A stretch of 64,000 nucleotides of DNA from Peptococcaceae bacterium BRH_c4b (GTDB taxonomy: Bacteria; Bacillota; Desulfotomaculia; Desulfotomaculales; Desulfocucumaceae). The DNA lies in assembly GCA_000961595.1 (NCBI GenBank), contig LADO01000058.1:62001-126000 (forward strand), read 5' to 3'. Below, piece after piece: positions 1 through 64,000 of this stretch (its first letter is position 1; each line of letters starts with the position of its first letter). Below the pieces are notes generated by a model, which had not been told where the DNA came from, did no database searches, and was given only the letters and a program-made list of their open reading frames with translations. The position numbers were made by a program, and so were the translations under genes.

Positions 1-75
1 TCCTTCATTATGTAATTGATATCACTTCCTAGACCTATAACCTCCAGACACTTAATCGCCTTGCGAGTCGCACTA

Positions 76-375
76 AAAAAACACTTTTGATCCCTAAGGG
101 ACGAAAAGTGTTTTTCGCGGTACCACCCTGATTGAGCCTGATCTAGACCCCTCTTTATGCAGGTACAGGAATAAAATTCCTTATACCCCCTTCCTTTTAA
201 CGGTGGAAGTTTCCGTCTTGACCTACTTGCCCTAAGTGGTTTCAGTCAGGCAGTTCAAGGGTGAACCTTCAACGGCAGTTACTTTAGCAGCGCTTTCAGT
301 CCATGACACTGCCTCCCTGAGAAGCCCTAACGTTTACTTTACCCTATCATCACTTTACATATTCAATAAAATATT
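76..375 (-). promoter_or_regulatory. T-box riboswitch leader (gene lies left of window)
   Basis: The minus strand carries the T-box core AGGGTGGTACCGCG (complement of 116-129) followed directly by a terminator hairpin: a 12-bp stem, 77-88 pairing with 104-115, and a T run. Upstream are an AGTA-type motif near 330 and a CCGTTA element near 200, as in T-box stem I and stem III. T-box leaders bind uncharged tRNA and let transcription continue into aminoacyl-tRNA synthetase, amino acid biosynthesis or transport genes. The regulated gene begins at or beyond position 1; an ATG at 8-6 is a possible start. I could not assign the specifier codon with confidence. Confidence 0.88.
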
Positions 376-381
376 GTACAT

Positions 382-410
382 ATTGTACCAGTTTTTTTTA
401 ACACGATCAA
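382..410 (-). promoter_or_regulatory. Sigma-A type promoter of the T-box transcript
   Basis: On the minus strand TTGATC (405-410) is followed, after exactly 17 bases, by TACAAT (382-387). This predicts a transcript start near 375, just upstream of the T-box stem I sequence, which fits the leader's expected length of about 300 nt. Confidence 0.55.
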
Positions 411-496
411 CTAAGACAGCAACGACGTTACTGCCAAATAATAAAATAATTGTAGTTTGTAATCGAAAATGAGTTTATAATATCTAAGGAAGAAGA

Positions 497-520
497 CAGA
501 TATGTGTTTAGGCATATCTG
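497..520. promoter_or_regulatory. Perfect 8-bp inverted repeat, possible operator
   Basis: CAGATATG and CATATCTG are separated by 8 bases. It lies in the intergenic space between the divergent T-box transcript and the ior operon. It could be a dimeric regulator site or a small hairpin; nothing in the sequence says which. Confidence 0.25.
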
Positions 521-532
521 ATCTGCTCAAGA

Positions 533-829
533 ATAGGAGTCAGGAGTCAGTATTCAGAAGTCAGAATGAGAGAAGGTTGTTTTTCGTAGTTTTCTGGAGA
601 CTGATTTTTGAAGTTATGGCAGAAGCGCCTTGTTCGTGCTTGCTGTTTAGCAATAAAACTGTTTTTTAACATTGACCAAGGTTTTGTTAAAGAATGCCAA
701 TACTACCAAATTATCACGTAGGAGCTCGGATGGGAATGTTTTCCGAAACAAAGCTTATTGTAAAAAGTTGATCAATTGCTGAAAGCATATTCTTGGGGCA
801 TTCTGAATTCTGACTCCTGAATTCTTAAT
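533..829. mobile_element. MITE-like element with long imperfect inverted ends
   Basis: The left end (533-566) reads as short iterations of AGGAGTCAG and ATTCAGAA-type words. The right end (799-829) is its imperfect reverse complement, with the shared core TCAGGAGTCAG and then TATTCAG or AATTCAG. The roughly 230 bases between hold no credible gene. This layout fits a non-autonomous miniature element. Its right end touches an in-frame ATG at 828 that would otherwise extend iorA, which argues that the 828 start is not native. Confidence 0.5.
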
Positions 830-893
830 GGACCTAATAGTAAATGGTTCTTTGTCAGTGAGTAAGATCCGGGGAGTGAATGGGGGATATTTT

Positions 894-2651
894 ATGAAAA
901 GGTTGATGCTTGGAAATGAAGCTGCAGCCAGAGGAGCTTATGAGGCGGGGGCAACAGTTGCTGCAGCCTATCCCGGAACACCAAGTACGGAGATAACTGA
1001 AAACATGGCAAAATATGATGGGGTTTATGTAGAATGGTCACCAAATGAAAAAGTTGCCCTGGAAGTTGCCATCGGAGGTTCTCTGGGAGGAGCCCGCTCG
1101 ATCTGTTCAATGAAGCATGTTGGTTTGAATGTAGCGTCAGACCCTTTGTTTACAGTATCCTATACAGGTGTTAACGGTGGCTTAGTATTGCTGGTAGCTG
1201 ATGATCCGGGAATGCACAGTTCACAAAATGAGCAGGACAGCAGGCACTATGCCCGGGCTGCCAAGGTTCCGATGCTGGAACCTTCCGACAGTCAGGAGTG
1301 TCTGGATTACGTCAAACAGGCTTTTGAGATAAGTGAAAGCTTTGATTGCCCTGTTATAGTCAGATTATCCACACGAATATCCCACTCTCAGAGTGCGGTG
1401 AAAACAGGGGAAAGAGCCGACTATAAGCTTAAAGATTATAATAAGGACTTTACTAAATATGTGATGATGCCGGCAATGGCCAGGAAAAGACATGTTGAAG
1501 TAGAAAAAAGAATGCTGGCTTTACAGGAGTATTCAGAGACTACCGACCTGAATTCCATAGAATGGGGCAGTAAAAAAATCGGTGTGATCACCAGCGGTAT
1601 AGCTTATCAATATGCTAAAGAAGCTTTTGGGGATGTTTCTTATCTGAAAATCGGCATGGTCTATCCTTTACCTGATAAGCTTATTGCTAAGTTTGCCTCT
1701 GAAATGGAAACACTTTATGTGGTTGAAGAATTGGAACCGTTTTTTGAGGATCATATTAAGAAACTTGGTATTAAGGTTACCGGCAAGGATTTGCTTCCTT
1801 TAATGGGTGAACTGACTGCCCAATTAATTAAAGAAAAGATGCTCGGAGTTAAACAGGAAGTTAATGAACCGCTTGTTGACAATGTCCCGGTAAGACCACC
1901 TGTTATGTGTCCGGGATGTCCGCACAGGGGAATGCATTATGTTCTGCATAAACTTAAACTAACTGCCACCGGTGATATAGGCTGCTATACCCTGGGAGCA
2001 CTTCCCCCGACTGAATCTATTGATACCTGCATATGTATGGGGGCAAGTATTGGTACCGCCCACGGTATGGAAAAAGCCCGAGGCGCGGAGTTTGCCCAAA
2101 AAACGGTAGCGGTGATAGGAGACTCTACCTTCATCCATTCCGGCATAACTAGCTTGATAGATGTGGTTTACAATAAGGGTAACTCCACGGTTCTGATTCT
2201 GGATAATTCCATAACAGCGATGACAGGTTTTCAACCCAATCCAACAACCGGCTATACAATTAAAGGTGAGGTTACCAGGCAGGTTGATTTGGTAAAACTT
2301 GCCCAGGCCATAGGGGTAGAAAGAGTAAGAGTCGCTAATCCTTTTGACATTAAGGAATTTGAAAAGATTGTCAAAGAAGAAACCGCCGCAGCCGAACCTT
2401 CTGTGATTATTTCCAAAAGTCCTTGCGCTTTATCAAAGGACGTAAAATTTGGCGGAGCACTCAAGATAAATCAGGAGAAGTGCAAAAGATGCAAGCAATG
2501 TTTGGCCCTGGGCTGTCCGGCTATTGTCAACAAGGGAGATTTTGTGGAGACTGATGAAGCATTATGTGTAGGTTGCATGTTATGTACAATAGTTTGTAGT
2601 TTCCAGGCATTTGAGGAGACTGGAGAAAAGGCCGGTGCGAAAAATGGATAA
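894..2651 (+). CDS. iorA: Indolepyruvate:ferredoxin oxidoreductase, alpha subunit
   Basis: Oxidatively decarboxylates aryl-pyruvates (indolepyruvate, phenylpyruvate) to aryl-acetyl-CoA and reduces ferredoxin, in the cytoplasm, as a complex with IorB. The 585-residue protein shows the pyrimidine-binding domain at the N-terminus (AAAYPGTPSTE), a thiamine-diphosphate site (GDSTFIHSG with ITAMTG downstream), and two [4Fe-4S] ferredoxin clusters at about 530-569 (CKRCKQC...CP and CVGCMLCTIVC). I chose ATG 894 because it follows GGGGGATATTTT and gives the usual family N-terminus. An upstream ATG at 828 lies in the MITE edge. It is first in an operon with iorB, paaK and an ACT protein. Confidence 0.95.
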   Translation: MKRLMLGNEAAARGAYEAGATVAAAYPGTPSTEITENMAKYDGVYVEWSPNEKVALEVAIGGSLGGARSICSMKHVGLNVASDPLFTVSYTGVNGGLVLLVADDPGMHSSQNEQDSRHYARAAKVPMLEPSDSQECLDYVKQAFEISESFDCPVIVRLSTRISHSQSAVKTGERADYKLKDYNKDFTKYVMMPAMARKRHVEVEKRMLALQEYSETTDLNSIEWGSKKIGVITSGIAYQYAKEAFGDVSYLKIGMVYPLPDKLIAKFASEMETLYVVEELEPFFEDHIKKLGIKVTGKDLLPLMGELTAQLIKEKMLGVKQEVNEPLVDNVPVRPPVMCPGCPHRGMHYVLHKLKLTATGDIGCYTLGALPPTESIDTCICMGASIGTAHGMEKARGAEFAQKTVAVIGDSTFIHSGITSLIDVVYNKGNSTVLILDNSITAMTGFQPNPTTGYTIKGEVTRQVDLVKLAQAIGVERVRVANPFDIKEFEKIVKEETAAAEPSVIISKSPCALSKDVKFGGALKINQEKCKRCKQCLALGCPAIVNKGDFVETDEALCVGCMLCTIVCSFQAFEETGEKAGAKNG

Positions 2652-3219
2652 ATTAAGTATTATGATTGTCGGGGTAGGCGGACAGGGAACCCTTTTAGCC
2701 AGCAGGATTTTAGGAGTTATTGCCTTCAAAATGAATTATGATGTCAAGGTTTCTGAAGTGCATGGTATGTCGCAAAGAGGCGGCAGTGTTGTAACCTATG
2801 TGAAATACGGGCCAAAAATTTATTCACCCTTGATCGAAAAAGGTGAAGCCGATATCATCCTGGCCTTTGAGAAACTTGAAGCCTTAAGATGGACTGAGTA
2901 TTTAAAGAAGGACGGAATGATGATTATTAATGAGCAGGAAATCGATCCGTTGCCGGTAATAACAGGAGCGGCAAAGTATCCCTCAGAGATAATCAATACT
3001 ATAAACCGGCAATATAAGAATGTTTTCACATTGAATGCCTTAAAGATTGCCAGAGAGTGTGGTAATCTCAAAGCGGTAAATATTGTTTTGCTGGGTGTTA
3101 TGGCTGCTAAAACAGCTATCCCCAAGCAAATTTGGGATGAGGCTATCAGGGAAACCGTTCCCGCTAAGGTCCTCAATGTAAACATTGAAGCATTTAATGC
3201 AGGTTATCAAGCAATCTAA
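2644..3219 (+). CDS. iorB: Indolepyruvate:ferredoxin oxidoreductase, beta subunit
   Basis: This is the gamma-domain-type partner of IorA in aryl-pyruvate oxidation. The N-terminus IMIVGVGGQGTLLASRIL is the hallmark of 2-oxoacid:acceptor oxidoreductase gamma/beta subunits, and HGMSQRGGSVVTYVK follows. It is 191 residues from ATG 2644, a normal length. The start overlaps the end of iorA by 8 bases, so the two are translationally coupled. A longer in-frame start at 2611 lies inside iorA and has no support. Confidence 0.95.
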   Translation: MDKLSIMIVGVGGQGTLLASRILGVIAFKMNYDVKVSEVHGMSQRGGSVVTYVKYGPKIYSPLIEKGEADIILAFEKLEALRWTEYLKKDGMMIINEQEIDPLPVITGAAKYPSEIINTINRQYKNVFTLNALKIARECGNLKAVNIVLLGVMAAKTAIPKQIWDEAIRETVPAKVLNVNIEAFNAGYQAI

Positions 3220-3251
3220 ATCAAGCAATATCAGATCGGGGAGTGTTTTAA

Positions 3252-4553
3252 ATGAAGTATTGGAATGAAAAATATGAATGCATGTCAAGAGATGAAATGA
3301 CAAGTGTTCAATCGGAAAGACTCATTAAGACTGTTAATAGAATATACAACAATGTTCCTCATTACCGGGAAAAAATGCAAAAAATAGGTTTAGAACCGGG
3401 CGATATCAAATCAATCGAAGATTTACCCAAGCTGCCGTTCACTAACAAACAGGATTTAAGAGATACTTATCCCTATGGCCTGTTTGCAGAACCTTTAAGT
3501 AATGTAGTACGCTTGCATGCCTCCTCAGGAACCACCGGCAAACAGATAGTTGTGGGTTATACTCACAAGGATCTGGACTCCTGGGCAGATGCAATGGCCA
3601 GAACATTGGTCTCTGTAGGCACAAACAAAGATTCATTTGTTCATAATGCCTATGGCTACGGACTTTTTACCGGTGCCTTGGGTGTGCACTATGGAGCAGA
3701 AAAAATCGGCGCAACCGTAATTCCGATTTCCGGCGGTAATACCAAAAGACAAATTCAGACTATGAAGGATTTCGGCAGTACTATCTTGGCCTGCACACCA
3801 TCTTATGCTTTATTCCTGATAGAAGTAATGGAGGAAATGGGTATTAAAAAAGAGGAATTGCAGTTAAAAGCCGGTGTTTTCGGAGCAGAACCCTGGTCAC
3901 TCAATATGCGCAGTGAAATAGAAGAAAAGCTTGGCATCCTGGCAATTGATATCTATGGACTCAGTGAAATTATTGGACCCGGAGTATCAAGTGAATGTTC
4001 CTGTAAATCGGGACTTCATGTCTTTGAGGATCATTTTGTTCCCGAAATAATTAATCCGGAGACCCTGGAAGTTTTGCCGCCGGGATCAAAAGGTGAGATT
4101 GTCTTTTCGACAATTACCAAGGAAGCATTTCCTGTATTAAGATACAGAACAAGAGATATTTCTTCCCTTAATTATGAAACCTGTGCCTGCGGCAGAACCC
4201 TTGTCAGGATGAACCGGGTAACCGGAAGATCCGACGATATGTTGATTATCAGAGGGGTAAATGTCTTCCCTTCCCAAATTGAGAGTGTCTTGCTGAATTT
4301 TGGTGAAGTAGCTCCTCATTATCAACTGATAGTTGACAGGATAGGAAACCTTGATACCTTGGAAGTATGGGTGGAAATGACTCCGGTTTTGTTCTCTGAT
4401 GAAGTCAAAAAGCTGGAAGATATTGAAAGAAGGATCAGGGAAGAAATCGATTTCATCTTGGGTATAAGCGCCAAAATCAAACTGGTTGAGCCAAAAACTA
4501 TCGAGCGCAGTGAAGGAAAAGCTAAACGGGTTATTGATAAAAGAAATCTGTAA
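3252..4553 (+). CDS. paaK: Phenylacetate-CoA ligase (AMP-forming)
   Basis: Activates phenylacetate or a related aryl-acetate with ATP and CoA, or works in reverse to harvest ATP from aryl-acetyl-CoA. The 433-residue protein is an adenylate-forming enzyme. It has the P-loop-like motif [14 protein letters not shown], the A5-type motif [16 protein letters not shown], and a C-terminal subdomain with [20 protein letters not shown], all typical of PaaK. Start ATG 3252 follows CGGGGAGTG. It is 32 bases after iorB. Next to iorAB this points to aryl-acetate production or use rather than the aerobic paa pathway, of which no other gene is present. Confidence 0.92.
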
Positions 4554-4590
4554 TTAGTAAAAAGAAATCAGTAAAAAAGGAGGAGAAAAA

Positions 4591-5022
4591 ATGTTAGTCA
4601 AACAACTTTCTGTTTTCCTTGAAAATAAGTTGGGCAGACTCGCGGAAGTTACGAAGATTTTGGGAGAAAAAGATATTGATATCAGTGCTTTATCTATTGC
4701 TGATACAACTGACTTCGGTATTTTACGCTTAATTGTTAATAAACCGGAAGAAGCAGAACAGATACTTAGAGAAAACGGCATTGCTGTAAGTTGTACAAAT
4801 GTTATTGCCATAGCGGTAGCTGATAAACCCGGCGCTCTTGCGAAAGTCTTGCAAATTTTGGATAATGTTTCAATCGGGATTGAATATCTTTATGCTTTTG
4901 TAGGGAAAAACAAAGATGAGGCCTTGGTAATTATCAAAGTGGAAGTCCCTGAGAAGGCAGTGGAAACATTGGAAAAAAGCGGTATAAGAGTGCTTTCTTC
5001 CAATGAAGTATATAAATTGTAA
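4591..5022 (+). CDS. Tandem ACT-domain protein
   Basis: Small cytoplasmic protein of 143 residues made of two ACT domains (about 1-70 and 71-143). The first has the characteristic NKLGRLAEVTKILGE pattern and the second DKPGALAKVLQILD. ACT domains bind amino acids and regulate enzymes allosterically. Such stand-alone proteins often accompany PaaK/IorAB operons in anaerobes, presumably sensing aromatic or branched amino acids; that role is inference. ATG 4591 follows AAAGGAGGAG. It is the last gene of the operon. Confidence 0.88.
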   Translation: MLVKQLSVFLENKLGRLAEVTKILGEKDIDISALSIADTTDFGILRLIVNKPEEAEQILRENGIAVSCTNVIAIAVADKPGALAKVLQILDNVSIGIEYLYAFVGKNKDEALVIIKVEVPEKAVETLEKSGIRVLSSNEVYKL

Positions 5023-5035
5023 CAAAACGGAAGTG

Positions 5036-5085
5036 AAGAAGGAGCCGTGCTGAAACTATAGTTTCAGCACGGCTCCTTCTTATTT
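5036..5085 (+). terminator. Rho-independent terminator of the ior operon
   Basis: A perfect 16-bp stem (5041-5056 with 5061-5076) with a TATA loop, followed by TTCTTATTTT. It is placed 18 bases after the ACT gene. Confidence 0.9.
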
Positions 5086-5089
5086 TCCT

Positions 5090-5795
5090 CTTTGTTCAAC
5101 CTCATTTTCAACAATGCCGCACCTAAAGCTGCTAATAAAGCCACAAAAGCTGATAACCACAAGTATTGTTACCAGCAACCCGGCCCTTTAGCTGGCCATG
5201 GCTTACGGGTCTATTTAATCCAGTGGCGGAATGTCGGGCGAGCTCCGCAAGTGGCCGATGATTATAATACTCAGTAGCCAGCCCCTGACTCCGGGGTGCC
5301 CTGGTTTTAATTGTCGCTTGAGGGCATTCCACCCGAGACGCTTTGGGGTCTGTCTGCTGCATTCTTTCCGGGTCTTTTGCTGTGGTATTTCTTATTAGCC
5401 AGGCTAAAGATAGTCTCCACAAAGGTGTTTCATCCAGGTCGGGTTTTGGGGTCGCCACACTGTCTTTCGTTTGGGTCAATGCAGAGTGTCATTTGGGGTA
5501 TTTCTCACTTGTTGGAACACTGCGGGGGTTAGCCCGCCAGAGTGTTATACTGTAAGGCAATCATGCTTTAATGCCTCAAGCACAATCTCTTTGTGCGGTT
5601 GATTGTTTTCAGTCCTTCGGTCAATCCGCCACCCCGTTTCGTTTGAATCTGTTACCTAAGATTATATCAGATTCTAACTTATTGCTATATATCCACCTTT
5701 TGCTGTGAGACTCTTCTTCAAAAATAACCTTTTTAAATAATAAAAAATCTATAATTAACTTCTGGCGGAGGAGTTGTCACTCTGCGGCCTAATAA
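5090..5795. repeat. Decayed mosaic repeat, copy P3; rest without a gene
   Basis: From about 5150 to 5330 this matches the module also found at 14339-14540 and 16728-16960. Shared words are CAGCAGCC or CAGCAACC, GGGTCTATTTAATCCAGTGG and GGGTGCC. Like the 16.8 kb copy it carries the insert CGGAATGTCGGGCGAGCTCCG, a short hairpin placed inside CCAGTGG. From about 5400 to 5530 it matches a second module, TTTGGGGTCGCCACACT then GCAGAGTGTCATT, seen again near 13140-13200 and 17170-17230. No coding signal or ribosome site is convincing. I see nothing definable from 5560 to 5795. Confidence 0.6.
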
Positions 5796-5836
5796 GTAAA
5801 AAAGCAATGATTTCATGAAAACATGCAATCATTGCC
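5796..5836 (-). terminator. Terminator of the liv operon
   Basis: GCAATGATT (from 5804) pairs with AATCATTGC (to 5835), with an inner CATG/CATG extension. On the minus strand the hairpin is followed by TTTTTTACTT. It lies about 100 bases after the livF stop. Confidence 0.75.
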
Positions 5837-5937
5837 TCACTCAGGCAACAGTTTATAATTTTCCTTATATATAACCGTTTCCTGGTTCTCACCAATAAGC
5901 CTTATGACTTTGTTTACCGTCAATGATGTTAAGGCAG

Positions 5938-6711
5938 TTATATTAATACCTTCGGTACGGCATAATCCTCGCAACTATCCTCACGCACGGGTCGCATATA
6001 CCCTTTGCCCAGATAGGCCTGCTGCATCCGATGATCTTTCTTCAAATCCTCCGGGCTGCCTTCCAGCACGATCTGCCCATGATCCATCACATATACCCGA
6101 TCAGCCACCTGCATCGCCGCCCTGGCATTCTGTTCCACCAGAAGTATGGTGGTCCCTAACTTTTTCAAATCATCCAGGGTTTTGAAAATTTCCTTAACCA
6201 AAAGCGGGGCCAAGCCCAGGGAAGGTTCATCCAGCAGCAACACCTTAGGCTTACTCATCAGCCCCCTGCCTATGGCCAGCATTTGCTGCATACCTCCGCT
6301 CAGGCCTCCTGCCGGGTCCTGCAGCCGATCCGACAGGGCAGGAAAAATTGTAAGTATATAATCCATGTCCGTCTTTATTTCCCGGCGGTTTCCTCCCCAG
6401 CGGGGGTAAGCGCCCAGCAGCAGATTGTCCTCCACGGTAAGGGAGTCAAAAATCTGCCGGTGTTCAGGCACCAGGCAAACCCCCTGCCGGACTATTTTTT
6501 CCGCCGGCATCCGCTGTATCGGCAGGCCTTCCAGCAATACCTCCCCTTCGGAACAGGAATATATACCTGCCACCGTCCCCAGCAGGGTGCTCTTGCCGGC
6601 CCCATTGGCACCCACCACAGCCACCAGATGGCTAGCGGGAACTCGAAAGCTGACCCCCTTTAGAGCATAATTCCAGCCATGGCGGGTGTGAAGATTTTTC
6701 ACTTCCAGCAA
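5938..6711 (-). CDS. livF: Branched-chain amino acid ABC transporter, ATPase LivF
   Basis: One of two cytoplasmic ATPases driving a high-affinity importer of the LivFGHMK type. The 257-residue protein has Walker A GANGAGKST, signature LSGGMQQM, Walker B VLLLDEPSLGL and the H-loop region. I start at TTG 6711, giving MLEVKNLHTRHG, because AGGAGG lies 9 bases upstream and this matches LivF N-termini. An ATG at 6729 lies inside livG and before the ribosome site. It starts 1 base after the livG stop. The C-terminus runs about 20 residues past the usual end. Confidence 0.93.
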   Translation of the reverse strand: MLEVKNLHTRHGWNYALKGVSFRVPASHLVAVVGANGAGKSTLLGTVAGIYSCSEGEVLLEGLPIQRMPAEKIVRQGVCLVPEHRQIFDSLTVEDNLLLGAYPRWGGNRREIKTDMDYILTIFPALSDRLQDPAGGLSGGMQQMLAIGRGLMSKPKVLLLDEPSLGLAPLLVKEIFKTLDDLKKLGTTILLVEQNARAAMQVADRVYVMDHGQIVLEGSPEDLKKDHRMQQAYLGKGYMRPVREDSCEDYAVPKVLI

Positions 6712-6712
6712 A

Positions 6713-7477
6713 TCAAAAAACCTCCTCACCCAGGTAGGCTGAGATCACCTGTGCATCGTTCTGAATATCCTCAGGTGTACCTTCCGCCAGTTTTGATCCG
6801 TGGTCCAGCACTACAATACGGTGGGCTACTGTCATGACCATCTCCATATTGTGTTCTACCAGCAGCACCGTGGTACCCATATCCGGCAGACCGGCAACCA
6901 GTTCGCCCAGGCGGTTGGTTTCCCCCTGGTTCATTCCGGCGGCAGGTTCATCCAGCAGGATTAGTTCCGGCTCCATAGCCATGGCCCGGGCGATTTCCAA
7001 CAACCGCTGTTCCCCGTAAGGCAATACCTCGGCGGGATAATTCTCTTTTCCCGGCAGCCCCACAAGTTCAAGGGAGGACATGGCCCGGCTGTATATGGAT
7101 TTCTCCTCGGCAGCCACGCCCGGCCAGCGCAGGCCCGCCTGCAACATCCCCTTTTTCCCCCTGCGGTGGGCGCCCACCATGACATTTTCTACCACGCTCA
7201 TATTGCGGAAAAGCTGCAGATTCTGAAATGTTCTGGTAATTCCCAGGGCGGCAATTTTCTCCGGTGTTAGCCCGCCAATTTCAGCGCCTTTATAAGTAAT
7301 GCTTCCGGAGTCCGGGCTTACCACACCGGATATCAGATTAAACAGAGTGGTTTTACCGGCCCCGTTAGGCCCTATAATAGCCACAATTTCACCCTGTTCC
7401 ACATGGAAATCAACAAAATTAACTGCGGTTACCCCACCGAAATGTCTGGTTAGCCGGTTAACGCCGAGCAAAGTCAT
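6713..7477 (-). CDS. livG: Branched-chain amino acid ABC transporter, ATPase LivG
   Basis: The second ATPase of the LivFGHMK importer. The 254 residues include Walker [10 protein letters not shown], the LivG-type [12 protein letters not shown]-loop region, signature [14 protein letters not shown], and Walker [13 protein letters not shown]. The start overlaps the livM stop in an ATGA, with GGGAGG upstream, so translation is coupled. Confidence 0.94.
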
Positions 7478-8547
7478 TTGGATAACCTCCCGCTGCCCGC
7501 CGACGGCAATATATCTTCAGGCGCCTTATCCGGATCTGTAACTGTGCCCGGGCTTGCAGCGTGACTGCGCCTGACCCACCAGTCCTTAACTCCCCCGGTA
7601 AGACCGCCGGGCATGAAAATCATCACAGCCACCAGAATCAGGCCGAAAAAAATAATTTCAAACTCCCCCCCGGCAGTGGGCAGCAAAATGGGCACCACTG
7701 CCCGGAGCAGTTCCGTCAACATGAGCACGGCAGCCACGCCGAATAGAGGCCCCCAGATGCTGGCCAGTCCGCCAATGGCCGCCATGAGAACGAATTCTAC
7801 CGAGGCCTGAAAACCGAATGGAGAGGGGCTGATAAAAGTGACATAATGGGCGTAAAGGCTGCCGGCAACGCTGCCGTACACTGCGCTTACCACGAACACC
7901 TGTATTTTATATTTGTAGGCCGGTACCCCCATACATGCAGCGGCCAATTCACTGCCGTGCAGAGCGCGCAAAGCCCTGCCAATCCTGGAATCAACCACGT
8001 TCCGGGCAAAAACCACGGCAACAAACACAAAAAACCATACCAGATAATAATAACTTACCTCACTGCTGAATACCCAGCCCCCGATGGTAAAATAAGGAAT
8101 ACCGGAGAATCCCGAAGGCCCTCCGGTAAGATTTACCTGCTCGTTGAAAAAAATATATACAATTACCCCTGCCCCCAGTGTAGCCAGGGCCAGATAATGC
8201 TCCCTCAGTTTCAGGGTTGAAGCCCCTATGACATAAGCTACCAGAGCGGTTATCAATGCTGCCGCAAGCATAGCCGGCAGGGGTTCCCACCCCCAGTTTA
8301 CCGTTAGTAATCCCGAACCATACGCCCCCAATCCATAAAAAGCGGCATGGCCCAGGGAAACTTGACCGGCGTAACCCATCAATAGACAAAGCCCGATGAC
8401 CACAATGGAGTATATACCTATCAGTACAATATTGCCAAGATAATAGGTATTGGTTATTAATAGGGGTATAACAGCAACCATCAGCATAAAAAGTATTTGT
8501 GCTATACACTTGAAGTAATTTTTTTTAGCCCGTTCCTTTTGCTTCAC
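7474..8547 (-). CDS. livM: Branched-chain amino acid ABC transporter, permease LivM
   Basis: Inner-membrane permease, 357 residues from GTG 8547, with about ten hydrophobic segments. It carries the LivM-type central loop SRIGRALRALHGSELAA, the ATPase contact region, and a hydrophilic C-terminal tail of about 40 residues. It is flanked by livH (28 bases upstream) and livG (4-base overlap). Confidence 0.93.
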   Translation of the reverse strand: MKQKERAKKNYFKCIAQILFMLMVAVIPLLITNTYYLGNIVLIGIYSIVVIGLCLLMGYAGQVSLGHAAFYGLGAYGSGLLTVNWGWEPLPAMLAAALITALVAYVIGASTLKLREHYLALATLGAGVIVYIFFNEQVNLTGGPSGFSGIPYFTIGGWVFSSEVSYYYLVWFFVFVAVVFARNVVDSRIGRALRALHGSELAAACMGVPAYKYKIQVFVVSAVYGSVAGSLYAHYVTFISPSPFGFQASVEFVLMAAIGGLASIWGPLFGVAAVLMLTELLRAVVPILLPTAGGEFEIIFFGLILVAVMIFMPGGLTGGVKDWWVRRSHAASPGTVTDPDKAPEDILPSAGSGRLSK

Positions 8548-8574
8548 CTTCCGACCCCCGGGTTGTTATATTGT

Positions 8575-9453
8575 TTATACCCTTTTACCGTCTGGCTTAC
8601 CAAGCAGGCCCTCTGGTCTTTTCAAAAGCACCAGCAAAAGAATAAGGAAGGAAATGGCATCTTTATAGCCGGAAGAAATCAGCCCGGCGCCCATTGCTTC
8701 CAGGATGCCCAGCAAAAAACCACCCAGCACTGCTCCGGTGGTGCTGGTGAGGCCACCCAGCACCGCAGCAACAAAACCCTTTAAACCCAACATAAGGCCC
8801 ATGTCATAAGTTGCTGTAGTTGTCGGGGTAATAACTATGCCGGCCAGGGCCCCCAGCATGGCGCTCAGGGTAAAACAAAACAGCGACATGCGCTGGGGGC
8901 TGATACCCATAAGCCTTGCCGCTACACGGTTAATGGCACAGGCCTTCAGGGCCTTACCCATAACTGTGCGCTCAAAAAAAGCAAAAAGCAGGGAAACTGC
9001 CAGCAGACTCAGACATAATACCCAGACGCTCTGTTTATTCATAGTCGCACCCAGTACATATAGGGGCTCTCCGGAAGAAAAAGAAGGTAGCGGGTAAGAC
9101 TGAGTCCCCCAGATTAAGAGGGCGACCCCACGGACAGCCACGGAAAAACCTATGGTAATAATTATGACGGTGACCACCGGGGAATTGCGGGCGGGATAAA
9201 TTACCGCCCGCTCAAACAACGCCCCGAACAGTCCCACCAGTAATATGGAGGCAATTATGGCCGCCCAGAGTCCCGTGCCACCCTTGACCATGCTGGCGGT
9301 AATCAGTGCCCCCAGCATGACAAATTCCCCCTGGGTGAAGTTTATATGCCCGGTTACCGTGTATATGGTCACAAAGCCCAGGGCAATAAGCGCGTATATT
9401 CCTCCCAGAGTTAATCCGGTGAGCAAGAATTGCATCAACTCGTTAATATGCAT
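8575..9453 (-). CDS. livH: Branched-chain amino acid ABC transporter, permease LivH
   Basis: Inner-membrane permease, 292 residues, about eight hydrophobic segments. The N-terminus LTGLTLGGIYALIALGFV is typical of LivH and the cytoplasmic ATPase-docking loop reads MGKALKACAINRVAARLMG. It follows livK by 21 bases in the same operon and pairs with LivM to form the transmembrane channel. Confidence 0.94.
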   Translation of the reverse strand: MHINELMQFLLTGLTLGGIYALIALGFVTIYTVTGHINFTQGEFVMLGALITASMVKGGTGLWAAIIASILLVGLFGALFERAVIYPARNSPVVTVIIITIGFSVAVRGVALLIWGTQSYPLPSFSSGEPLYVLGATMNKQSVWVLCLSLLAVSLLFAFFERTVMGKALKACAINRVAARLMGISPQRMSLFCFTLSAMLGALAGIVITPTTTATYDMGLMLGLKGFVAAVLGGLTSTTGAVLGGFLLGILEAMGAGLISSGYKDAISFLILLLVLLKRPEGLLGKPDGKRV

Positions 9454-9474
9454 CGGGCATAACCCCGTTCCGTC

Positions 9475-10668
9475 TTATTTCAAAAGGGTCCATTTGCCGT
9501 CAACTATTTTCAGCATAACCAGTGCATCTGTGGTAAGACCGCTGTGGTCCTGGGGAGACATATTGAAAACCCCTGAAATACCAGCAAAATTCTGGGTCTT
9601 CTCCAGTTCGTCCCTTATTTTGGCCCGGTCGGGACCAGCTTTTTCCAGAGCTGCAACTATCATGGAAACGGCGTCCCAGCCGTGACCTCCGAAGGTGCTG
9701 CGCGGCTGGCTGTATTTCTTCTCATAGTCCGCAGCATATTTCACCAGTACCTCTTTCTGCGGATCGTTATCCGGCAGGTTTTCCGCCACCAACAGTTTGC
9801 CTGCCGGGAAGATTACATCGTTAGCGGCATCCCCGGCCAGATCAATAAAGGTTTTGTTGCCAATACCATGACTATGGATCAGTGGAGCGTCAATTTTTAG
9901 CTGGCGGTAATTTTTCGTAACAATGGAAGCGGAGGGCGGGATAGCCCAGACTATAACTACCTCGGGCTGTTTTGATTTTATCCTGGTCAACTGGGCAGTC
10001 ATATCATTATCGGTGGCGCCGAATTTTTCCTCAGCTACTATCTCCAGACCGGCCTTGGGGGCTGCCTCCGCAAAACCCTTCCTGCCGCTGTCGCCGTAGG
10101 CATTATTCATGCTCAGGAAGGCGACCTTTTTAGCCCCGATCGTACCAAGATAATCGATAATTTTTTCCACTACCACGGAATCATTCTGAGCCGTTTTGAA
10201 AACCCACTGCCGCTGGTCTATTGGGTTGACAATGGAAACACCGGCCGCTGCGGACACCAGGGGCACCTGATTCTTCTGGGCGGTATCTACAATGGCCATG
10301 GAAGTGCCGGTGGTGCTGGGGCCGGCAATGGCCAGCACTTTATCCACCTCTATGAGTTTCTTGGCAACCTGTACCGCCTTTGTTTCATTGCTTTCATTAT
10401 CACCAATGACTATTTTCACAGGATGGCCGTTAATGCCCCCCCGGGCATTGATCTGCTCTTCCAGCAATAGTGCCGAATCCCTTTCAGGAACACCCAGAGA
10501 AGAGGCCGGCCCTGTAATGTCAAAAATAGCGCCAATTTTGTAAACCTCTTTCTCCTGCTCTCCCTGGCTTACCGACTTGTCCGCCCCTCCACCGCACCCG
10601 GCCGACAGCAAAAGAACCAGCAACAGAGATACCAGCAAAACCAGTTTTTTTCCAGCAAACCTAAACAT
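9475..10668 (-). CDS. livK: Branched-chain amino acid-type binding lipoprotein LivK
   Basis: Membrane-anchored substrate-binding protein, 397 residues. It has a type II signal peptide with lipobox LLSAGC, then the periplasmic-binding-protein type 1 fold (YKIGAIFDITGPASSLG; VLAIAGPSTTGTSMA). The start is ATG 10668, 8 bases after GGGAGGA; a GTG at 10686 lies upstream of that site. As first gene of livKHMGF it sets specificity. Branched-chain amino acids are the default, but a neighbouring aryl-acetate operon makes aromatic acids a fair alternative. Confidence 0.93.
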   Translation of the reverse strand: MFRFAGKKLVLLVSLLLVLLLSAGCGGGADKSVSQGEQEKEVYKIGAIFDITGPASSLGVPERDSALLLEEQINARGGINGHPVKIVIGDNESNETKAVQVAKKLIEVDKVLAIAGPSTTGTSMAIVDTAQKNQVPLVSAAAGVSIVNPIDQRQWVFKTAQNDSVVVEKIIDYLGTIGAKKVAFLSMNNAYGDSGRKGFAEAAPKAGLEIVAEEKFGATDNDMTAQLTRIKSKQPEVVIVWAIPPSASIVTKNYRQLKIDAPLIHSHGIGNKTFIDLAGDAANDVIFPAGKLLVAENLPDNDPQKEVLVKYAADYEKKYSQPRSTFGGHGWDAVSMIVAALEKAGPDRAKIRDELEKTQNFAGISGVFNMSPQDHSGLTTDALVMLKIVDGKWTLLK

Positions 10669-10820
10669 AATTTTTCCTCCCTGCACTTATAAGATTTATA
10701 TTTTACGGGAAAAAACTTTTCCCGGAATTTTCAAAGGCAGGGAACAGCAATAGAATAAATAAAGCACCTGGCGGTGTGCACAACAGGTCTTCCCTACCAT
10801 ATTGCCGTTCTACATCAAAC

Positions 10821-10918
10821 ATGCACTATATTATACAGATTTTTTTACGAAAGGAAACATGCAACAAAAAAACACCCGGTAGGTATTAGGCCTTTCCTCC
10901 CGTACTACCATAGTGCAT
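10821..10918 (-). promoter_or_regulatory. liv promoter region with split inverted repeat
   Basis: On the minus strand a TATAAT box lies at 10830-10835. ATGCACTAT (10821-10829) abuts it and a perfect inverted copy, ATAGTGCAT, lies at 10910-10918, 80 bases away. Two half-sites spaced like this could serve a looping or cooperative regulator. The -35 is poor. The leader from here to livK is about 150 nt. Confidence 0.35.
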
Positions 10919-10919
10919 A

Positions 10920-11740
10920 TTAAGTTTTGTAAAATTGAACTAATTCTGATTATTCTTAAAGACGTAACAATCTGCCATTTTATCTACTTAAAATTAATAT
11001 ATCATAAGCATATCGAAAATGACAAGTGCAAAAAGGACCCTCCAGAATGGGGAAACTAAAAAAGCACATAGAAATTTTTTTTACAATCGTTCAATCTCCC
11101 TGGTTAAACAGGTTAAACGTCAGAGATATTGACCTGTCGTGGGTTCATGCAAAATTATCCAGGGTCTCCCTTGAAATTATGAGCATAATAAACCCGGAGG
11201 TGTAGATATGCGATTAGTTGCCAGAATGCCACCGACTCCTTATGGGGCAGGCTGGGAATTTCGGCGCTAACCTTATATCCTACCATTCAAGGTGCCACCT
11301 ATAGCCCCAAAAGGTCTCCCGTGTTCCTCTGGTAAACCTTGGATACGTGCCGCCCCTAATCACCACGGCTGTCCTTATCGCTGCATGTTCTCATTTCTTC
11401 ACGGTAAGTTGCAGGCTTCCCCATGTTGAGGCAGGGTCACCGACAGCAACTGCGTTTTCGAGGCCACCACAGGTTCGCTTGCGCTACGGCCCATATCCTG
11501 TCAAATGCCTTGCGGCTTTTTCGGGCAGCTTAACGGCTCGGGTCACCCCTGCCCGTTTGCCCGTGACTTCACGGTGAATGAGAAATTTTCGTGGCAGGTA
11601 CGTTTCAGTCTGCTGGCTTACCAGAAACTTCCACGGCGCACCTCAACTTTCGCAGGAAGAAAGTTGTAAGCGATCCTTGAAAAACGCTGGTAGAGAGGAA
11701 ATAAAGTGGTCTAAAAACTCCTTCATCTTCTAATATCAAC
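10920..11740. other. Intergenic region, no assignable gene
   Basis: About 800 bases without a convincing long reading frame. A 20-residue frame at 11208-11270 starts 8 bases after GGAGG, so it has a real-looking ribosome site, but it is not recognisable. Sequence from 11210 to 11660 is GC-richer, with words such as GGTTCGCTTGCGCTACGG that resemble parts of the mosaic repeats further right. It may be a decayed element. I see no rRNA or tRNA in it. Confidence 0.3.
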
Positions 11741-11870
11741 TTCAAATTTAATCAAATCAGCCCAAAATCGGCCATTTTCCATAAATAGCATGGCGTTTCA
11801 TTAAAAAACTCTTTTAATAGAGATATAGCAGGTAATCCTGTCCATAGTCTCTAAAACAAGGAGCATAGCC

Positions 11871-12769
11871 ATGGATAAGGATACCACTAAATCCACATTT
11901 AATGAAGTACTAAAATATTTTCCCTTTGAAAAATTTTATTCGCATATCAAAGAAATCGGTGCAGACAGGTACATCAAAAAATTATTTGTAATCAAATTGC
12001 TTTACATCATGTTTATTGCTCAGATTACCCAAACCGAAGCTCTAAGGGCACTTGCCGAGATGGTAGAAGGCAATGCTGACCTACAAGAAAGCATTAAGCT
12101 TGATTCCATTAGCGCATCCCAGTTGTCGAGGCGGCTTAAGGAAATAAGCAGTGATTTTTGGGGGACCGTGTTCTCCCAGGTGGCCAGAGTTGTCGTGCAA
12201 AAAACTACAAATCATTTTGATGCCATTGCTCATGCGGACCGCATCCATATAATAGATGCCAGCACCATTACCCTCTGCCTAAACAGTTATAAATGGGCTG
12301 ATTACCGCAAAACAAAAGCAGGTGTAAAAATTCATCAGTGCCTGGTGTATCAAAACGGCTATGCTTACCCTGACCGGGCAATTCTCACCACTGCCAAAAA
12401 TTCGGACAAATCACAGCTGGACGAATTACTGATAACTGATCCTAATGCCCTATACGTATTTGACCGGGGCTATGTGGACTATAAAAAATGGGATGAGTAT
12501 TGCGAAGCAGGGATACGTTTTGTCACCCGGATAAAGGACAATTTTATTATTAATATCATTGATGAAAAGCCGGTTGACGGCACAAACATGACTGAAAGCA
12601 CGGTAATACTTGGTAGCAAAAAAACAATGATGAGTAATAAGTTGCGCCTTATTCATATCGTAGATACTAAAGGCAGCCCAGTTGTGATTCTGACAAACGA
12701 CTTTAACATAGGTGCACAGGAGATATCTGAGATATATCGCCGAAGGTGGAAAGTGGAGCTGTTTTTAAA
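11871..12769 (+). pseudogene. IS4-family transposase, 3' truncated
   Basis: DDE transposase of the IS4 family. ATG 11871 follows AAGGAG. About 300 residues of good transposase are visible: first Asp in HIIDASTITL, second Asp in YVFDRGYVDY, and the YREK-region Glu in YRRRWKVELFLKW. Family similarity stops right there, at base 12769, before the final Lys of the signature, and the frame runs on to 12965 through unrelated repeat DNA. The element is therefore dead. The cut coincides with the first base of a perfect hairpin. The left inverted repeat was not identified but should lie near 11740-11800. Confidence 0.85.
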
Positions 12770-12810
12770 ATGGGTCAGGACCACCCGTGAAACGGGTGGT
12801 CCTGACCCAT
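12770..12810. repeat. Perfect 19-bp palindrome at the transposase breakpoint
   Basis: A 19-bp stem (12770-12788 with 12792-12810) with a GAA loop and no mismatch. It separates transposase sequence from repeat module Q. A different hairpin stands at the same relative place before the second Q copy (14677-14717), so the hairpin seems to be a variable part of the element. Confidence 0.7.
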
Positions 12811-13490
12811 TGATGATATATAGCAGTATGACATTCTCCAGGCAGCCATGTAAAGAGTTCGCTTCGCTAAGCCTGGTTGTATTCTTTCCATGCCACAAGA
12901 ACCAATTTGGCGGTAGGTTTGTGTGCGAAGTCTCACATAATACTATATTCTTTTTGATAGTTTAAGCCTGAGCATTCCCTCTGGGGCATTTATCCAGACA
13001 CTGCTTTCTGGAATTAGCCAGGGCATTCTTCCCGAATCTTGTAAATGCACTGCTTTCGGATCTTCGTATCCTACGCCAGGGTGGCAGCCTGACAGAGGCC
13101 ATGCTATCATGTCATCCTTACGGGTCTGCTTTGTGGTCGCCCCGGTCAGGTCAGCGCAGAGTGCCATTTTGGGTATGCTCATTTGGTGGCACACTGCTGG
13201 GGCCGGCGTTCGGTTTTTGTGGCCCTGGCGGCGGCATTTGCTTTTAATGCATTGGCAATGGCCCATTCCCCTTTTGCTATTCCCCTGCCCCAGACACTTG
13301 TTGTGTAGCGGAAGATGCTGACGGAACTTTACCCATCCATTAACTCTAATTTATGGGGGATGCTTGTAATGGGACTCACCCTGCTTTTTTTACGTTGATT
13401 ATTCAGCAGCAGACAGCTTCTTCATCCCTGACTTTGAAATGTCTCAACACTGGTGAGGAAAATTCATCGGCTTTTCGCCTATTCCGGCAT
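12811..13490. repeat. Mosaic repeat, copies Q1 and R1
   Basis: 12811-12980 matches 14718-14890 and 16920-17090 (module Q). Shared words are ATATATAGC, GGTTCGCTTCGC, CAAGAACCAATTTGGCGG and GAAGTCT(C/T)ACATAATA. 13140-13200 matches the GCAGAGTGCCATT module. 13253-13410 matches 15325-15500 (module R: CCCATTCCCC, CCCCTGCCCC, CTCTAATTT, GATTATTCAGCAGCAGAC). No credible gene lies here; open frames across it are by-products of low stop density. Confidence 0.65.
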
Positions 13491-13519
13491 AAAAAACGTC
13501 CGGACACCGGACGTTTTTT
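13491..13519. terminator. Bidirectional terminator after the RelE-type toxin gene
   Basis: AAAAAACGTCCGG (13491-13503) pairs perfectly with CCGGACGTTTTTT (13507-13519) around ACA. It has T runs in both directions and lies 13 bases after the toxin stop. Confidence 0.85.
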
Positions 13520-13532
13520 CCATGAATGTGTT

Positions 13533-13849
13533 TTATTCTTCTATACGTTTTTGCGCCAGGATATATACTTCGTCATCAGCTCTTGCGGAAACAACAATAA
13601 CCTTCATGATGCTGTTTTCCCGAACGAGCGTGTACACCACCCGTAATCCCAGCTTTAACAGCTTGATTTTACAGTAACCTTCCAGGTTCGTGCCGCCTTT
13701 ATTGCCCAGTAGCTTGCCGTAGCCGCCTTCTGTCTGGGCAGTGGATTGACCGCTACCTTGTTGACGGCTTTAACCACTTGCATGCGCTGCGATGAGTCAA
13801 GCTTCTTTATGTCCTCCAGTGCTTCCCTTAAATATTCCACCTTCCACAT
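13533..13849 (-). pseudogene. RelE/ParE-type toxin with a one-base frameshift
   Basis: Ribonuclease/ribosome-targeting type toxin of the RelE/ParE superfamily. The first about 38 residues (MWKVEYLREALEDIKKL..., ending VAVNPLP) are in one frame. The rest, GGYGKLLGNKGG then LKLGLRVVYTLV and KVIVVSARADDEVY, continues in another frame to a stop at 13533-13535. The join is a C run near 13745: one added C restores a protein of about 105 residues with full family length. It is either a real loss of function, a sequencing error or, less likely, a programmed shift. It starts 1 base after the antitoxin stop. Confidence 0.8.
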
Positions 13850-13850
13850 G

Positions 13851-14180
13851 CTATTCCAGCTCCACGTCTGTACCGTCCAAATCCGCCACGTTGATGCCCA
13901 ACTCCTGCATGGCTTTTTCCGCCGGAATAAAATCCTCTGCTTTTGCGTTTTCCATGCGTTTTTCAGCTTCTATAAACAAGCGGTAGTTTTCTATGGTTTC
14001 AAGCATTTGCTCATAGGTTTCAGGTGTGAGCAGCACACAGGCGGGAGAGTTATTTTTAAGCACAATTTTGAAGCCTGTTTCACGGACTTCCTCAAAAATT
14101 TTATTGGCTTCGCCCTTGTTGAAACGGGAAATCGGTACAAAAGAATTCACTACACCGCTGATAGAGATATGATTCAGCAT
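13851..14180 (-). CDS. Phd/YefM-type antitoxin
   Basis: DNA-binding antitoxin of 109 residues that would neutralise the RelE-type toxin and repress its own operon. The N-terminus MLNHISISGVVNSFVPISRFNKG and the middle KIVLKNNSPACVLLTPETYEQM follow the Phd/YefM pattern, and the acidic C-terminus is the usual toxin-binding part. ATG 14180 was chosen because AAGGG sits 8 bases upstream; an in-frame ATG at 14216 lacks a site. It is immediately upstream of the frameshifted toxin. Confidence 0.8.
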   Translation of the reverse strand: MLNHISISGVVNSFVPISRFNKGEANKIFEEVRETGFKIVLKNNSPACVLLTPETYEQMLETIENYRLFIEAEKRMENAKAEDFIPAEKAMQELGINVADLDGTDVELE

Positions 14181-14338
14181 AACATCAACCCTTTTTTTAT
14201 TATTCAGGATTAGCATATGTACTGTTATTGCTATTATTCTATGTGGTATCTATAAATTTGTCAATATATTTGCTGATGTTTGAAGCTTTCTTTTGAAGCG
14301 CTAGGACATAGAAGTTTAATTAAGATGACAAAGTCTTA

Positions 14339-14540
14339 TTTACTGTGGTTGGGTAGGGCTGTAGATGTGGTTACCACATTTCACTTTGCTATCAGCAGCC
14401 CTGCCCTTTGGCGGGAATTACTTATGGGTCTATTTAATCCAGTGGCCATGATTGTATTACTCAGGGGCTGACCACTGGCTCCGGGTGCCTTTGCTTATGG
14501 GTCACTTGCGGGCATTTCATATTTGCCAGCTTTGAGGTCG
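14339..14540. repeat. Mosaic repeat, copy P1
   Basis: Matches 16728-16960 and part of 5150-5330: TGGTTGGGTNGGGCTG, CAGCAGCCC, GGGTCTATTTAATCCAGTGG, ACCACTGGCTCCGGGTGCCTTTGC. Unlike the other two copies it lacks the CGGAATGTCGGGCGAGCTCCG hairpin inside CCAGTGG, so it looks like the empty form. It runs directly into the palindromic element at 14545. Confidence 0.65.
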
Positions 14541-14544
14541 CACC

Positions 14545-14625
14545 TTTACATAATAGCCATTACCCGCCCGGCTCCGCATTGGAAAACGTGTGCTCCGCCC
14601 AGCTGGCAATGGAGTATTATGTAAA
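14545..14625. repeat. Palindromic ~80-bp element, copy A
   Basis: Bounded by TTTACATAAT and its inverse ATTATGTAAA. The lower stem uses CCATT/AATGG. The middle holds CGCCCGGCTCC, a GGAAAACG word and CCCAGC. Copies B (18286-18363) and C (19020-19101) share the ends and the centre but use other stem sequences. It has no coding content. It may be a miniature element or a structured RNA. Confidence 0.65.
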
Positions 14626-14676
14626 AACTTCGCCCTTTGATTAGCTCCCCCGGCCAGCCTTTGACATAGCTGCAGG

Positions 14677-15000
14677 AATTAATGAAGCGTCACCATTACG
14701 GTAACGCTTCATTAATTATATATAGCTGTGTGACATTCCCCGGGCAGCCAGGTCAAGGGTTCGCTTCGCCAGGCATGCTGATTTCTTTCCATGTTACAAA
14801 AACCAATTTGGCGTCAGGTTTGTTTGCGAAGTCTTACATAATACTTTCAGGAATTTATGGATGAGCCGGGCTATTCTCTGGGGTCTTCATCCAGGCATTT
14901 CACCCAGGCCTTCCGATATCAGCGCCAGAGTGCCGGCCTTCGGTGGTCGCTTACAGGTTTTCCTTACTGGTCGCTCCCGGGGTCGGCACTCTGCGGGAAC
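14677..15000. repeat. Hairpin plus mosaic repeat copy Q2
   Basis: A 14-bp stem (14677-14690 with 14704-14717) is followed by module Q: ATATATAGC, GACATTCCCCGGGCAGCC, GGTTCGCTTCGCCAGGC, ACCAATTTGGCG, CTTACATAATACTTTCAGGA, ATGGATGAGCCGGGC. The same order, hairpin then Q, occurs at 12770. Confidence 0.65.
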
Positions 15001-15192
15001 AAGTGGTGGTGGAAGTCTTTTTAGGTTTTCATTCTCTGACTTAAGAATTTCAGCAATCTCTTTAGTGTTTTTTGAGATTGATTCGTTTGCTATTGCCAAT
15101 CTCCATAATGCAACCAAAACAAGGATATAACCAACTACCATGCAAATTATAGTTAGAAAATAGATTATAATTCCCAGAGCAGCCGATGTCAT
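14887..15192 (-). CDS. Small membrane protein, C-terminus replaced by repeat
   Basis: No family recognised. ATG 15192 follows GAGGAGGG, a strong site. The first about 55 residues have one or two membrane segments (GIIIYFLTIICMVVGYILVLVALWRLA), then a polar, coil-like stretch (SISKNTKEIAEILKSENENL). Beyond about residue 58 the frame reads proline- and arginine-rich sequence that belongs to the Q2 repeat, so the original end is probably lost. It looks like a real gene broken by repeat insertion. Confidence 0.5.
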   Translation of the reverse strand: MTSAALGIIIYFLTIICMVVGYILVLVALWRLAIANESISKNTKEIAEILKSENENLKRLPPPLVPAECRPRERPVRKTCKRPPKAGTLALISEGLGEMPG

Positions 15193-15833
15193 TTATTCTA
15201 TACCCTCCTCTTTACATTTACCGTAATATACTGTAATAAGGCGAGTAAATCCTTCAATGTTATCATGACCTTTGAGACTTTTATCCAGTTTGCACTGTGC
15301 TGGCTTGCTATGTCTGAGGTTTGATATTGTCGGCAGCCCATTCCCCGTTGCTATCCCCCTGCCCCGGATTTGTTGGGTGGTGGGGGATGCTGACCAGACC
15401 TTTACTTAGCCCTTAATTCTAATTTGTGGGTTTTCTTCAATGGGCCTCCCCCTGGCTTTTTGGCGCTGGATTATTCAGCAGCAGACTATATTCTGTCGTC
15501 TACAGTGGTGCTGATTACCCTGTCATTCTTGAAGGCGGTCAGGTCACCGGTGGGGCCGATGAATACGTTTTTAGCCATACGGTGTCGGCGGCGGCCTGTA
15601 TCTGCTCCGTGTTAAATCCGTTTTGGGATTGAATCCAGGGTACGTCCCGTTGAAAGCTAATGGGTATTCCTTTGTGATCTTTTCAGGGTATTAGGAGAAA
15701 GACTTCTACCCCCGGGCCAAATGGTTAATCGACCGGAACTGTGCCAGTTAAGCCTGGACGTTATGAAAAGGTATATAGCTCCAAGTATGGAAGACTTGCA
15801 GAGGGCAGTAGAGCAGCTGGCGTGGGAATAGCA
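15193..15833. repeat. Mosaic repeat copy R2 and flanks; no gene
   Basis: 15325-15500 matches 13253-13410 (CCCATTCCCC, CCCCTGCCCC, TAATTCTAATTTGTGG, GGATTATTCAGCAGCAGAC). The rest, 15500-15833, holds nothing I can assign. A plus-strand frame begins at 15741 but its first 48 codons have no ribosome site and precede the promoter of the next gene, so they are left out. Confidence 0.5.
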
Positions 15834-15862
15834 TTGTCAATTGTATCCCAATGTGATACAAT
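15834..15862 (+). promoter_or_regulatory. Promoter with overlapping operator for the BrnT-like pair
   Basis: TTGTCA (15834-15839) and TACAAT (15857-15862) are 17 bases apart, a near-consensus sigma-A promoter. A perfect inverted repeat, ATTGTATC (15840-15847) and GATACAAT (15855-15862), covers the spacer and the -10. The start codon lies 22 bases further on. This is the arrangement expected for autorepression by the antitoxin. Confidence 0.7.
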
Positions 15863-15884
15863 CTTGAAAAGAAGGTGCCAGTGT

Positions 15885-16181
15885 TTGAAAATTGCTAGCA
15901 TTAAATGGTATAGAGATCGAATAGAACACATTGCGAAGCACAAAATAGAACCCTATGAAGTTGAGCAGGCTGCTTTCGACGACCCTTATAAAATGTTTAA
16001 GAAGGTGGCTACCTCCGATGGTTTTCCTGGGAAATATGTTTATAGGCTACTGGGGCGGACTGAAGCAGGGAGACATCTTGCGTTCTTTTATATTCTAATT
16101 GAAGCCGAAGTCGTCTACCCCTTGACTGCGCGGAATATGAACGATTCGGAAAGGAGGTTGTACAATGCCCATCGGCGTTAG
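15885..16181 (+). CDS. BrnT-like toxin of a type II toxin-antitoxin pair
   Basis: 98 residues from TTG 15885, with AAGAAGGTG upstream. The body (IKWYRDRIEHIAKHKIEPYEVEQAAFDDP, then GRTEAGRHLAFFYIL and VVYPLTARNMNDSERR) follows the pattern of the BrnT/RelE-fold family, with an N-terminal helix after the first strand and a conserved arginine-rich end. A longer in-frame start at 15741 would place 48 unrelated residues before it and overlap the promoter. It precedes and overlaps the antitoxin gene by 17 bases, the toxin-first order known for brnTA. The family assignment is by motif only. Confidence 0.7.
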   Translation: MKIASIKWYRDRIEHIAKHKIEPYEVEQAAFDDPYKMFKKVATSDGFPGKYVYRLLGRTEAGRHLAFFYILIEAEVVYPLTARNMNDSERRLYNAHRR

Positions 16182-16491
16182 ACAGCAAGGAAGGAAAAAG
16201 CCTGTGAAACAACTACCAAAATTTCAAAATACAAATGAAATGGCAGAGTTTTTTGACACTGTTGATAGTACACAACTGCCTTGGGAAGATACTGATCTGA
16301 AGTTTGAAAGGCCTAAAATGATCCAAGTTTCTATTAGAATTCCCGAGGAGGACCTGGTGAAAATTAGGCACCGTGCCGTCAAGCTAGGGATCGGCCATAC
16401 AGCTTTGATGCGGATGATGCTGCACCGGTCTGTGGCTACCGGGAACGATATCCCGCCCAAAGGTAGCAAAAGAAGAGCCGTGGTGAAGTGA
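16165..16491 (+). CDS. BrnA/CopG-like antitoxin
   Basis: 108 residues from ATG 16165, after GGAGG with 7-base spacing. The C-terminal half, MIQVSIRIPEEDLVKIRHRAVKLGIG, is a ribbon-helix-helix DNA-binding unit, and the N-terminal part (NEMAEFFDTVDSTQ) is of the type that clamps the toxin. It should bind the palindrome at 15840-15862. The tail ends KGSKRRAVVK, very basic. Confidence 0.75.
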   Translation: MPIGVRQQGRKKPVKQLPKFQNTNEMAEFFDTVDSTQLPWEDTDLKFERPKMIQVSIRIPEEDLVKIRHRAVKLGIGHTALMRMMLHRSVATGNDIPPKGSKRRAVVK

Positions 16492-16516
16492 AATAGCCGC
16501 AGCTCTTCTTTTTTTA
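16470..16516 (+). terminator. Terminator overlapping the antitoxin 3' end
   Basis: AAGAAGAGC (16470-16478) pairs with GCTCTTCTT (16502-16510) and a run of T follows. The upstream arm lies inside the antitoxin gene. Confidence 0.7.
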
Positions 16517-16599
16517 CTCTGGCCGCTTTTAACCTGGCGATAACCCCAGGATATAATGTTTTTTTCATAGGTGGGGGAAATTTAAATGGCCAAATGGGG

Positions 16600-17340
16600 G
16601 AATATAGGGCGATCAACAGACTTTGCCTTTTGTTCTACAAACAGAGTGCCTGCCTCCTCACTGACCACCGTATGCATACCCATGGGCATCAACTTGATAT
16701 CCTGGTCTAATCCGGCCATTTTACTATGGTTGGGTCAGGCTGCAGGTAGGGCTATCATATTTCATATTGTTATCAGCAGCCCCGGCCCTGTGCGGGCCAT
16801 GGCTCATGGGTCTATTAAATCCAGTGGCGGAATGTCGGGCGAGCTCCGCCACTGGCCGATGGTTGTGCTACTCAAGGGCTGGCCACTGGCTCCGGGTGCC
16901 TTTGCATACGGGTCGATTGTGGACATTCCACCCGGGCAGCCAAGCTCAAGGGTTCGCTTCGCCAGACCTGGTGATATTCTTTCCATGCCACAAGAACCAA
17001 TTTGGCGGCAGGTTTGTGTAAGAAGTCTTACATTATACTTTCAGGACTTTATGGATGAGCCGGGCCATTCTCCGGGGTCTTTATCCAGGCCTTCCCCCGG
17101 GCATTTCAATGGCAGCGGCAGAGTGGCCAGCCTATGGGGGTCTGCTTTTGGGCATTTCACCCAGGTCATTGCTTTGGGGTCGGCCACACTACCTTTCGCC
17201 AGGGTCAGCGCAGCGTGTCGGTCTTCGCTGGTCTTCTCAGCGGGGGAAGGGCTGCTTTTGTAAACCATTGGTTTTAAAAGACATTGGTATTATGCTGTAA
17301 AGGATTAATATTTATCAAGCGCATACCCATAGGAACGTAG
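16600..17340. repeat. Mosaic repeat, copies P2 and Q3 joined
   Basis: 16728-16960 is module P with the hairpin CGGAATGTCGGGCGAGCTCCG inside CCAGTGG. 16920-17090 is module Q without its own leading palindrome, and a GCAGAGTGGCC/CGGCCACACT module follows to about 17230. This is the longest copy and shows the order P, Q, then the rest. A plus-strand frame of 225 codons spans it but has no ribosome site and changes identity at every module edge, so I do not call it a gene. Confidence 0.65.
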
Positions 17341-17347
17341 GATTTCG

Positions 17348-17758
17348 CTATCTGTCTATAAAACCTCTGCTTTTCAAGAACACTTCTACACTGCTGATAA
17401 ATTTCTTAGCATTTCCTATGGATTCACCGGCATCTTCCTGGCCCACCACGTAAAAATCATTATAATCGCTGGCCAGACGCAAATCCTGGGCACTGACAAT
17501 GATTTTCCTGAGTTCTCTGGGCAGTAGACCTGTTTTTATGAAATGCAGATTAAATAATCCTATTACACCGGAGTGTTTTTTGGAATCCATCTCTAGTGTG
17601 GCTAAAGCGGCCCTGGCCGCCTGGAAGACAGCATAGTATGCCTTTGACACGGCATCCAGATAATAGCCCATGCCATATAAAGTTTCAGCAACAGCAAGCC
17701 TTTCCCTGGCAGAATTTAGGCGATACGCGGCCAAGTCTTTGGAAGTTAATTTGTCCAC
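17348..17758 (-). CDS. HEPN-domain protein (toxin of MNT/HEPN pair)
   Basis: 136 residues from GTG 17758. The four-helix HEPN fold is seen in SKAYYAVFQAARAALATLEMD, KKHSGVIGLFNLHFIKTG and LASDYNDFYV; the length and pattern match the UPF0332 subgroup. HEPN partners of minimal nucleotidyltransferases act as RNases or are modified by the MNT partner. The start overlaps the MNT gene by 13 bases. I do not see a clear RxxxxH RNase motif, so catalytic activity is uncertain. Confidence 0.8.
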   Translation of the reverse strand: MDKLTSKDLAAYRLNSARERLAVAETLYGMGYYLDAVSKAYYAVFQAARAALATLEMDSKKHSGVIGLFNLHFIKTGLLPRELRKIIVSAQDLRLASDYNDFYVVGQEDAGESIGNAKKFISSVEVFLKSRGFIDR

Positions 17759-18087
17759 AGCACTTCGCCTTCTTTCATTACATTTAGTGCAAAGGGCACA
17801 TTTATGGAGGCCAGGCGCTGAAACTCCGCTGCCTCATATATACTCAGGGAAAAATTAAGGCTATAGTCTATTTCATCATCCAGAAGGAAATCATAAATTT
17901 TATCCCGGCTAACATTTTGTCTATTGCGTACCAGAACTAAAAGATCAATGTCAGATTCCGTTGTAAAATCCCCCCTGGCCTTGGAGCCATACAGTATAAC
18001 CGAAACCAGCTGATCATGACACACATTGGAGATGTGTTGTAAAATTTTATCAATGGCTTTTTTCTCTTCTCTAGTTAATTTTGCCAT
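17746..18087 (-). CDS. MNT-type nucleotidyltransferase (antitoxin of MNT/HEPN pair)
   Basis: 113 residues. The minimal nucleotidyltransferase signature reads YGSKARGDFTTESDIDLLV, with the two catalytic Asp, and a third acidic residue comes from the strand near DEIDYSLNF. Such proteins transfer nucleotides to the HEPN partner and neutralise it. ATG 18087 follows GGGGGAG. An apparent upstream gene of the same operon has been cut away (18131-18217). Confidence 0.85.
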   Translation of the reverse strand: MAKLTREEKKAIDKILQHISNVCHDQLVSVILYGSKARGDFTTESDIDLLVLVRNRQNVSRDKIYDFLLDDEIDYSLNFSLSIYEAAEFQRLASINVPFALNVMKEGEVLWTN

Positions 18088-18130
18088 GATATCTCCCCCA
18101 TTATTATTTCACTCATTTCTTCCCCGCAGA

Positions 18131-18217
18131 CTACTTCCTGGTTTTACCGGTCTTTTCCTTCTTATTCTGATACAAATTTTCCAAATCGTGGGCAATGGCA
18201 ATAGAAAGATCTTTTTT
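18131..18217 (-). pseudogene. 3' fragment of an unidentified gene
   Basis: An open tail of about 28 codons ends at the stop 18131-18133, 44 bases before the MNT gene: DLSIAIAHDLENLYQNKKEK then GKTRK. It has no start codon or ribosome site. It is cut at about 18218, where repeat sequence (CCTTTGCTTACGGGTCACTT) begins. It is too short to name. Confidence 0.35.
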
Positions 18218-18375
18218 ACATACCTGTGCCTTTGCTTACGGGTCACTTATGAGCTTTTCACCCTGGCCGCCTTTGGGGTCGCACCTTTACATGACCGTTA
18301 TGCGCCGTGCCTCACATTTGAAAACGCACGTTCAGCACAGCCCACAATGGATTATTATGTAAACTACGCACTATA
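18218..18375. repeat. Repeat module with palindromic element copy B
   Basis: 18218-18285 repeats the tail of module P (GCCTTTGCTTACGGGTCACTT, TTTGGGGTCGCACC). 18286-18363 is copy B of the palindromic element, from TTTACATGAC to ATTATGTAAA. Its stem uses CCGTT/AATGG, with a G-T pair where copy A has A-T. The centre reads CATTTGAAAACGCACG. Confidence 0.6.
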
Positions 18376-18469
18376 ATTTCTACCGTATTATTAGCCGCAG
18401 TTCTTCTGAGTGAATAAACAGTAATCTGAAGAAAGGTTATGAATATGACAACTGGATTATTGTTATGCA

Positions 18470-18757
18470 CTAACCTCTCTCCTCCTCCAACAGTTTACGT
18501 GCCAATTCACCCGGCAGTGGCAAAGGAGGAGGTAAATTTTTAACCTTATTCTTTTTAGCAGGTTGGATCAAGCACTCCCTCTCCAGGCTTGCTATGCGCT
18601 CGGCAAGGGAAAGATTTTCTTCTGCAGAAACCGGAACGATTCGCCCCACGGGCTTATCTCGATCGGTAATAATAACTTCCGCCCCTTTTTGAACCTCCTT
18701 AAGCAATTTGCTAAGATTTATTTTAGCGTCACGGATACCAATACTTATAGGCCTCAT
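18470..18757 (-). CDS. Phd/YefM-type antitoxin, toxin partner missing
   Basis: 95 residues from ATG 18757 (MRPISIGIRDAKINLSKLL), after GGGAGGATAGGT. The segment VQKGAEVIITDRDKPVGRIVP is the Phd/YefM dimer core, and the tail is proline-rich then acidic. These genes normally sit directly upstream of a VapC PIN toxin. Here the downstream 95 bases have no toxin-like frame and then repeat copy B begins, so the toxin was probably lost. Confidence 0.75.
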   Translation of the reverse strand: MRPISIGIRDAKINLSKLLKEVQKGAEVIITDRDKPVGRIVPVSAEENLSLAERIASLERECLIQPAKKNKVKNLPPPLPLPGELARKLLEEERG

Positions 18758-18779
18758 ACCTATCCTCCCTCTAAGGTAT

Positions 18780-18846
18780 GGGGACACACCTTCTTGGACC
18801 TGCTAAATTCCCAACTTATTAATAAATTCGAGAAGGAATGTCCCCC
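18780..18846. repeat. REP-like inverted-repeat element, copy 1
   Basis: GGGGACACACCTTCTTGG at one end and GAGAAGGAATGTCCCC at the other form an imperfect palindrome of about 67 bases. A second copy lies at 33461-33527, and its GGGGACA half recurs at 22911-23058. Such elements are often dispersed by REP-associated or IS200-like transposases; none is in the window. Confidence 0.55.
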
Positions 18847-19019
18847 AATTGATGTAAACACAGTAGTTATGAGTAGATTGTAACCACTATGACTACAGGA
18901 ATCAAGAGGTAGAGGCTATATCAAAAAAGATTTACAAGTGAGCCACGCTGTTAGTCAGGCGGGATTATTCTACCGCTTCGGAATCGGCGAGCAAGGGCCA
19001 ATCTGGCTTCGTTTCTACC

Positions 19020-19101
19020 TTTACATAATAAATCTTATACGCCCGGCTTCCCATTTGAAAACGGCAGGGTCAACCCAGCCTATAAGATGGCATTATGAAT
19101 C
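19020..19101. repeat. Palindromic ~80-bp element, copy C
   Basis: TTTACATAAT at the left and ATTATGAAT at the right. The lower stem here is TCTTATA/TATAAGA, wholly different from copies A and B but still complementary. The centre keeps CGCCCGGCTTCC, CATTTGAAAACGG and CCCAGCC. It lies 20 bases beyond the last gene of the phosphonate cluster, so it could also stop or shape that transcript's 3' end. Confidence 0.6.
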
Positions 19102-19121
19102 CATTTAAACATACAATTTTA

Positions 19122-20462
19122 TCATACCTCTTCCGGAAATCCGGCAAGTTTTTTGGCATATAGCATATTCATATGCTTAATTTTATAAAATATTTTTCGG
19201 TTATTGACATCAAGTGCTATAAGCGGGTCAGGGTTCAGATTGTTCATTTCAATGATCCAAATCCTTTTTTGTGTATCAATGGCTATATCAATACCTAAAT
19301 TTCCACAGTGCACCCCAAATTGTTCGATACTTTTAACGGCTTCAAGTATGATGTGTGATATTTTTTGTCGCCACCGGAAGACCTCTTCGTCTGACAAATC
19401 GAACATCTTTTTCAGCGTAATTTCTCCAATTTCGGCTGAGCCGCCGGATTTAATATTCGTCACAATGCTTCCACTTTTCCCGTACTTTGCGACCATTATC
19501 ATATCCTTCCAAGCACCGGCCTGGTTTTTCGCCAGAACTATACGGAAATCAATGTTTTTGCCCTCGATGGAAATCAGGTCAATTGCCTGCTGCAGTATAT
19601 ACTTCTTTCTCTTAAATTGGCTCCTGAAGAATTCAGCAAGGTCAAAGATGTTAGATAGGGAGAAACTATAATGAATACCGTCTTGATCATAATCAATTTT
19701 AAGATATTCCTCCATTTTTGAGACCTTATAAATTCCCAAACCATGGCTCCCGTTGACCGGTTTCACATAAATTTGCTGGTGAAGGTGCAAAAAGGATTCC
19801 AGATCTTTTGGATCTTTGTAGAGAGTAGTCTCAGGTAAATGCCGGTTTAATTGAGGCACTTGACATAACCATTTATACATTTCCCACTTATTAAACACAT
19901 AACTATTAAATATTCGATTGCCGAAAACCGTTTGAAAATAATTTCTCCAACGTTTGTTGAGATAGGTGATTTTAAACACAGCGGCCGGGTAAGAATAAAC
20001 GCCTTGCTCCCATTGATTCTTTTCAGGGTTAAAAATATATCCGTCTATTGAATATTGGTCCGGATCGATACCTTCCAGTGAAAAAGCAACTACTGCCCCA
20101 CCAATATGCGCGTAATCGTATAAATAGCTGGTTAAATATTGGACACTTCGTTCCAGGTAATCTTTCCTTGATGTAACAAGAATCCCGATATACGGTCCAA
20201 TAAGTATTTCATTGTCCACCGGACGGATCTCATAACGACAACTCAGCGGTATATTTAAAGAGTCAATCATACTGAGGGACAATTTCACTTCATTTTCGTT
20301 AATTCTAGACGATGTTTTGAGCTTAATTTCCAATACTTGAATACCAAAACGAAGAAACCACTTTTTCTGAACCAAAATATTATTTTGTTTTGCTGTATTA
20401 GGATTAATCGTTAGGCAGTTTTGATCTTGCAGGTCAGGAATGATGTTGTATTGAGGTTCCAT
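19122..20462 (-). CDS. YheC/YheD-like ATP-grasp protein 1
   Basis: 446 residues. N-terminal region of unknown function (about 1-180), then an ATP-grasp domain: KPVNGSHGLGIYKV glycine-rich loop, DFRIVLAKNQAG, the family motif VTNIKSGGSAEIG, GNLGIDIAID and the metal site IWIIEMNNLNPDP. YheC/YheD proteins are spore-coat-associated in Bacillus; their reaction is not established, but the fold joins a carboxylate to an amine. I chose ATG 20462 because GGGAGGATAACG precedes it; the longer frame lies in the upstream gene. It overlaps that gene by 29 bases. It is the last gene of the phosphonate array. Confidence 0.85.
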   Translation of the reverse strand: MEPQYNIIPDLQDQNCLTINPNTAKQNNILVQKKWFLRFGIQVLEIKLKTSSRINENEVKLSLSMIDSLNIPLSCRYEIRPVDNEILIGPYIGILVTSRKDYLERSVQYLTSYLYDYAHIGGAVVAFSLEGIDPDQYSIDGYIFNPEKNQWEQGVYSYPAAVFKITYLNKRWRNYFQTVFGNRIFNSYVFNKWEMYKWLCQVPQLNRHLPETTLYKDPKDLESFLHLHQQIYVKPVNGSHGLGIYKVSKMEEYLKIDYDQDGIHYSFSLSNIFDLAEFFRSQFKRKKYILQQAIDLISIEGKNIDFRIVLAKNQAGAWKDMIMVAKYGKSGSIVTNIKSGGSAEIGEITLKKMFDLSDEEVFRWRQKISHIILEAVKSIEQFGVHCGNLGIDIAIDTQKRIWIIEMNNLNPDPLIALDVNNRKIFYKIKHMNMLYAKKLAGFPEEV

Positions 20463-21822
20463 CGTTATCCTCCCAGCCAAAACCGGCGATAGAAGCCGAA
20501 TAAAGAATTGGTTCGTAGCATATCTGTCGGTAGATCCGATCATCCAACGTTTTAAAACCATTAAAGGTTGGGCGAACATTTGCCTCTATAAACCAGTAAT
20601 GCATTTTTTGGTCAATGGCAAGATCCAATCCAAATTCTGCAAAACGGAATCCTGTTCTATCCATCATTTTGCAAAATTCCATGGAAATCGAGCCAATATC
20701 TTTGCCGACTTGAATGGGATCTATTTCGGTCCCAAAGGCTAGTTGCAACACTTCATTCAGCTCGAGGGCTCTACCTCCACTTGAAATATTTGTTATCAAC
20801 TTACCCGCTCCCGCCAGGCGGCACTCTATTCCATTGCATACCCACTGCTTCCATCTATTTTTTTGCATAACCACCCGTATATCCCAAGGACAGCCGTTAA
20901 TTCGAGGTACATCCAAAAAGCGCTGAATGATATAGGCGGATTGCAGGTACTTACCTTCATGTAAATAATCTGCCAATTGTGATGTGGTAATTTTGAAGTC
21001 TGCAAACCGTCGATAATCATGAACTTCTAGATTCCCATCACAGCCTGATGTGAGAATCGAGATCCCTCTACCTCTTGAAAGTTTAGTTGGTTTTAGTATA
21101 ACTTTTGAATATTTGTTGAGGAATTTTGATAAGTTATCAACGGTTAATAATTCGGTCTCTGGTAAATACTGGTTTAGAATATTATTTTCCTTTAATTGAT
21201 TATAGAACTGCCATTTATCAAACCTTACTTCATTGAAAATTTTCCAGTTTAAAAGGTCGTTACATTTATTTACAAAATTTTTATTAGAAATAAAGCCTCT
21301 TCGATAAACGACTGACGGTAGGGGTAGTTTACCATACTGCCATCTTTGGATTCCGTAGTTGAAATATAGTCCATAAATGCACATTTCTTGCCAGCTTATA
21401 GAGCATTGTCTGAAGGCGATGAAAAGGCCTCCCACTTTTTCATAAACCCCCATAGCATATGTTAGTTCCTTCAACCGACGGTGATGATAGTAATAATGCT
21501 GATCACCAAGCAAAAAGCCAATAACCGGACCAATATTTATCGTCGTTTCGGTATAGTGCATCTGATATACGGCCGACTCTTGAATCAAAAGCTGCTTAAA
21601 CAAATTTGGAGAAAATCGGATGGGAGCAGGATCATGAAATTGAGTTCCCATGCATTCGGGTATGGCTGGAGATACCTGCACACTGATTGTAATTTCTGCT
21701 TGGCCAAAAAACAATTTGGTCTGTGTCTTCAGTTTATCCGCGAGACTCTCGGAAACATATATGATATTTGGGGAATGTTCTAAGGGGCTCGTATCCTCTA
21801 TTTGAGCTTTTATCCATATCAT
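20434..21822 (-). CDS. YheC/YheD-like ATP-grasp protein 2
   Basis: 462 residues, same architecture as its neighbour: YYYHHRRLKELTYAMGVYEKVGGLFIAF in the N-terminal part, then ATP-grasp motifs LKPTKLSRGRGISIL, PWDIRVVMQKN, LITNISSGGRALEL, FGLDLAIDQKMHYWFIEANVRP. All expected ATP and metal residues appear present, so it is likely active. ATG 21822 follows AAAGGGTGAG and comes 4 bases after the preceding stop, so it is coupled. The substrate is not known. Confidence 0.85.
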   Translation of the reverse strand: MIWIKAQIEDTSPLEHSPNIIYVSESLADKLKTQTKLFFGQAEITISVQVSPAIPECMGTQFHDPAPIRFSPNLFKQLLIQESAVYQMHYTETTINIGPVIGFLLGDQHYYYHHRRLKELTYAMGVYEKVGGLFIAFRQCSISWQEMCIYGLYFNYGIQRWQYGKLPLPSVVYRRGFISNKNFVNKCNDLLNWKIFNEVRFDKWQFYNQLKENNILNQYLPETELLTVDNLSKFLNKYSKVILKPTKLSRGRGISILTSGCDGNLEVHDYRRFADFKITTSQLADYLHEGKYLQSAYIIQRFLDVPRINGCPWDIRVVMQKNRWKQWVCNGIECRLAGAGKLITNISSGGRALELNEVLQLAFGTEIDPIQVGKDIGSISMEFCKMMDRTGFRFAEFGLDLAIDQKMHYWFIEANVRPTFNGFKTLDDRIYRQICYEPILYSASIAGFGWEDNDGTSIQHHS

Positions 21823-21826
21823 CTTC

Positions 21827-22882
21827 TCACCCTTTTTCGTTACTGTAATTCGCTAGAAACAGAAGATAGTGAAAAGCATTATTTAGAAGTTTATATTGTA
21901 CCGCCGGGTCCATGGAGAGATACAGGTATTGATTTTGTTCAAAACCGCCAACATAAACAAGGTGGGGACAATGGTCCTCATCAAAAATATAATCAATTGT
22001 GCAGCTTCCCAGAAAGGGAATGTGAAAATCGAGGAATCTGCAAATTCGCAAAGAAACATCAGCCAATGTTTGTTCAATATTTTTAATTTCATTCGTTATA
22101 AAACCATTAAGAATATTGTTTATTTTTGTGTCATAAAAGATATCTTTAGAAAATATGCAACTTTTGGCACTTATCGTTATGTTTGACCATTCGCCGCCAG
22201 CGCCCTTCTGAAGATAGACCCTGGCTTCCAGGGGTCCTTCCCCCCAATGAAAATATTTGATACCCTTCATCAGAATATATTTTTTATTGTTCATCATTTT
22301 TTTGATATAGTCTAGAAGATCATCCTTGCCGCACATTTTTCCATTCTGGCCGAAGCAAATCATGTAATGGTTTTTTCGAAATCTTTTGATAACAACAGCT
22401 TTAGGTGGATGGAATGTTTTTTCCGGTAGGAGAAACAGCGTATGGTATTTATTATTAAGATACTCGGTAAGAGTAGACTCGTTAAATGTGGCCGAGGGTA
22501 AGAGAAATTGTTGAGAGCCCGTTAAAGTAGTTAGCATTTCAAAAATAATGTCTTGAATAAATCGGTTAATTGGATTAATAACCGTGACATTATTCATTTT
22601 CCTTAAGTTTCTCATGATTTCAATTTGATTTATGGTGTAATGCATGGCAAAATTATATATAAGAGGGGGTAATGAAGCATGTTCTTGCCTTATATCATTA
22701 CCAGTTATGGTTGTACCATTAATGATCTGCTCTTCGATGTCCAAATTTTCTAATGTGAAGAAAACAAGCCTTATTTTATATTCTTTTGATAAATGCCTGA
22801 AGTGGTCAACCATTCTTTTAATAACATGTTGTTGTTTTTTGGCATCGTATATAAAGCCGAGATTAACAGTTTCGATTTGCAC
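21827..22882 (-). CDS. YheC/YheD-like protein 3, degenerate ATP-grasp
   Basis: 351 residues from GTG 22882, after GAGGAG. It aligns by eye with the YheC/YheD ATP-grasp region (VVIKRFRKNHYMICFG; EARVYLQKGAGGEWSNITISAK; GSCTIDYIFDEDHCPHLVYVGG), but the glycine-rich loop is changed and the usual final E-x-N metal site is replaced by VYVGGFEQN. It lacks the TNISSGG motif. It may be a non-catalytic partner of the two complete homologues that follow it. The N-terminal 120 residues are unlike theirs. Confidence 0.65.
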   Translation of the reverse strand: MQIETVNLGFIYDAKKQQHVIKRMVDHFRHLSKEYKIRLVFFTLENLDIEEQIINGTTITGNDIRQEHASLPPLIYNFAMHYTINQIEIMRNLRKMNNVTVINPINRFIQDIIFEMLTTLTGSQQFLLPSATFNESTLTEYLNNKYHTLFLLPEKTFHPPKAVVIKRFRKNHYMICFGQNGKMCGKDDLLDYIKKMMNNKKYILMKGIKYFHWGEGPLEARVYLQKGAGGEWSNITISAKSCIFSKDIFYDTKINNILNGFITNEIKNIEQTLADVSLRICRFLDFHIPFLGSCTIDYIFDEDHCPHLVYVGGFEQNQYLYLSMDPAVQYKLLNNAFHYLLFLANYSNEKG

Positions 22883-22910
22883 TGGTTCTCCTCTTTCCTG
22901 TCATACCATT

Positions 22911-23058
22911 GGGGACATTCCTCTGACCCTAAAGCCATTCCAATCGGGGACATTCCTCTGACCCCCAAAGCCATTTCAATCGGAGACATTCCTCTGACCC
23001 CCAGAGTCAGGCTCTATAGAGAGGTGTGTCCCCATTCCTCTGAAGGTGTGTCCCCTTA
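22911..23058. repeat. Tandem 35/36-bp repeats with REP-like inverted ends
   Basis: Three units start at 22911, 22946 and 22982, each reading GGGGACATTCCTCTGACCC plus a variable tail CCATTCCAATC. They are followed by two inverted copies of the start (GTGTGTCCCC near 23025-23055). The array fills the 216-base gap between the NlpC/P60 gene and ATP-grasp gene 3 and could act as an mRNA hairpin cluster or terminator. Confidence 0.7.
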
Positions 23059-23098
23059 CCTTATTGGATTAAACACCACCTCATTAGAGATTGACACA

Positions 23099-23812
23099 TC
23101 ATTGACCCAGATTCTCAGGCATGACAATAGGCTTTTGTGGCGGTAGAACATATTGTTTGGGGATGGCCGGCCCATTATCTTCATGACCGGCAAGCACTTT
23201 TCCCGGCGTCCACGAGCCTTCCGGCAAAATTCGCTGAGCTGTATAGAAACACTTACCCCACCAATATCTAAACTTGGTGTTAATACCAATTGCCGTAGGA
23301 GTACCTCTAGTCGTACCAATCACCGCGGGGTTTCCTTTGAGCTGCCCCATGTAAATTGCAACATGGCTGATGTATCTAAAACCGTTGGAACGGTCTTTCC
23401 ACCAAGTTAATATATCTCCGGGCAGAAGATTTTCCACCCCTTCCAGGTGCCAATATTTATTGATTTTCATCGGATATACACATTTAACTCTAGTACCGAC
23501 CTGATCGTATTTTTTTGCGATGCCTGTTAATTCAAAACCAAAATCGCCATAGACCAATTTTGTAAATCCTGAGCAATCGACGACTCCATTGGAATGGTAT
23601 GAGTTGAAGCCGTTTCCATATACGGCGTAGCCATGATCCATATACCATATCGCGCGTTCTAACACTTGGTCGGCAAGACTTCCCCTTATGTTTTGATACG
23701 TTTCCCGGTACTGTTCCACTTTTTCTAATTCATGTTTGACGTAGCTATTATAATTTGCTTTGTATCTGGCAATTGCTTCTTCTGTTGACAGGGAGACATA
23801 CGAAACAGACAT
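23099..23812 (-). CDS. NlpC/P60-type cysteine peptidase or amidase, no signal peptide
   Basis: 237 residues. Catalytic Cys80 in VDCSGFTKLVY and His150 in SHVAIYMG match the NlpC/P60 fold, which cleaves or makes amide bonds at gamma-D-Glu or N-acyl positions in wall peptides. The first 60 residues are charged and helical; there is no signal peptide, so it acts in the cytoplasm (or mother cell), which is unusual for wall hydrolases. The C-terminus is proline-rich. In this setting it could be an amidase or acyltransferase acting on the phosphonate product; that is inference. ATG 23812 follows AAGGA. Confidence 0.75.
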   Translation of the reverse strand: MSVSYVSLSTEEAIARYKANYNSYVKHELEKVEQYRETYQNIRGSLADQVLERAIWYMDHGYAVYGNGFNSYHSNGVVDCSGFTKLVYGDFGFELTGIAKKYDQVGTRVKCVYPMKINKYWHLEGVENLLPGDILTWWKDRSNGFRYISHVAIYMGQLKGNPAVIGTTRGTPTAIGINTKFRYWWGKCFYTAQRILPEGSWTPGKVLAGHEDNGPAIPKQYVLPPQKPIVMPENLGQ

Positions 23813-23858
23813 AATTTCAAATCCTTAATTAAAATTTGTTACTATGGTATGATAAGAG

Positions 23859-24269
23859 TTAGCTTTCTATCAAAAAGATATGTTCATCATCATTGAAACA
23901 TTTGATTATTGTTTCCTTATATGTTTTCAGCCTAACTTTTAATAATGCCTCATCAATGGAAAAGTAGCCTGCATCTATAGCATCATCACGTGCTATTAAT
24001 TTGTCGTTGTTTACCGGTGCACCCAGAAATATTAACGTACATCTGCTATTCTTTACGTCTTGAGAGATCCCACAAAACTTGATCAATTGAATTTCGATGC
24101 CCGCCTCTTCCTTGACCTCCCTTATTGCCGCTGCTTTGACAGATTCGCCGTTTTCCACATAACCTCCCGGAAATTCCCAGCCCCTTTTCCAGTTCTTGAC
24201 TAACAGTATCTTTTTTTCGTTGTTCATTACGGCTACTGAGGTTGCTAATCTATGTTTTGGAATTGCCAT
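23859..24269 (-). CDS. Nudix hydrolase
   Basis: 136 residues with a full Nudix box, GYVENGESVKAAAIREVKEEAGI. Hydrolyses a nucleoside diphosphate linked to another moiety. Next to nucleotidyltransferase domains it might cleave CMP-AEP-like intermediates or sanitise nucleotides; the substrate is not visible from sequence. ATG 24269 follows AAGGAGAG and overlaps the end of the pntC-like gene by 20 bases, so the two are co-expressed. Confidence 0.85.
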   Translation of the reverse strand: MAIPKHRLATSVAVMNNEKKILLVKNWKRGWEFPGGYVENGESVKAAAIREVKEEAGIEIQLIKFCGISQDVKNSRCTLIFLGAPVNNDKLIARDDAIDAGYFSIDEALLKVRLKTYKETIIKCFNDDEHIFLIES

Positions 24270-26127
24270 TGTTCTCTCTCCTTGAGTTATAATAACTAAT
24301 ACTTATTAGATACTGCTTAAGTAAACTCACAAATAATTCCATATCCTTGTGGGTAATATCTCCTATATTGGCAACTCTAAAGGTATTTTTAGCGTCAAGC
24401 TTTCCGGGGTAAATGGTATACCCGCAGCGAGAGAAATAATCATGCATTTCCTCAAAATCATAGCTGGGGGTATTAGGCTCAATAATTGCTGTTATAATTC
24501 GGGAATGATTTTCTTTTTTTACCAGATGGGTTAAACCAAGCTGGGTAATGCCGTCGATCAAAACTTCCCATGCTTCTGAGTATCTGCTATACCTTTCTTT
24601 TATACTTTCCAGACGTGTCTCTATAATAGCTTGCTTTAGAGCATAAAGTGTCTGTACCGGCGGGGTGAAGCGCATCTGCTTGGTGGCTAAAAAATATTTA
24701 TACTGTTCGTAAAGATGAAGATAGAAATTTCGAGGTTTAAGGCATCCGGTCGTTTCTAATTGTGCCTTATTGGCAATTACAAACCCGACACCAGCCATTC
24801 CTTGAATATTTTTATTGGAAGAAGCCGCAAGATAACTAATATTCATTACGTTCATATCAATCGGGATCGCTCCATAGGAGCTCACGGCATCGACGATCAT
24901 GTAAACATGATATTTTTTACATAGCTGACCTATCGATCCAATATCATTCAGAAGACCTGTTGTTGTTTCGTTATGTACGACGGCCAGGTGCGAGATTTTA
25001 GCTGTGGAATTTTGAATGACAGCTTCCAGCGAGGCAAGATCCAGTGCTTCGTCAGGGGCACTTCTATATTCGATATACTTTAATCCATACACCTCCGCCA
25101 TCTGGCACATTCTTCTACCATATACACCGTTATTGATGATGAGTACTGTATCTTCACCGATAACTGAACTCAAGATCGACTCAACGACTGCTGTACCGGA
25201 TCCCCCGAACAATATGGCAGTATATTCCTCGGGATCTGCAACAAATCTCGTGAGTTCGGTGGAAATAAACTGCATTATATCACCAAATTCTCCTTCTCTT
25301 GGACAAATGTCAGGCACGACTTGTGCGTACTTTACTGTATCCGTCGTTGTCGCAGGACCCGGGTTGAGTAAGATATTCCTTTTAACCGGAGGGTAAGTCT
25401 TTTCCTTTGCTTTAATGATGGGATATATATAATGCTTTGCTCGATACAAATGATGCTTATCATCTATTTCACACCAGGCAAAATTCCTTAACTTTTGAAC
25501 GTATATTTTAATGTTTTTAGAAATGCCGACAAGAGCATCTTCATAATTGAGCTTGGAGCTATCATACTGAGTAGACGTGGCATAGTGGCACATCGCTTGA
25601 AAGGTGTTATATGATATTTTCGTAATACCTACTAATTCGGCATAGATATTGCTTAGTTTGTTTCTGTTTTTCGACATATTGACCAGCAGATGAAATTCAT
25701 CGGTTTCTATAAACACTTCATCCTTTGAACCTGTCAACTCACTTGCCAAAATCACGTCTCGTTCTTTATGCTTGATTAATAATTCCAAAGGTTTTTTTTC
25801 ATAGATCAGGTCGCACTCAAGAAGGAGAATATCACCTGAAATATGATCCTTCAAATTGTAAAGGGTATACATGCTACCTGTTTTCTCGTATTCGTCATTA
25901 CGGATACATTTAATTTGCGGGTATTGCAAGGCCAAACGCTCATACGCTTCGGCCAAATAGCCTGTTCCAATGACAATCCGATCGATGCCCATCTCAATTA
26001 ATTTGCAAATAGACTGCTCTATAATTGGCTTTTCATCAATTACTAACATGCCTTTAGGCTGATCTTTTGTTATTTCACGCAGCCGTGTACCCATTCCAGC
26101 CGCCAAAATCACTGCGGTTTTAACCAT
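24250..26127 (-). CDS. pntC: PntC-like fusion: nucleotidyltransferase + AEP transaminase
   Basis: 625 residues. Residues 1-245: sugar-phosphate-type nucleotidyltransferase with the intact signature LAAGMGTRL, PKGML Lys26, and metal acids around D106 (LLLECDLIYE) and 220-223 (CEIDD). Residues 250-615: PLP-dependent AEP transaminase of the PhnW class I fold, from LNPGPATTT, with the PLP lysine at K439 (SSNKNIQGMAG). This is the domain order of PntC, which transaminates phosphonoacetaldehyde to AEP and makes CMP-AEP from CTP for phosphonolipids and related products. ATG 26127 overlaps the decarboxylase gene by 8 bases. Both domains look functional. Confidence 0.9.
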   Translation of the reverse strand: MVKTAVILAAGMGTRLREITKDQPKGMLVIDEKPIIEQSICKLIEMGIDRIVIGTGYLAEAYERLALQYPQIKCIRNDEYEKTGSMYTLYNLKDHISGDILLLECDLIYEKKPLELLIKHKERDVILASELTGSKDEVFIETDEFHLLVNMSKNRNKLSNIYAELVGITKISYNTFQAMCHYATSTQYDSSKLNYEDALVGISKNIKIYVQKLRNFAWCEIDDKHHLYRAKHYIYPIIKAKEKTYPPVKRNILLNPGPATTTDTVKYAQVVPDICPREGEFGDIMQFISTELTRFVADPEEYTAILFGGSGTAVVESILSSVIGEDTVLIINNGVYGRRMCQMAEVYGLKYIEYRSAPDEALDLASLEAVIQNSTAKISHLAVVHNETTTGLLNDIGSIGQLCKKYHVYMIVDAVSSYGAIPIDMNVMNISYLAASSNKNIQGMAGVGFVIANKAQLETTGCLKPRNFYLHLYEQYKYFLATKQMRFTPPVQTLYALKQAIIETRLESIKERYSRYSEAWEVLIDGITQLGLTHLVKKENHSRIITAIIEPNTPSYDFEEMHDYFSRCGYTIYPGKLDAKNTFRVANIGDITHKDMELFVSLLKQYLISISYYNSRRENNGNSKT

Positions 26128-27259
26128 CGAGAAACACCTTCAGTCTTTCTTTTACTTCATGGGGCTTCATTTTCGGCCGGCCAAGACCCTCTATAGATCC
26201 CTTCGCAATTTTCAAGTATAGAAAGGTCAGATTCTTTTCTCGTTTCCAATCCTTGATATGGGATTCCAATTCTACAAGGTTATGAACATAAATGGATTTC
26301 GTATAGCCGCAAGCGGCCGCAATATCTACAAAGTTTATATTGTACGATACGGTACTCTGGCCTCCTGTAGACTCATGCATGTTATTATCCAGCAGAATAT
26401 GCAACATATTAGGTGGGCCATAGTAGCCATTCGTGGCCAAGTTGCCCATGCGCATGAGCAGGGCTCCGTCGCCCTCGATGACGACTACGTCCTTATCTTT
26501 TTTTGTCAGCGCAAGTCCAAGTCCCAGAGAACTTACACAACCCATAGAACCCACCATGTAGAGATTATTCGAGACATCTTCGATCTCGTACAGTTCCCGC
26601 CCTGTTATTCCGGTTGTAGTCAGTTGGACTGTTTTGACATCCTTTAATGAATTAATCAGGCGCAATGTTTCAAATCGCTTCGGAACCTGGTCAGCTTTAG
26701 TTCTCTCGCTTTTAAACATATTTTTGCTTAATCTTTTTTGGGAGTCAGTCAATTGCTCTTTTTCAAACGTATCTTTTTTGACAACAAAGAAAAAGGGCTG
26801 ATTGGATTCGATACACGAATAAGCCTGCAGGAGTTGTTTTTTTACCTCATCAAAATCGGTAGATAAATATTCCCATTGAATTTCTACCAAATCCAGCATT
26901 TGCGTTGTGATGCGGCCCATCAGCTGGTGCTGCGGTTCATCAGGGATTCCGGGTTCACCTCTTAAGCTGACAAAACCAAGTACAGGAAGTCTGAAAAGAT
27001 AATTTAGAGATACTAATGGAGATACGGCGTTCGTTAAGCCTGAATTTTGCATTAGAACCACCGGCTTTTTCCCCGCAAGGAAGGCCCCTGCAGCAACCGC
27101 AACCGCTTCACCCTCATTGGTTGCCGCCAAGTAGTTACAATGATTAGTTGTATAGTTAATTAAATTTTTAAGAAAAGAACAAGGCACCCCGCTGTAAAAA
27201 TCGAATCCCAGTTTTTTTAATTCTTCGCCGAACCTTTTAGTGCTGATCAAATAAATCAC
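26120..27259 (-). CDS. ppd: Phosphonopyruvate decarboxylase
   Basis: Thiamine-diphosphate enzyme that drives PEP mutase forward by turning phosphonopyruvate into phosphonoacetaldehyde and CO2. The catalytic Glu51 lies in [13 protein letters not shown], and the ThDP motif runs from GDG at 263-265 to DNN at 291-293 ([12 protein letters not shown]). At 379 residues it is a single-chain Ppd of normal length. The outer GTG start is at 27259; a TTG at 27250, giving MISTKRF, is an equally good start. Either overlaps the end of the PEP mutase gene. Confidence 0.92.
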
Positions 27260-28841
27260 CGGCCTTTTCCAGGTCCCGGATGGTATCGATATCCAGCCAG
27301 GAGCCCTTGATATATTTGACCCCTAAAGGATGCGAAGTACTGATGTAATTGAAAAGGTCCGCCATCGCCAATTGTTTGAAGTCTACTCTTTTCGACAATT
27401 CTGTTATAGCTTTTTTTACAATGTCGGAACCGTTTTTTGTCACCTTCCAGAGACCGATGAATTCACCATGGATTTCTTCTGCTTTCAAGTTCTCAGACAT
27501 TTTAACAAATTTCACGGTACTGGAGTAAAGTTTCCTGGAATAGGGAATGTTGGTGGATACGAAATCTTTATTATTACCAAAAGTTTCAACATCAGCATCT
27601 ACAATTAGGGTAATGTCACTCATATCATTAAGGAGATCGTTGAGAATATAATTTTTGAAAATTATATCCCCATAGCTTATAACGGTATTCTCCTTAATAT
27701 GTTCCCTGGCAAGATACAGTGAGTAGAGTTCTTTTGATTCCGCAAAAAGATCATTGTCAATAACTGAGAAATTCGCTGCAGTAACCTTGTCTTTAGCATA
27801 GCCTCTTACTACGCAAATATCTTTGATGCCTATCTTGTTAAATTCATCAATCTGGGTCGTCAGCAACGATCTTCCTCCGATTTCCAGCAGCGTCTTCGGA
27901 ACTTCTACAGTTAGCTCCTCCATATCGCCGCGGCTGGCCGCCAATATTATTACATTTACTTTTTTTCCGGAGACCGGGAGATATTTCTTCTCCGCTTGCT
28001 TCAGTTCATGCGCTCCCTGGAGCCTGAATACTTCGTCTACAGAAACGACATAAGGTTCTATATTAATGAGACTCTGTTCTTGTCGGATTTGTTGTGTAGT
28101 TTTTTGCATTACTGTAATCGCTGCTCTCAGATTATGATTGGCCCAAATTACGAGACTGGCACCCAATTCTATAAACTTCTGCGTTGGAACAGAATAATAT
28201 TTTGTTGGAACAAGAACAACGGGCAGCCTCCCTCCCCACTCTTTCATGAACGCTTGAATTTCAGCATCATCGCTTCTTTTACTGTGAATCAGGATAGCAT
28301 CAGTTCCCGCTTGACGATAGGCCTCGGCACGACGAAGGGCTTCTCCCAGCCCCCAGCCGGCTATAAAGGCTTCCACCCTGGAAACGACAACGAAATCATC
28401 ATCGGTCTGGCTGTCTTTCATCGATTTAATTTTTCCGCAAAATTCTTCGATGTTTGCAAGTGGCTGTGCTTCCCCGCTGATAAAAGAATTTGTTTTGGGG
28501 AATAATTTATCCTCGATACAGACTCCAGCGATCTGTCTTGATTCCAATTTTTTTACAAGCCGTCTGGCGTTGTTGAAGTTTCCGTAACCGGTATCACCAT
28601 CCAGCAAAATCGGTATGGATGTGGCGTCACTCATAAACTCTAAGACTTCTAGAATCTGTGTCCATGAAGCTTCGTTATTATCTCTTACTCCCATCGACGC
28701 AGATATTGAAAGTCCGCTGCCCCAAATGCCTTTGAACCCGGCTTCTTCCACAATTTTCGCTGTTAAACCGTTATGAGCCTCCATAATAAACTCCAAGTGG
28801 TCAGAAATGATAAGACTTCTTAATTGAGTTGTTTTTTTCAA
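27237..28841 (-). CDS. pepM: PEP mutase fused to a nucleotidyltransferase-like domain
   Basis: 534 residues from TTG 28841, after AAGGGG. Residues 1-285 are phosphoenolpyruvate mutase: DGDTGYGN (D81, D83) and the diagnostic motif [10 protein letters not shown] (110-119) that separates mutases from isocitrate lyase relatives. It forms the C-P bond: PEP to phosphonopyruvate. Residues 294-534 resemble a sugar-nucleotidyltransferase, but the signature loop reads [11 protein letters not shown] in place of LAAGxGxRL; Lys316 (VPKTLL) and YGD remain. The domain may prefer another nucleotide, be regulatory, or be inactive. It is the committing enzyme of the array. Confidence 0.94.
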
Positions 28842-28898
28842 TGATGTCCCCTTCTTCTTAATATTTCTTCTATTCCTCGAGCGGATATAAGATCTATG

Positions 28899-30296
28899 CT
28901 AAGTCATAATTTTCTGCTTTAACTTTTTGAATGAATCTTGAACCATAACACGGTGAGGAATTTTAAGAAGTATTATAGAATCCTTATTTAAAAAAGGTTT
29001 AAGAATCTTATAGATTTCCGATGCGCTATTGCAAAAATAAACTTTTTTTGAATCCATGCCAAGTTCCAGGGCTTTCCTGCCGATTTCCCGCGCTTCATAA
29101 TTTACGACAAAAAGTAAGTCAACCTTTGTTTCGAACACTTTTTCTCCGATCTTCTTATACTGTTGTTTCGCGTATTCACTTGCCCCGAGTTGGGGCATGT
29201 AGCCCAAAAGTGCGATCTTCGTTTTTGATTCTGAAACCTCTTGAAGCACTTCAAGAGAAGATGCCATTGAAAGAGGAGCTACATTCCATGTATCGTCAAT
29301 GATGGTACATCCGCCCACTCCTGAGCGAAACTCTAAATGTTCGTTCACCTGATCAAATGATGCGAGCCGTTCGCAAGATTCCTTTATACCCAAGCCCGCA
29401 CTCCATGTGGCTGCGATAGCAGCAAGGGCGTTATATACGTTATGCTTGCCATAACCTGGCACATAGACTGGGTAAGTTTGATTTTGGTGGTTTAGCAAAA
29501 ACTCCATGCCTCCATCAGCATAACTGACTTTTTTTGCTTGAAAATGGCATCCGTCACTATAGCCGAAAAAAATCACCCGTTTGAATCTACTGACATCAAG
29601 GAGCTTTTTTATGTTTCCGTCGTCAGCATTTAAGATAATTATGCCGCTTTTTGGATCTAATCCATGAACGATTTCGGTTTTCGCCTTCATATAGGCTTCC
29701 GGTGTTTTGCAATCCATTAAATGGTAGACATCAATATTTAACAAGATTCTAATTTGAGGCTGAAAATATTGGATGGCATTGGTCAGATAGCCTGGAGAGG
29801 CGACAGGCATTTCAAAGACAGCCGCTTGCGTGTCTTCATCTATCCCAAGCAAATATTTTAAATTAAGAGACCTTTGATTGTTGCTCAGAAAGGTAGAATG
29901 AACTTTGAAATATTTTCTTAAAATGTGTTTTACCATTTGTTTAGTTGTTGTTTTTCCGCAGGTACCCGTTATGCCAATAACAGGGATTTGAAAAAGATTG
30001 CGATAATAACGAACAAACTTCCAAAAGGCTTCTTCTATATCAGTCACTTTAACCAGGATGACATCTTTATCCGCATTTTTGAAATAATCCGGCCTATCCG
30101 TAACCACAACCGGGGATTTATATTTTCGAAACAGATGACTTTCAATTTTCATATCTTTGTAACGATAAAACAGCAAAGTATGATGTCCTATTTTTGGGGG
30201 TCTATAGGTGACATTTTGAATCATAGGATTGCCGGATCCCTTTATGACAGTGCCGTCTATCTGTCCAAGAATATCTTGGAGAAATAAGTTTTTCAT
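28899..30296 (-). CDS. MurF-like ligase, paralogue 2
   Basis: 465 residues. Three Mur-ligase domains: N-terminal (about 1-100), central ATPase with the P-loop GITGTCGKTTTKQM, and a C-terminal Rossmann-like domain with CTIIDDTWNVAPLSM, which corresponds to the MurF/MurE DDxYNANP-type motif. Mur ligases form amide bonds between a carboxyl phosphate and an amino compound. It lies too far from any dcw genes to be the housekeeping MurF, and it is doubled. ATG 30296 follows GGGGGG. It is followed after 57 bases by pepM. Confidence 0.85.
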   Translation of the reverse strand: MKNLFLQDILGQIDGTVIKGSGNPMIQNVTYRPPKIGHHTLLFYRYKDMKIESHLFRKYKSPVVVTDRPDYFKNADKDVILVKVTDIEEAFWKFVRYYRNLFQIPVIGITGTCGKTTTKQMVKHILRKYFKVHSTFLSNNQRSLNLKYLLGIDEDTQAAVFEMPVASPGYLTNAIQYFQPQIRILLNIDVYHLMDCKTPEAYMKAKTEIVHGLDPKSGIIILNADDGNIKKLLDVSRFKRVIFFGYSDGCHFQAKKVSYADGGMEFLLNHQNQTYPVYVPGYGKHNVYNALAAIAATWSAGLGIKESCERLASFDQVNEHLEFRSGVGGCTIIDDTWNVAPLSMASSLEVLQEVSESKTKIALLGYMPQLGASEYAKQQYKKIGEKVFETKVDLLFVVNYEAREIGRKALELGMDSKKVYFCNSASEIYKILKPFLNKDSIILLKIPHRVMVQDSFKKLKQKIMT

Positions 30297-30313
30297 GCGG
30301 AACCCCCCATTGA

Positions 30314-31708
30314 TTAAACGATGATTTTCTCTTTCAGTTCTTTAAAGGAGTCCTGGACCATGACACGATGCGGGATCTTCAGAAGTACGACTGAATCCCT
30401 ATTTAAGACGGGTTTTAGGATTGGGTAGATTTCCGTTCCGTTATTGCAAAAATAAACTTTACCTGGATTCATTCCGAGTTCCAGGGTTTTTTTGCCGATT
30501 TCCTTCGCTTGATCACTTACTATAAAAAGTAAGTCAACCTGAGTTTCGACCACTTTCTCTCCGATTCTGGCATACTCACGCTGTGCGTAAACCCCATCCC
30601 CCAACTGGGGCATATACCCTAAAACAGCGACCCTGGTTTTTATGCCGGCTATATCATTTAATACTTGAAGGGCAACTGACATCGAAAGAGGAGCTGCATT
30701 CCATGTATCGTCAATGACGGTACATCCGTTCAGTCCGGAGCGAAGCTCCAAATGTTCGACGACCTGGTTAAACGATGCCAATCGCTCGCATGCTTCCTTT
30801 ATGTCCACGCCTGCACTCCAAGTAGCTGCAACTGCAGCAAGAGCATTATATACGTTGTGTTTGCCATAGCCAGGTACAAAGACTTGATAACTTTGATTTT
30901 GATGATGGAGCGTAAACTGCATGCCTCCTTGTCCATAGGTAACATTCGTTGCTTGAAAATGGCATTTGTCGCTAAATCCGAAATAGAGGATACTACGAAA
31001 CCTGCTTACATCGATCTTTTTAATATTCTCGTCATCCTTATTTAAGATGAGTGATCCGTTGACAGGATCTAATTCGTGCAATATTTCAGCTTTCGCCTTT
31101 AAATATAGTTCTGGAGTTTTACACCCAATCAAATGATAGACATCGATATTTAATAAAATTCTTATCTTGGGACGGAAATATTTTATGTAAAAAATGATAT
31201 CCCCAGGGTAATCCACTCCCATTTCCATTACGGCTGCTCCTGTGTTCTCATCAATTCCAAGGAGATAACGATGATTTCGATGCCCACCGTTGAGGCTCTT
31301 ATAGGTGGATTGAACTTTATACAGCTTTTCAAGAATATGTTTAATCATTTCTTTCGTGGTTGTTTTGCCGCAAGTCCCTGTTACACCTATAATCGGGATA
31401 TCAAATAGACTGCGATAATAATCGATAAACTTCCAGTATACTTCATCGACATCTTCTACTTTTACAACAATCACATCATCGCCCAGATGCTTAAAATCTT
31501 TTGGTTCGTCCGTGACAACCACAGTAGATTGAGATTTTTTAAAGATATTGGAATCGACTTTGTCTTTTTTATATAAATCAATGAGCAGGGTATGTGTGCC
31601 TATTTTGTAACGTTTTGTTACAACATTTTTAACGAGAGGATTTCCCTCTCCTTGCACCAATACTCCACCAATATGGCCAAGGATCTGGTTTAAATAGAGC
31701 CATTTCAT
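30314..31708 (-). CDS. MurF-like ligase, paralogue 1
   Basis: 464 residues, clearly a duplicate of the next gene (same length, same motif order, most stretches alike). P-loop GVTGTCGKTTTKEM, VMEMGVDYPGDI (paralogue 2 has MPVASPGYL here), and CTVIDDTWNAAPLSM. The MEMG motif is the canonical MurF/MurE form, so this copy looks closer to the ancestral enzyme. I chose ATG 31708 (MKWLYLNQILGHIGG), after AGAGGAAACG, over an upstream frame start at 31777. It is first in the phosphonate array. Confidence 0.87.
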   Translation of the reverse strand: MKWLYLNQILGHIGGVLVQGEGNPLVKNVVTKRYKIGTHTLLIDLYKKDKVDSNIFKKSQSTVVVTDEPKDFKHLGDDVIVVKVEDVDEVYWKFIDYYRSLFDIPIIGVTGTCGKTTTKEMIKHILEKLYKVQSTYKSLNGGHRNHRYLLGIDENTGAAVMEMGVDYPGDIIFYIKYFRPKIRILLNIDVYHLIGCKTPELYLKAKAEILHELDPVNGSLILNKDDENIKKIDVSRFRSILYFGFSDKCHFQATNVTYGQGGMQFTLHHQNQSYQVFVPGYGKHNVYNALAAVAATWSAGVDIKEACERLASFNQVVEHLELRSGLNGCTVIDDTWNAAPLSMSVALQVLNDIAGIKTRVAVLGYMPQLGDGVYAQREYARIGEKVVETQVDLLFIVSDQAKEIGKKTLELGMNPGKVYFCNNGTEIYPILKPVLNRDSVVLLKIPHRVMVQDSFKELKEKIIV

Positions 31709-31746
31709 ATGCGTTTCCTCTATTCTTAAAACTTTTAACATTAAAT

Positions 31747-31774
31747 TATTATATGGACGCAATGAAATCAGTGT
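31747..31774 (-). promoter_or_regulatory. Candidate promoter of the phosphonate array, sigma-K-like
   Basis: On the minus strand AC (31773-31774) is followed, after 17 bases, by CATATAATA (31747-31755), fitting the sigma-K pattern AC-N16/17-CATANNNTA. The same bases also give a sigma-A-like GTGACA-N18-TATAAT. It lies about 40 bases before the MurF-like start codon. Sequence alone cannot decide between the two. Confidence 0.4.
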
Positions 31775-31837
31775 CACAAATATTTACTGGATAAAAAAAG
31801 ACCTTTTTGACAGACTACTGACTCCTCGCTTGTCCAT

Positions 31838-32112
31838 CAATTACATAAATTAAGACTGCAGCACATTTGTTTTCACAAATCTTACGCAGTCTTTTTCCTA
31901 ACCTTTTAATTTATGCTAATTTATATGGATCTATTAGTTTGTCAATAATTTAATTAATAATATAGCAAGTAAAGAACATTTTAGAGAGACTTTTAAATTT
32001 TCAATGATAAAAAATATCTCAAATTAGAAAACCTTGAGCATAAACTTATATATATTATTGAAAAAATAATGATATACCGCCGTCACTTACGGTACGATTC
32101 GCTGTATCATCC
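31838..32112. other. Intergenic; one strong hairpin
   Basis: AAGACTGC (from 31852) pairs with GCAGTCTT (to about 31892), with an inner ATTTGT/ACAAAT extension, then TTTTTCC on the plus strand. No plus-strand gene precedes it. The rest is very AT-rich with nothing definable. Confidence 0.4.
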
Positions 32113-32235
32113 TTACCCGAGGAAATCTGCCACTGACAAAACATTACGGTAAGTAAAATTCATAAACACAGATGTGGAACGAGAAAACTTGGTATACCAT
32201 ATTAGTAGAACGGGTTGGATGGTGATAATGGGCAT
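32113..32235 (-). CDS. Possible 40-residue peptide with a strong ribosome site
   Basis: ATG 32235 follows AAGGAGGTATTCTT, one of the best ribosome sites in the window. The frame MPIITIQPVLLIWYTKFSRS... runs 40 codons to TAA. The first residues resemble the start of 4-oxalocrotonate tautomerase-type proteins but the rest does not. It may be a small peptide or the eroded start of a larger gene. Confidence 0.3.
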   Translation of the reverse strand: MPIITIQPVLLIWYTKFSRSTSVFMNFTYRNVLSVADFLG

Positions 32236-32303
32236 AAGAATACCTCCTTGAATGGAATCCCCTGGAGGTGATTAAAGCTAACATGTGTTCTATTTGAACA
32301 TGG

Positions 32304-32400
32304 AAAAAGGCCCACAAACGGGCCTTTCTGTCTACTGGCATTTCCCTGTACTTACTTTTCTTAACCAGGACAAAAAACCGCTTTTACGCGGTTTTTTGAG
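32304..32400. terminator. Two hairpin terminators downstream of the superoxide reductase gene
   Basis: AAAAGGCCC/GGGCCTTT (about 32305-32328) and AAAAAACCGC/GCGGTTTTTT (about 32374-32399). Both have A and T flanks that work in either direction. The second is about 30 bases after the superoxide reductase stop and is its likely terminator. Confidence 0.8.
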
Positions 32401-32431
32401 GAAATCACTTTTTATTAAATAGGTTTTCCGA

Positions 32432-32818
32432 TTATTGCAATTTTGCCTCCCAGGCACCGTGCAGGTTGCAGTATTCACGGGCCTTGATTTCGTTACCATC
32501 CGGTACACAGAACTCAGTCACAGGTAATTCGCCGGGGTTTAAGAATTTGCGATAGGACTTGCCGTCTACGATTAACTCAATCCATTCTATATAGTGCTTT
32601 TCCTCCATTGGATGCAACACGCTGCCTACGGTTACCTTAACGCTGTCGCCCGACTTCTCGATAACGGGCAAGTGCTTTTCCTTAGCGGCGTCCACTGTGT
32701 TTTCAACCAGGTGGACCATTGGCTTACCGCAGCATACCAGTTCTCCTTTACCGTTGTGGATTACTTCCACGATATTGCCGCAAATACCACACTTGTAAAC
32801 CTGCAGCAGTTCAGTCAT
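32432..32818 (-). CDS. dfx: Superoxide reductase (desulfoferrodoxin)
   Basis: 128 residues. The N-terminal desulforedoxin centre has Cys in YKCGICG and VCCGKP. The catalytic centre II has His in [22 protein letters not shown] and the Cys/His pair in EYCNLHG. Reduces superoxide to peroxide without releasing oxygen, typical of anaerobes; cytoplasmic. It lies 15 bases after the SOD-like gene in one operon. Confidence 0.95.
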
Positions 32819-32833
32819 TTTATCAAACCTCCT

Positions 32834-33436
32834 CTAAAAATTTATTGAACTGATCTTTTTAAACACTTCCCTCGCCACTGTAAGTCTACGATTCACTATC
32901 TCCCAGTATAGATATTTAAAAAAAGTTTCTATATAATCGCTCCGGGAGGGGAAAACAGAGTAATAGGCGTGCTCGTAAACGTCCAGCACCAGCAATGGCA
33001 ATACCGACCACACCCCCTCGGAGTGATCGTCGGAAAAGAAGTTTCGCAATACGCCTTCTTTCAGGTCAAATCCCAGCACTATCCATCCTCTTGAACACGT
33101 GGCCAGGGCGATAAACTGCTTCTCCCACTCCTGCCTGGAACCAAAGTCCCGTTCCAGCATGCTCAACATCTCAGGAGAGGGTTTTGAACCTGCTTCCCCG
33201 ATGTTCCCGAGATAATAATCATGCAGCCTGACAGAGTTCAGGGCGTAAGCGTATTCTTTTTTCAAGGAACGCAGGGGGCAGTAGGTGGTGTCCACACAAG
33301 CCGTATCTGTTCTGAGCAGCCGAGCTTCAATCTCTTTTATTTTTACTTGATGTGCCGCCGGATAAAGCCTGTAATGTTCCTCTAAATGTTCCCTGGATAG
33401 ACCGGCTGGCTTTTCCGGCCCTTCGTCCTGTTTCAT
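32834..33436 (-). CDS. Fe/Mn superoxide dismutase family protein
   Basis: 200 residues from ATG 33436, after GGGGG; a GTG at 33445 is adjacent to the ribosome site. The metal ligands can be placed: His in REHLEEHYRLY, His in VRLHDYYLGN, and the Asp/His pair in LDVYEHAYY. The second-shell region is altered (CSRGWIVLG where SODs have GSGWAWL), and the length and C-terminus are near normal. Probably a divergent dismutase or a related metalloprotein. Pairing with superoxide reductase supports an oxidative-stress role. Confidence 0.8.
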   Translation of the reverse strand: MKQDEGPEKPAGLSREHLEEHYRLYPAAHQVKIKEIEARLLRTDTACVDTTYCPLRSLKKEYAYALNSVRLHDYYLGNIGEAGSKPSPEMLSMLERDFGSRQEWEKQFIALATCSRGWIVLGFDLKEGVLRNFFSDDHSEGVWSVLPLLVLDVYEHAYYSVFPSRSDYIETFFKYLYWEIVNRRLTVAREVFKKISSINF

Positions 33437-33460
33437 GGAGTTCACCCCCGTATAAGGTTA

Positions 33461-33527
33461 GGGGACACACCTTCTTGGGTAATCTAAAATCCTAACGTTT
33501 TAATAAGTCTCACGAAGGAATGTCCCC
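33461..33527. repeat. REP-like inverted-repeat element, copy 2
   Basis: Same ends as 18780-18846: GGGGACACACCTTCTTGG and CGAAGGAATGTCCCC, 67 bases, with a diverged centre. It lies between the SOD-like gene and the two-component operon. Confidence 0.55.
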
Positions 33528-33645
33528 AACTTATAAGACAATTATAGTTCGCGCTGATTACGGTCCAATTACGAAAATCTTAATAATCTATTACAATATA
33601 AAAGACGCCGGGATGTACCTTCGCCTTTGTTGACACGTAAACGTG

Positions 33646-34335
33646 TTATCCTTCAAACTCAAATTTATATCCAGTACCCCAAACCGTTTTAATATATACC
33701 GGTTTGGAAGGGTCCCTTTCGATTTTTTCCCGCAATCGCCTGATATGAACGGTAACAGTGTTCTCATCGCCCAAAAAGGAACTGTCCCAGATCTTGTCCA
33801 GCAAGTGGGCCTTGGTAAATACACGGTTGGAGTTGGAGGCCATCAGCCAGAGCAATTCAAATTCCTTCGGGGTGAGTTCAACCTTACTGCCGTCGACCAT
33901 GACCAGGCGCTTGCCGTAGTCCAGGATCAATCCAGCAAAGGTTAAAACCTGTTCTGGTTGTACATTTTTCTCTTCCAGCCTTCTTAAAATCGCTTTTACC
34001 CGTAGGGCTAATTCCGTGGGACTAAATGGCTTGGTCTGGTAGTCATCTACTCCCATCCGGAATCCTACTACCCTGTCCACCTCGTCCGTCCTGGCCGATA
34101 AAATGATCACCGGAACCTCCCGCTGGGCCTTTAACTTCTGGTAGGTCTCAAAACCATCCATTCCGGGCATCATGATGTCCAGCACCACCAGGTCGGGAGG
34201 GAACTGTCTGGCTTTTTGCAGGGCTTCCTCACCATTAGCGGCGGTAAGCACTTCAAAACCCTCCTTACCTAGCGAGTGCAACAGAATTTTCAATATTTTC
34301 GGATCGTCGTCAACCGCTAAAATACGATATGGCAT
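33646..34335 (-). CDS. OmpR-family response regulator
   Basis: 229 residues. Receiver domain (phospho-acceptor Asp in LVVLDIMMPGMDG; DD in AVDDDPK; Lys in YQTKPFSP) and a winged-helix output domain (LTPKEFELLWLMASN; VTVHIRRLREKIE). It is last in a three-gene operon with two histidine kinases, so it may integrate both signals. The target genes are not visible. Confidence 0.93.
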   Translation of the reverse strand: MPYRILAVDDDPKILKILLHSLGKEGFEVLTAANGEEALQKARQFPPDLVVLDIMMPGMDGFETYQKLKAQREVPVIILSARTDEVDRVVGFRMGVDDYQTKPFSPTELALRVKAILRRLEEKNVQPEQVLTFAGLILDYGKRLVMVDGSKVELTPKEFELLWLMASNSNRVFTKAHLLDKIWDSSFLGDENTVTVHIRRLREKIERDPSKPVYIKTVWGTGYKFEFEG

Positions 34336-34414
34336 TGTTTAACCAGCCTTCCCCAAATCTTTTGTTTATCTCGCTAACAGCCTTTAAGGTCCCGTTCCAT
34401 TCCGAACCCAAGGC

Positions 34415-36028
34415 TCAGTTATATTCCGCTGGCAAGGTAAAAGTGAAAATGCTGCCGTCATTCCTTTGACTGGAAACCCTGATGGTGCCGCCTTGCAGTT
34501 CCACCAGTTGCCTGGCAAGGGTCAGCCCTATTCCCGTACCACCGTACTTCCTCGCGTTGCTGCCGTCCACCTGATGAAAAGGTTGAAAAATTTTTTCCTG
34601 TTCCCGTATGTCAATGCCAATGCCGGTGTCTCTTACAGTGATAGTAACATTCCGCTCTGGGAGACCAGAATTAGACTCCACTAACACCTTCCCCCCCGGC
34701 GCGGTGAATTTCAAAGCATTAGAAAGGAGGTTGGTTAATACCTGTCCGGATTTTTCCTTGTCGGCCCAAACCAGAAGTTGATTTGTATTCCGGGCAACTT
34801 CCAGGGTTACCCCCTTATTGTTAAAGAGGGGCTTCATCCGTCGAAATATATCTTTAATCAGTTCATCAACCTCAAAATGCTCCCTGTACAGGACAGTCTT
34901 GCCCGCGGCGATTTTGGAAAGGTCCAAAAAACCGTTAATCCTGCCAAGCAATTCCTTACCGCTGTCGTTTATCTCATTAATGTAATCTCTTTGCAAGTCG
35001 TTTAGTTTCCCCGTGCTATTATCCAGCAAAAGCTCGGTAAATGCGATAATGGCCGTCAGCGGGGAACGCAGTTCGTGATTGGTATTGGCAAGAAACTCAT
35101 CCTTCAGGCGGTCTGCCTCCTGAAGCTGGCGATTGGTTTCGGCAAGCATCTCCCTTTGCCTTTTCAGTGTACTGTTGGCTTCGTAAAGCATGCCCACCGC
35201 TTCTTCCGACAGGGCCTTAAAAATAAAGGCAAAGGATGCCACTAAGTATATGTGCCCAAGTAAATTATAGGTGTCATAGACACTGGCATATAAAGTAAAG
35301 GCGGCGTCGCTCATTATTCCGGTGATCAGGGCCAGGCACAGGTAAAAATCCTGTCTGTCCGGTTCCTTTCTCAGCAGCAATCGAATTGCCGCCAGCCCCA
35401 GCATGGTCATAACCACGTATTCCAAAGCTATTTTGACACCGGTCTGGCTTCCTGCCACTGAATCATACATGGCTGGAAGATAGGACAGGTAAAAAGCAAC
35501 GGCGACAATTAACCCCAGACTTACTAGAGCAAATAGGGCCAGGATTAAAACCGATTTGCGTATAATTTTAATTTTATTATTGCTAAAAACTGCCGCAAGC
35601 AATCCGGTGCTAAGTAAAAGTCTTGCAATGACCCAGTAAGTAGAGGCTTTATTGGGAGAGTTGGGCGTAATGAAATCAGGCATACCGGCATATGAAAAGG
35701 AATGGGCAAATTCGACTATTGCCACTACGCAGAAGGTCAGGGACAGGATCAACATCCGCAGTTCGTACTTGTACTTGTAGTCATACCAACTAATCAGAGA
35801 AACGCTAACCGCCACAATAACAGTGGCAAACTCCATAACCAGATGGATGCCGGGATAGACCTCCCCCGAAACAACCGTATAATACTTGCCTGCCAGGAAA
35901 TTCAGAAGCAGAAGAAACAAAAGCCAGGCAGCTATTTTTTGAATGCTCCGTTCACCGGCCAGTAATCGTTCTTTTAACAACATGACTGTTTGCAACTCGC
36001 CACCCCTTCCTGTTGACATGTTGATCAT
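34415..36028 (-). CDS. Membrane histidine kinase with MASE3 sensor
   Basis: Up to 537 residues. The N-terminal half has about eight membrane segments and the MASE3-like motif EFAHSFSYAGMPDFITPN, then a short coil, a HisKA domain with H-box NHELRSPLTAI, and an HATPase domain (NLLSNALKF, DTGIGI, GGTGIGL). The start is unsettled: ATG 36028 has no ribosome site, while TTG 35995 or ATG 35983 follow GGAAGGGG. MASE3 ligands are unknown. It lies between another kinase and the response regulator. Confidence 0.9.
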   Translation of the reverse strand: MINMSTGRGGELQTVMLLKERLLAGERSIQKIAAWLLFLLLLNFLAGKYYTVVSGEVYPGIHLVMEFATVIVAVSVSLISWYDYKYKYELRMLILSLTFCVVAIVEFAHSFSYAGMPDFITPNSPNKASTYWVIARLLLSTGLLAAVFSNNKIKIIRKSVLILALFALVSLGLIVAVAFYLSYLPAMYDSVAGSQTGVKIALEYVVMTMLGLAAIRLLLRKEPDRQDFYLCLALITGIMSDAAFTLYASVYDTYNLLGHIYLVASFAFIFKALSEEAVGMLYEANSTLKRQREMLAETNRQLQEADRLKDEFLANTNHELRSPLTAIIAFTELLLDNSTGKLNDLQRDYINEINDSGKELLGRINGFLDLSKIAAGKTVLYREHFEVDELIKDIFRRMKPLFNNKGVTLEVARNTNQLLVWADKEKSGQVLTNLLSNALKFTAPGGKVLVESNSGLPERNVTITVRDTGIGIDIREQEKIFQPFHQVDGSNARKYGGTGIGLTLARQLVELQGGTIRVSSQRNDGSIFTFTLPAEYN

Positions 36029-36041
36029 GGTGTTTTAGAGT

Positions 36042-37214
36042 TCAGGGTCTCTCATTATATCCAGTAGCCTGGATATTGCCAGGAAACCTTGCGAAAAACG
36101 TAGTCCCTTCCTCTTCCGACACCGTGAAGGTAATGGACCCGTGCAAGTAACGCTCGGTGAGCAATTTCATACTGTAAGTACCCAGTCCGCGACCGTTCCC
36201 CTTGGTCGAAAAGGATCTCTGGAAAAGCTGCAGTTGGACTTCCTGTGGCATAACTCCCGGATTGTTCACCCAAAATTCAACCTGCCCGTCTTGGAGCCGG
36301 CAGCCCAACCAGATCACCTCACCGGCTCTGCACGCTTCCAGGGCGTTTTTCAACATGTTTCCCAGTACCCGGTGAAGCAGCTGCGGGTTGCTGGTGAAAA
36401 CCACATTCTTTGCTGCCTGGTCAATCAGGATCTGCCGGTCCCGGGAAGTCTCATGGACGGCGCAATGTGCGGCCACTTCGGACAATAAATTTAAAGATCG
36501 CAATGGTACCATGTTAACCTTGAGTTCATTGTTTTCAGCCAATATCAAATCGCGTTGTTCCCGTATTTGTTCCACCAGCATATTCGCCGATGATTGAATG
36601 TCAAGTATAAACTCTTTGACAAGAACAGGATCGACCGTTTTTTCCAGTAACTCGGCCAGGCCCATTAAGCCTCCGGCCGTATTCATCACGTCATGGAAGA
36701 AAATGCGCTCCAGGTTGTGCCGCCGCTTCTTGTCGCTGATATCCACTATGGACAGTACAGTAAATTCTTCGTTGCTGAGCCGGATCGGCATGGCTGTCAC
36801 CCCTAGATCCAGCGCTTCCAATCCCGCATCGTTATTGACCAGGACCCGGCACTCATGGTAAGCTTTATGTCCAGACTGACTTTCCAGGATGGCGTTCATA
36901 GTTCCACAGGTACGGCAAAATTCGGTGGTCCCGCAACCACCGGCCATCTCACAGGCGTGGATACAGCGTAGCAGTTCTCCCGGACGAAGGCCTTTTACCG
37001 ATTCATAATCTCCGACTCCCAGTAAGTCCAGCAGACCCCGGTTACAAAGGATTACCTGGCGGTTGTGGTTGAGAACCATTACAACGTATGGAAGTGCGTC
37101 AAAAAAACTACAGGCCCCGAATAAATCTTCCGCAACCCTTACTTGTTGTGCAATATGCTCGTTCGGCGCCCGTTCTGCGGGCGCAAAGCAAGTCGTCAGT
37201 TTCTTGGAATTCAT
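36042..37214 (-). CDS. PAS-domain histidine kinase with cysteine-rich insert
   Basis: 390 residues from ATG 37214 (a GTG at 37247 is possible), with no membrane segment. The PAS domain (about 35-170) contains RCIHACEMAGGCG and then FCRTCGTMNAI: five Cys and one His in 25 residues, suited to a metal, heme or Fe-S site. It is followed by an unusual H-box, FFHDVMNTAGGL, and an HATPase domain (LGNMLKNALEACRAG, GRGLGTYSMKLL). Probably a cytoplasmic redox or gas sensor; that is inference. It is first gene of the two-component operon. Confidence 0.88.
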   Translation of the reverse strand: MNSKKLTTCFAPAERAPNEHIAQQVRVAEDLFGACSFFDALPYVVMVLNHNRQVILCNRGLLDLLGVGDYESVKGLRPGELLRCIHACEMAGGCGTTEFCRTCGTMNAILESQSGHKAYHECRVLVNNDAGLEALDLGVTAMPIRLSNEEFTVLSIVDISDKKRRHNLERIFFHDVMNTAGGLMGLAELLEKTVDPVLVKEFILDIQSSANMLVEQIREQRDLILAENNELKVNMVPLRSLNLLSEVAAHCAVHETSRDRQILIDQAAKNVVFTSNPQLLHRVLGNMLKNALEACRAGEVIWLGCRLQDGQVEFWVNNPGVMPQEVQLQLFQRSFSTKGNGRGLGTYSMKLLTERYLHGSITFTVSEEEGTTFFARFPGNIQATGYNERP

Positions 37215-37329
37215 TTGGGGGTTCATTTCCTTTCGGCTGTAATCCACGCAACTAAAACGTTTCTGTTAAAACCACCGTTTTTCCTCTACGATAAAACCCA
37301 CCTGCATAAAAAAATGTTGGAAATTAAAT

Positions 37330-37363
37330 AAAGGGCTTGCGGTGAAATCCTCAGCCCTTTTTA
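37330..37363. terminator. Terminator of the fix operon
   Basis: AAAGGGCT and AGCCCTTT enclose a 14-base loop, with TTTTT on the plus side and TTTATTTAATTT on the minus side. It lies 32 bases after fixX. Confidence 0.75.
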
Positions 37364-37394
37364 TATATAGCTATTTTATTTCTTTCATTTTGCG

Positions 37395-37715
37395 CTAAGC
37401 CAGCCTGAATTGTACACCGTAACCGCCCCGGGGGTAACGCCATCGAATATTGCCTTGGGGGCAGGCAATCCTGCAGGCGCCGCATTCCAGGCACCCTTCA
37501 AATCCCACAGCTATCCTTCCGTCTCTCCATTCATAAACTCTTGCCGGGCAAAAGAATGTACAATCTTTGCCGGGGCACTTGCCGGCGCAAACCGAATGAT
37601 CAACCACAACCAGGTGGGATTCCCGATCCGGTTTCCAGCGGTTTAAAAAGAGCTTATTATCTATATTTATCTCTATATCAAGTGCTTTCATATTTTTTGT
37701 CAGTTTATAATTCAT
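37395..37715 (-). CDS. fixX: FixX-like ferredoxin
   Basis: 106 residues from ATG 37715, overlapping the fixC stop by one base. It has a Cys-rich N-terminal half (CAGKCPGKDCTFFCPA) and a [4Fe-4S] motif CLECGACRIACPQGNI, as in FixX. Passes electrons with FixC to the quinone pool or other acceptor. Confidence 0.93.
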   Translation of the reverse strand: MNYKLTKNMKALDIEINIDNKLFLNRWKPDRESHLVVVDHSVCAGKCPGKDCTFFCPARVYEWRDGRIAVGFEGCLECGACRIACPQGNIRWRYPRGGYGVQFRLA

Positions 37716-39010
37716 TATTTCATCGCCTTCCAAGCTTTATATACATCCTTGCCCAGGGAGAACAGGGATTTCCGGCTTAAAGCCCGTTTGATGATTGCTT
37801 TTTGTTTTTCTTGTTTACTCATTCCGTCCACCGTTAGCATTTCATGTAAGGCCATATTGGTAGCCGGAATATATTCATTAAGATACTGGGGATTCACTTC
37901 CAGCAGGTGCGAAGCATTTTTATATTTCTTCAAATCTTTCATAACGAAGCTGTTCCGCAAGTTCTCCTCGTATGGCGAGAGATCCCTGGCCTCAAATGAA
38001 CCGATCTTATAGGCCATGATAATCGCCTCGGCCGCCAGGCGCCCGGAGATCATGGCCAAATTGCTGCCTTCCCGGTGCATACCGTTGACTAACTGGGCGG
38101 CATCACCCACCACTACTACACCGTTCCCCACCAGTTTAGGGATGGCTTTGTAGCCCCCCTCGGGAACTAAATGAGCGTAGTATTCCACCGGCTCCCCTTT
38201 TTTAATCAGGGGACGCACCATCGGGTGGCTCTTCAGGTATTCCAGAAGTTCATAAGGACGCACTTTTAATTGCCTGACCTGGGACAGCAGTGTGCCAACG
38301 CCGATGGAAATATGCTCCTTGTTGGTATAAATAAATGCTGTTCCCACCAGGCCCAGGGTACTATCCCCATATATTTCAATGGTGGCCCCCATACCCGGAT
38401 CAAGATTAAAGCGCTCCTCAATTACTTCGGAGGGCAGTTTAAGTTCTTCCATCACAGCCAGGGCTACCTGCCGGGGCTCCCATTCTTTATGGAAGCCCAA
38501 CTGCCTGCTTAACATTGAATTAACCCCATCAGCCAGGACCACTACATTGGCGTAAAGATCACCCTCGGGCCGGCCGGTGCGTACACCTACGACCCGGTCA
38601 TTTTCCATAATGCAGGATTCAACCAGTGTTTCATTAATGATTACTACCCCGGCTTCAGTGCATTTTCGGGCGAACCATTGATCAAACTGACTCCTGAAAA
38701 CCGTAAAGCAGTTATACGGCTCCATGGCCCATTCCTTCGTTTTATAGCCTGTGGTAACTGCCGACTGGCTGTCCATCAGCCAGAACCGCTGTTCCACCAC
38801 CGGCCTTTGCAGGGGAGCTTCCCTCCAAAATTCCGGTATCAACTCCTCCGTCATAGCGCGGTATAATACCCCGCCCATGACGTTTTTCGCCCCGGGGTAG
38901 TCCCCCCGCTCTATTACTACAACGGACAGGCCTTCCTGGGCCATTTTGTAAGCGGCGGCCAGGCCGGCCACCCCTGCTCCCACTACAATGGCATCAAATT
39001 TATCCGGCAC
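37715..39010 (-). CDS. fixC: FixC-like ETF:quinone oxidoreductase flavoprotein
   Basis: 431 residues from GTG 39010, after GGAGGTGATTAACT, overlapping fixB by 11 bases. FAD-binding start DAIVVGAGVAGLAAAYKMA, then VIERGDYPGAKNVMGGVLY, and VVVGDAAQLVNGMHREGSN, typical of FixC/ETF-QO. With FixAB and FixX it forms an electron-transfer complex that can be electron-bifurcating. No acyl-CoA dehydrogenase is nearby, so the donor is not apparent. Confidence 0.93.
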   Translation of the reverse strand: MPDKFDAIVVGAGVAGLAAAYKMAQEGLSVVVIERGDYPGAKNVMGGVLYRAMTEELIPEFWREAPLQRPVVEQRFWLMDSQSAVTTGYKTKEWAMEPYNCFTVFRSQFDQWFARKCTEAGVVIINETLVESCIMENDRVVGVRTGRPEGDLYANVVVLADGVNSMLSRQLGFHKEWEPRQVALAVMEELKLPSEVIEERFNLDPGMGATIEIYGDSTLGLVGTAFIYTNKEHISIGVGTLLSQVRQLKVRPYELLEYLKSHPMVRPLIKKGEPVEYYAHLVPEGGYKAIPKLVGNGVVVVGDAAQLVNGMHREGSNLAMISGRLAAEAIIMAYKIGSFEARDLSPYEENLRNSFVMKDLKKYKNASHLLEVNPQYLNEYIPATNMALHEMLTVDGMSKQEKQKAIIKRALSRKSLFSLGKDVYKAWKAMK

Positions 39011-40322
39011 AGTTAATCACCTCCTGGCCTCTATTCAAATCAGTTTTTATCTGTTCCAACAATTCTTTAAGCGGTTCCTTCAACAGTGGTACAATCTTAA
39101 AAAGGTCTCCAACAATTCCGTAAGTGCACTCCTTAAAAATAGGGGCTTCCGGGTCGTTGTTAACGGCTATGATGATATCCGAGCCCCTGATGCCGACCAA
39201 ATGTTGAATGGCCCCGGAAATTCCCAGGGCAATATATATTCTAGGTGCAACAGTAACACCTGTTTGCCCCACCTGATATTTTTGTTCGATCCAGCCTGCC
39301 TCCACGGCTGCCCGTGACGCCCCTACCCGGGCACCGATTGCACCGGCCAGCCCGAAGCAAATCTTCCTGAAACTGTCCCGGTCTCCCAGGCCCCGCCCCC
39401 CGGCCACAATCATTTCGGCATCCTGGATATTGATCTGGTCACCCTGCTCTTTAACTATTTCTAAAACCCTGGTTAACATTTCCGATTCTTTTAGCTCTAT
39501 CTCCGGGCGGACCAAAGCGCCCCGGCATCCAGGCACCGGTTTGCCCATTTTCATTACTTTGGGGCGTACAGTGGCCATTTGCGGGCGGTGCTTCTTGGAA
39601 ACAATTGTAGCCATAATGTTACCGCCAAAAGCCGGCCGTGTAGCCAGCAGCAGGCGCTGCCGGGGATCAATATCCAGGCCGGTGCAGTCAGCAGTCAAAC
39701 CTGTACGTAACTCTGTTGCCACGGCTGCGGCAAGATCCCGACCGGTAGTAGTGGCACCTATTAATATTATTTCCGGCAAGTATTCCTTAACTAATTTAAC
39801 AAAAACTCGCATATAGGCTTCCGTCCGGTAGTACTGGAGAACGGGGTGGTCCAACAGATAAATCCTGTCAGCCCCGTAAGTATAAAGCTTATCTACCAGA
39901 CCTGACACCTGGTTCCCCAGCAGTACCCCGGAAAGCTCAACGCCAAGTTTTTTAGCCAGTTCCTGTCCTGCGCCGAGCAATTCAAGGGATACCGGCGCTA
40001 CTTGCTCTTCCCTTTGCTCAACAAATACCCATACCCCCTGGTTGCGGGCAATATCGCCGGACAGAGGAGTTTCCAGCCCGACGGACCTGTCCGGCCCTGC
40101 TGCGCCGCCAGGTAAAGCTACATCTTCAGCCGCCGGTCTTCCGGCGGCAGCCGGCAATTCTATGGCGCTTACGGGACAGTTTTCAATACACTTACCACAT
40201 TCCACGCATTTATCAGTAATCACCCGGCTCAGCCCTTCATCATTCATATAAAGCGCGCCGTAAGGGCAGGTTGAGATACATGCCTGGCAGCCAATGCATG
40301 CTTTTGATATATTTACCGCCAC
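39000..40322 (-). CDS. fixB: FixB-like ETF alpha subunit with N-terminal ferredoxin
   Basis: 440 residues from GTG 40322, after GGAGGTGATAAAAA. Residues 1-55 hold two [4Fe-4S] motifs (CIGCQACISTCP and CVECGKCIENCP), then a linker and ETF alpha (about 100-440) with the C-terminal FAD site (VEAGWIEQKYQVGQTG, ALGISGAIQHL). The ferredoxin extension is known in anaerobe ETFs and gives a direct route to low-potential carriers. Confidence 0.93.
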   Translation of the reverse strand: MAVNISKACIGCQACISTCPYGALYMNDEGLSRVITDKCVECGKCIENCPVSAIELPAAAGRPAAEDVALPGGAAGPDRSVGLETPLSGDIARNQGVWVFVEQREEQVAPVSLELLGAGQELAKKLGVELSGVLLGNQVSGLVDKLYTYGADRIYLLDHPVLQYYRTEAYMRVFVKLVKEYLPEIILIGATTTGRDLAAAVATELRTGLTADCTGLDIDPRQRLLLATRPAFGGNIMATIVSKKHRPQMATVRPKVMKMGKPVPGCRGALVRPEIELKESEMLTRVLEIVKEQGDQINIQDAEMIVAGGRGLGDRDSFRKICFGLAGAIGARVGASRAAVEAGWIEQKYQVGQTGVTVAPRIYIALGISGAIQHLVGIRGSDIIIAVNNDPEAPIFKECTYGIVGDLFKIVPLLKEPLKELLEQIKTDLNRGQEVINCAG

Positions 40323-40340
40323 TTTTTATCACCTCCGGCT

Positions 40341-41147
40341 TCAGATATTCTGAGCTAGCCTACTGGAAAGACCGTTGATCAATTGATTTACCACGATTTG
40401 ACCGTCCCCGCTTAATATTTCTCCCTGGCCGCGTTGTGTTGGTACAAAAATCTTTAGCACCGAAGTTGGTGAGCCTTTCAGCCCCATCATCAGCGGGTCC
40501 GCATTCAGGTCTAGAGCCCCGTAAATGCTGGGTTGATACCGGGCAGCCCGCAACATATCGGGCAGGGAAGAATATCTCAACTGGTTTATTTCTTTTTCAA
40601 CAGTAATGAGACAGGGCATTTTGGCTGTTACCACCTCATAGCCCTCATCCAGTTTGCGGTGAACTTTTACTTCCTTTTGTTCAGGATTAACTGACGATAT
40701 GTTTTTTACGTAGGTCAACTGGGGTATCCCCAATCTTCTGGCAATTCCCGGCCCCACCTGGGCGGTATCTCCGTCAATGGCCTGTTTGCCGCAAAAGATG
40801 AGATCGTAGGGTTTCCGCTGGCAAACTTTCATGATACCCAAGGCTAAAATATAGCTTGTTGCCAGCGTGTCCGAACCCGCGAACTTTTTATCACTTAATA
40901 AATATCCATCATCAGCCCCAAGGGCGATGCATTTTTTTATAGCCTCCACGGCGCTGAACGGGCCCATGGAGATAACGCTTACCTTCCCCCCAAACTGTTC
41001 CTTGAGCCGCACTGCCTCCTCTACCGCATGACTGTCGTAAGGGTTTATAATGGCAGGCGCGCTGGAGCGGTCTAATGTATTGGTTTCGGGATCAATCCTC
41101 ACTTCAGTAGTATCGGGTACCTGTTTTACGCAAACTATAATATGCAT
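40341..41147 (-). CDS. fixA: FixA-like ETF beta subunit
   Basis: 268 residues from ATG 41147 (MHIIVCVKQVPDTTEV), after GGAAGG; an earlier frame start at 41156 precedes that site. It has the ETF-beta pattern INPYDSHAVEEAVRLKE and DGDTAQVGPGIARRLGIP. It heads the fixABCX operon. A TATAAT box on the minus strand at 41320-41325 is a possible promoter, with a leader of about 165 nt. Confidence 0.93.
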   Translation of the reverse strand: MHIIVCVKQVPDTTEVRIDPETNTLDRSSAPAIINPYDSHAVEEAVRLKEQFGGKVSVISMGPFSAVEAIKKCIALGADDGYLLSDKKFAGSDTLATSYILALGIMKVCQRKPYDLIFCGKQAIDGDTAQVGPGIARRLGIPQLTYVKNISSVNPEQKEVKVHRKLDEGYEVVTAKMPCLITVEKEINQLRYSSLPDMLRAARYQPSIYGALDLNADPLMMGLKGSPTSVLKIFVPTQRGQGEILSGDGQIVVNQLINGLSSRLAQNI

Positions 41148-41149
41148 TC

Positions 41150-41655
41150 GAATCACCTTCCCAGGCCGAAAAAATGATGGCTCCTCTTATGTTGTTTAGT
41201 GCTTCGGACTCCTTCGCCGACTGCGTGAATTTCAAGCCTGACAGGCTAAAGGGATCTAAGGGGTACAGCCATCCGCTCTGTGGCATGCCAATTTGGCGGT
41301 CCTCCTCAAAAGTGTTTCCATTATAGTTTGTCGCATAACCAGTTTAGCTTGAGAATTTAAAGCCCCGGAATTCTTCCAGGGCTTATGCATGGGTTAATTT
41401 GCAGTCCGTGGCGCAAATGGTATTTAATGGTTCTGCCCTATGCTAAACCTTTTTAATTTCACATTATAAAACTCAACAATTACAGGCTTCTTTCCAAAAG
41501 CTTACGTTTTTATTAAAAAATATTTATTGTTTTGAATTTAATAAAATTTTAAGCTTTTAGTAAAGTTATGTTAAGATTTCTTTTTTATAATGCAACTATA
41601 GCTTAAATAAGCCCATAAAAGAACCATATAAAGATGATTTGAAGGTGAATCATGT
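41150..41655. other. Divergent intergenic region between fixA and the rubredoxin-flavoprotein gene
   Basis: It holds the fix leader and promoter (TATAAT at 41320-41325, minus) and a plus-strand TATAAT at 41586-41591, about 65 bases before the next gene. Neither has a good -35 box. A 60-codon minus frame at 41104-41286 overlaps fixA out of frame and is not called. Confidence 0.4.
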
Positions 41656-42492
41656 ATGAAAATATGGAGATGCACAGTCTGCGGATGGCTGCACGAGGAT
41701 GAAAACCCTCCGGAACATTGTCTCAGATGCGGAGCTCCGGCGGATAAATCCGAACTGGTGGACCTCTCCCCGCTTGAAACGGACGAAGAGAAAAATGCTG
41801 TTCCGGCTATTAACGAACTTAGTGCCGAGGATAAAAAACGGATTGAGCCGGCCCTTTTCAGAATATCGTACGGGCTGTTCGTGGTGGGCTCACTTAGTGG
41901 CGGCATGATAAACGCACAGATTTGCAATACTGTGTTCCAGATCACCAGCGCACCGATGAGGGTTGTAATTGGTGTTAATAAAAACAATTTGACCCATGAA
42001 TACATAAGAAACAGCGGATTTTTTTCGGTCTGTGTTCTCGGTCAGGAACATATGGATATGGTGCGTAACTTTGGTTTCCGCTCTGGCCGGGAAGCCGATA
42101 AATTCCAGGGTATTGAGTATACCACCGGTGTTACCGGAGCCCCGGTAATAGATAAATGCATCTCTTACATGGAATGCAGGGTGGACCCCCAACTTTCGGT
42201 GGATATGGGAACCCACACCATGTTCGTGGGTGATGTGGTGGAAGGCGGGGTTAAGAGCGAAAAGGAACCCTTGACTTATGCCTACTATCGCCAGACAAAA
42301 AACTCTGCGGTGAAGCCGGGGCCAGCCCCCGCACCTATTGAGGCCGCCAAAAACGCTGTCAAACAGTGGCGCTGCAAGGTTTGCGGTTACATCCACCAGG
42401 GCGAGGAACCTCCGGATGAGTGTCCGGTATGCGGAGCTCCCAAAGAGGAGTTTGAACTTGTTGAAGATGATAAAAATACTGAATATCTATAA
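41656..42492 (+). CDS. Flavin reductase-like protein with rubredoxin domains at both ends
   Basis: 278 residues. N-terminal rubredoxin-type zinc/iron knuckles (CTVCGWLH and CLRCGA, residues about 6-27), a central FMN-binding flavin-reductase domain (about 65-225; FRISYGLFVVGS, FFSVCVLGQEHMDMVRNFGF), and a C-terminal rubredoxin of rubrerythrin type (CKVCGYIH, CPVCGAP, about 238-262). One-rubredoxin forms (Hrb) pass electrons from NAD(P)H to oxygen- and NO-reducing flavoproteins; the second rubredoxin at the N-terminus is unusual. It is followed after 24 bases by a rubrerythrin-like gene. Confidence 0.9.
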   Translation: MKIWRCTVCGWLHEDENPPEHCLRCGAPADKSELVDLSPLETDEEKNAVPAINELSAEDKKRIEPALFRISYGLFVVGSLSGGMINAQICNTVFQITSAPMRVVIGVNKNNLTHEYIRNSGFFSVCVLGQEHMDMVRNFGFRSGREADKFQGIEYTTGVTGAPVIDKCISYMECRVDPQLSVDMGTHTMFVGDVVEGGVKSEKEPLTYAYYRQTKNSAVKPGPAPAPIEAAKNAVKQWRCKVCGYIHQGEEPPDECPVCGAPKEEFELVEDDKNTEYL

Positions 42493-42516
42493 TTAAATAA
42501 AGAGGAGTGGAAAACT

Positions 42517-43002
42517 ATGGCCTGGAGCATATTGAAATTTACCGGAGATGAAATTGTCAAACTGGCGGTGGAAATTGAGAAAAACGGCAGGCTCTTTTAT
42601 GAAAAGGCTCTGGCTAAGGTAGATGATCCAGACGCCAAAAGAACCTTCATTTACCTGGCAGAGGAGGAAGCCCGGCACGTCAAGGATTTTGAAAAGCTGG
42701 GCGAGAGCCTTGCCAGGGATGTGGTTCCCAATGAAAGCTACGTGGGAGAATATAGGGATTACATAAAATCCATCATTGACAGCCACGTATTTAATCTGCA
42801 CAAAGTGAAAGATCTGGTTGACGGCATACAAACATTCAGGGAGGCTCTAGCTATTGCCTTCCGTTTTGAGAAGGACTCGATAATGATATTCCAGGAGTTT
42901 AAAAATATGGTGGATGACACCGGCAAGGATATTATTGAAAAGCTTATTCAACAGGAAAAAGAGCACATAAGCAAGTTGACCCAAATTTACCGCCAGCCTT
43001 AG
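42517..43002 (+). CDS. Rubrerythrin-like ferritin-fold protein
   Basis: 161 residues after AAAGAGGAG. Four-helix di-iron protein with Glu and ExxH ligands (AVEIEKNGRLFYEKA, LAEEEARHVKDFE, EKDSIMIFQEF, LIQQEKEHISKL). It lacks the C-terminal rubredoxin of full rubrerythrins; the rubredoxin domains of the preceding gene may supply electrons. Likely peroxide reduction. Confidence 0.9.
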   Translation: MAWSILKFTGDEIVKLAVEIEKNGRLFYEKALAKVDDPDAKRTFIYLAEEEARHVKDFEKLGESLARDVVPNESYVGEYRDYIKSIIDSHVFNLHKVKDLVDGIQTFREALAIAFRFEKDSIMIFQEFKNMVDDTGKDIIEKLIQQEKEHISKLTQIYRQP

Positions 43003-43039
43003 GATGGCTCCGGGTAAATCTTATATCCTGAATGTAAAC

Positions 43040-43084
43040 AATTATTTACTGCCTGTGGCTAAATACCACAGGCAGTAAATAATT
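43040..43084. terminator. Perfect 19-bp hairpin between convergent genes
   Basis: 43040-43058 pairs with 43066-43084 around a 7-base loop. It lies between the convergent rubrerythrin and ferredoxin genes. There is no long T run, so it may be a processing or bidirectional stop. Confidence 0.6.
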
Positions 43085-43126
43085 CACAATGGTTGTATCC
43101 CAAAGTGTACATGACAGTCAGCAAGC

Positions 43127-43312
43127 TTACTGTTCTTCGAGAGTCACAGCTCCGGAAGGGCAAACTGAAACGCAGGTCTCACAGCCAAGGCAGTCATCGC
43201 CATTAGCTACGGAAGCCTTGCCGTCAGCCATTTCCAGCACGGAGGCCGGACAGTTGTCGACGCATTCGCTGCAGCCCTCACACTTATCAGCATCCACCGT
43301 TACTACGAACAT
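43127..43312 (-). CDS. 2[4Fe-4S] ferredoxin
   Basis: 61 residues from ATG 43312, after AAGGAGGTG. Two complete motifs, CEGCSECVDNCPAS and CLGCETCVSVCPSG, arranged as in clostridial-type ferredoxins. A soluble electron carrier for the surrounding redox enzymes. It is monocistronic. Confidence 0.93.
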   Translation of the reverse strand: MFVVTVDADKCEGCSECVDNCPASVLEMADGKASVANGDDCLGCETCVSVCPSGAVTLEEQ

Positions 43313-43396
43313 CAAATTCACCTCCTTGGATTGTTCAATTTATAAACCAATGTGACAACCCCGATTACTGAATCTACTCTCCCTAGGTTATCCACA

Positions 43397-43412
43397 TGAC
43401 TGACAGATCAGT
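43397..43412. promoter_or_regulatory. Palindrome upstream of the ferredoxin gene
   Basis: ACTGA-CAGA-TCAGT within TGACTGACAGATCAGTCGG, about 85 bases upstream of the ferredoxin start. It resembles TetR-type sites only in general form. Confidence 0.25.
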
Positions 43413-43592
43413 CGGTTAAAACACTATATATATATTACACCCAATTTGGAGATTTGGTAATGTCACACTTCAAAGATTAGACTGGAAAATTTATTGCCCT
43501 TCTTTGACAGCCGTCAGTTTTGATGGGGCCGTGAGCATAGTCTGAATTAATATTGAAATTAGTTGAGATTTAACAGGGGCAATTTTGCCTGG

Positions 43593-44201
43593 CTATCCCA
43601 TTTCAGATTTCAGCTCAGTGACTCTGTTGCATAAACGCTTTAAAAGAGGCCCATCATGACTAATAACAAGCACTCCCAGGTTGCGCTTATGCACAAGGTC
43701 AAGCACCACATGCCAGATTTGTGCCTGTGTAATAGCATCTAGCATAGCGGTTATCTCATCTGCAATAAGGTAGCGGGTCTGTGGTCCAAGCGCCCGCGCC
43801 AGACAGAATCGCTGCAGCTCGCCACCTGACAGCTCGTTGGGCCAGCGGCTGAACCACCCTTTTTCAATACTGAGCGATGTGAGCAGATCATCATTGGGTT
43901 CCCAGCCCTCAGTGAGGATGTCACACATGCGCCAGCGAGGATTAACCGCTTTCTCGGGATGCTGGAATACGAGCTGCACAGGGTTGTATCCGGTTGCAGG
44001 CAGGGGATTCCCGTCCAGTTCCACGTTGCCCTCAAGGGGACGTTCGTAACCGGCAAGAATGCGTGCCAGTGTTGTTTTACCAAGTCCGCTGGGGCCGGTG
44101 AGACCAACTATTTCGCCAGGTTCCAGTTTTATGTCCACCCCACGCAATACCCACTGACCGGACTCGTAACGAAAACCAATTCCACGTGCTTCAAGCGGCA
44201 T
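43593..44201 (-). CDS. Nickel/peptide-type ABC transporter, ATPase 2
   Basis: 202 residues, shorter than typical NikE/OppF, because the C-terminal substrate-class extension is absent. Walker A GPSGLGKTT, signature LSGGELQRFCLARAL, Walker B YLIADEITAMLD, H-loop VISHD. It overlaps the first ATPase gene by 11 bases. With the other ATPase it powers the NikABC-type importer. Confidence 0.9.
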   Translation of the reverse strand: MPLEARGIGFRYESGQWVLRGVDIKLEPGEIVGLTGPSGLGKTTLARILAGYERPLEGNVELDGNPLPATGYNPVQLVFQHPEKAVNPRWRMCDILTEGWEPNDDLLTSLSIEKGWFSRWPNELSGGELQRFCLARALGPQTRYLIADEITAMLDAITQAQIWHVVLDLVHKRNLGVLVISHDGPLLKRLCNRVTELKSEMG

Positions 44202-45189
44202 GGATACACCTCACCATTCCACCCCGCAACTCACGCTCCTTGGGTCGTACAGATGCACATTCGGGTGTAGCTATTTTGCAGTTCGGCTGAAAAAGGCATC
44301 CCGGCGGCAGCGCATCCGGTGATGGTTGGGCACCTGGTGTTGCCACGAATTCGTTTTTCGCCAGTGCTCTCCACAGGGCCTTGCTGTACGGATGGCGCAG
44401 AGCCTCACCATTATCCGTAAAGTCTGCCACTAAAGCTATTTCAACGGTGGTGCCTGCATAAAAGACGGCAATGCGATCAGCAATGGTAAGCGCAGCTTCT
44501 ATATCGTGGGTTATGAGCATTACTGCACGGTCCTCGTCGGCCAGTTCCCGCAAGTGATTCAAAGTTTCCTTAACTACTGCCGGATGCAAACCCGGCGTAG
44601 GCTCATCAGCTATGACCAGCCGGGCATCGCTTATGGTTGCAGTGGCAACCAGCACCCGCCGGGCCATGCCACCCGAGAGTTGGAAAGGAAATAGCCCTTT
44701 CACCTGATCTGCCAGGTGATACCGGTCAAAAACCCGGCGCTGTGCCTTGGCGGCTTCACTGCCGTGCGCAGCCGAGCGAACCTGAAACCCCACCCGCATG
44801 AGGGGGTCGAGAAAGTTTACCGACTGCGGCACCAGAGCGATCTCCCTCCCCCGCAGTGACATCTGTCGCTCAGGTGTAAGGTCTTCATTTACATAAAGCA
44901 TGGTTCCGGATATCCGGGCGTTATTTGGCAAAATACCAAGGATGGCGTGGGCCAGCAAACTCTTACCGGAGCCACTGGAGCCCACTACTGCGAGGATCTC
45001 GCCGGGCCGGACAGTAAGGCTGAGGCTGGTGATAACCGTTAGAAATCTCATCTGCAGACCGCCTGTATATTGCACAAACGACACCGAAAGATCCCGCACA
45101 TCGAGGAGCGGCATCATAGTGCCTCCGGTTGACGCTTCCGGTATTGTGGTTGATGTGTTTTGCGAAACAGCTGTTTGGTTAGACATCAT
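44191..45189 (-). CDS. Nickel/peptide-type ABC transporter, ATPase 1
   Basis: 332 residues after AAGGAGAAAA. Walker A GSSGSGKS, signature LSGGMARRVLVA, Walker B LVIADEPTPGL, and a C-terminal oligopeptide-transporter extension with Cys (GCLFQPNCKIATPEC). The first 25 residues are a polar extension. NikD/OppD class. Confidence 0.9.
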   Translation of the reverse strand: MMSNQTAVSQNTSTTIPEASTGGTMMPLLDVRDLSVSFVQYTGGLQMRFLTVITSLSLTVRPGEILAVVGSSGSGKSLLAHAILGILPNNARISGTMLYVNEDLTPERQMSLRGREIALVPQSVNFLDPLMRVGFQVRSAAHGSEAAKAQRRVFDRYHLADQVKGLFPFQLSGGMARRVLVATATISDARLVIADEPTPGLHPAVVKETLNHLRELADEDRAVMLITHDIEAALTIADRIAVFYAGTTVEIALVADFTDNGEALRHPYSKALWRALAKNEFVATPGAQPSPDALPPGCLFQPNCKIATPECASVRPKERELRGGMVRCIHAA

Positions 45190-45225
45190 TTTTCTCCTTT
45201 ACTGTCTGGTCGTTTTATTACTACC

Positions 45226-46095
45226 TTACTCCTGTGCGGTGTGCGGGTCGATAAGCAACCGCAAGTTGTCACCAAGGGCATCGAAGGCCCGCACCATCAC
45301 CAGCAGGGAAAGACCAGGAAAAAGTGCCAGCCACCACTGCCCGGTTGATAGATGCCGCATCGATTCCGACAGTATAACGCCAACTGCAGGCTGATGGGGG
45401 GACAATCCAAAGCCAAGGAAGGTGATGGCAGCCTCATGCAGTATGGCATGCGGAAACAGCAGCACCAGGCCCACGAGAAGCTGCGGCACCAGATGCGGCA
45501 GTAAATGTCGCGTGGCTATCCACCAGCGGGACCTGCCGAGCCGGCGAGATAATTGTACATATTCCGAGGTTCGAAGCTGTAACACTTCGGCACGAATGAC
45601 CCGCGCAAGGCTGGGCCAGTGCGTGATGGCGACTGCAATAATTACTCCCCTAGTCCCGCCACCCATCGCAAAAGCGATGAGGATGAGCACCACGATATGC
45701 GGCAGGCCGAGGAAAATATCTACAAGCCATGTGACAGCGCCGTCAACAGTCCTGCCCATGGTAGCGGCGGCCAAACCAAGGGTGAGAGCAAAAAATACGC
45801 TTACGGTAGAAGCCAGCATTCCAACGCCGAGGCTTACAGTCAGTCCCTTCAGGGAGCGGGCGAACATATCCCGGCCAAGCCAATCCGTACCGAAGGGATG
45901 CTCAATGGAGGGCGACAAGCTTCGTTCCTCAAAATTTGTCATCAGTTTCTCGTTGCTCAGGAGAAACCCTCCAATTACCACCCCGAGCAACAGCGCAGCA
46001 GCAATCGCCATGACAAGCACCGTGATCTGCCGGCGATTAAGCCTCGGCAGTTGGCTAATGTGTGATTGGTTGATTGTTGTGTCTGTGTAGCTCAT
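45226..46095 (-). CDS. Nickel/peptide-type ABC transporter, permease 2
   Basis: 289 residues, six membrane segments, NikC/OppC class. The cytoplasmic EAA-type loop reads VQLSRRLGRSRWWIATRHLLPH, and GTDWLGRDMFARSLKG is typical of the N-terminal part. The start overlaps permease 1 in ATGA. Confidence 0.92.
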   Translation of the reverse strand: MSYTDTTINQSHISQLPRLNRRQITVLVMAIAAALLLGVVIGGFLLSNEKLMTNFEERSLSPSIEHPFGTDWLGRDMFARSLKGLTVSLGVGMLASTVSVFFALTLGLAAATMGRTVDGAVTWLVDIFLGLPHIVVLILIAFAMGGGTRGVIIAVAITHWPSLARVIRAEVLQLRTSEYVQLSRRLGRSRWWIATRHLLPHLVPQLLVGLVLLFPHAILHEAAITFLGFGLSPHQPAVGVILSESMRHLSTGQWWLALFPGLSLLVMVRAFDALGDNLRLLIDPHTAQE

Positions 46096-47084
46096 ACTGA
46101 CCCCCCCAGTCTAATCCGGGGATCCACAAAGCGGTAAATGATGTCCGCAAGCAGATTTCCGGTAAATACAAACAGTGCACTAAAGATAACAGCGCCCAGC
46201 AAAAGCGGCACGTCTCCCCGTAAACCTGCCGCCACAGTGGCCTGCCCGAGTCCAGGGTATGAAAAAACCTGTTCCGCCAGTACGGAACCGCCGAACAACT
46301 CGCTTAAAGACGCGAACTGCAAAGTAATGGCAGGCAGGGCCACGTTGCGCATGCCGTGCCGCCATAGTATGGCCGGCTCCGACTCACCCTTGGCCCGGGC
46401 GAACAGCACATAATCGCTGGCCAGTACGTTTACGAGTTTTTGCCTGGTATGCAGGGCCACGTTTGCCACGCCGATGATGCTCAATGTAACTGCAGGTAAG
46501 ATCATGTGTCTCAGATGGTCGCCAAGGGTCACTTCATCGGCAGGCACACCCATGGGAACCCCCAGCCCCACCGGCGCCCAGCCAAGCCACACGGCAAAAA
46601 CAATAAGCAGCAAAAGCCCCAGCCAGAACGCAGGCGTGGAGGCCAGGGTGAGGCAGTAACACTTGATGAGACGGTCGATCCAGGTGCCTTGCCTTGCGCC
46701 CGCTATAATGCCCAGCACAAACCCCAACACCCCGGAGAACACCCAGGCCGCTCCCATCAGTACAAGTGAAGCAGTAAAACGCTCCTGGATCACATCAATG
46801 ACTGGCCTGCGAAAAATCATCGAGGTACCGAAGTCGCCGTGAACCACCGCAGAGCCCCAGCGTACAAATCTCTCCAGCGGCGGTGCGTTCAGCCCCCAGT
46901 ACTCGGCAATCTCCGCCCGCTGCTCGGGACCTACCCGCATCATGTCGGCGCCGACGTATGCCTGAACCGGATCAATAGGCGACTGGCTTACAAGCCAGAA
47001 GGTGATGGCGCACAGCGCAATCAGCAGCACTGCCAGCCTTACGCTTTTATGACCGATGTAAATCAACGCGCTTCCCATACGCAC
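46092..47084 (-). CDS. Nickel/peptide-type ABC transporter, permease 1
   Basis: 330 residues, NikB/OppB class with six membrane segments. SDYVLFARAKGESEPAILWRHGMRN is the ATPase-docking loop. GTG 47084 or ATG 47078 both fit the ribosome site AGGGAG. Confidence 0.92.
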   Translation of the reverse strand: MRMGSALIYIGHKSVRLAVLLIALCAITFWLVSQSPIDPVQAYVGADMMRVGPEQRAEIAEYWGLNAPPLERFVRWGSAVVHGDFGTSMIFRRPVIDVIQERFTASLVLMGAAWVFSGVLGFVLGIIAGARQGTWIDRLIKCYCLTLASTPAFWLGLLLLIVFAVWLGWAPVGLGVPMGVPADEVTLGDHLRHMILPAVTLSIIGVANVALHTRQKLVNVLASDYVLFARAKGESEPAILWRHGMRNVALPAITLQFASLSELFGGSVLAEQVFSYPGLGQATVAAGLRGDVPLLLGAVIFSALFVFTGNLLADIIYRFVDPRIRLGGSV

Positions 47085-47106
47085 TCACTCTCCCTATTCC
47101 CTAAAC

Positions 47107-48708
47107 TCATTCATTCCAGCGCCACTCTACAATGTTGGCGGTGATGGGCCAGCCGTGTCCATGCGGTTCTATTCTCTGTTTGCCGGTGTTCAGGCCATCC
47201 CGGATGAAATAGCAGTGATCCAGGTTCACCAGCCACGCCCATGGTGCATCTCCCACGGCGCTTACACCTGTTTTACCGTCCCACTGAGCCTTCTTCCAGT
47301 ACTCCAGCGCCTGGTCCTTATTGGTCGTGCCAAGTGCCTTGTCCATGTAATCGTCCACTACCGGATTACTATAAAAACCTGCATTAAAATGTTCTATTCC
47401 GCGAGTTTTGCTGCTGTACAGATTGTACATCTCCAGCGGGTTGTGGCTTCCCCAGCCAAAAAGTACCGCATTGGCATGATTCATGGTCTTGATTTCATCC
47501 CAGCTTTTCCCCACAACATTGATGGAAATACCAAGTGGTTTTACCATATCTGTCACTGCCAGGGCCAGTGACTGGCGGGTCTGGTCGCTGGACGGGTATA
47601 GCAGCGTGAACTTTGCCTCAATATTTCCTTTTTCCAGGACGCCATCGCCATCGGCGTCTTTCCAGCCTGCGTCGGCAAGTAATTTCTTTGCCCCTTCGGG
47701 GTCAGCGTCCTTTATGACCGTTTCCGGGTTCCACCAGGGCAAATTGTCGCATACAGTATATGCCGGTGTGCCAAAGCCTTCCAGCACACCATTAACCAGA
47801 TCATTCCTGTTGATGGCGATATTAATAGCCTTGCGAATAGCAACATCGGCTGTTACGTCGTTGCCGACTGGATAACCATCCTTGTCTTTGTGACCGGACG
47901 GCACCACGGGAAACATTATTCCACGGTTATCGACGCTGTCAACAGCCAGGAGACGCATACCGGGAACCTTTTGCTTGGCCAGAACCGGCGGAACCACCGC
48001 TACGTCAACTTTCCCGGCCTTTGCAGCAGCAAAGGCCGCGTCTTCATCCAGGAACAGAAATGTAATCTTCTTAAAGAACGGTTTGGTAGCATAATAATTT
48101 GGATTGGCCTCTACAATCAGCTGCTGCCCCCTATCCCACTGCACAAGTTTATAGGGACCTGAGCCAACCGGCTTCTGGGCGTAATCCTTTCCGTGAGCAT
48201 GCTTTGGAACAATCCCGGTGGCTATGAGCAGATTTTCAAATGTCGACTGCGGATTCTTCAGAGCAAACACCACCGTGTGGTCGTTTAGAACCTTTACGCT
48301 CTCCATCACAGTGAGATCGACCACCGATCCGCTTTTTGCGGCCATTTCATAGGTGTATGCCACATCAGCCGCCGTAACCGGTTTGCCGTCTGAAAACTTT
48401 GCGTCATTACGTATAGTTACAGTCCATGTCCGGCCATCATCGCTTACCTCATAATTGGTAGCAAGGTCGTTGACAACTTTGAGGTCATTATCACGGGTGA
48501 GCAGCGTACTGTGGAAAAGAGGTGAACCGTAGCGGCCCCAGCCTGTGGTGGGATCATAGCCGGTTTCTGACTCGCCGTGGACGGCGAGCACCAGTTCATT
48601 CTTATCAGGGTTTTCATGAACACTCTTCGTCGATGAACAGCCTGCAACAAATGTAATAAGCAACACGAGCAATAATACTGTGTTTAATAAAGGTTTCTTG
48701 TTAGCCAA
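47107..48708 (-). CDS. Nickel/opine/peptide-type substrate-binding lipoprotein
   Basis: 533 residues from TTG 48708, after GGGGAG. Lipobox FVAGC, then a solute-binding family 5 protein (YEVSDDGRTWTVTIRNDAKFSDGKPVTAADV; KPVGSGPYKL). The C-terminal pattern HGHGWPITANIVEW resembles nickel and metallophore-binding members (NikA/CntA) more than peptide-binding OppA, so nickel or a metal chelate is the better guess. It heads a five-gene importer operon. Confidence 0.9.
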   Translation of the reverse strand: MANKKPLLNTVLLLVLLITFVAGCSSTKSVHENPDKNELVLAVHGESETGYDPTTGWGRYGSPLFHSTLLTRDNDLKVVNDLATNYEVSDDGRTWTVTIRNDAKFSDGKPVTAADVAYTYEMAAKSGSVVDLTVMESVKVLNDHTVVFALKNPQSTFENLLIATGIVPKHAHGKDYAQKPVGSGPYKLVQWDRGQQLIVEANPNYYATKPFFKKITFLFLDEDAAFAAAKAGKVDVAVVPPVLAKQKVPGMRLLAVDSVDNRGIMFPVVPSGHKDKDGYPVGNDVTADVAIRKAINIAINRNDLVNGVLEGFGTPAYTVCDNLPWWNPETVIKDADPEGAKKLLADAGWKDADGDGVLEKGNIEAKFTLLYPSSDQTRQSLALAVTDMVKPLGISINVVGKSWDEIKTMNHANAVLFGWGSHNPLEMYNLYSSKTRGIEHFNAGFYSNPVVDDYMDKALGTTNKDQALEYWKKAQWDGKTGVSAVGDAPWAWLVNLDHCYFIRDGLNTGKQRIEPHGHGWPITANIVEWRWNE

Positions 48709-48824
48709 TTTTCATCTCTCCCCTTTTTTCTTATTTGAGACCATTTAAAAGCAAGCTTCTTATACTGACTTTTGTTATCCGCGTCTTCCTTTTGCTTATA
48801 CCATAATTATCCATTACCCCCTTC

Positions 48825-48980
48825 CGATACAAACAAAAAGCCACAAAAGACACCCCTTCGAGGGAAGGAAGCGCCTTCGTGGCTATGTGTGTAGTATTTT
48901 ATTACCATATGGATTTCCCATATAAAAACAAAAACCTCGAAGAATGGCTCGTTTCTTACAGAGCTGTGCCTTCGTGGCAT
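48825..48980 (-). promoter_or_regulatory. Leader with two tandem hairpin/U-run units
   Basis: On the minus strand the word GCCACGAAGGC occurs twice, 95 bases apart (beginning at 48978 and 48883). Each starts a hairpin that closes about 40 bases later and is followed by TTTTTGTTT: 48935-48978 (CCACGAAG with CTTCGAGG, one mismatch) and 48839-48884 (AGCCAC with GTGGCT). It lies 130-270 bases upstream of the binding-protein gene. It looks like duplicated attenuators or a tandem regulatory RNA; I do not recognise a known riboswitch. Confidence 0.45.
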
Positions 48981-49143
48981 ATTTCAGATGAAACAATTAA
49001 AAAGATTAAACGACTCCTGGTCGTTCGCTGTTAATTATACTTTATTCGTTATCCATTTAAGAAAACCTTTTTTTGCCGAAATATTAAAGATCCCATTTAT
49101 CGGTTTGGTTAATCTGTTTTAACTACGTCTAACAGCATACGTC

Positions 49144-49953
49144 TTATTTCCTGGCCCTTATAAATGCGCTTACTATCGATCCATTTAACTCATAGAGCTC
49201 ATTTGCAGAAAGTCCTGGAACAATCGACGCCGCCGACGGACCTGTTAAGTCATAAACTCTGGTTACCTGCACTTCGATGTCTGTAAAACCGGCTTTGGCA
49301 AGTTTTTCCCTGTATTCCTCTTCCAGAAGGGCGCCGGCCACACAACCTGCCCAGGCCATTAAGTCCTGTTGTAGCTTCTGAGGTAGGGGCCTGGTCAGCA
49401 CGATGTCTGAAACGGCAAACCGGCCACCGGGTTTTAACACCCGGTAGGCTTCCTGAAGTACCCTGTCTTTGTTTGCGGATAAGTTAATGACGCAGTTGGA
49501 TATAAGCACATCTACCGTATTATCAGGCAAGGGAATATCCTCTATATGCCCTTTTAAGAACTCCGCATTGCTTATACCAGCCTTAACCTGATTGGCCCTG
49601 GCCTCGGCCAGCATTTCATCGGTCATGTCAAGGCCGTAAGCTTTGCCGCTGGAACCTACCCGCCGTGCGGACAAAAGCACATCCAGTCCGGCTCCGCTGC
49701 CCAGGTCCAAAACCACTTCTCCTTCATGCAGCTCGGCCAGGGCCGTGGGGTTTCCGCATCCAAAAGAGGCGGCAACGACATCCTGAGGTAAGCCTTCCGT
49801 CTCATCCAGCCGGTATAAATCACTTGTAATCATACTGGCATTGCTTAGCGGATCACCACAACAGCAACTACCGCTATTTCCACAGCAACCGTTTTTCTGT
49901 GTAATGGCCCGGGCATAATTTTTCCGGACGAATTCCCTTACATCTTCACTCAT
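49144..49953 (-). CDS. arsM: Arsenite methyltransferase
   Basis: 269 residues. Methylates As(III) with S-adenosylmethionine. SAM-binding [15 protein letters not shown]; conserved Cys in [14 protein letters not shown] and [14 protein letters not shown], and Cys in [11 protein letters not shown]; plus a Cys-rich N-terminal stretch ([15 protein letters not shown]) common in ArsM. ATG 49953 follows AGGGAGGA. It is last gene of the ars operon. Confidence 0.95.
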
Positions 49954-50003
49954 AAGTAGTCCTCCCTACATCAATTTATTTTGATATAACAAGCTAAAAA
50001 AAA

Positions 50004-50321
50004 TTACTTTAAGGCAAAATCATGGTTTAGCTGTTGTATATATTCTCTTAGTGTTTTTGTGTTAATAAAATAGACTCTCCACTTTCCCCGTGGTTCTTCG
50101 TTTACTAAACCGGCTTCAATTAATTCTTTCATATGATAGGAAACTCGTGACTGGATCATACCGAACTCAGCCATCAATTCACAATTACACAGGCCCGGAC
50201 GGCGGTCATCTTCGCCGGGCAAAGGGCAGCAGCAGCCAGTTTCTTTTTGGGCCAGCATTTGCAGAATTTTGTAGCGAATAGGGTCGCTTAAGGCTTTAGC
50301 AATTTTAATACTATTAACCAT
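50004..50321 (-). CDS. arsR: ArsR-family repressor 2
   Basis: 105 residues. Winged helix (QSRVSYHMKELIEAGLVNEE) preceded by a Cys-rich loop: GCCCPLP and GLCNCELM. The CNCEL pair sits where As(III)-sensing ArsR has CVCDL, and the extra CCC may add ligands. It lies inside the operon, between a thioredoxin-like gene and arsM. Confidence 0.9.
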   Translation of the reverse strand: MVNSIKIAKALSDPIRYKILQMLAQKETGCCCPLPGEDDRRPGLCNCELMAEFGMIQSRVSYHMKELIEAGLVNEEPRGKWRVYFINTKTLREYIQQLNHDFALK

Positions 50322-50363
50322 AGTATTAAAATATCATCTTTTTTTGATGTTAGCAAGACACAC

Positions 50364-50612
50364 TTATTTTTCTTCTTCGATATACTTTTTAACATCTTTT
50401 TTGCTCAGTACTTTACCTGCAGACTTGACTTTTCCGTTGATTACCAGACCAGGTGTAAGCATTATACCGTGACTCGCAATCTCTTTTATGTCCGTAATTT
50501 TTTTGATTTCAGCAGTAAGGCCGGTTTCACCCAATACTTCCTTTACCATATTCTCCAGTGCATGGCATTTGGAACAACCCGTACCGAGTACTTTTATTTC
50601 CATTTCTCTCAT
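50364..50612 (-). CDS. Small thioredoxin-like protein (CxxC)
   Basis: 82 residues. EIKVLGTGCSKCHALENM has the CxxC redox motif and TPGLVINGKVKSAGKV the cis-Pro loop. It belongs to the small redox-active disulfide (glutaredoxin-like) family often found in ars operons; it may reduce arsenate-related disulfides. The family role is not established. Confidence 0.85.
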   Translation of the reverse strand: MREMEIKVLGTGCSKCHALENMVKEVLGETGLTAEIKKITDIKEIASHGIMLTPGLVINGKVKSAGKVLSKKDVKKYIEEEK

Positions 50613-50648
50613 ACACCCCCTTTCGAATATTTACAGTTTATAGAATAA

Positions 50649-51368
50649 TCATGTCCGTCCTGTTCTGATGATTTCTGCAAACTCACGGGGAAGTCCCACC
50701 TGCTCAATTTCTTTGGCGGCATCCTCGTAGTTATACGGAACCTCAACTATTTGCCCTATCAATTCGCCGCCTGCAACTTCCAGTACCAAGTAAGTTACAT
50801 TAGGATTGCCGTGTTTGGGCTTGCCGGCACTGCCCGCGTTGACGATGTAGCCGGCAGAGGTTTTCTTTATATATGAAAGGTGAGTGTGGCCGCAAACCAG
50901 TATATCGGCGCCAACCTCATCAAGCAAATCTTTTATATAGTTTTCCGGTGTATCCTCGTAAAGATACTCATTTAAAGCCCTGGGGCTGCCGTGAACAAAC
51001 AATATTTCCATCCCGGAAAAGATAATCCTGATTTCTTCAGATAATTCTCTTAGCCACTGCTTGTTGGTTTCCGAGGTATTATCCTTGGTCCATAAAAGGG
51101 ATTTCTCAGCCAGTTGTAATGATCTTTCGTCTTTATAATCGCACCCGCACATAAGCCTCAGATTACCTATGGCGTCGTCGTAATTCCCCATAACCGTGGG
51201 TATGTTGAGTTTTCTAATGAGGTCTATAACCTCATTGGGACGAGGCCCGTAGCCCACTAAATCACCGGTGCAAAAAATATCTGTTACACCCTTTTCCCCA
51301 ATATCCTTTAAAACGGCTTCAAGTCCGTAAAGATTGCTATGTATGTCAGAAATCACAGCCAATTTCAT
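50649..51368 (-). CDS. Metallophosphoesterase (YfcE/MJ0936-like)
   Basis: 239 residues. All metal motifs are present: SDIHSNLYGLEAVL, GDLVGYGPRPNE, MGNYDD, and GHTHLSY. Hydrolyses phosphate mono- or diesters in the cytoplasm. Its position between two thioredoxin-like genes in an arsenic operon suggests a link to arsenate/phosphate stress, but the substrate is unknown. Confidence 0.85.
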   Translation of the reverse strand: MKLAVISDIHSNLYGLEAVLKDIGEKGVTDIFCTGDLVGYGPRPNEVIDLIRKLNIPTVMGNYDDAIGNLRLMCGCDYKDERSLQLAEKSLLWTKDNTSETNKQWLRELSEEIRIIFSGMEILFVHGSPRALNEYLYEDTPENYIKDLLDEVGADILVCGHTHLSYIKKTSAGYIVNAGSAGKPKHGNPNVTYLVLEVAGGELIGQIVEVPYNYEDAAKEIEQVGLPREFAEIIRTGRT

Positions 51369-51381
51369 ATTTTCTTTATAC

Positions 51382-51627
51382 CTACCTTTTTATTTCTTGC
51401 GTAATGTAGTTTAGTATTTTATTGTCATTGGGAATAATGCCGTTAAACTTTAATTTACCGTTAACCACGAGCCCGGGCGTGGACAATATCCCGTATTGCA
51501 TAATTTCTACAGTATCTTCTGTTATTTCTATATCTGCCTCGATATTGTTACTTTGGCAGTACTGTGAAATCATTTCAAACAATCTTTGCGCGTGCCCGCA
51601 GCAGGAGCCAAGTATCTTTATGTCCAA
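51382..51627 (-). CDS. Small thioredoxin-like protein (vicinal Cys)
   Basis: 81 residues, relative of the 50364-50612 protein with the same fold and TPGLVVNGKLKFNG loop, but the redox motif reads GSCCGHAQ: a vicinal Cys pair rather than CxxC. Vicinal thiols bind As(III) well, so it may be an arsenic carrier or chaperone; that is inference. Confidence 0.8.
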   Translation of the reverse strand: MDIKILGSCCGHAQRLFEMISQYCQSNNIEADIEITEDTVEIMQYGILSTPGLVVNGKLKFNGIIPNDNKILNYITQEIKR

Positions 51628-51731
51628 AGCCTCTTACCTCACTTTTTAGTTATTAAGTAAGTTGAATTTATTTAGCATTCACTCCTGAAATTCTATGGGA
51701 GCTGGCCCGGCCAACTCCTTTTTATCATTTA

Positions 51732-52796
51732 CTAATGTATCAATCTATGTCGTGATGTAAAGTATTTTTGTTTAAAGCCCAACGCTACATTAACCAAGCC
51801 AATCATAACCGGCACTTCTATAAGCGGACCAATAACCGCGGCAAAAGCCTGGCCGGAATTAATCCCAAAAACTGCAACAGCTACTGCAATTGCAAGTTCA
51901 AAGTTGTTGCTGGCAGCCGTAAACGCCAGTGTGGTAGACTGCTCATAATTCACGCCAGCCCTCTTACTTAGGAAAAATGACAGTAAGAACATTATTATAA
52001 AGTAGCACAGCAACGGCGCTGCTATCCTTAGAACATCCAGTGGGAGCGATATGATATAATTGCCTTTCAGAGAGAACATTACAATTATAGTAAATAACAA
52101 AGCAATTAAGGCCAGAGGGCTTATGCTGGGTACAAACTTTTTATCGTACCAGTCCTTACCTTTGGCCGGGAGTAGTATAAATCTGGTTATAACCCCGGCA
52201 ATAAAGGGAATACCCAGGTATATGGCAACGCTTTTCGCTACTTCAGCCATGGAAATGTGTACCTCCATTGATTCCATGCCAAGCCACCGGGGAAATAAGG
52301 TTACGAAAACGTATGCGTAGACAGAGAAGAAAAGCACCTGGAAAATAGAATTAAGTGCAACCAGCGCCGCTGCGTATTCCGAGTCTCCCTTGGCCAGTGA
52401 ATTCCAGACTATGACCATTGCTATGCAGCGGGCCAAACCGATAATTATAAGCCCTGCCATATATTCCGGATAATTACGCAAAAAGATGACAGCCAGCACA
52501 AACATCAAAACAGGGCCTATAATCCAGTTCTGGATAAGCGAGAGTGTCAGCACCCTGCCGTTTTTAAACACTTTACCGATCTCTTCGTATTTAACCCTGG
52601 CCAGCGGAGGATACATCATCACTATTAGGCCAATAGCAATTGGAACAGAAGTAGTACCGACCTGAAAACTATTAAGCCAACCAGCTACCTGAGGTACGGC
52701 ATAACCCAAAGCAACACCTATAAACATAGCCAAGAATATCCACACTGTCAAAAATCTGTCCAGTAATGATAGCTTTGCCGAAGCTTTCTCAGCCAT
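51732..52796 (-). CDS. acr3: Arsenite efflux permease ACR3
   Basis: 354 residues from ATG 52796 ([15 protein letters not shown]), after GGAGGTGAAAG; the frame extends upstream into arsR but without support. Ten membrane segments, with the ACR3 Cys in [13 protein letters not shown] and conserved [17 protein letters not shown]. Extrudes arsenite using the proton motive force. Confidence 0.95.
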
Positions 52797-52824
52797 ACTT
52801 TCACCTCCTGCACTATTTAAATAT

Positions 52825-53193
52825 TTATTCCTCACATACAGTCTTACTAAAACCAAGCAATTCACAAAGATTTGGGTTCTGTCTTAACTGAGAAGGCTTG
52901 GGGTCGCCGTCTGAAAACAGTGCAAGATCTTGCAAGAAACAATGAAACTGGTTGAAAAAATCTCTAAGCCCCTCTTTGTTAAGTGAATAAAAAACAATTT
53001 TACCCTGCTTGTCAGTTGCAACAAGGTTGGCCTGCTTTAACGTTTTAAGGTGGTGTGAGACTGCCGGCTGTGATAACCCGATAACATTTATAATCTCACA
53101 CACTCCCATTTCCTGCTCAGATAAGAGCTTTAAAATATTTTGCCTGTGTGTGTCTGATAATGCTTTTAAGACATTACTCATAGCTTCATTCAT
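52825..53193 (-). CDS. arsR: ArsR-family repressor 1
   Basis: 122 residues from ATG 53193 ([14 protein letters not shown]). Winged helix [23 protein letters not shown]. Only one Cys (MGVCEII) lies at the classical site; two more are near the C-terminus (NLCELLG, TVCEE), suggesting a different sensor site. It heads the ars operon, 28 bases before acr3. Confidence 0.9.
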
Positions 53194-53217
53194 AAAACCA
53201 CCTGCCAACACATATTT

Positions 53218-53241
53218 ACATATCGTTATATCTATATATGT
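53218..53241. promoter_or_regulatory. Candidate ArsR operator
   Basis: ACATAT-N12-ATATGT, a perfect 6-bp inverted repeat in AT-rich DNA 25 bases upstream of arsR, similar in form to ArsR/SmtB sites. Confidence 0.4.
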
Positions 53242-53357
53242 TAATATATTATTCCAATATGTTTTTTCTGTCAATTAAAAATTAGATTCAGTCAAAAACT
53301 TTTGTAGATAACCGGATTGGCTCCCGTTTGTGCTTTCTACTGTCAAAGAGATACACA

Positions 53358-53392
53358 AAAAGTCCCCAGCCATAGTCATGGGCGGGGACTTT
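53358..53392 (-). terminator. Terminator of the tauE-flavoprotein operon
   Basis: AAAGTCCCC and GGGGACTTT with an internal CCAT-ATGG pairing. On the minus strand TTTTTGTG follows. It separates this operon from the ars operon. Confidence 0.8.
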
Positions 53393-53420
53393 ACCGTTAT
53401 CCTCCATAATACATCTTCTT

Positions 53421-53436
53421 GGCAGGTCTCCTGGCT
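53421..53436 (-). promoter_or_regulatory. Cobalamin-riboswitch 3' motif, truncated
   Basis: The minus strand reads AGCCAGGAGACCTGCC, the hallmark 3' segment of cobalamin riboswitches. The other conserved parts (GGTGCC, CCGCCACTG) that should lie upstream are absent; that space is the end of the flavoprotein gene. It is followed by the hairpin at 53358-53392. It may be a remnant or a chance match. Confidence 0.35.
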
Positions 53437-53496
53437 CCAGGATCTGCAAGCAGCCCTAGTTACGCCAATTAATCAATAGCGGATGTCCGGGCTTAT

Positions 53497-54345
53497 TCAC
53501 GGTTTAATCCACCATTTTTTATCCAGGTAGGGTTTCTGCACTTCCTTTAACTGGCTCCTAACCTCAAGAAATTTATCTTTCATGCTTATCAGCCAGTGTA
53601 AAAAGTGTTCTTCAATACCCTCAGGCGAAAAGCGGCAGGGTTTCGCCTGTTCTTCTGCTATTAAATTGAAAACGGTATTTCCATTTTGAACTGAGAGCTT
53701 TACTCTACTTGAGCAAAGAGGACACTCAGCCTCCGTACCGGACAAAAAGCGAAATAAATCGCTACCGCAATTAGGACACTCCAGCGGTTTTGGCTGTAAG
53801 ACGGGCAAGTCAAATATGTTTGCCCCTAACTCACCGGTTTTAATAATGTTTTGCTCATTTAAAACACTCTCCCCTGGCAACGCAGCATGTACCTTCCAGT
53901 ACCCCACCACTTTCATCTGCAGCAGCCTGGGTAAAACCAATGCTGCAGTTCGGGTATAACCTTCCCAGCCCTTTATTCCGTAAGATACAACTATCAAACA
54001 TGGTTTACCGGCAGTATGCCTGGCTAGATGGCCGGCACTTAACATACGGTCAGTTAGTAACTTGTAGTAAGCGTGAGGCCCCAGGAAATACACCGGTACC
54101 GCGATAATTAAGGCGTCAGCCTCTTTAATTTTCTCCATCAAAAAATTAAAATCATCATTCATTTTGCAGGAAGTATCGGGCTGAAGGCAATGGTAACATG
54201 CCTTACATGGCTTTAAGTTAAGATCGGTCAACCGGATTAATTCCCTGTTACAGGGCTCGGGGATGTTATCCATTATTTCTTTAGTTAAAATTTCACTATT
54301 TCCCAACCGTCTTTCCGATATAACCAGTCCCAATATTTTTTTCAT
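53497..54345 (-). CDS. NADPH-dependent FMN reductase/iron-sulfur flavoprotein with zinc ribbon
   Basis: 282 residues after GGGGTGAC. Flavodoxin-like fold (residues 1-185) with LGLVISERRLGNSEILT, the CKACYHC Cys cluster seen in iron-sulfur flavoproteins, and AVPVYFLGPHAYYKLLTDR. Residues about 190-215 form a zinc ribbon (CPNCGSDLF and CPLC). The combination is uncommon. Substrate not known. Confidence 0.8.
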   Translation of the reverse strand: MKKILGLVISERRLGNSEILTKEIMDNIPEPCNRELIRLTDLNLKPCKACYHCLQPDTSCKMNDDFNFLMEKIKEADALIIAVPVYFLGPHAYYKLLTDRMLSAGHLARHTAGKPCLIVVSYGIKGWEGYTRTAALVLPRLLQMKVVGYWKVHAALPGESVLNEQNIIKTGELGANIFDLPVLQPKPLECPNCGSDLFRFLSGTEAECPLCSSRVKLSVQNGNTVFNLIAEEQAKPCRFSPEGIEEHFLHWLISMKDKFLEVRSQLKEVQKPYLDKKWWIKP

Positions 54346-54489
54346 TATTTGTCACCCCATTTCAGGTGCCAGGCACCTTACTTATACATTTATTATACCA
54401 TATGATAATATGTTACACTAAGCATTGCTTTACTTATATGTGGTTTTTAATTTATCTGTTTTCATAAACATAAACATTAAAGAGAAAGC

Positions 54490-55311
54490 CTAACAGGGAA
54501 TCAACCCGCAACTTTCCAACACTTTTTCTCCGTCTGAACTGGTAAGGATGCGTATGAATTCATTTGCTAACACCTTGTTTGCGCTTGTCCTGGGTATGGC
54601 CACGGCAAATTCTATCGGAGCTCCCTTAACCAAAGAAACTCTTCCGTTGCTGTCCGTCAGAGTTACAGTTACTTGGGCGTAATAATCGGCGTGGGCAGGG
54701 CTGGACAAATTGATTTTGTTCGGCAGTTTCAGGTATTTGAATCCAAACTGTTCTGCTTCCGAGGAATATATGAAGGCGTAATCCACCCTTCCTTCAAGAA
54801 GAGCCTCGCATAAATCAATAGATTTAGGATAGATCCAGTTTGTTTCGCATTTGCTATTGAGGTTGTTGAAAAGATCGTTATGCTCATAGTATTTTTCGGC
54901 CAACTGCCATAACATCAGCGTCCTGTATCCACAGGGGTCATGATTATGATCAGATCTGGCAAAAGAAATATCTTGCTCTAGCAATACTTCCATCCAGTTT
55001 TCGTTATCTATACTACGGCTTTTTCGTGAAAAATCATCAAAGGCCAGAACCATCTGGTCCGTGGCAAACACAAAAAAAACATCCACATACCGGGGAACCA
55101 ACATATCCTCAAAAACATGGGGATCGGCTAGGGCAATTACATCAGCATTCTTTCCTTCCAAAACAGAACGGGCACAAGCCCTGGAGCCGGAATAATCAAG
55201 CAATACTTCAACATCCGGAAAGCGCTTCCAAAACATCTGGACACATTCCTTCATGGGCTTTCTCAGCGCACCTGCATGAAGTATTTTTAATTCATTATTT
55301 TCAACGCACAT
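54490..55311 (-). CDS. Molybdate/tungstate-binding-like protein without signal peptide
   Basis: 273 residues. Matches the WtpA/ModA class: LKILHAGALRKPMKECVQMFWKRFP, YSGSRACARSVLEGKNADV, DHNHDPCGYRTLMLWQLA, VDYAFIYSSEAEQFGF. ATG 55311 follows GGGGGTATCAAT and there is no signal peptide or lipobox, so the protein stays in the cytoplasm. No permease or ATPase is adjacent. Perhaps an oxyanion sensor or store; that is inference. Confidence 0.8.
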   Translation of the reverse strand: MCVENNELKILHAGALRKPMKECVQMFWKRFPDVEVLLDYSGSRACARSVLEGKNADVIALADPHVFEDMLVPRYVDVFFVFATDQMVLAFDDFSRKSRSIDNENWMEVLLEQDISFARSDHNHDPCGYRTLMLWQLAEKYYEHNDLFNNLNSKCETNWIYPKSIDLCEALLEGRVDYAFIYSSEAEQFGFKYLKLPNKINLSSPAHADYYAQVTVTLTDSNGRVSLVKGAPIEFAVAIPRTSANKVLANEFIRILTSSDGEKVLESCGLIPC

Positions 55312-55347
55312 ATTGATACCCCCAATTGATTACACAATGCGCCGGGG

Positions 55348-55722
55348 CTAGTCCATCAAGCCGTAATAGTTTTCTAAAAATGTTTCAATTTGCTTCATCC
55401 TGGACTTCAATCCGCCGGCCCAATGCTTAAGTGTTTCCCGGCCATAATCTGTTATCTCGTATTGCCTGCGGGCAGGCCCAAATTCACCGTGCTCCCATCT
55501 GGATTCAATTAACCCGTCCTGTTCCATGCGCCTTAAGGTCCTGTATACAGTGGCCGCCTCCAACTCCCCGTCAATGTATTCGACCTGATTAAGTTTCTGT
55601 ATCAGCTCGTATCCATGGCTCTTGTCTTTTACAAGCAGCAACAGTATGCCTGGCTGGGTTAATTTCTCCAGGGGAACAGACGCGCTTCCTTCGTTTGTAT
55701 GCTCAGATTTTCCCTTGCACAT
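55348..55722 (-). CDS. PadR-family transcription regulator
   Basis: 124 residues after GGGGGGAT. Winged helix: QPGILLLLVKDKSHGYELIQKL, EAATVYRTLRRMEQDGLIESR, GPARRQYEITDYGRETL. Probably represses its own operon; a candidate site lies at 56755-56776. Confidence 0.92.
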   Translation of the reverse strand: MCKGKSEHTNEGSASVPLEKLTQPGILLLLVKDKSHGYELIQKLNQVEYIDGELEAATVYRTLRRMEQDGLIESRWEHGEFGPARRQYEITDYGRETLKHWAGGLKSRMKQIETFLENYYGLMD

Positions 55723-55736
55723 ATAATCCCCCCGAA

Positions 55737-56705
55737 CTATAAGAAGAATTGAATTATATAACGGAAAGCCAGAAACAACACCAGTGTCGCCATTATACCT
55801 TTAACTATTTTCTCTTTAAGGAATTTCTGTACATAAGCCCCGCAATATGTCCCCAACAGGCCCCCTACTCCGAACAGCGCTCCCAGCAGCCAGTCCGGCG
55901 ACACATTGGTACTTGCCCCTATAGAAGTTGCTGCAAGAATTGTATAGAAAATGACACCTGCTATTGATGTAAGAAAAGTGCCCGCCAGAGCTGCCCCAGC
56001 CACGGTGTATACTGGGAGTCCAAGAATTGATACACAGAAGGGAGCTATTATTGCTCCTCCCCCTATGCCATATATTCCTCCAATAAGACCCACCACCAAC
56101 GCCAGGATAAAAATTGCCATGGTGCTGAAAGAATAGGTTTCTCCCCAGAAATCATATTCAATTTTTTTTAACGAAAAACTTTTTGTTTTTACAATGGCCT
56201 CTGCCGGCAGGCCGGCCGCCAGCTTTTTGTTGGTCTCGGTTTTTAGTTGCTCGACCCGTTCTTTGAATTTTTGTTCCAGGGCTTTGTTTTGTACTTTTTT
56301 ATTCTTTGATTTTCCGGTGAATTCCAAAACAAGCTTGACACCCAAATATAATAAAACAGTACCAACGAACAGTTTAAAAGCTTTGGGATCCGGCAGATAA
56401 GCTATCCTGATCCAAGAACCCAGGAACACACCCGGCAGGGTTCCCACCACAACCACCCAGGTCAGCGGCCAGGCCATCCTGCCGTCTTTGATGTACCTGT
56501 ACAATCCCCCCGGGATTGCGACAATGTTGTAAATCAAATTAGTCGGACTGACAGACGGGCTGGTGTAATGCAAAAAGCTCATTTGAAAGGGCAAAAGCAG
56601 GAAAGCTCCCGACACCCCTGCCGGAGCCGTTAGGATAGATACTAATAAGGCTACCAGCGGCGGTATCAATGGGTTTACCTCAACCCCGGAAACAGGAAAA
56701 AACAT
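55737..56705 (-). CDS. TauE/SafE-family anion exporter
   Basis: 322 residues from ATG 56705 (MFFPVSGVEV), after GGGAGG. Two TauE halves with PAGVSGAFLLLPF and YGIGGGAIIAPF, about eight membrane segments, separated by a charged cytoplasmic insert of about 60 residues. Members export sulfite, sulfoacetate or related anions. With the oxyanion-binding protein downstream, a role in oxyanion balance is plausible. Confidence 0.9.
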   Translation of the reverse strand: MFFPVSGVEVNPLIPPLVALLVSILTAPAGVSGAFLLLPFQMSFLHYTSPSVSPTNLIYNIVAIPGGLYRYIKDGRMAWPLTWVVVVGTLPGVFLGSWIRIAYLPDPKAFKLFVGTVLLYLGVKLVLEFTGKSKNKKVQNKALEQKFKERVEQLKTETNKKLAAGLPAEAIVKTKSFSLKKIEYDFWGETYSFSTMAIFILALVVGLIGGIYGIGGGAIIAPFCVSILGLPVYTVAGAALAGTFLTSIAGVIFYTILAATSIGASTNVSPDWLLGALFGVGGLLGTYCGAYVQKFLKEKIVKGIMATLVLFLAFRYIIQFFL

Positions 56706-56754
56706 AATCACGCCTCCCATTCGCAGCTTATATCTATGTACGTAGCGTATATAG

Positions 56755-56776
56755 GTATGTATTTATACTAGCATAC
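56755..56776. promoter_or_regulatory. Candidate PadR operator
   Basis: GTATG-N12-CATAC, an inverted repeat about 50 bases upstream of tauE and in the divergent region with the APC permease gene. Confidence 0.3.
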
Positions 56777-56809
56777 AAATATATCTTCCTTCAATAGACA
56801 TGAAAAATA

Positions 56810-56840
56810 AGCCTTCCGAATGTTGGAAGGCTTATTTAGT
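56810..56840 (+). terminator. Hairpin in the APC permease leader
   Basis: AAGCCTTCC and GGAAGGCTT enclose GAATGTT, followed by ATTTAGT. It lies about 95 bases before the permease start, so it may act as an attenuator or as a boundary between the divergent transcripts. Confidence 0.45.
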
Positions 56841-56931
56841 ATATACAGCTACCACCCAGGAAACTTTATCACTAGAGGCAGATATTTCAGCTAGCATAAT
56901 AATTATAAACATTGTAATTAGGGTGGCGGAG

Positions 56932-58329
56932 ATGGAAAGGTATAAGGGCATAAGGGATCAGCAATCGCATCCGGGTTATAAATTCACGGTTTGCAGGAGT
57001 CAGCCACCGAATAAACAAAAATTTAATTTAGGCTTGAGCCAGTTGGTGATGATTGCCCTGGGCGGGCTCATCGGGGCGGGAATATTCGTGGCTAGCGGCA
57101 CACCCATATTACTGGCAGGCCCTGCCGTGTTTTTCTCCTATCTTATCGGCGGCTTTGCGGTGGGACTGGTAATGCTTATTCTGGCTGAAATATCTTCCGC
57201 TGAACCTTCCGCAGGCTCTTTCAGCCAACACGCCAATAAATATCTAGGTCCCGCTATGGGTTTTGTTACCGGCTGGATGTACTGGTCTGCGGGAATTTTT
57301 GGCATGGCCACAGAAATCACTGCAGCAGCCATGCTCAGCCAGTGGTGGTTTCCCCATGTGCCCCTCTGGGTATTCAGTCTTTTCTTCGCGGTTCTGGTTA
57401 CCATGATCAATTTTCTGGACCTGAAGGGTTTTAGTAAGGCTGAGACATGGCTCTCCAGTGTAAAGGTTTTTGCACTGGCTGCGTTTATATTGCTAGGTGC
57501 GTATTTCTTGTCCAGCCATTACCCCGGGTCTGTAAATAAATCAGTTCTTACCGGATTGCTATGGACCTCGCTGTTACCCAATGGCTGGTTCGGTGTATAT
57601 TCCTCTATGTTGCTGGTGATATTTGCCTATGCCGGCATGCAAAATATGATTATTGCAGCAACAAATGCCTGTAACCCATCTATAATACCAAAGGCCGTTT
57701 TCATAAGCATTATCCTGGTAACAATACTGTATACCGGTTCCATCGCCATTATTTTGAATGTAGTTCCCTGGCAATCAGTTGACCCATCCAGCAGTTCTTT
57801 TGTCGTTGCCTTCGAAAAAATGGGCATCCCATTCGCCGGAAGTATACTCAACCTAATTGTATTAAGCGCCGTTCTTTCCAGTATGAATATCATCATGTTC
57901 GGCACTACCAGAATGCTGCAATCACTATCTGAAAGAAAAGAAGCCCCGTCCATATTCAAAAAAAGCAACAAAGCAGGGGTTCCCGTTAATGCACTGCTGG
58001 CCAGTAGCGCATTTTTAAGCCTGGCGGTATTGTTTGCTTACGTCCTGCCGCAACGCATATTTATATACGTCAGCAGTTCCAGTGTTTTTATCAGCCTTTT
58101 TAACTGGATTATCATTATCCTGACATATATTTCGTTTAAAAGTATTTCCAATAAAAAAAAGCCCGGTGAAGCTAGCAAACGATACCTTTTCAAACCGGTA
58201 CTGGCTATGTTACTAGTACTGACAGTTATATCCTCTGTACCTTTCGTGCCCCAGGAATTCCCGGGCATGGTCGCAGGCCTGGCCATGCTATTTGTTTTTC
58301 TAGCGGCATATTTCGCCTATTACCGCTAA
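56932..58329 (+). CDS. APC-family amino acid permease
   Basis: 465 residues, about twelve membrane segments. I start at ATG 56932 (MERYKGIRDQQ), after GGTGGCGGAG; an in-frame ATG at 56800 lies before the leader hairpin. The APC signature GGLIGAGIFVASG follows a 35-residue polar N-terminus, and ISSAEPSAGSFSQHANKYLG is typical. Substrate not predictable; convergent with trkH. Confidence 0.88.
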   Translation: MERYKGIRDQQSHPGYKFTVCRSQPPNKQKFNLGLSQLVMIALGGLIGAGIFVASGTPILLAGPAVFFSYLIGGFAVGLVMLILAEISSAEPSAGSFSQHANKYLGPAMGFVTGWMYWSAGIFGMATEITAAAMLSQWWFPHVPLWVFSLFFAVLVTMINFLDLKGFSKAETWLSSVKVFALAAFILLGAYFLSSHYPGSVNKSVLTGLLWTSLLPNGWFGVYSSMLLVIFAYAGMQNMIIAATNACNPSIIPKAVFISIILVTILYTGSIAIILNVVPWQSVDPSSSSFVVAFEKMGIPFAGSILNLIVLSAVLSSMNIIMFGTTRMLQSLSERKEAPSIFKKSNKAGVPVNALLASSAFLSLAVLFAYVLPQRIFIYVSSSSVFISLFNWIIIILTYISFKSISNKKKPGEASKRYLFKPVLAMLLVLTVISSVPFVPQEFPGMVAGLAMLFVFLAAYFAYYR

Positions 58330-58386
58330 GAGGAAGCAAATCATTCGGCAATGGCGGATTAGCAGCATCAATTTCCCGGGAGGTGT

Positions 58387-59754
58387 TTATCCAATCAGTA
58401 TTTTATCTTCGGGGTATTTTATCCTTTGCGTTTTCCTGGTTCTCTGGGTCAGGGCGAACACAGCGGTGATAGTACCCACCCGGCCGAGAAACATGGTCAT
58501 GATGATTAACAACCTGCCCGCATGGCTCAACTCCGGAGTCAGGCCCATGGAAAGCCCTACGGTGCCGAAAGCCGAAACAGTCTCAAATAAAACCAGCAGG
58601 AAATTCTCCTGGTTTTCCACCACCATCAGAGCTATGCTTACCGTTACCACCAGTATAATGGCCAGCATAAGCACAGCCAGTGCCTTTATCACCTGATCCT
58701 GTGTAATGGTTCGCTTGAACACCTGGGTAAAAACCTTTCCCCTGACCAGGGACAACACCGCTAATGCCAGTAAAGAAAAGGTGGTTGTCTTGATACCGCC
58801 CCCGGTCGAACCCGGTGAAGCTCCTATAAACATGAGAATAACAATCAGAAACTGCGTGTAGCTGTGAAGATGGGCAATGTCCAGTGTGTTGTATCCGGCT
58901 GTCCTGGACGTAACCGACTGAAAAAAAGAGGCCAAAAACTTACCCCAGGGGCATAACCCCCTGAGCATATTGTCGAGTTCAAAAAGGAATATCAGCAGGG
59001 TGCCGGCGGCCAGCAATACGGCTGTGGTACATAAGGCCAGCTTAGTATGTGTGAACAGGGCTTTTCTTTTTCGGTAATTCAATAAGTCTATGATGACGCT
59101 GAAACCAATACCTCCTAAGATAATAAGTGTGGCGATAGAAAGGTTAACAACCGTGTCACCCACATAACCGGTAATGGATCTGAATCCGCCGAAAAGATCA
59201 AATCCGGCGTTGTTAAACGCGCTTATGGAATGAAAAATGCCGAACCAAATGGCCCTGGGATAACCCATGTCCATGCCCCAGCGGACAGACAGTATGGCAG
59301 CGAAAAACATTTCCAGTAAAAAAGTAGTAATCAAAACATATTTACTCAGCCTTACAATACCTTGAAGGCTGTTTTGATTCAACGATTCCTGCAATATAAG
59401 CCTGTTCCTTAAACCGATTTTTTTCCCCATAAGGAGGTAAATAAAGGTGGCCATAGTCATAAAACCTAATCCGCCGATTTGTATGAGCAGCAATATAATA
59501 AACTGTCCGGCGTGGGACCAGTAGGTACCGGTATCCACCACCACCAAGCCGGTGACGCATACCGCAGAGGTGGAAGTAAACAGGGCGGTGGTGAATTCGG
59601 TGTACTGGCCGCTGGCTGAAGAAAAGGGCATGGATAAAAAAGCTGCCCCCAGCAGGATGGTCAGGGCAAATCCCATTACCAGCAGCTGAGGAGGAGTAAA
59701 ATTGATTTTATTTTTCATATAGCTCGGTTTTTCACTGTTACCCAAAAGTTGCAT
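58387..59754 (-). CDS. TrkH/KtrB-type potassium transporter
   Basis: 455 residues from ATG 59754, after CGGAGGAAAA. Four pore repeats with selectivity-filter-like TSAVCVTGL, NNAGFDLFGG, TAGYNTLD and SAFGTVGLSMG, and GASPGSTGGGIKTTT, typical of Ktr/Trk pores. No cytoplasmic TrkA/KtrA regulator gene is adjacent. Confidence 0.93.
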   Translation of the reverse strand: MQLLGNSEKPSYMKNKINFTPPQLLVMGFALTILLGAAFLSMPFSSASGQYTEFTTALFTSTSAVCVTGLVVVDTGTYWSHAGQFIILLLIQIGGLGFMTMATFIYLLMGKKIGLRNRLILQESLNQNSLQGIVRLSKYVLITTFLLEMFFAAILSVRWGMDMGYPRAIWFGIFHSISAFNNAGFDLFGGFRSITGYVGDTVVNLSIATLIILGGIGFSVIIDLLNYRKRKALFTHTKLALCTTAVLLAAGTLLIFLFELDNMLRGLCPWGKFLASFFQSVTSRTAGYNTLDIAHLHSYTQFLIVILMFIGASPGSTGGGIKTTTFSLLALAVLSLVRGKVFTQVFKRTITQDQVIKALAVLMLAIILVVTVSIALMVVENQENFLLVLFETVSAFGTVGLSMGLTPELSHAGRLLIIMTMFLGRVGTITAVFALTQRTRKTQRIKYPEDKILIG

Positions 59755-59873
59755 TTTTCCTCCGGACCACATCCGTTAACTTCCCGAAATCAATTATAAT
59801 CTATTTTCCCTGCCCGGGACAAAAAATATATCCGGGCAGCCAGCTTTTTTGTCCCAGGCCGGCTTCTGAATTC

Positions 59874-61748
59874 TTATTTTTCCTGAGCGATAGCCCTTTC
59901 CATAATCCTGTACATGCGGTCCACCATGTCCCGGGGATCATCTATCAGGCCTGCGGAAATCAATGCGTTGTCATAAAGCTGCTCCGCAGCCAGTCTGGCG
60001 AAATCCTCATCTTTGGCCCGGAGTTCCGCCAGACCCTTAATTAGTTTGTGTCTGGGGTTTATCTCCAGTGCTTTTCTTCCTAAGGATGCTGTGTCTTTGT
60101 TGACCATCTGCATCACCCGCTGCATGGTTCCGGTCATGTAGCTATCCAGGTTTATGAGCACCGCCGGGCTATCCACCAGACGGGTAGATTCCCTCACCTC
60201 GCTTACCTTGTCGCCCAACAATTGCTGCAGCCAGGTGGTCAGGTTGGCTATGACCAGGCTGTCCAGCTTCTCCTCCTGGTTTTGTTCATTTTTCTCCACC
60301 CCTGGGAGATCCAATTCAGATTGGTCGGCGGAAACCAGTTTTTTACCCTTATATTCTCCTAAATTATTCAAAACGAAATCATCAATTGGCTCATGGGTAT
60401 ATATCACTTCGATTCCCCTTGTCCTGAATGCCTCCAGGTAAGGGCCGGCTTCAATAACCTGGCGATTGGGGCCATTGATAAAATAAATATTATTCTGGTT
60501 TTCTATTATGCGGTCCAAGTATTCATCCAGGGAAACGTATTTTCCAGATTCCGATTGCGATGATTCAAAACGCAACAGCGGGGCTAAGTCGTTTCTGTGC
60601 TGAAAATCTGAGGTAGCCCCCTCTTTCAGGAAAATACCGAAGGTTTCCCAGAATTTAATGTATTTCTCCTGGTCATTCCTGGCCTGCTCGCCGAGGTATT
60701 TCAGAAAACGACCGGTTATGACCCGGCGCAGCTTGGCCATCAGGGCGCTGTCCTGCATAGTTTCCCGGGATATATTCAAAGGAATCTCCTCGCTATCCAC
60801 AACCCCTTTTAAGAAACGAAGCCATTCGGGAAGCAGTCCCTCGGCATGTTGCTGAATCAGTACCTTACGGCTGTACAAATTTACCCCTGGCTCTGTCTTA
60901 CCGAAGCCGTACTTTTCGTAATTGCTGGCGGGCACAAACAGCAGTGCATTGATGGACAAAGGGGCGTCAGCGCTAAAATGAAGCCTGTACATTGGCTCAT
61001 CGAAGGCATTTGCTATATATTTGTAAAACCCCGTGTAATCCTCTTCTGTTATTTCATTTTTATTAAGGGTCCAGATGGCCTGAATATCATTTACCTTTTC
61101 TTCCCCCAGCATAATGGGAAAGGGTACAAAGCCGGAATATCTTTTAATTATTCTCTTTATGGTATCGGGCGAGTCGAATTCAGCTGCTTCTTCTTTTAGT
61201 TCCAGCACTATCTTGGTACCCCGGCTGAGCCCATCCTCAGCGTCAATGGAATAATTCCCCACACCATCCGACACCCACCGGTACCCCTGGGAATCAGTCT
61301 GATAGGAGCGGGTAAACAGCTGAACCCTGTCGGCCACCATGAAGGCGGAATAAAACCCCACACCGAACTGGCCTATAAGATTGACATCCCTTTGCCCCGT
61401 CTCGCTCAGGTGCCTCAGAAAAGCTTTGGAGCCGGAATGGGCTATTGTTCCCAGGTTTTCTACCAGTTCCTCCCTGGTCATACCTATTCCGGTATCGCAA
61501 ATGGAAATGGTTTTATCCTTGTCATTCACTTCTATGGTTATTTCCAGAGGCAATTCGGAGTCCCGGGCTTCCTTCTCCGTAATCCTTACATAGCGCAGTT
61601 TTTCCAGCGCATCCGCTGCGTTGGAAATCAATTCCCGTAAGAATATTTCCCGGTCCGTATAGAGGGAGTTAATGACAATATCCAGAAGTTGCTTTACTTC
61701 CGCTTTAAATTCCATGGTTTCCGTTTTTGTGGTGGTCTCATCCGACAT
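59874..61748 (-). CDS. htpG: Chaperone protein HtpG (Hsp90)
   Basis: 624 residues, full length. N-terminal GHKL ATPase motifs ELISNAADALEKLR, CDTGIGMT, and LIGQFGVGFYSAFMV; the middle domain with the catalytic-loop Arg region (LNISRETMQDS); and the C-terminal dimerisation domain. ATG 61748 follows AGGAGG. Stand-alone; no CIRCE element seen. Confidence 0.97.
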   Translation of the reverse strand: MSDETTTKTETMEFKAEVKQLLDIVINSLYTDREIFLRELISNAADALEKLRYVRITEKEARDSELPLEITIEVNDKDKTISICDTGIGMTREELVENLGTIAHSGSKAFLRHLSETGQRDVNLIGQFGVGFYSAFMVADRVQLFTRSYQTDSQGYRWVSDGVGNYSIDAEDGLSRGTKIVLELKEEAAEFDSPDTIKRIIKRYSGFVPFPIMLGEEKVNDIQAIWTLNKNEITEEDYTGFYKYIANAFDEPMYRLHFSADAPLSINALLFVPASNYEKYGFGKTEPGVNLYSRKVLIQQHAEGLLPEWLRFLKGVVDSEEIPLNISRETMQDSALMAKLRRVITGRFLKYLGEQARNDQEKYIKFWETFGIFLKEGATSDFQHRNDLAPLLRFESSQSESGKYVSLDEYLDRIIENQNNIYFINGPNRQVIEAGPYLEAFRTRGIEVIYTHEPIDDFVLNNLGEYKGKKLVSADQSELDLPGVEKNEQNQEEKLDSLVIANLTTWLQQLLGDKVSEVRESTRLVDSPAVLINLDSYMTGTMQRVMQMVNKDTASLGRKALEINPRHKLIKGLAELRAKDEDFARLAAEQLYDNALISAGLIDDPRDMVDRMYRIMERAIAQEK

Positions 61749-61954
61749 TATCCGTGAACCTCCTGATATTTTATGAAAAGTAAACCGGTAACGGGATTAA
61801 CTGTTGGACTAGAGCCAACATTCCCCGGTTTCCGTATAATATTATACCTATCCCTGGTCTAACGTAAAAGGTCTTTTTATCGCCGGGCACTGGGTATTTA
61901 TATTCTTTGATGATAATATATAATTAATATTCAATCACCATCTGGGGAGGAAAT

Positions 61955-62548
61955 ATGAGAAAACGACTGGGTCTGGACATCGACGGAGTCATAGCCGACT
62001 CCCAGACTGTTATTATCGAAAATTTGAACCAAATATATAATAAAAGTTATTGCAAAAAAGATTTTATTAATTTTGATCCGTTGCAAATGTTTGGGGTTGA
62101 TCGGGACTCCATAGAACGCCTGATAATGGAACAAGAGCTCGATATAATAGAAAGGGCCAAACCCATTGACGGCGCGGCGGAAATTATTGAGCTATTGCAC
62201 ACTGAATTTTCCATCCATCTTATATCAGCCCGTACTCGGTCATTTTCTAATCATACGATTAACTGGCTGAAAAAAAACAGCATAGCCTACGACAATTTGA
62301 TTCTGCTGGGTCATCACGATAAACGCCAGTCATGCATGGAAGAGAATGTGTGCCTATTCGTTGAAGACAACAAGAAAAACGCTCACCAGATAAGCTCCTG
62401 CGGCATTCCCGTATACCTGTTCGATGCGACCTATAACCAGGGCCAGCTACCCGGCTCAATACACAGGGTATATACCTGGACCGAACTGCTAAATCATATA
62501 ATGTCTGACTTTCAGCAATTCTCCAACAGACTGGGTATAAACCGGTAA
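61955..62548 (+). CDS. HAD-family 5' nucleotidase-like phosphatase
   Basis: 197 residues after GGGGAGG. Motif I is LGLDIDGVIADS (nucleophile Asp, acid Asp), motif II LISARTRSF, and motif III/IV FVEDNKKNAHQIS. It resembles the 5'(3')-deoxyribonucleotidase/YqfW group. Likely a cytoplasmic nucleotide phosphatase. Confidence 0.85.
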   Translation: MRKRLGLDIDGVIADSQTVIIENLNQIYNKSYCKKDFINFDPLQMFGVDRDSIERLIMEQELDIIERAKPIDGAAEIIELLHTEFSIHLISARTRSFSNHTINWLKKNSIAYDNLILLGHHDKRQSCMEENVCLFVEDNKKNAHQISSCGIPVYLFDATYNQGQLPGSIHRVYTWTELLNHIMSDFQQFSNRLGINR

Positions 62549-62568
62549 ATTGGTTTACAAGTGGTTAC

Positions 62569-62955
62569 ATGACTAATATAAATTTTGCACGGGTGATTAT
62601 GGAAGATTTAGCCCCTGTTTGGGATATATCTGAAACATTGCTGGACTGGGGTCTAAGAATAAAATTCGGTCATACTAATAATATTTTCACCTGGCCCGAA
62701 TTTAAAAAAATAGTAGAACAAAACAAGGCCAACGGCACTCTGGATAAGTTGCTGGCGTTTCCCTCCTCCTTTTACAGTTGGCCAGACAGGTCGATATTTA
62801 TAAACCTGCCCGACCACACGGAAAAAGATGCACGAATTCGGCCATGCCTGCCACCACCTCTTGCTGAGTCGAATCAGAGCAAATTTTCCTCAATCCATTT
62901 CCTAACGTCACCGGTAATGGGATATAAATTATCCCTGAGCTTGGTTAAGCCCTGA
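62569..62955 (+). CDS. Hypothetical protein, 3' end doubtful
   Basis: The first about 85 residues (MEDLAPVWDISETLLDWGLRI, NNIFTWPEFKKIVEQNKANG) look like real protein, while the last 27 codons run antisense to the next gene. The ribosome site is weak. Probably a gene that has lost its end or a short unknown protein. Confidence 0.35.
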   Translation: MTNINFARVIMEDLAPVWDISETLLDWGLRIKFGHTNNIFTWPEFKKIVEQNKANGTLDKLLAFPSSFYSWPDRSIFINLPDHTEKDARIRPCLPPPLAESNQSKFSSIHFLTSPVMGYKLSLSLVKP

Positions 62956-63167
62956 TCCTGCAGCGCTTTATCCAATAACTCCCGGTCCGGCTGCTGCTGC
63001 AATATGTTACTGTCGCTTAGTCTTTTCTTCATGCGGTACAAGGCCAGCCTCGGTACGCCGTCGCAGACGTCAATGACGAAACCGAAGCCAACACTGCGGT
63101 TGTTGAACTCATCTTTCAAATCAAAGTCCCAGATAACCCCATCCTTTATACTGTCTAGCACTCCCAT
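62874..63167 (-). CDS. Hypothetical protein
   Basis: 97 residues after AAAGGAGAATTCAT, a strong ribosome site. No family recognised. A beta-rich start (GVIWDFDLKDEFNNRSVGFGFVIDV) and a helical, charged end. No membrane segment; cytoplasmic. Its 3' end overlaps the opposing frame. Confidence 0.65.
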   Translation of the reverse strand: MGVLDSIKDGVIWDFDLKDEFNNRSVGFGFVIDVCDGVPRLALYRMKKRLSDSNILQQQPDRELLDKALQDQGLTKLRDNLYPITGDVRKWIEENLL

Positions 63168-63239
63168 ATGAATTCTCCTTTACCTGATATATTTTCTATT
63201 CTTTACAGAATATTTTTTTGCTCTGCATGAAAAATTTTT

Positions 63240-63782
63240 TCAAACGCATTTTTTCTTTCCCGGGAATACGCCACCCCTAATGCCCCGGGTATCGGAGATA
63301 TGGTAAAAAGCACCGGACTGAATGCATTCAAGAAGGTCCAGTGCCCTGTCCAGGTCTTTTCTTTTCAGATTGACAAATAATATTATTCTGTCTCCGTCCC
63401 TGCCCTCGCCATGCACGCTGGTCACTCCGAAGCCCTGGGTCCTCAAGCCCTCGATAATTTCCTTTACTTTATCCGCCTTGGGGAAGATCTGTAGTGATAA
63501 AAACCCCAGGGCCATTTTACTGTCTATCAAACTCCCCACATAGTTACCCGTGGCAAAACCTGCGGCATAAGCTATAATTTTCAGTGGATCGGTCAATCCC
63601 CCCGCCAACACCTGGTTTAGCGCCAGTATAAATACCGACACCTCTGCAAAGCCTATTGCGGCCGCCAGCAGGCGGCGGTCCCTGGTCAGCATCAATATCC
63701 TGATTACATCCAGTGACATGTCCACAACCCTTGCTGAAAAAATAAACAGGTAGCCAAGCAACAAGGGAATCCAGCTGTCCAT
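63240..63782 (-). CDS. DUF2179/DUF5698 membrane protein (UPF0316-like)
   Basis: 180 residues from ATG 63782, after GGGGAGG. Three membrane segments (LLLGYLFIFSARVVDMSLDVIRI; FAEVSVFILALNQVLAG; AAGFATGNYVGSLID) and a C-terminal DUF2179 cytoplasmic domain (ALGFLSLQIF, ITSVHGEG-like GVTSVHGEGRDGDR). The function of this family is not known. Confidence 0.85.
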   Translation of the reverse strand: MDSWIPLLLGYLFIFSARVVDMSLDVIRILMLTRDRRLLAAAIGFAEVSVFILALNQVLAGGLTDPLKIIAYAAGFATGNYVGSLIDSKMALGFLSLQIFPKADKVKEIIEGLRTQGFGVTSVHGEGRDGDRIILFVNLKRKDLDRALDLLECIQSGAFYHISDTRGIRGGVFPGKKKCV

Positions 63783-64000
63783 GAAGAACCTCCCCGAATT
63801 GAAATGGGAACACTTATAAAGCGTTCCCAATTTCTATTAATTAATTTATTCCATATAATAACCTGAATTCCTGCAGGATTGTTAAACTTTTCCGATGTTC
63901 CAGTTCCTCAAGATGGATTCTCAGCTCCACCAGATGCAGCTTTTCCTATTATTATCCGGAAACATCCTGTTTCGATACAAGCAGTGATTGATAGCAAGCC

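Follow-up and report, generated by a model that had tools for sequence, protein, structure and literature searches.

A widespread, probable RNA on/off switch before nickel-type uptake genes of anaerobic bacteria, found in tandem upstream of an importer operon

Why would an importer operon of a Peptococcaceae bacterium be preceded by two copies of the same hairpin and T-run unit? This question was raised by a first-pass annotation of the DNA stretch analysed here (64,000 nucleotides, hereafter the window), which noted two units with a common opening and ending, 95 bases apart, before a binding-protein gene, and proposed that this importer, of the nickel/peptide type, is tuned by serial attenuators of the kind typical of tandem riboswitches. 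We conclude that this leader is a real, widespread RNA on/off switch of anaerobic bacteria that precedes nickel-type (possibly cobalt) uptake genes and is present in tandem at this locus. The RNA element is apparently previously undescribed, as judged from open-access literature, in which the lack of any description is a weak sign of absence.

Architecture of the leader in the window

Two hairpin and T-run units lie on the minus strand upstream of the binding-protein gene (47107-48708) of a NikA-type importer operon, exactly where the annotation had placed them. Unit 1 begins with GCCACGAAGGC (48978-48968) and ends with the stem closure CTTCGAGG (48942-48935), followed by TTTTTGTTT (48934-48926). 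Unit 2 begins with the same GCCACGAAGGC (48883-48873) after a step of exactly 95 bases, and ends with the closure CTTTTGTGGC, whose last base is 48840, again followed by TTTTTGTTT (48839-48831). Each unit can adopt two mutually exclusive structures, which are either a mini-hairpin called P2 (NNCC-AYGAA-GGNN) or a terminator that uses the 5' strand of P2. A further hairpin, P1, was missed by the annotation and belongs to the element; a relative (L089/L130) carries a hairpin nearly identical to it. All features are collected in Table 1.

Table 1. Features of the leader and its importer operon (positions in the window)
Feature	Positions	Strand	Basis or remark
TATAAT, promoter -10-like hexamer, weak -35	49034-49039	minus	sequence; ends 7 bases before P1; putative role
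P1 hairpin GAACGAC-CAGGA-GTCGTTT, 7 bp, NNGRA pentaloop	49008-49026	minus	-6.2 kcal/mol
P2a mini-hairpin TGCC-ACGAA-GGCA, unit 1, antiterminator form	48967-48979	minus	-4.6 kcal/mol alone
Terminator stem-loop a, shares P2a 5' strand	48935-48978; T-run 48926-48934	minus	sequence, folding, covariation
Gate a	48926-48979	minus	
Palindrome ATATGG-GAAAT-CCATAT between units	48900-48922	minus	violates P1 loop rule
P2b mini-hairpin GCC-ACGAA-GGC, unit 2	48873-48883	minus	sequence, covariation, folding
Terminator stem-loop b, shares P2b 5' strand	48840-48883; T-run 48831-48839	minus	sequence, folding, covariation
Gate b	48831-48883	minus	
NikA/OppA-type substrate-binding protein (SBP_bac_5), TTG start	47107-48708	minus	~122 nt after gate b
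Permease, NikB/OppB type	46092-47084	minus	homology
Permease, NikC/OppC type	45226-46095	minus	homology
ABC ATPase, NikD/OppD type	44191-45189	minus	homology
ABC ATPase, NikE/OppF type	43593-44201	minus	homology

P2 alone is predicted to fold with -4.2 to -4.6 kcal/mol and the terminators with -14 to -27 kcal/mol. Unit 2 (gate b) folds at -26.9 kcal/mol with a z of -5.1; for both units together z is -5.3, and unit 1 alone folds ordinarily (z -1.5). Given the difference in energy between P2 and gate b, this gate should be off by default, and because gate b is far stronger than gate a, the latter may be leaky. The competing hairpin comprises only about 4-5 bp, and therefore something must stabilize P2. 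For this role, a protein is no less suitable than a ligand.

A strict sigma-70 scan gave no promoter match at the window leader. For the palindrome between the gates, an operator function is conceivable, as is descent from a P1 that has degenerated. Upstream of P1, after about 117 bases, is the end of arsM (49144-49953), which forms part of an arsenic-type cluster on the minus strand (49144-52865); ArsM was tested, and the ArsR-like regulators, small thioredoxin-like proteins and Acr3-like permease were assigned by reading only. The operon proteins are near NikA/OppA types by HMM, and since none reaches an equivalog cut-off, a nickel substrate is not proven from these proteins alone.

When the whole window was searched with Rfam 15 at the gathering threshold, no family was detected at the leader, and a T-box leader (94-359, minus strand, 109.2 bits, above the gathering score) was the only match. 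Down to E 10, four matches fall in the leader, all far below threshold and none to guanidine-II or NiCo RNAs. The annotation had recognized that guanidine-II RNA does not fit despite a similar loop, and was right to do so, as the loops are pentaloops rather than ACGR tetraloops.

Conservation and distribution among relatives

Structure models were needed to find relatives, because DNA similarity is too diverged; a DNA search of the own genome gave nothing better than E 0.5 beyond the window copy. Model R1 was built without gene information from 11 hand-picked leaders, which belong to NikA-type operons in 10 cases and to a CbiM operon in the eleventh. A covariance search with this model, of the kind that the annotation had recommended, recovered the element family in 77 of 113 class genomes (E 0.01) and 75 of 398 phylum genomes (E 0.001), with up to 21 clustered copies per genome (R1 E-values are approximate, filters were strict in the large searches, the genome sets drawn overlap and many genomes are drafts). 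An HMM of 74 relatives, with own-genome sequences excluded, found both units (E 1.1e-8 and 3.2e-7) as its only significant matches in the 64 kb (next best E 0.16), where the sequences were held out but the column layout was not, as the alignment was fitted to R1 and R1 was built with the window units.

The annotation had also advised looking before NikA-type genes. Among 80 loci with NikA-type homologues from named genomes, nine carry the element (L009, L010, L012, L020, L028, L036, L038, L050 and L052); they belong to anaerobic Bacillota and to two MAGs, one assigned to Actinomycetota and one to Solincola, which we take to be Actinomycetota as well. The nine genomes behind these loci hold 37 R1 matches at E 0.01, including 12 in a Desulfosporosinus MAG and eight in Formimonas warabiya. 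The element is absent from the other 71 loci, which are mostly from Bacilli (E 1, 531 kb of background). Occurrence at random places, which the annotation had named as the sign of a small mobile repeat, was thus not observed: the background holds no match and the association with genes is strong.

For comparative anatomy, 60 regions around matches were fetched, chosen by score and clustering with gene content ignored. From 70 sources, 173 matches were obtained at E 0.1; the best 150 were aligned, and 131 were left after overlapping matches were dropped. The loops of P2 in 120 distinct segments are ACGAA (67), ATGAA (39), ACGGA (6), ATGGA (4) and others (4), and the inner CC/GG pairs are almost invariant. 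Standard pairing extends to the third pair in 113 segments (shuffled mean 94.7); at the fourth pair it is seen in 99 (shuffled mean 56.3). In 78 relatives, 93.2% of P2 cells are paired, compared with 81.0% (sd 1.2) in shuffles and at most 49% in slid registers, and the covariation score is 0.355 vs 0.129; P2 was absent from the model used to build this alignment. The terminator is paired in 96.5% of cells, with a covariation score of 0.272 vs 0.192.

Of 112 non-redundant first units, 69 are preceded by a P1 hairpin whose loop is N(N)GRA, where 5.5 would be expected from shuffles; no P1 was found in the remaining 43. Its closing pair is C-G in 56 of the 69, and loop positions 1-2 are free. This loop class, picked after the data were seen, numbers 74 in a slightly larger set without redundancy removal, and seven other loop classes number 4-12. 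The spacer between P1 and P2 is freely variable (median 47 nt, range about 24-73 nt). Tandem arrangements recur, with 12 pairs within 400 nt among the 131 matches, 62-363 nt apart; in those of the pairs that were read by eye, no P1 was seen for the second gate. Patterns resembling the SigH promoter consensus were detected in 32 of the 128 stretches upstream (mononucleotide shuffles predict 0.7), and P1 is therefore often near a likely transcript start. This upstream sequence pattern suggests that transcription of many element-linked metal genes depends on an alternative sigma factor.

Downstream genes, the metal and candidate factors

The element precedes genes for NikA-type and FecB-type importers, NikM/CbiM, cobaltochelatase-like proteins, [FeFe] hydrogenases, CooC-like proteins, FmdE and DUF3842, all named by homology. 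By simple gene calls, 126 of the 131 matches have a same-strand downstream ORF in the fetched stretch, which lies within 400 nt for 104 and not for the other 27. Within 450 nt, 99 distinct first ORFs were counted, and 68 of them fall in the following clusters, representatives of which were checked: SBP_bac_5 (21), FecB-type SBP or CobN pieces (10), CbiM (7), ABC ATPases (7), permeases (7), DUF3842 (6), [FeFe] hydrogenases (4), FmdE-like (4) and CooC-like (2). The remaining 31 comprise four methyltransferases, three Cu_amine_oxidN1, two Gate, two flavin reductases and 20 singles.

Individual genomes illustrate this gene set. One island (L152) has seven minus-strand elements in about 13.4 kb, which precede CooC-like, FecC-type, NikABCDE-type, FmdE-like and DUF3842 genes. 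In Anaerovirgula (L226, 582-1517, minus strand), the element is followed by a truncated nikA, by larB split over two frames and by larC, and the lar genes encode AIRC and Ni_insertion domains. Other copies in the own genome are located before NikM-PDGLE and DUF3842-NikM genes. A copy in a genome of the same family (L090, 242-295) lies beside a RidA-like gene near a contig end, with no obvious metal gene after it.

[FeFe] hydrogenases are nickel-free replacements, and CooC and LarB/LarC act on nickel. Since these proteins and PDGLE proteins are in the regulon, nickel is favoured over cobalt and is most likely the metal involved; cobalt is possible and would fit the CobN-like, chelatase and CbiM genes. 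A clear NikR is encoded by one of the 113 class genomes (G051), which is element-negative; the other 20 NikR_C matches are weak and all are at the coordinates of TM1266-family proteins. Zhang et al. 2009 (PMC2667541) detected NikR in less than half of the NikABCDE-bearing organisms and deduced a control that does not depend on NikR.

Three protein families were compared with the element by their distribution as candidates for the factor that acts on it, and none is established. ANTAR proteins are encoded by 99 of the 113 class genomes and by 72 of the 77 element-positive ones; the five carriers without a match (G010, G081, G087, G092 and G099) include incomplete genomes, and the loop of the element is wrong for this family. 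The TM1266 family (TIGR03959) is found in 90 of 113 class genomes but has no match in G033 or G034, which have 21 and 11 elements, respectively, and is rejected for this reason. DUF3842 (PF12953) is encoded by 75 of 77 element-positive vs 14 of 36 element-negative class genomes, and by 73 of 75 vs 108 of 323 phylum genomes, in counts that are not corrected for relatedness and come from sets that share genomes. Its gene often adjoins the element. However, DUF3842 gives no match in G114 despite four good elements there, and it is predicted to have a Rossmann-like rather than an RNA-binding fold, the neighbours being UbiX-like proteins and dehydrogenases. Sequence relatives with a solved structure were not found below E 0.4, and the word DUF3842 is absent from the open-access literature searched. 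We keep DUF3842 as a regulon partner and not as the factor.

Proposed mechanism, rival explanations and known systems

We propose, with a probability of roughly two in three, that the leader mediates transcription attenuation of the importer through P1 and two successive P2/terminator gates, and that an RNA-binding factor causes antitermination upon nickel starvation. By default, each gate would fold as a terminator and transcription would stop. Under shortage of the metal, most likely nickel, the factor would bind both P1 and P2 at their loops, which resemble each other (N(N)GRA and AYGAA, respectively); this factor is most likely the metal-free form of an RNA-binding regulator. P2 held in this manner would block the terminator, and the importer would be expressed. 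Two gates in series would presumably provide a tighter off state. The proposal draws on features read from the sequences, namely P1, P2, the terminators with their exclusion and covariation, the regulon and the near absence of NikR. Weighing against it are the cobalt-compatible genes, the 31 first ORFs outside the clusters, the 27 matches with no ORF within 400 nt, the 43 first units in which P1 was not found, the lack of a second P1 in tandem units and the possible leakiness of gate a. The initial suggestion of serial attenuators tuning an importer is supported, as the terminators have a competing hairpin and the family lies before nickel/cobalt-type uptake genes.

A true riboswitch, whose two hairpins would bind a small metal-shortage ligand or a metal without any protein, as in guanidine-II RNA, is an unlikely alternative. 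In its favour, the element is a compact pair of hairpins, with loops that are conserved and a spacer that is free, the loop nucleotides (ACGAA and ATGAA above all) are conserved beyond the need for pairing, and tandem copies are common among riboswitches. However, no Rfam riboswitch matches up to E 10, a switch that is off by default and turned on by bound metal would be the wrong kind for importers, and the free positions 1-2 of the P1 loop leave no conserved loop-loop kissing. We consider it very unlikely that the element is the target of a known ANTAR protein recruited to metal genes, even though the logic is the same, with P1 plus a P2 embedded in the terminator (PMC8934654), and ANTAR proteins are widespread in the class. 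The target RNA of these proteins has a hexaloop with A at position 1 and G at position 4 (PMC3369931, PMC8934654), whereas the hexaloop register of the element (slide +1) has only 49.0% of cells paired, against 93.2% for the pentaloop register, and loop position 4 is A in at least 106 of 120 P2 loops. The spacers of the element vary freely, but an added 20 nt abolishes EutV action (PMC8934654), and five element-positive genomes, some incomplete, have no ANTAR match.

Constitutive tandem terminators, for example of the upstream arsM, would account for the nearby arsM end and for stems that are good terminators, and would leave the conserved sequence without regulatory use. This is improbable to a similarly high degree, as many genomes retain the element in front of metal genes that are unrelated to one another, as none of the 71 background NikA-type loci has it, and as P2 covariation and P1 would have no role in a plain terminator. 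Ribosome-dependent attenuation at a leader peptide hardly merits belief. CAY-GAA-GGN could encode His-Glu-Gly, the alternation of C and T at loop position 2 agrees with a His codon and one relative (L089) has such an ORF, yet the three frames are equally open (12.4-12.6 codons) with equally frequent starts (35%), Shine-Dalgarno-like sites occur in at most 2.3% of 130 leaders, and the frame is not the same in the two units of the window. Similarly far-fetched is a small mobile repeat, for which the numerous clustered copies might speak; these copies differ in stem and loop, precede a coherent gene set and are absent from background loci, and the DNA search of the own genome described above revealed no close copy.

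The element is a concrete candidate for NikR-independent nickel control among sulfate reducers, syntrophs and related anaerobes, in which hydrogenases and CO dehydrogenases depend on nickel. The regulon that it defines helps to assign transporters, DUF3842, FmdE and TrmO neighbours to nickel metabolism, and it points to an RNA-binding sensor or ligand that can be searched for directly. A broader reading, on which we are evenly divided, is that the element represents a new class of nickel-status RNA switch, either a riboswitch or the target of a new metal-sensing antiterminator family that recognizes C-N(N)GRA-G hairpins. It would stand in for NikR class-wide, in further genomes of Clostridia type and in a few of Actinomycetota type, and would govern a whole nickel regulon that includes importers as well as nickel-free hydrogenases and has as many as about 20 leaders in a genome.

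Several known systems resemble the element in part. Guanidine-II (mini-ykkC) RNAs likewise have two small hairpins with ACG-containing loops, but their loop is ACGR rather than AYGAA, they serve guanidine rather than metal uptake genes, and the element has no Rfam match. The NiCo (czcD) riboswitch is a nickel/cobalt RNA leader with a four-way junction that controls efflux; it has no Rfam match here, and the element sits before importers. NikR would serve the same purpose of nickel uptake control, but is a DNA-binding protein and is nearly absent from the class. BglG/SacY-type elements have another RNA shape and belong to sugar genes. They share with the element the use of exclusive antiterminator/terminator structures (PMC3369931). 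The ANTAR (EutV/NasR/AmiR) elements are alike in having a free P1, a P2 in the 5' arm of the terminator and termination by default. Exclusive covarying helices and an upstream hairpin with a like loop are also common to both (PMC3369931, PMC8934654). They differ in their A1/G4 hexaloops, as the element has a P2 pentaloop and a P1 tetra- or pentaloop with GRA at the 3' side, and in their nitrogen and ethanolamine genes, as the element has metal genes, a long variable spacer and some carriers without an ANTAR match. Because the loops do not follow the ANTAR rule, an antiterminator of a non-ANTAR family, active at low nickel, is proposed. With its covarying terminator and exclusive alternative hairpin located 5' of genes, the element has the general hallmarks of a regulated intrinsic attenuator.
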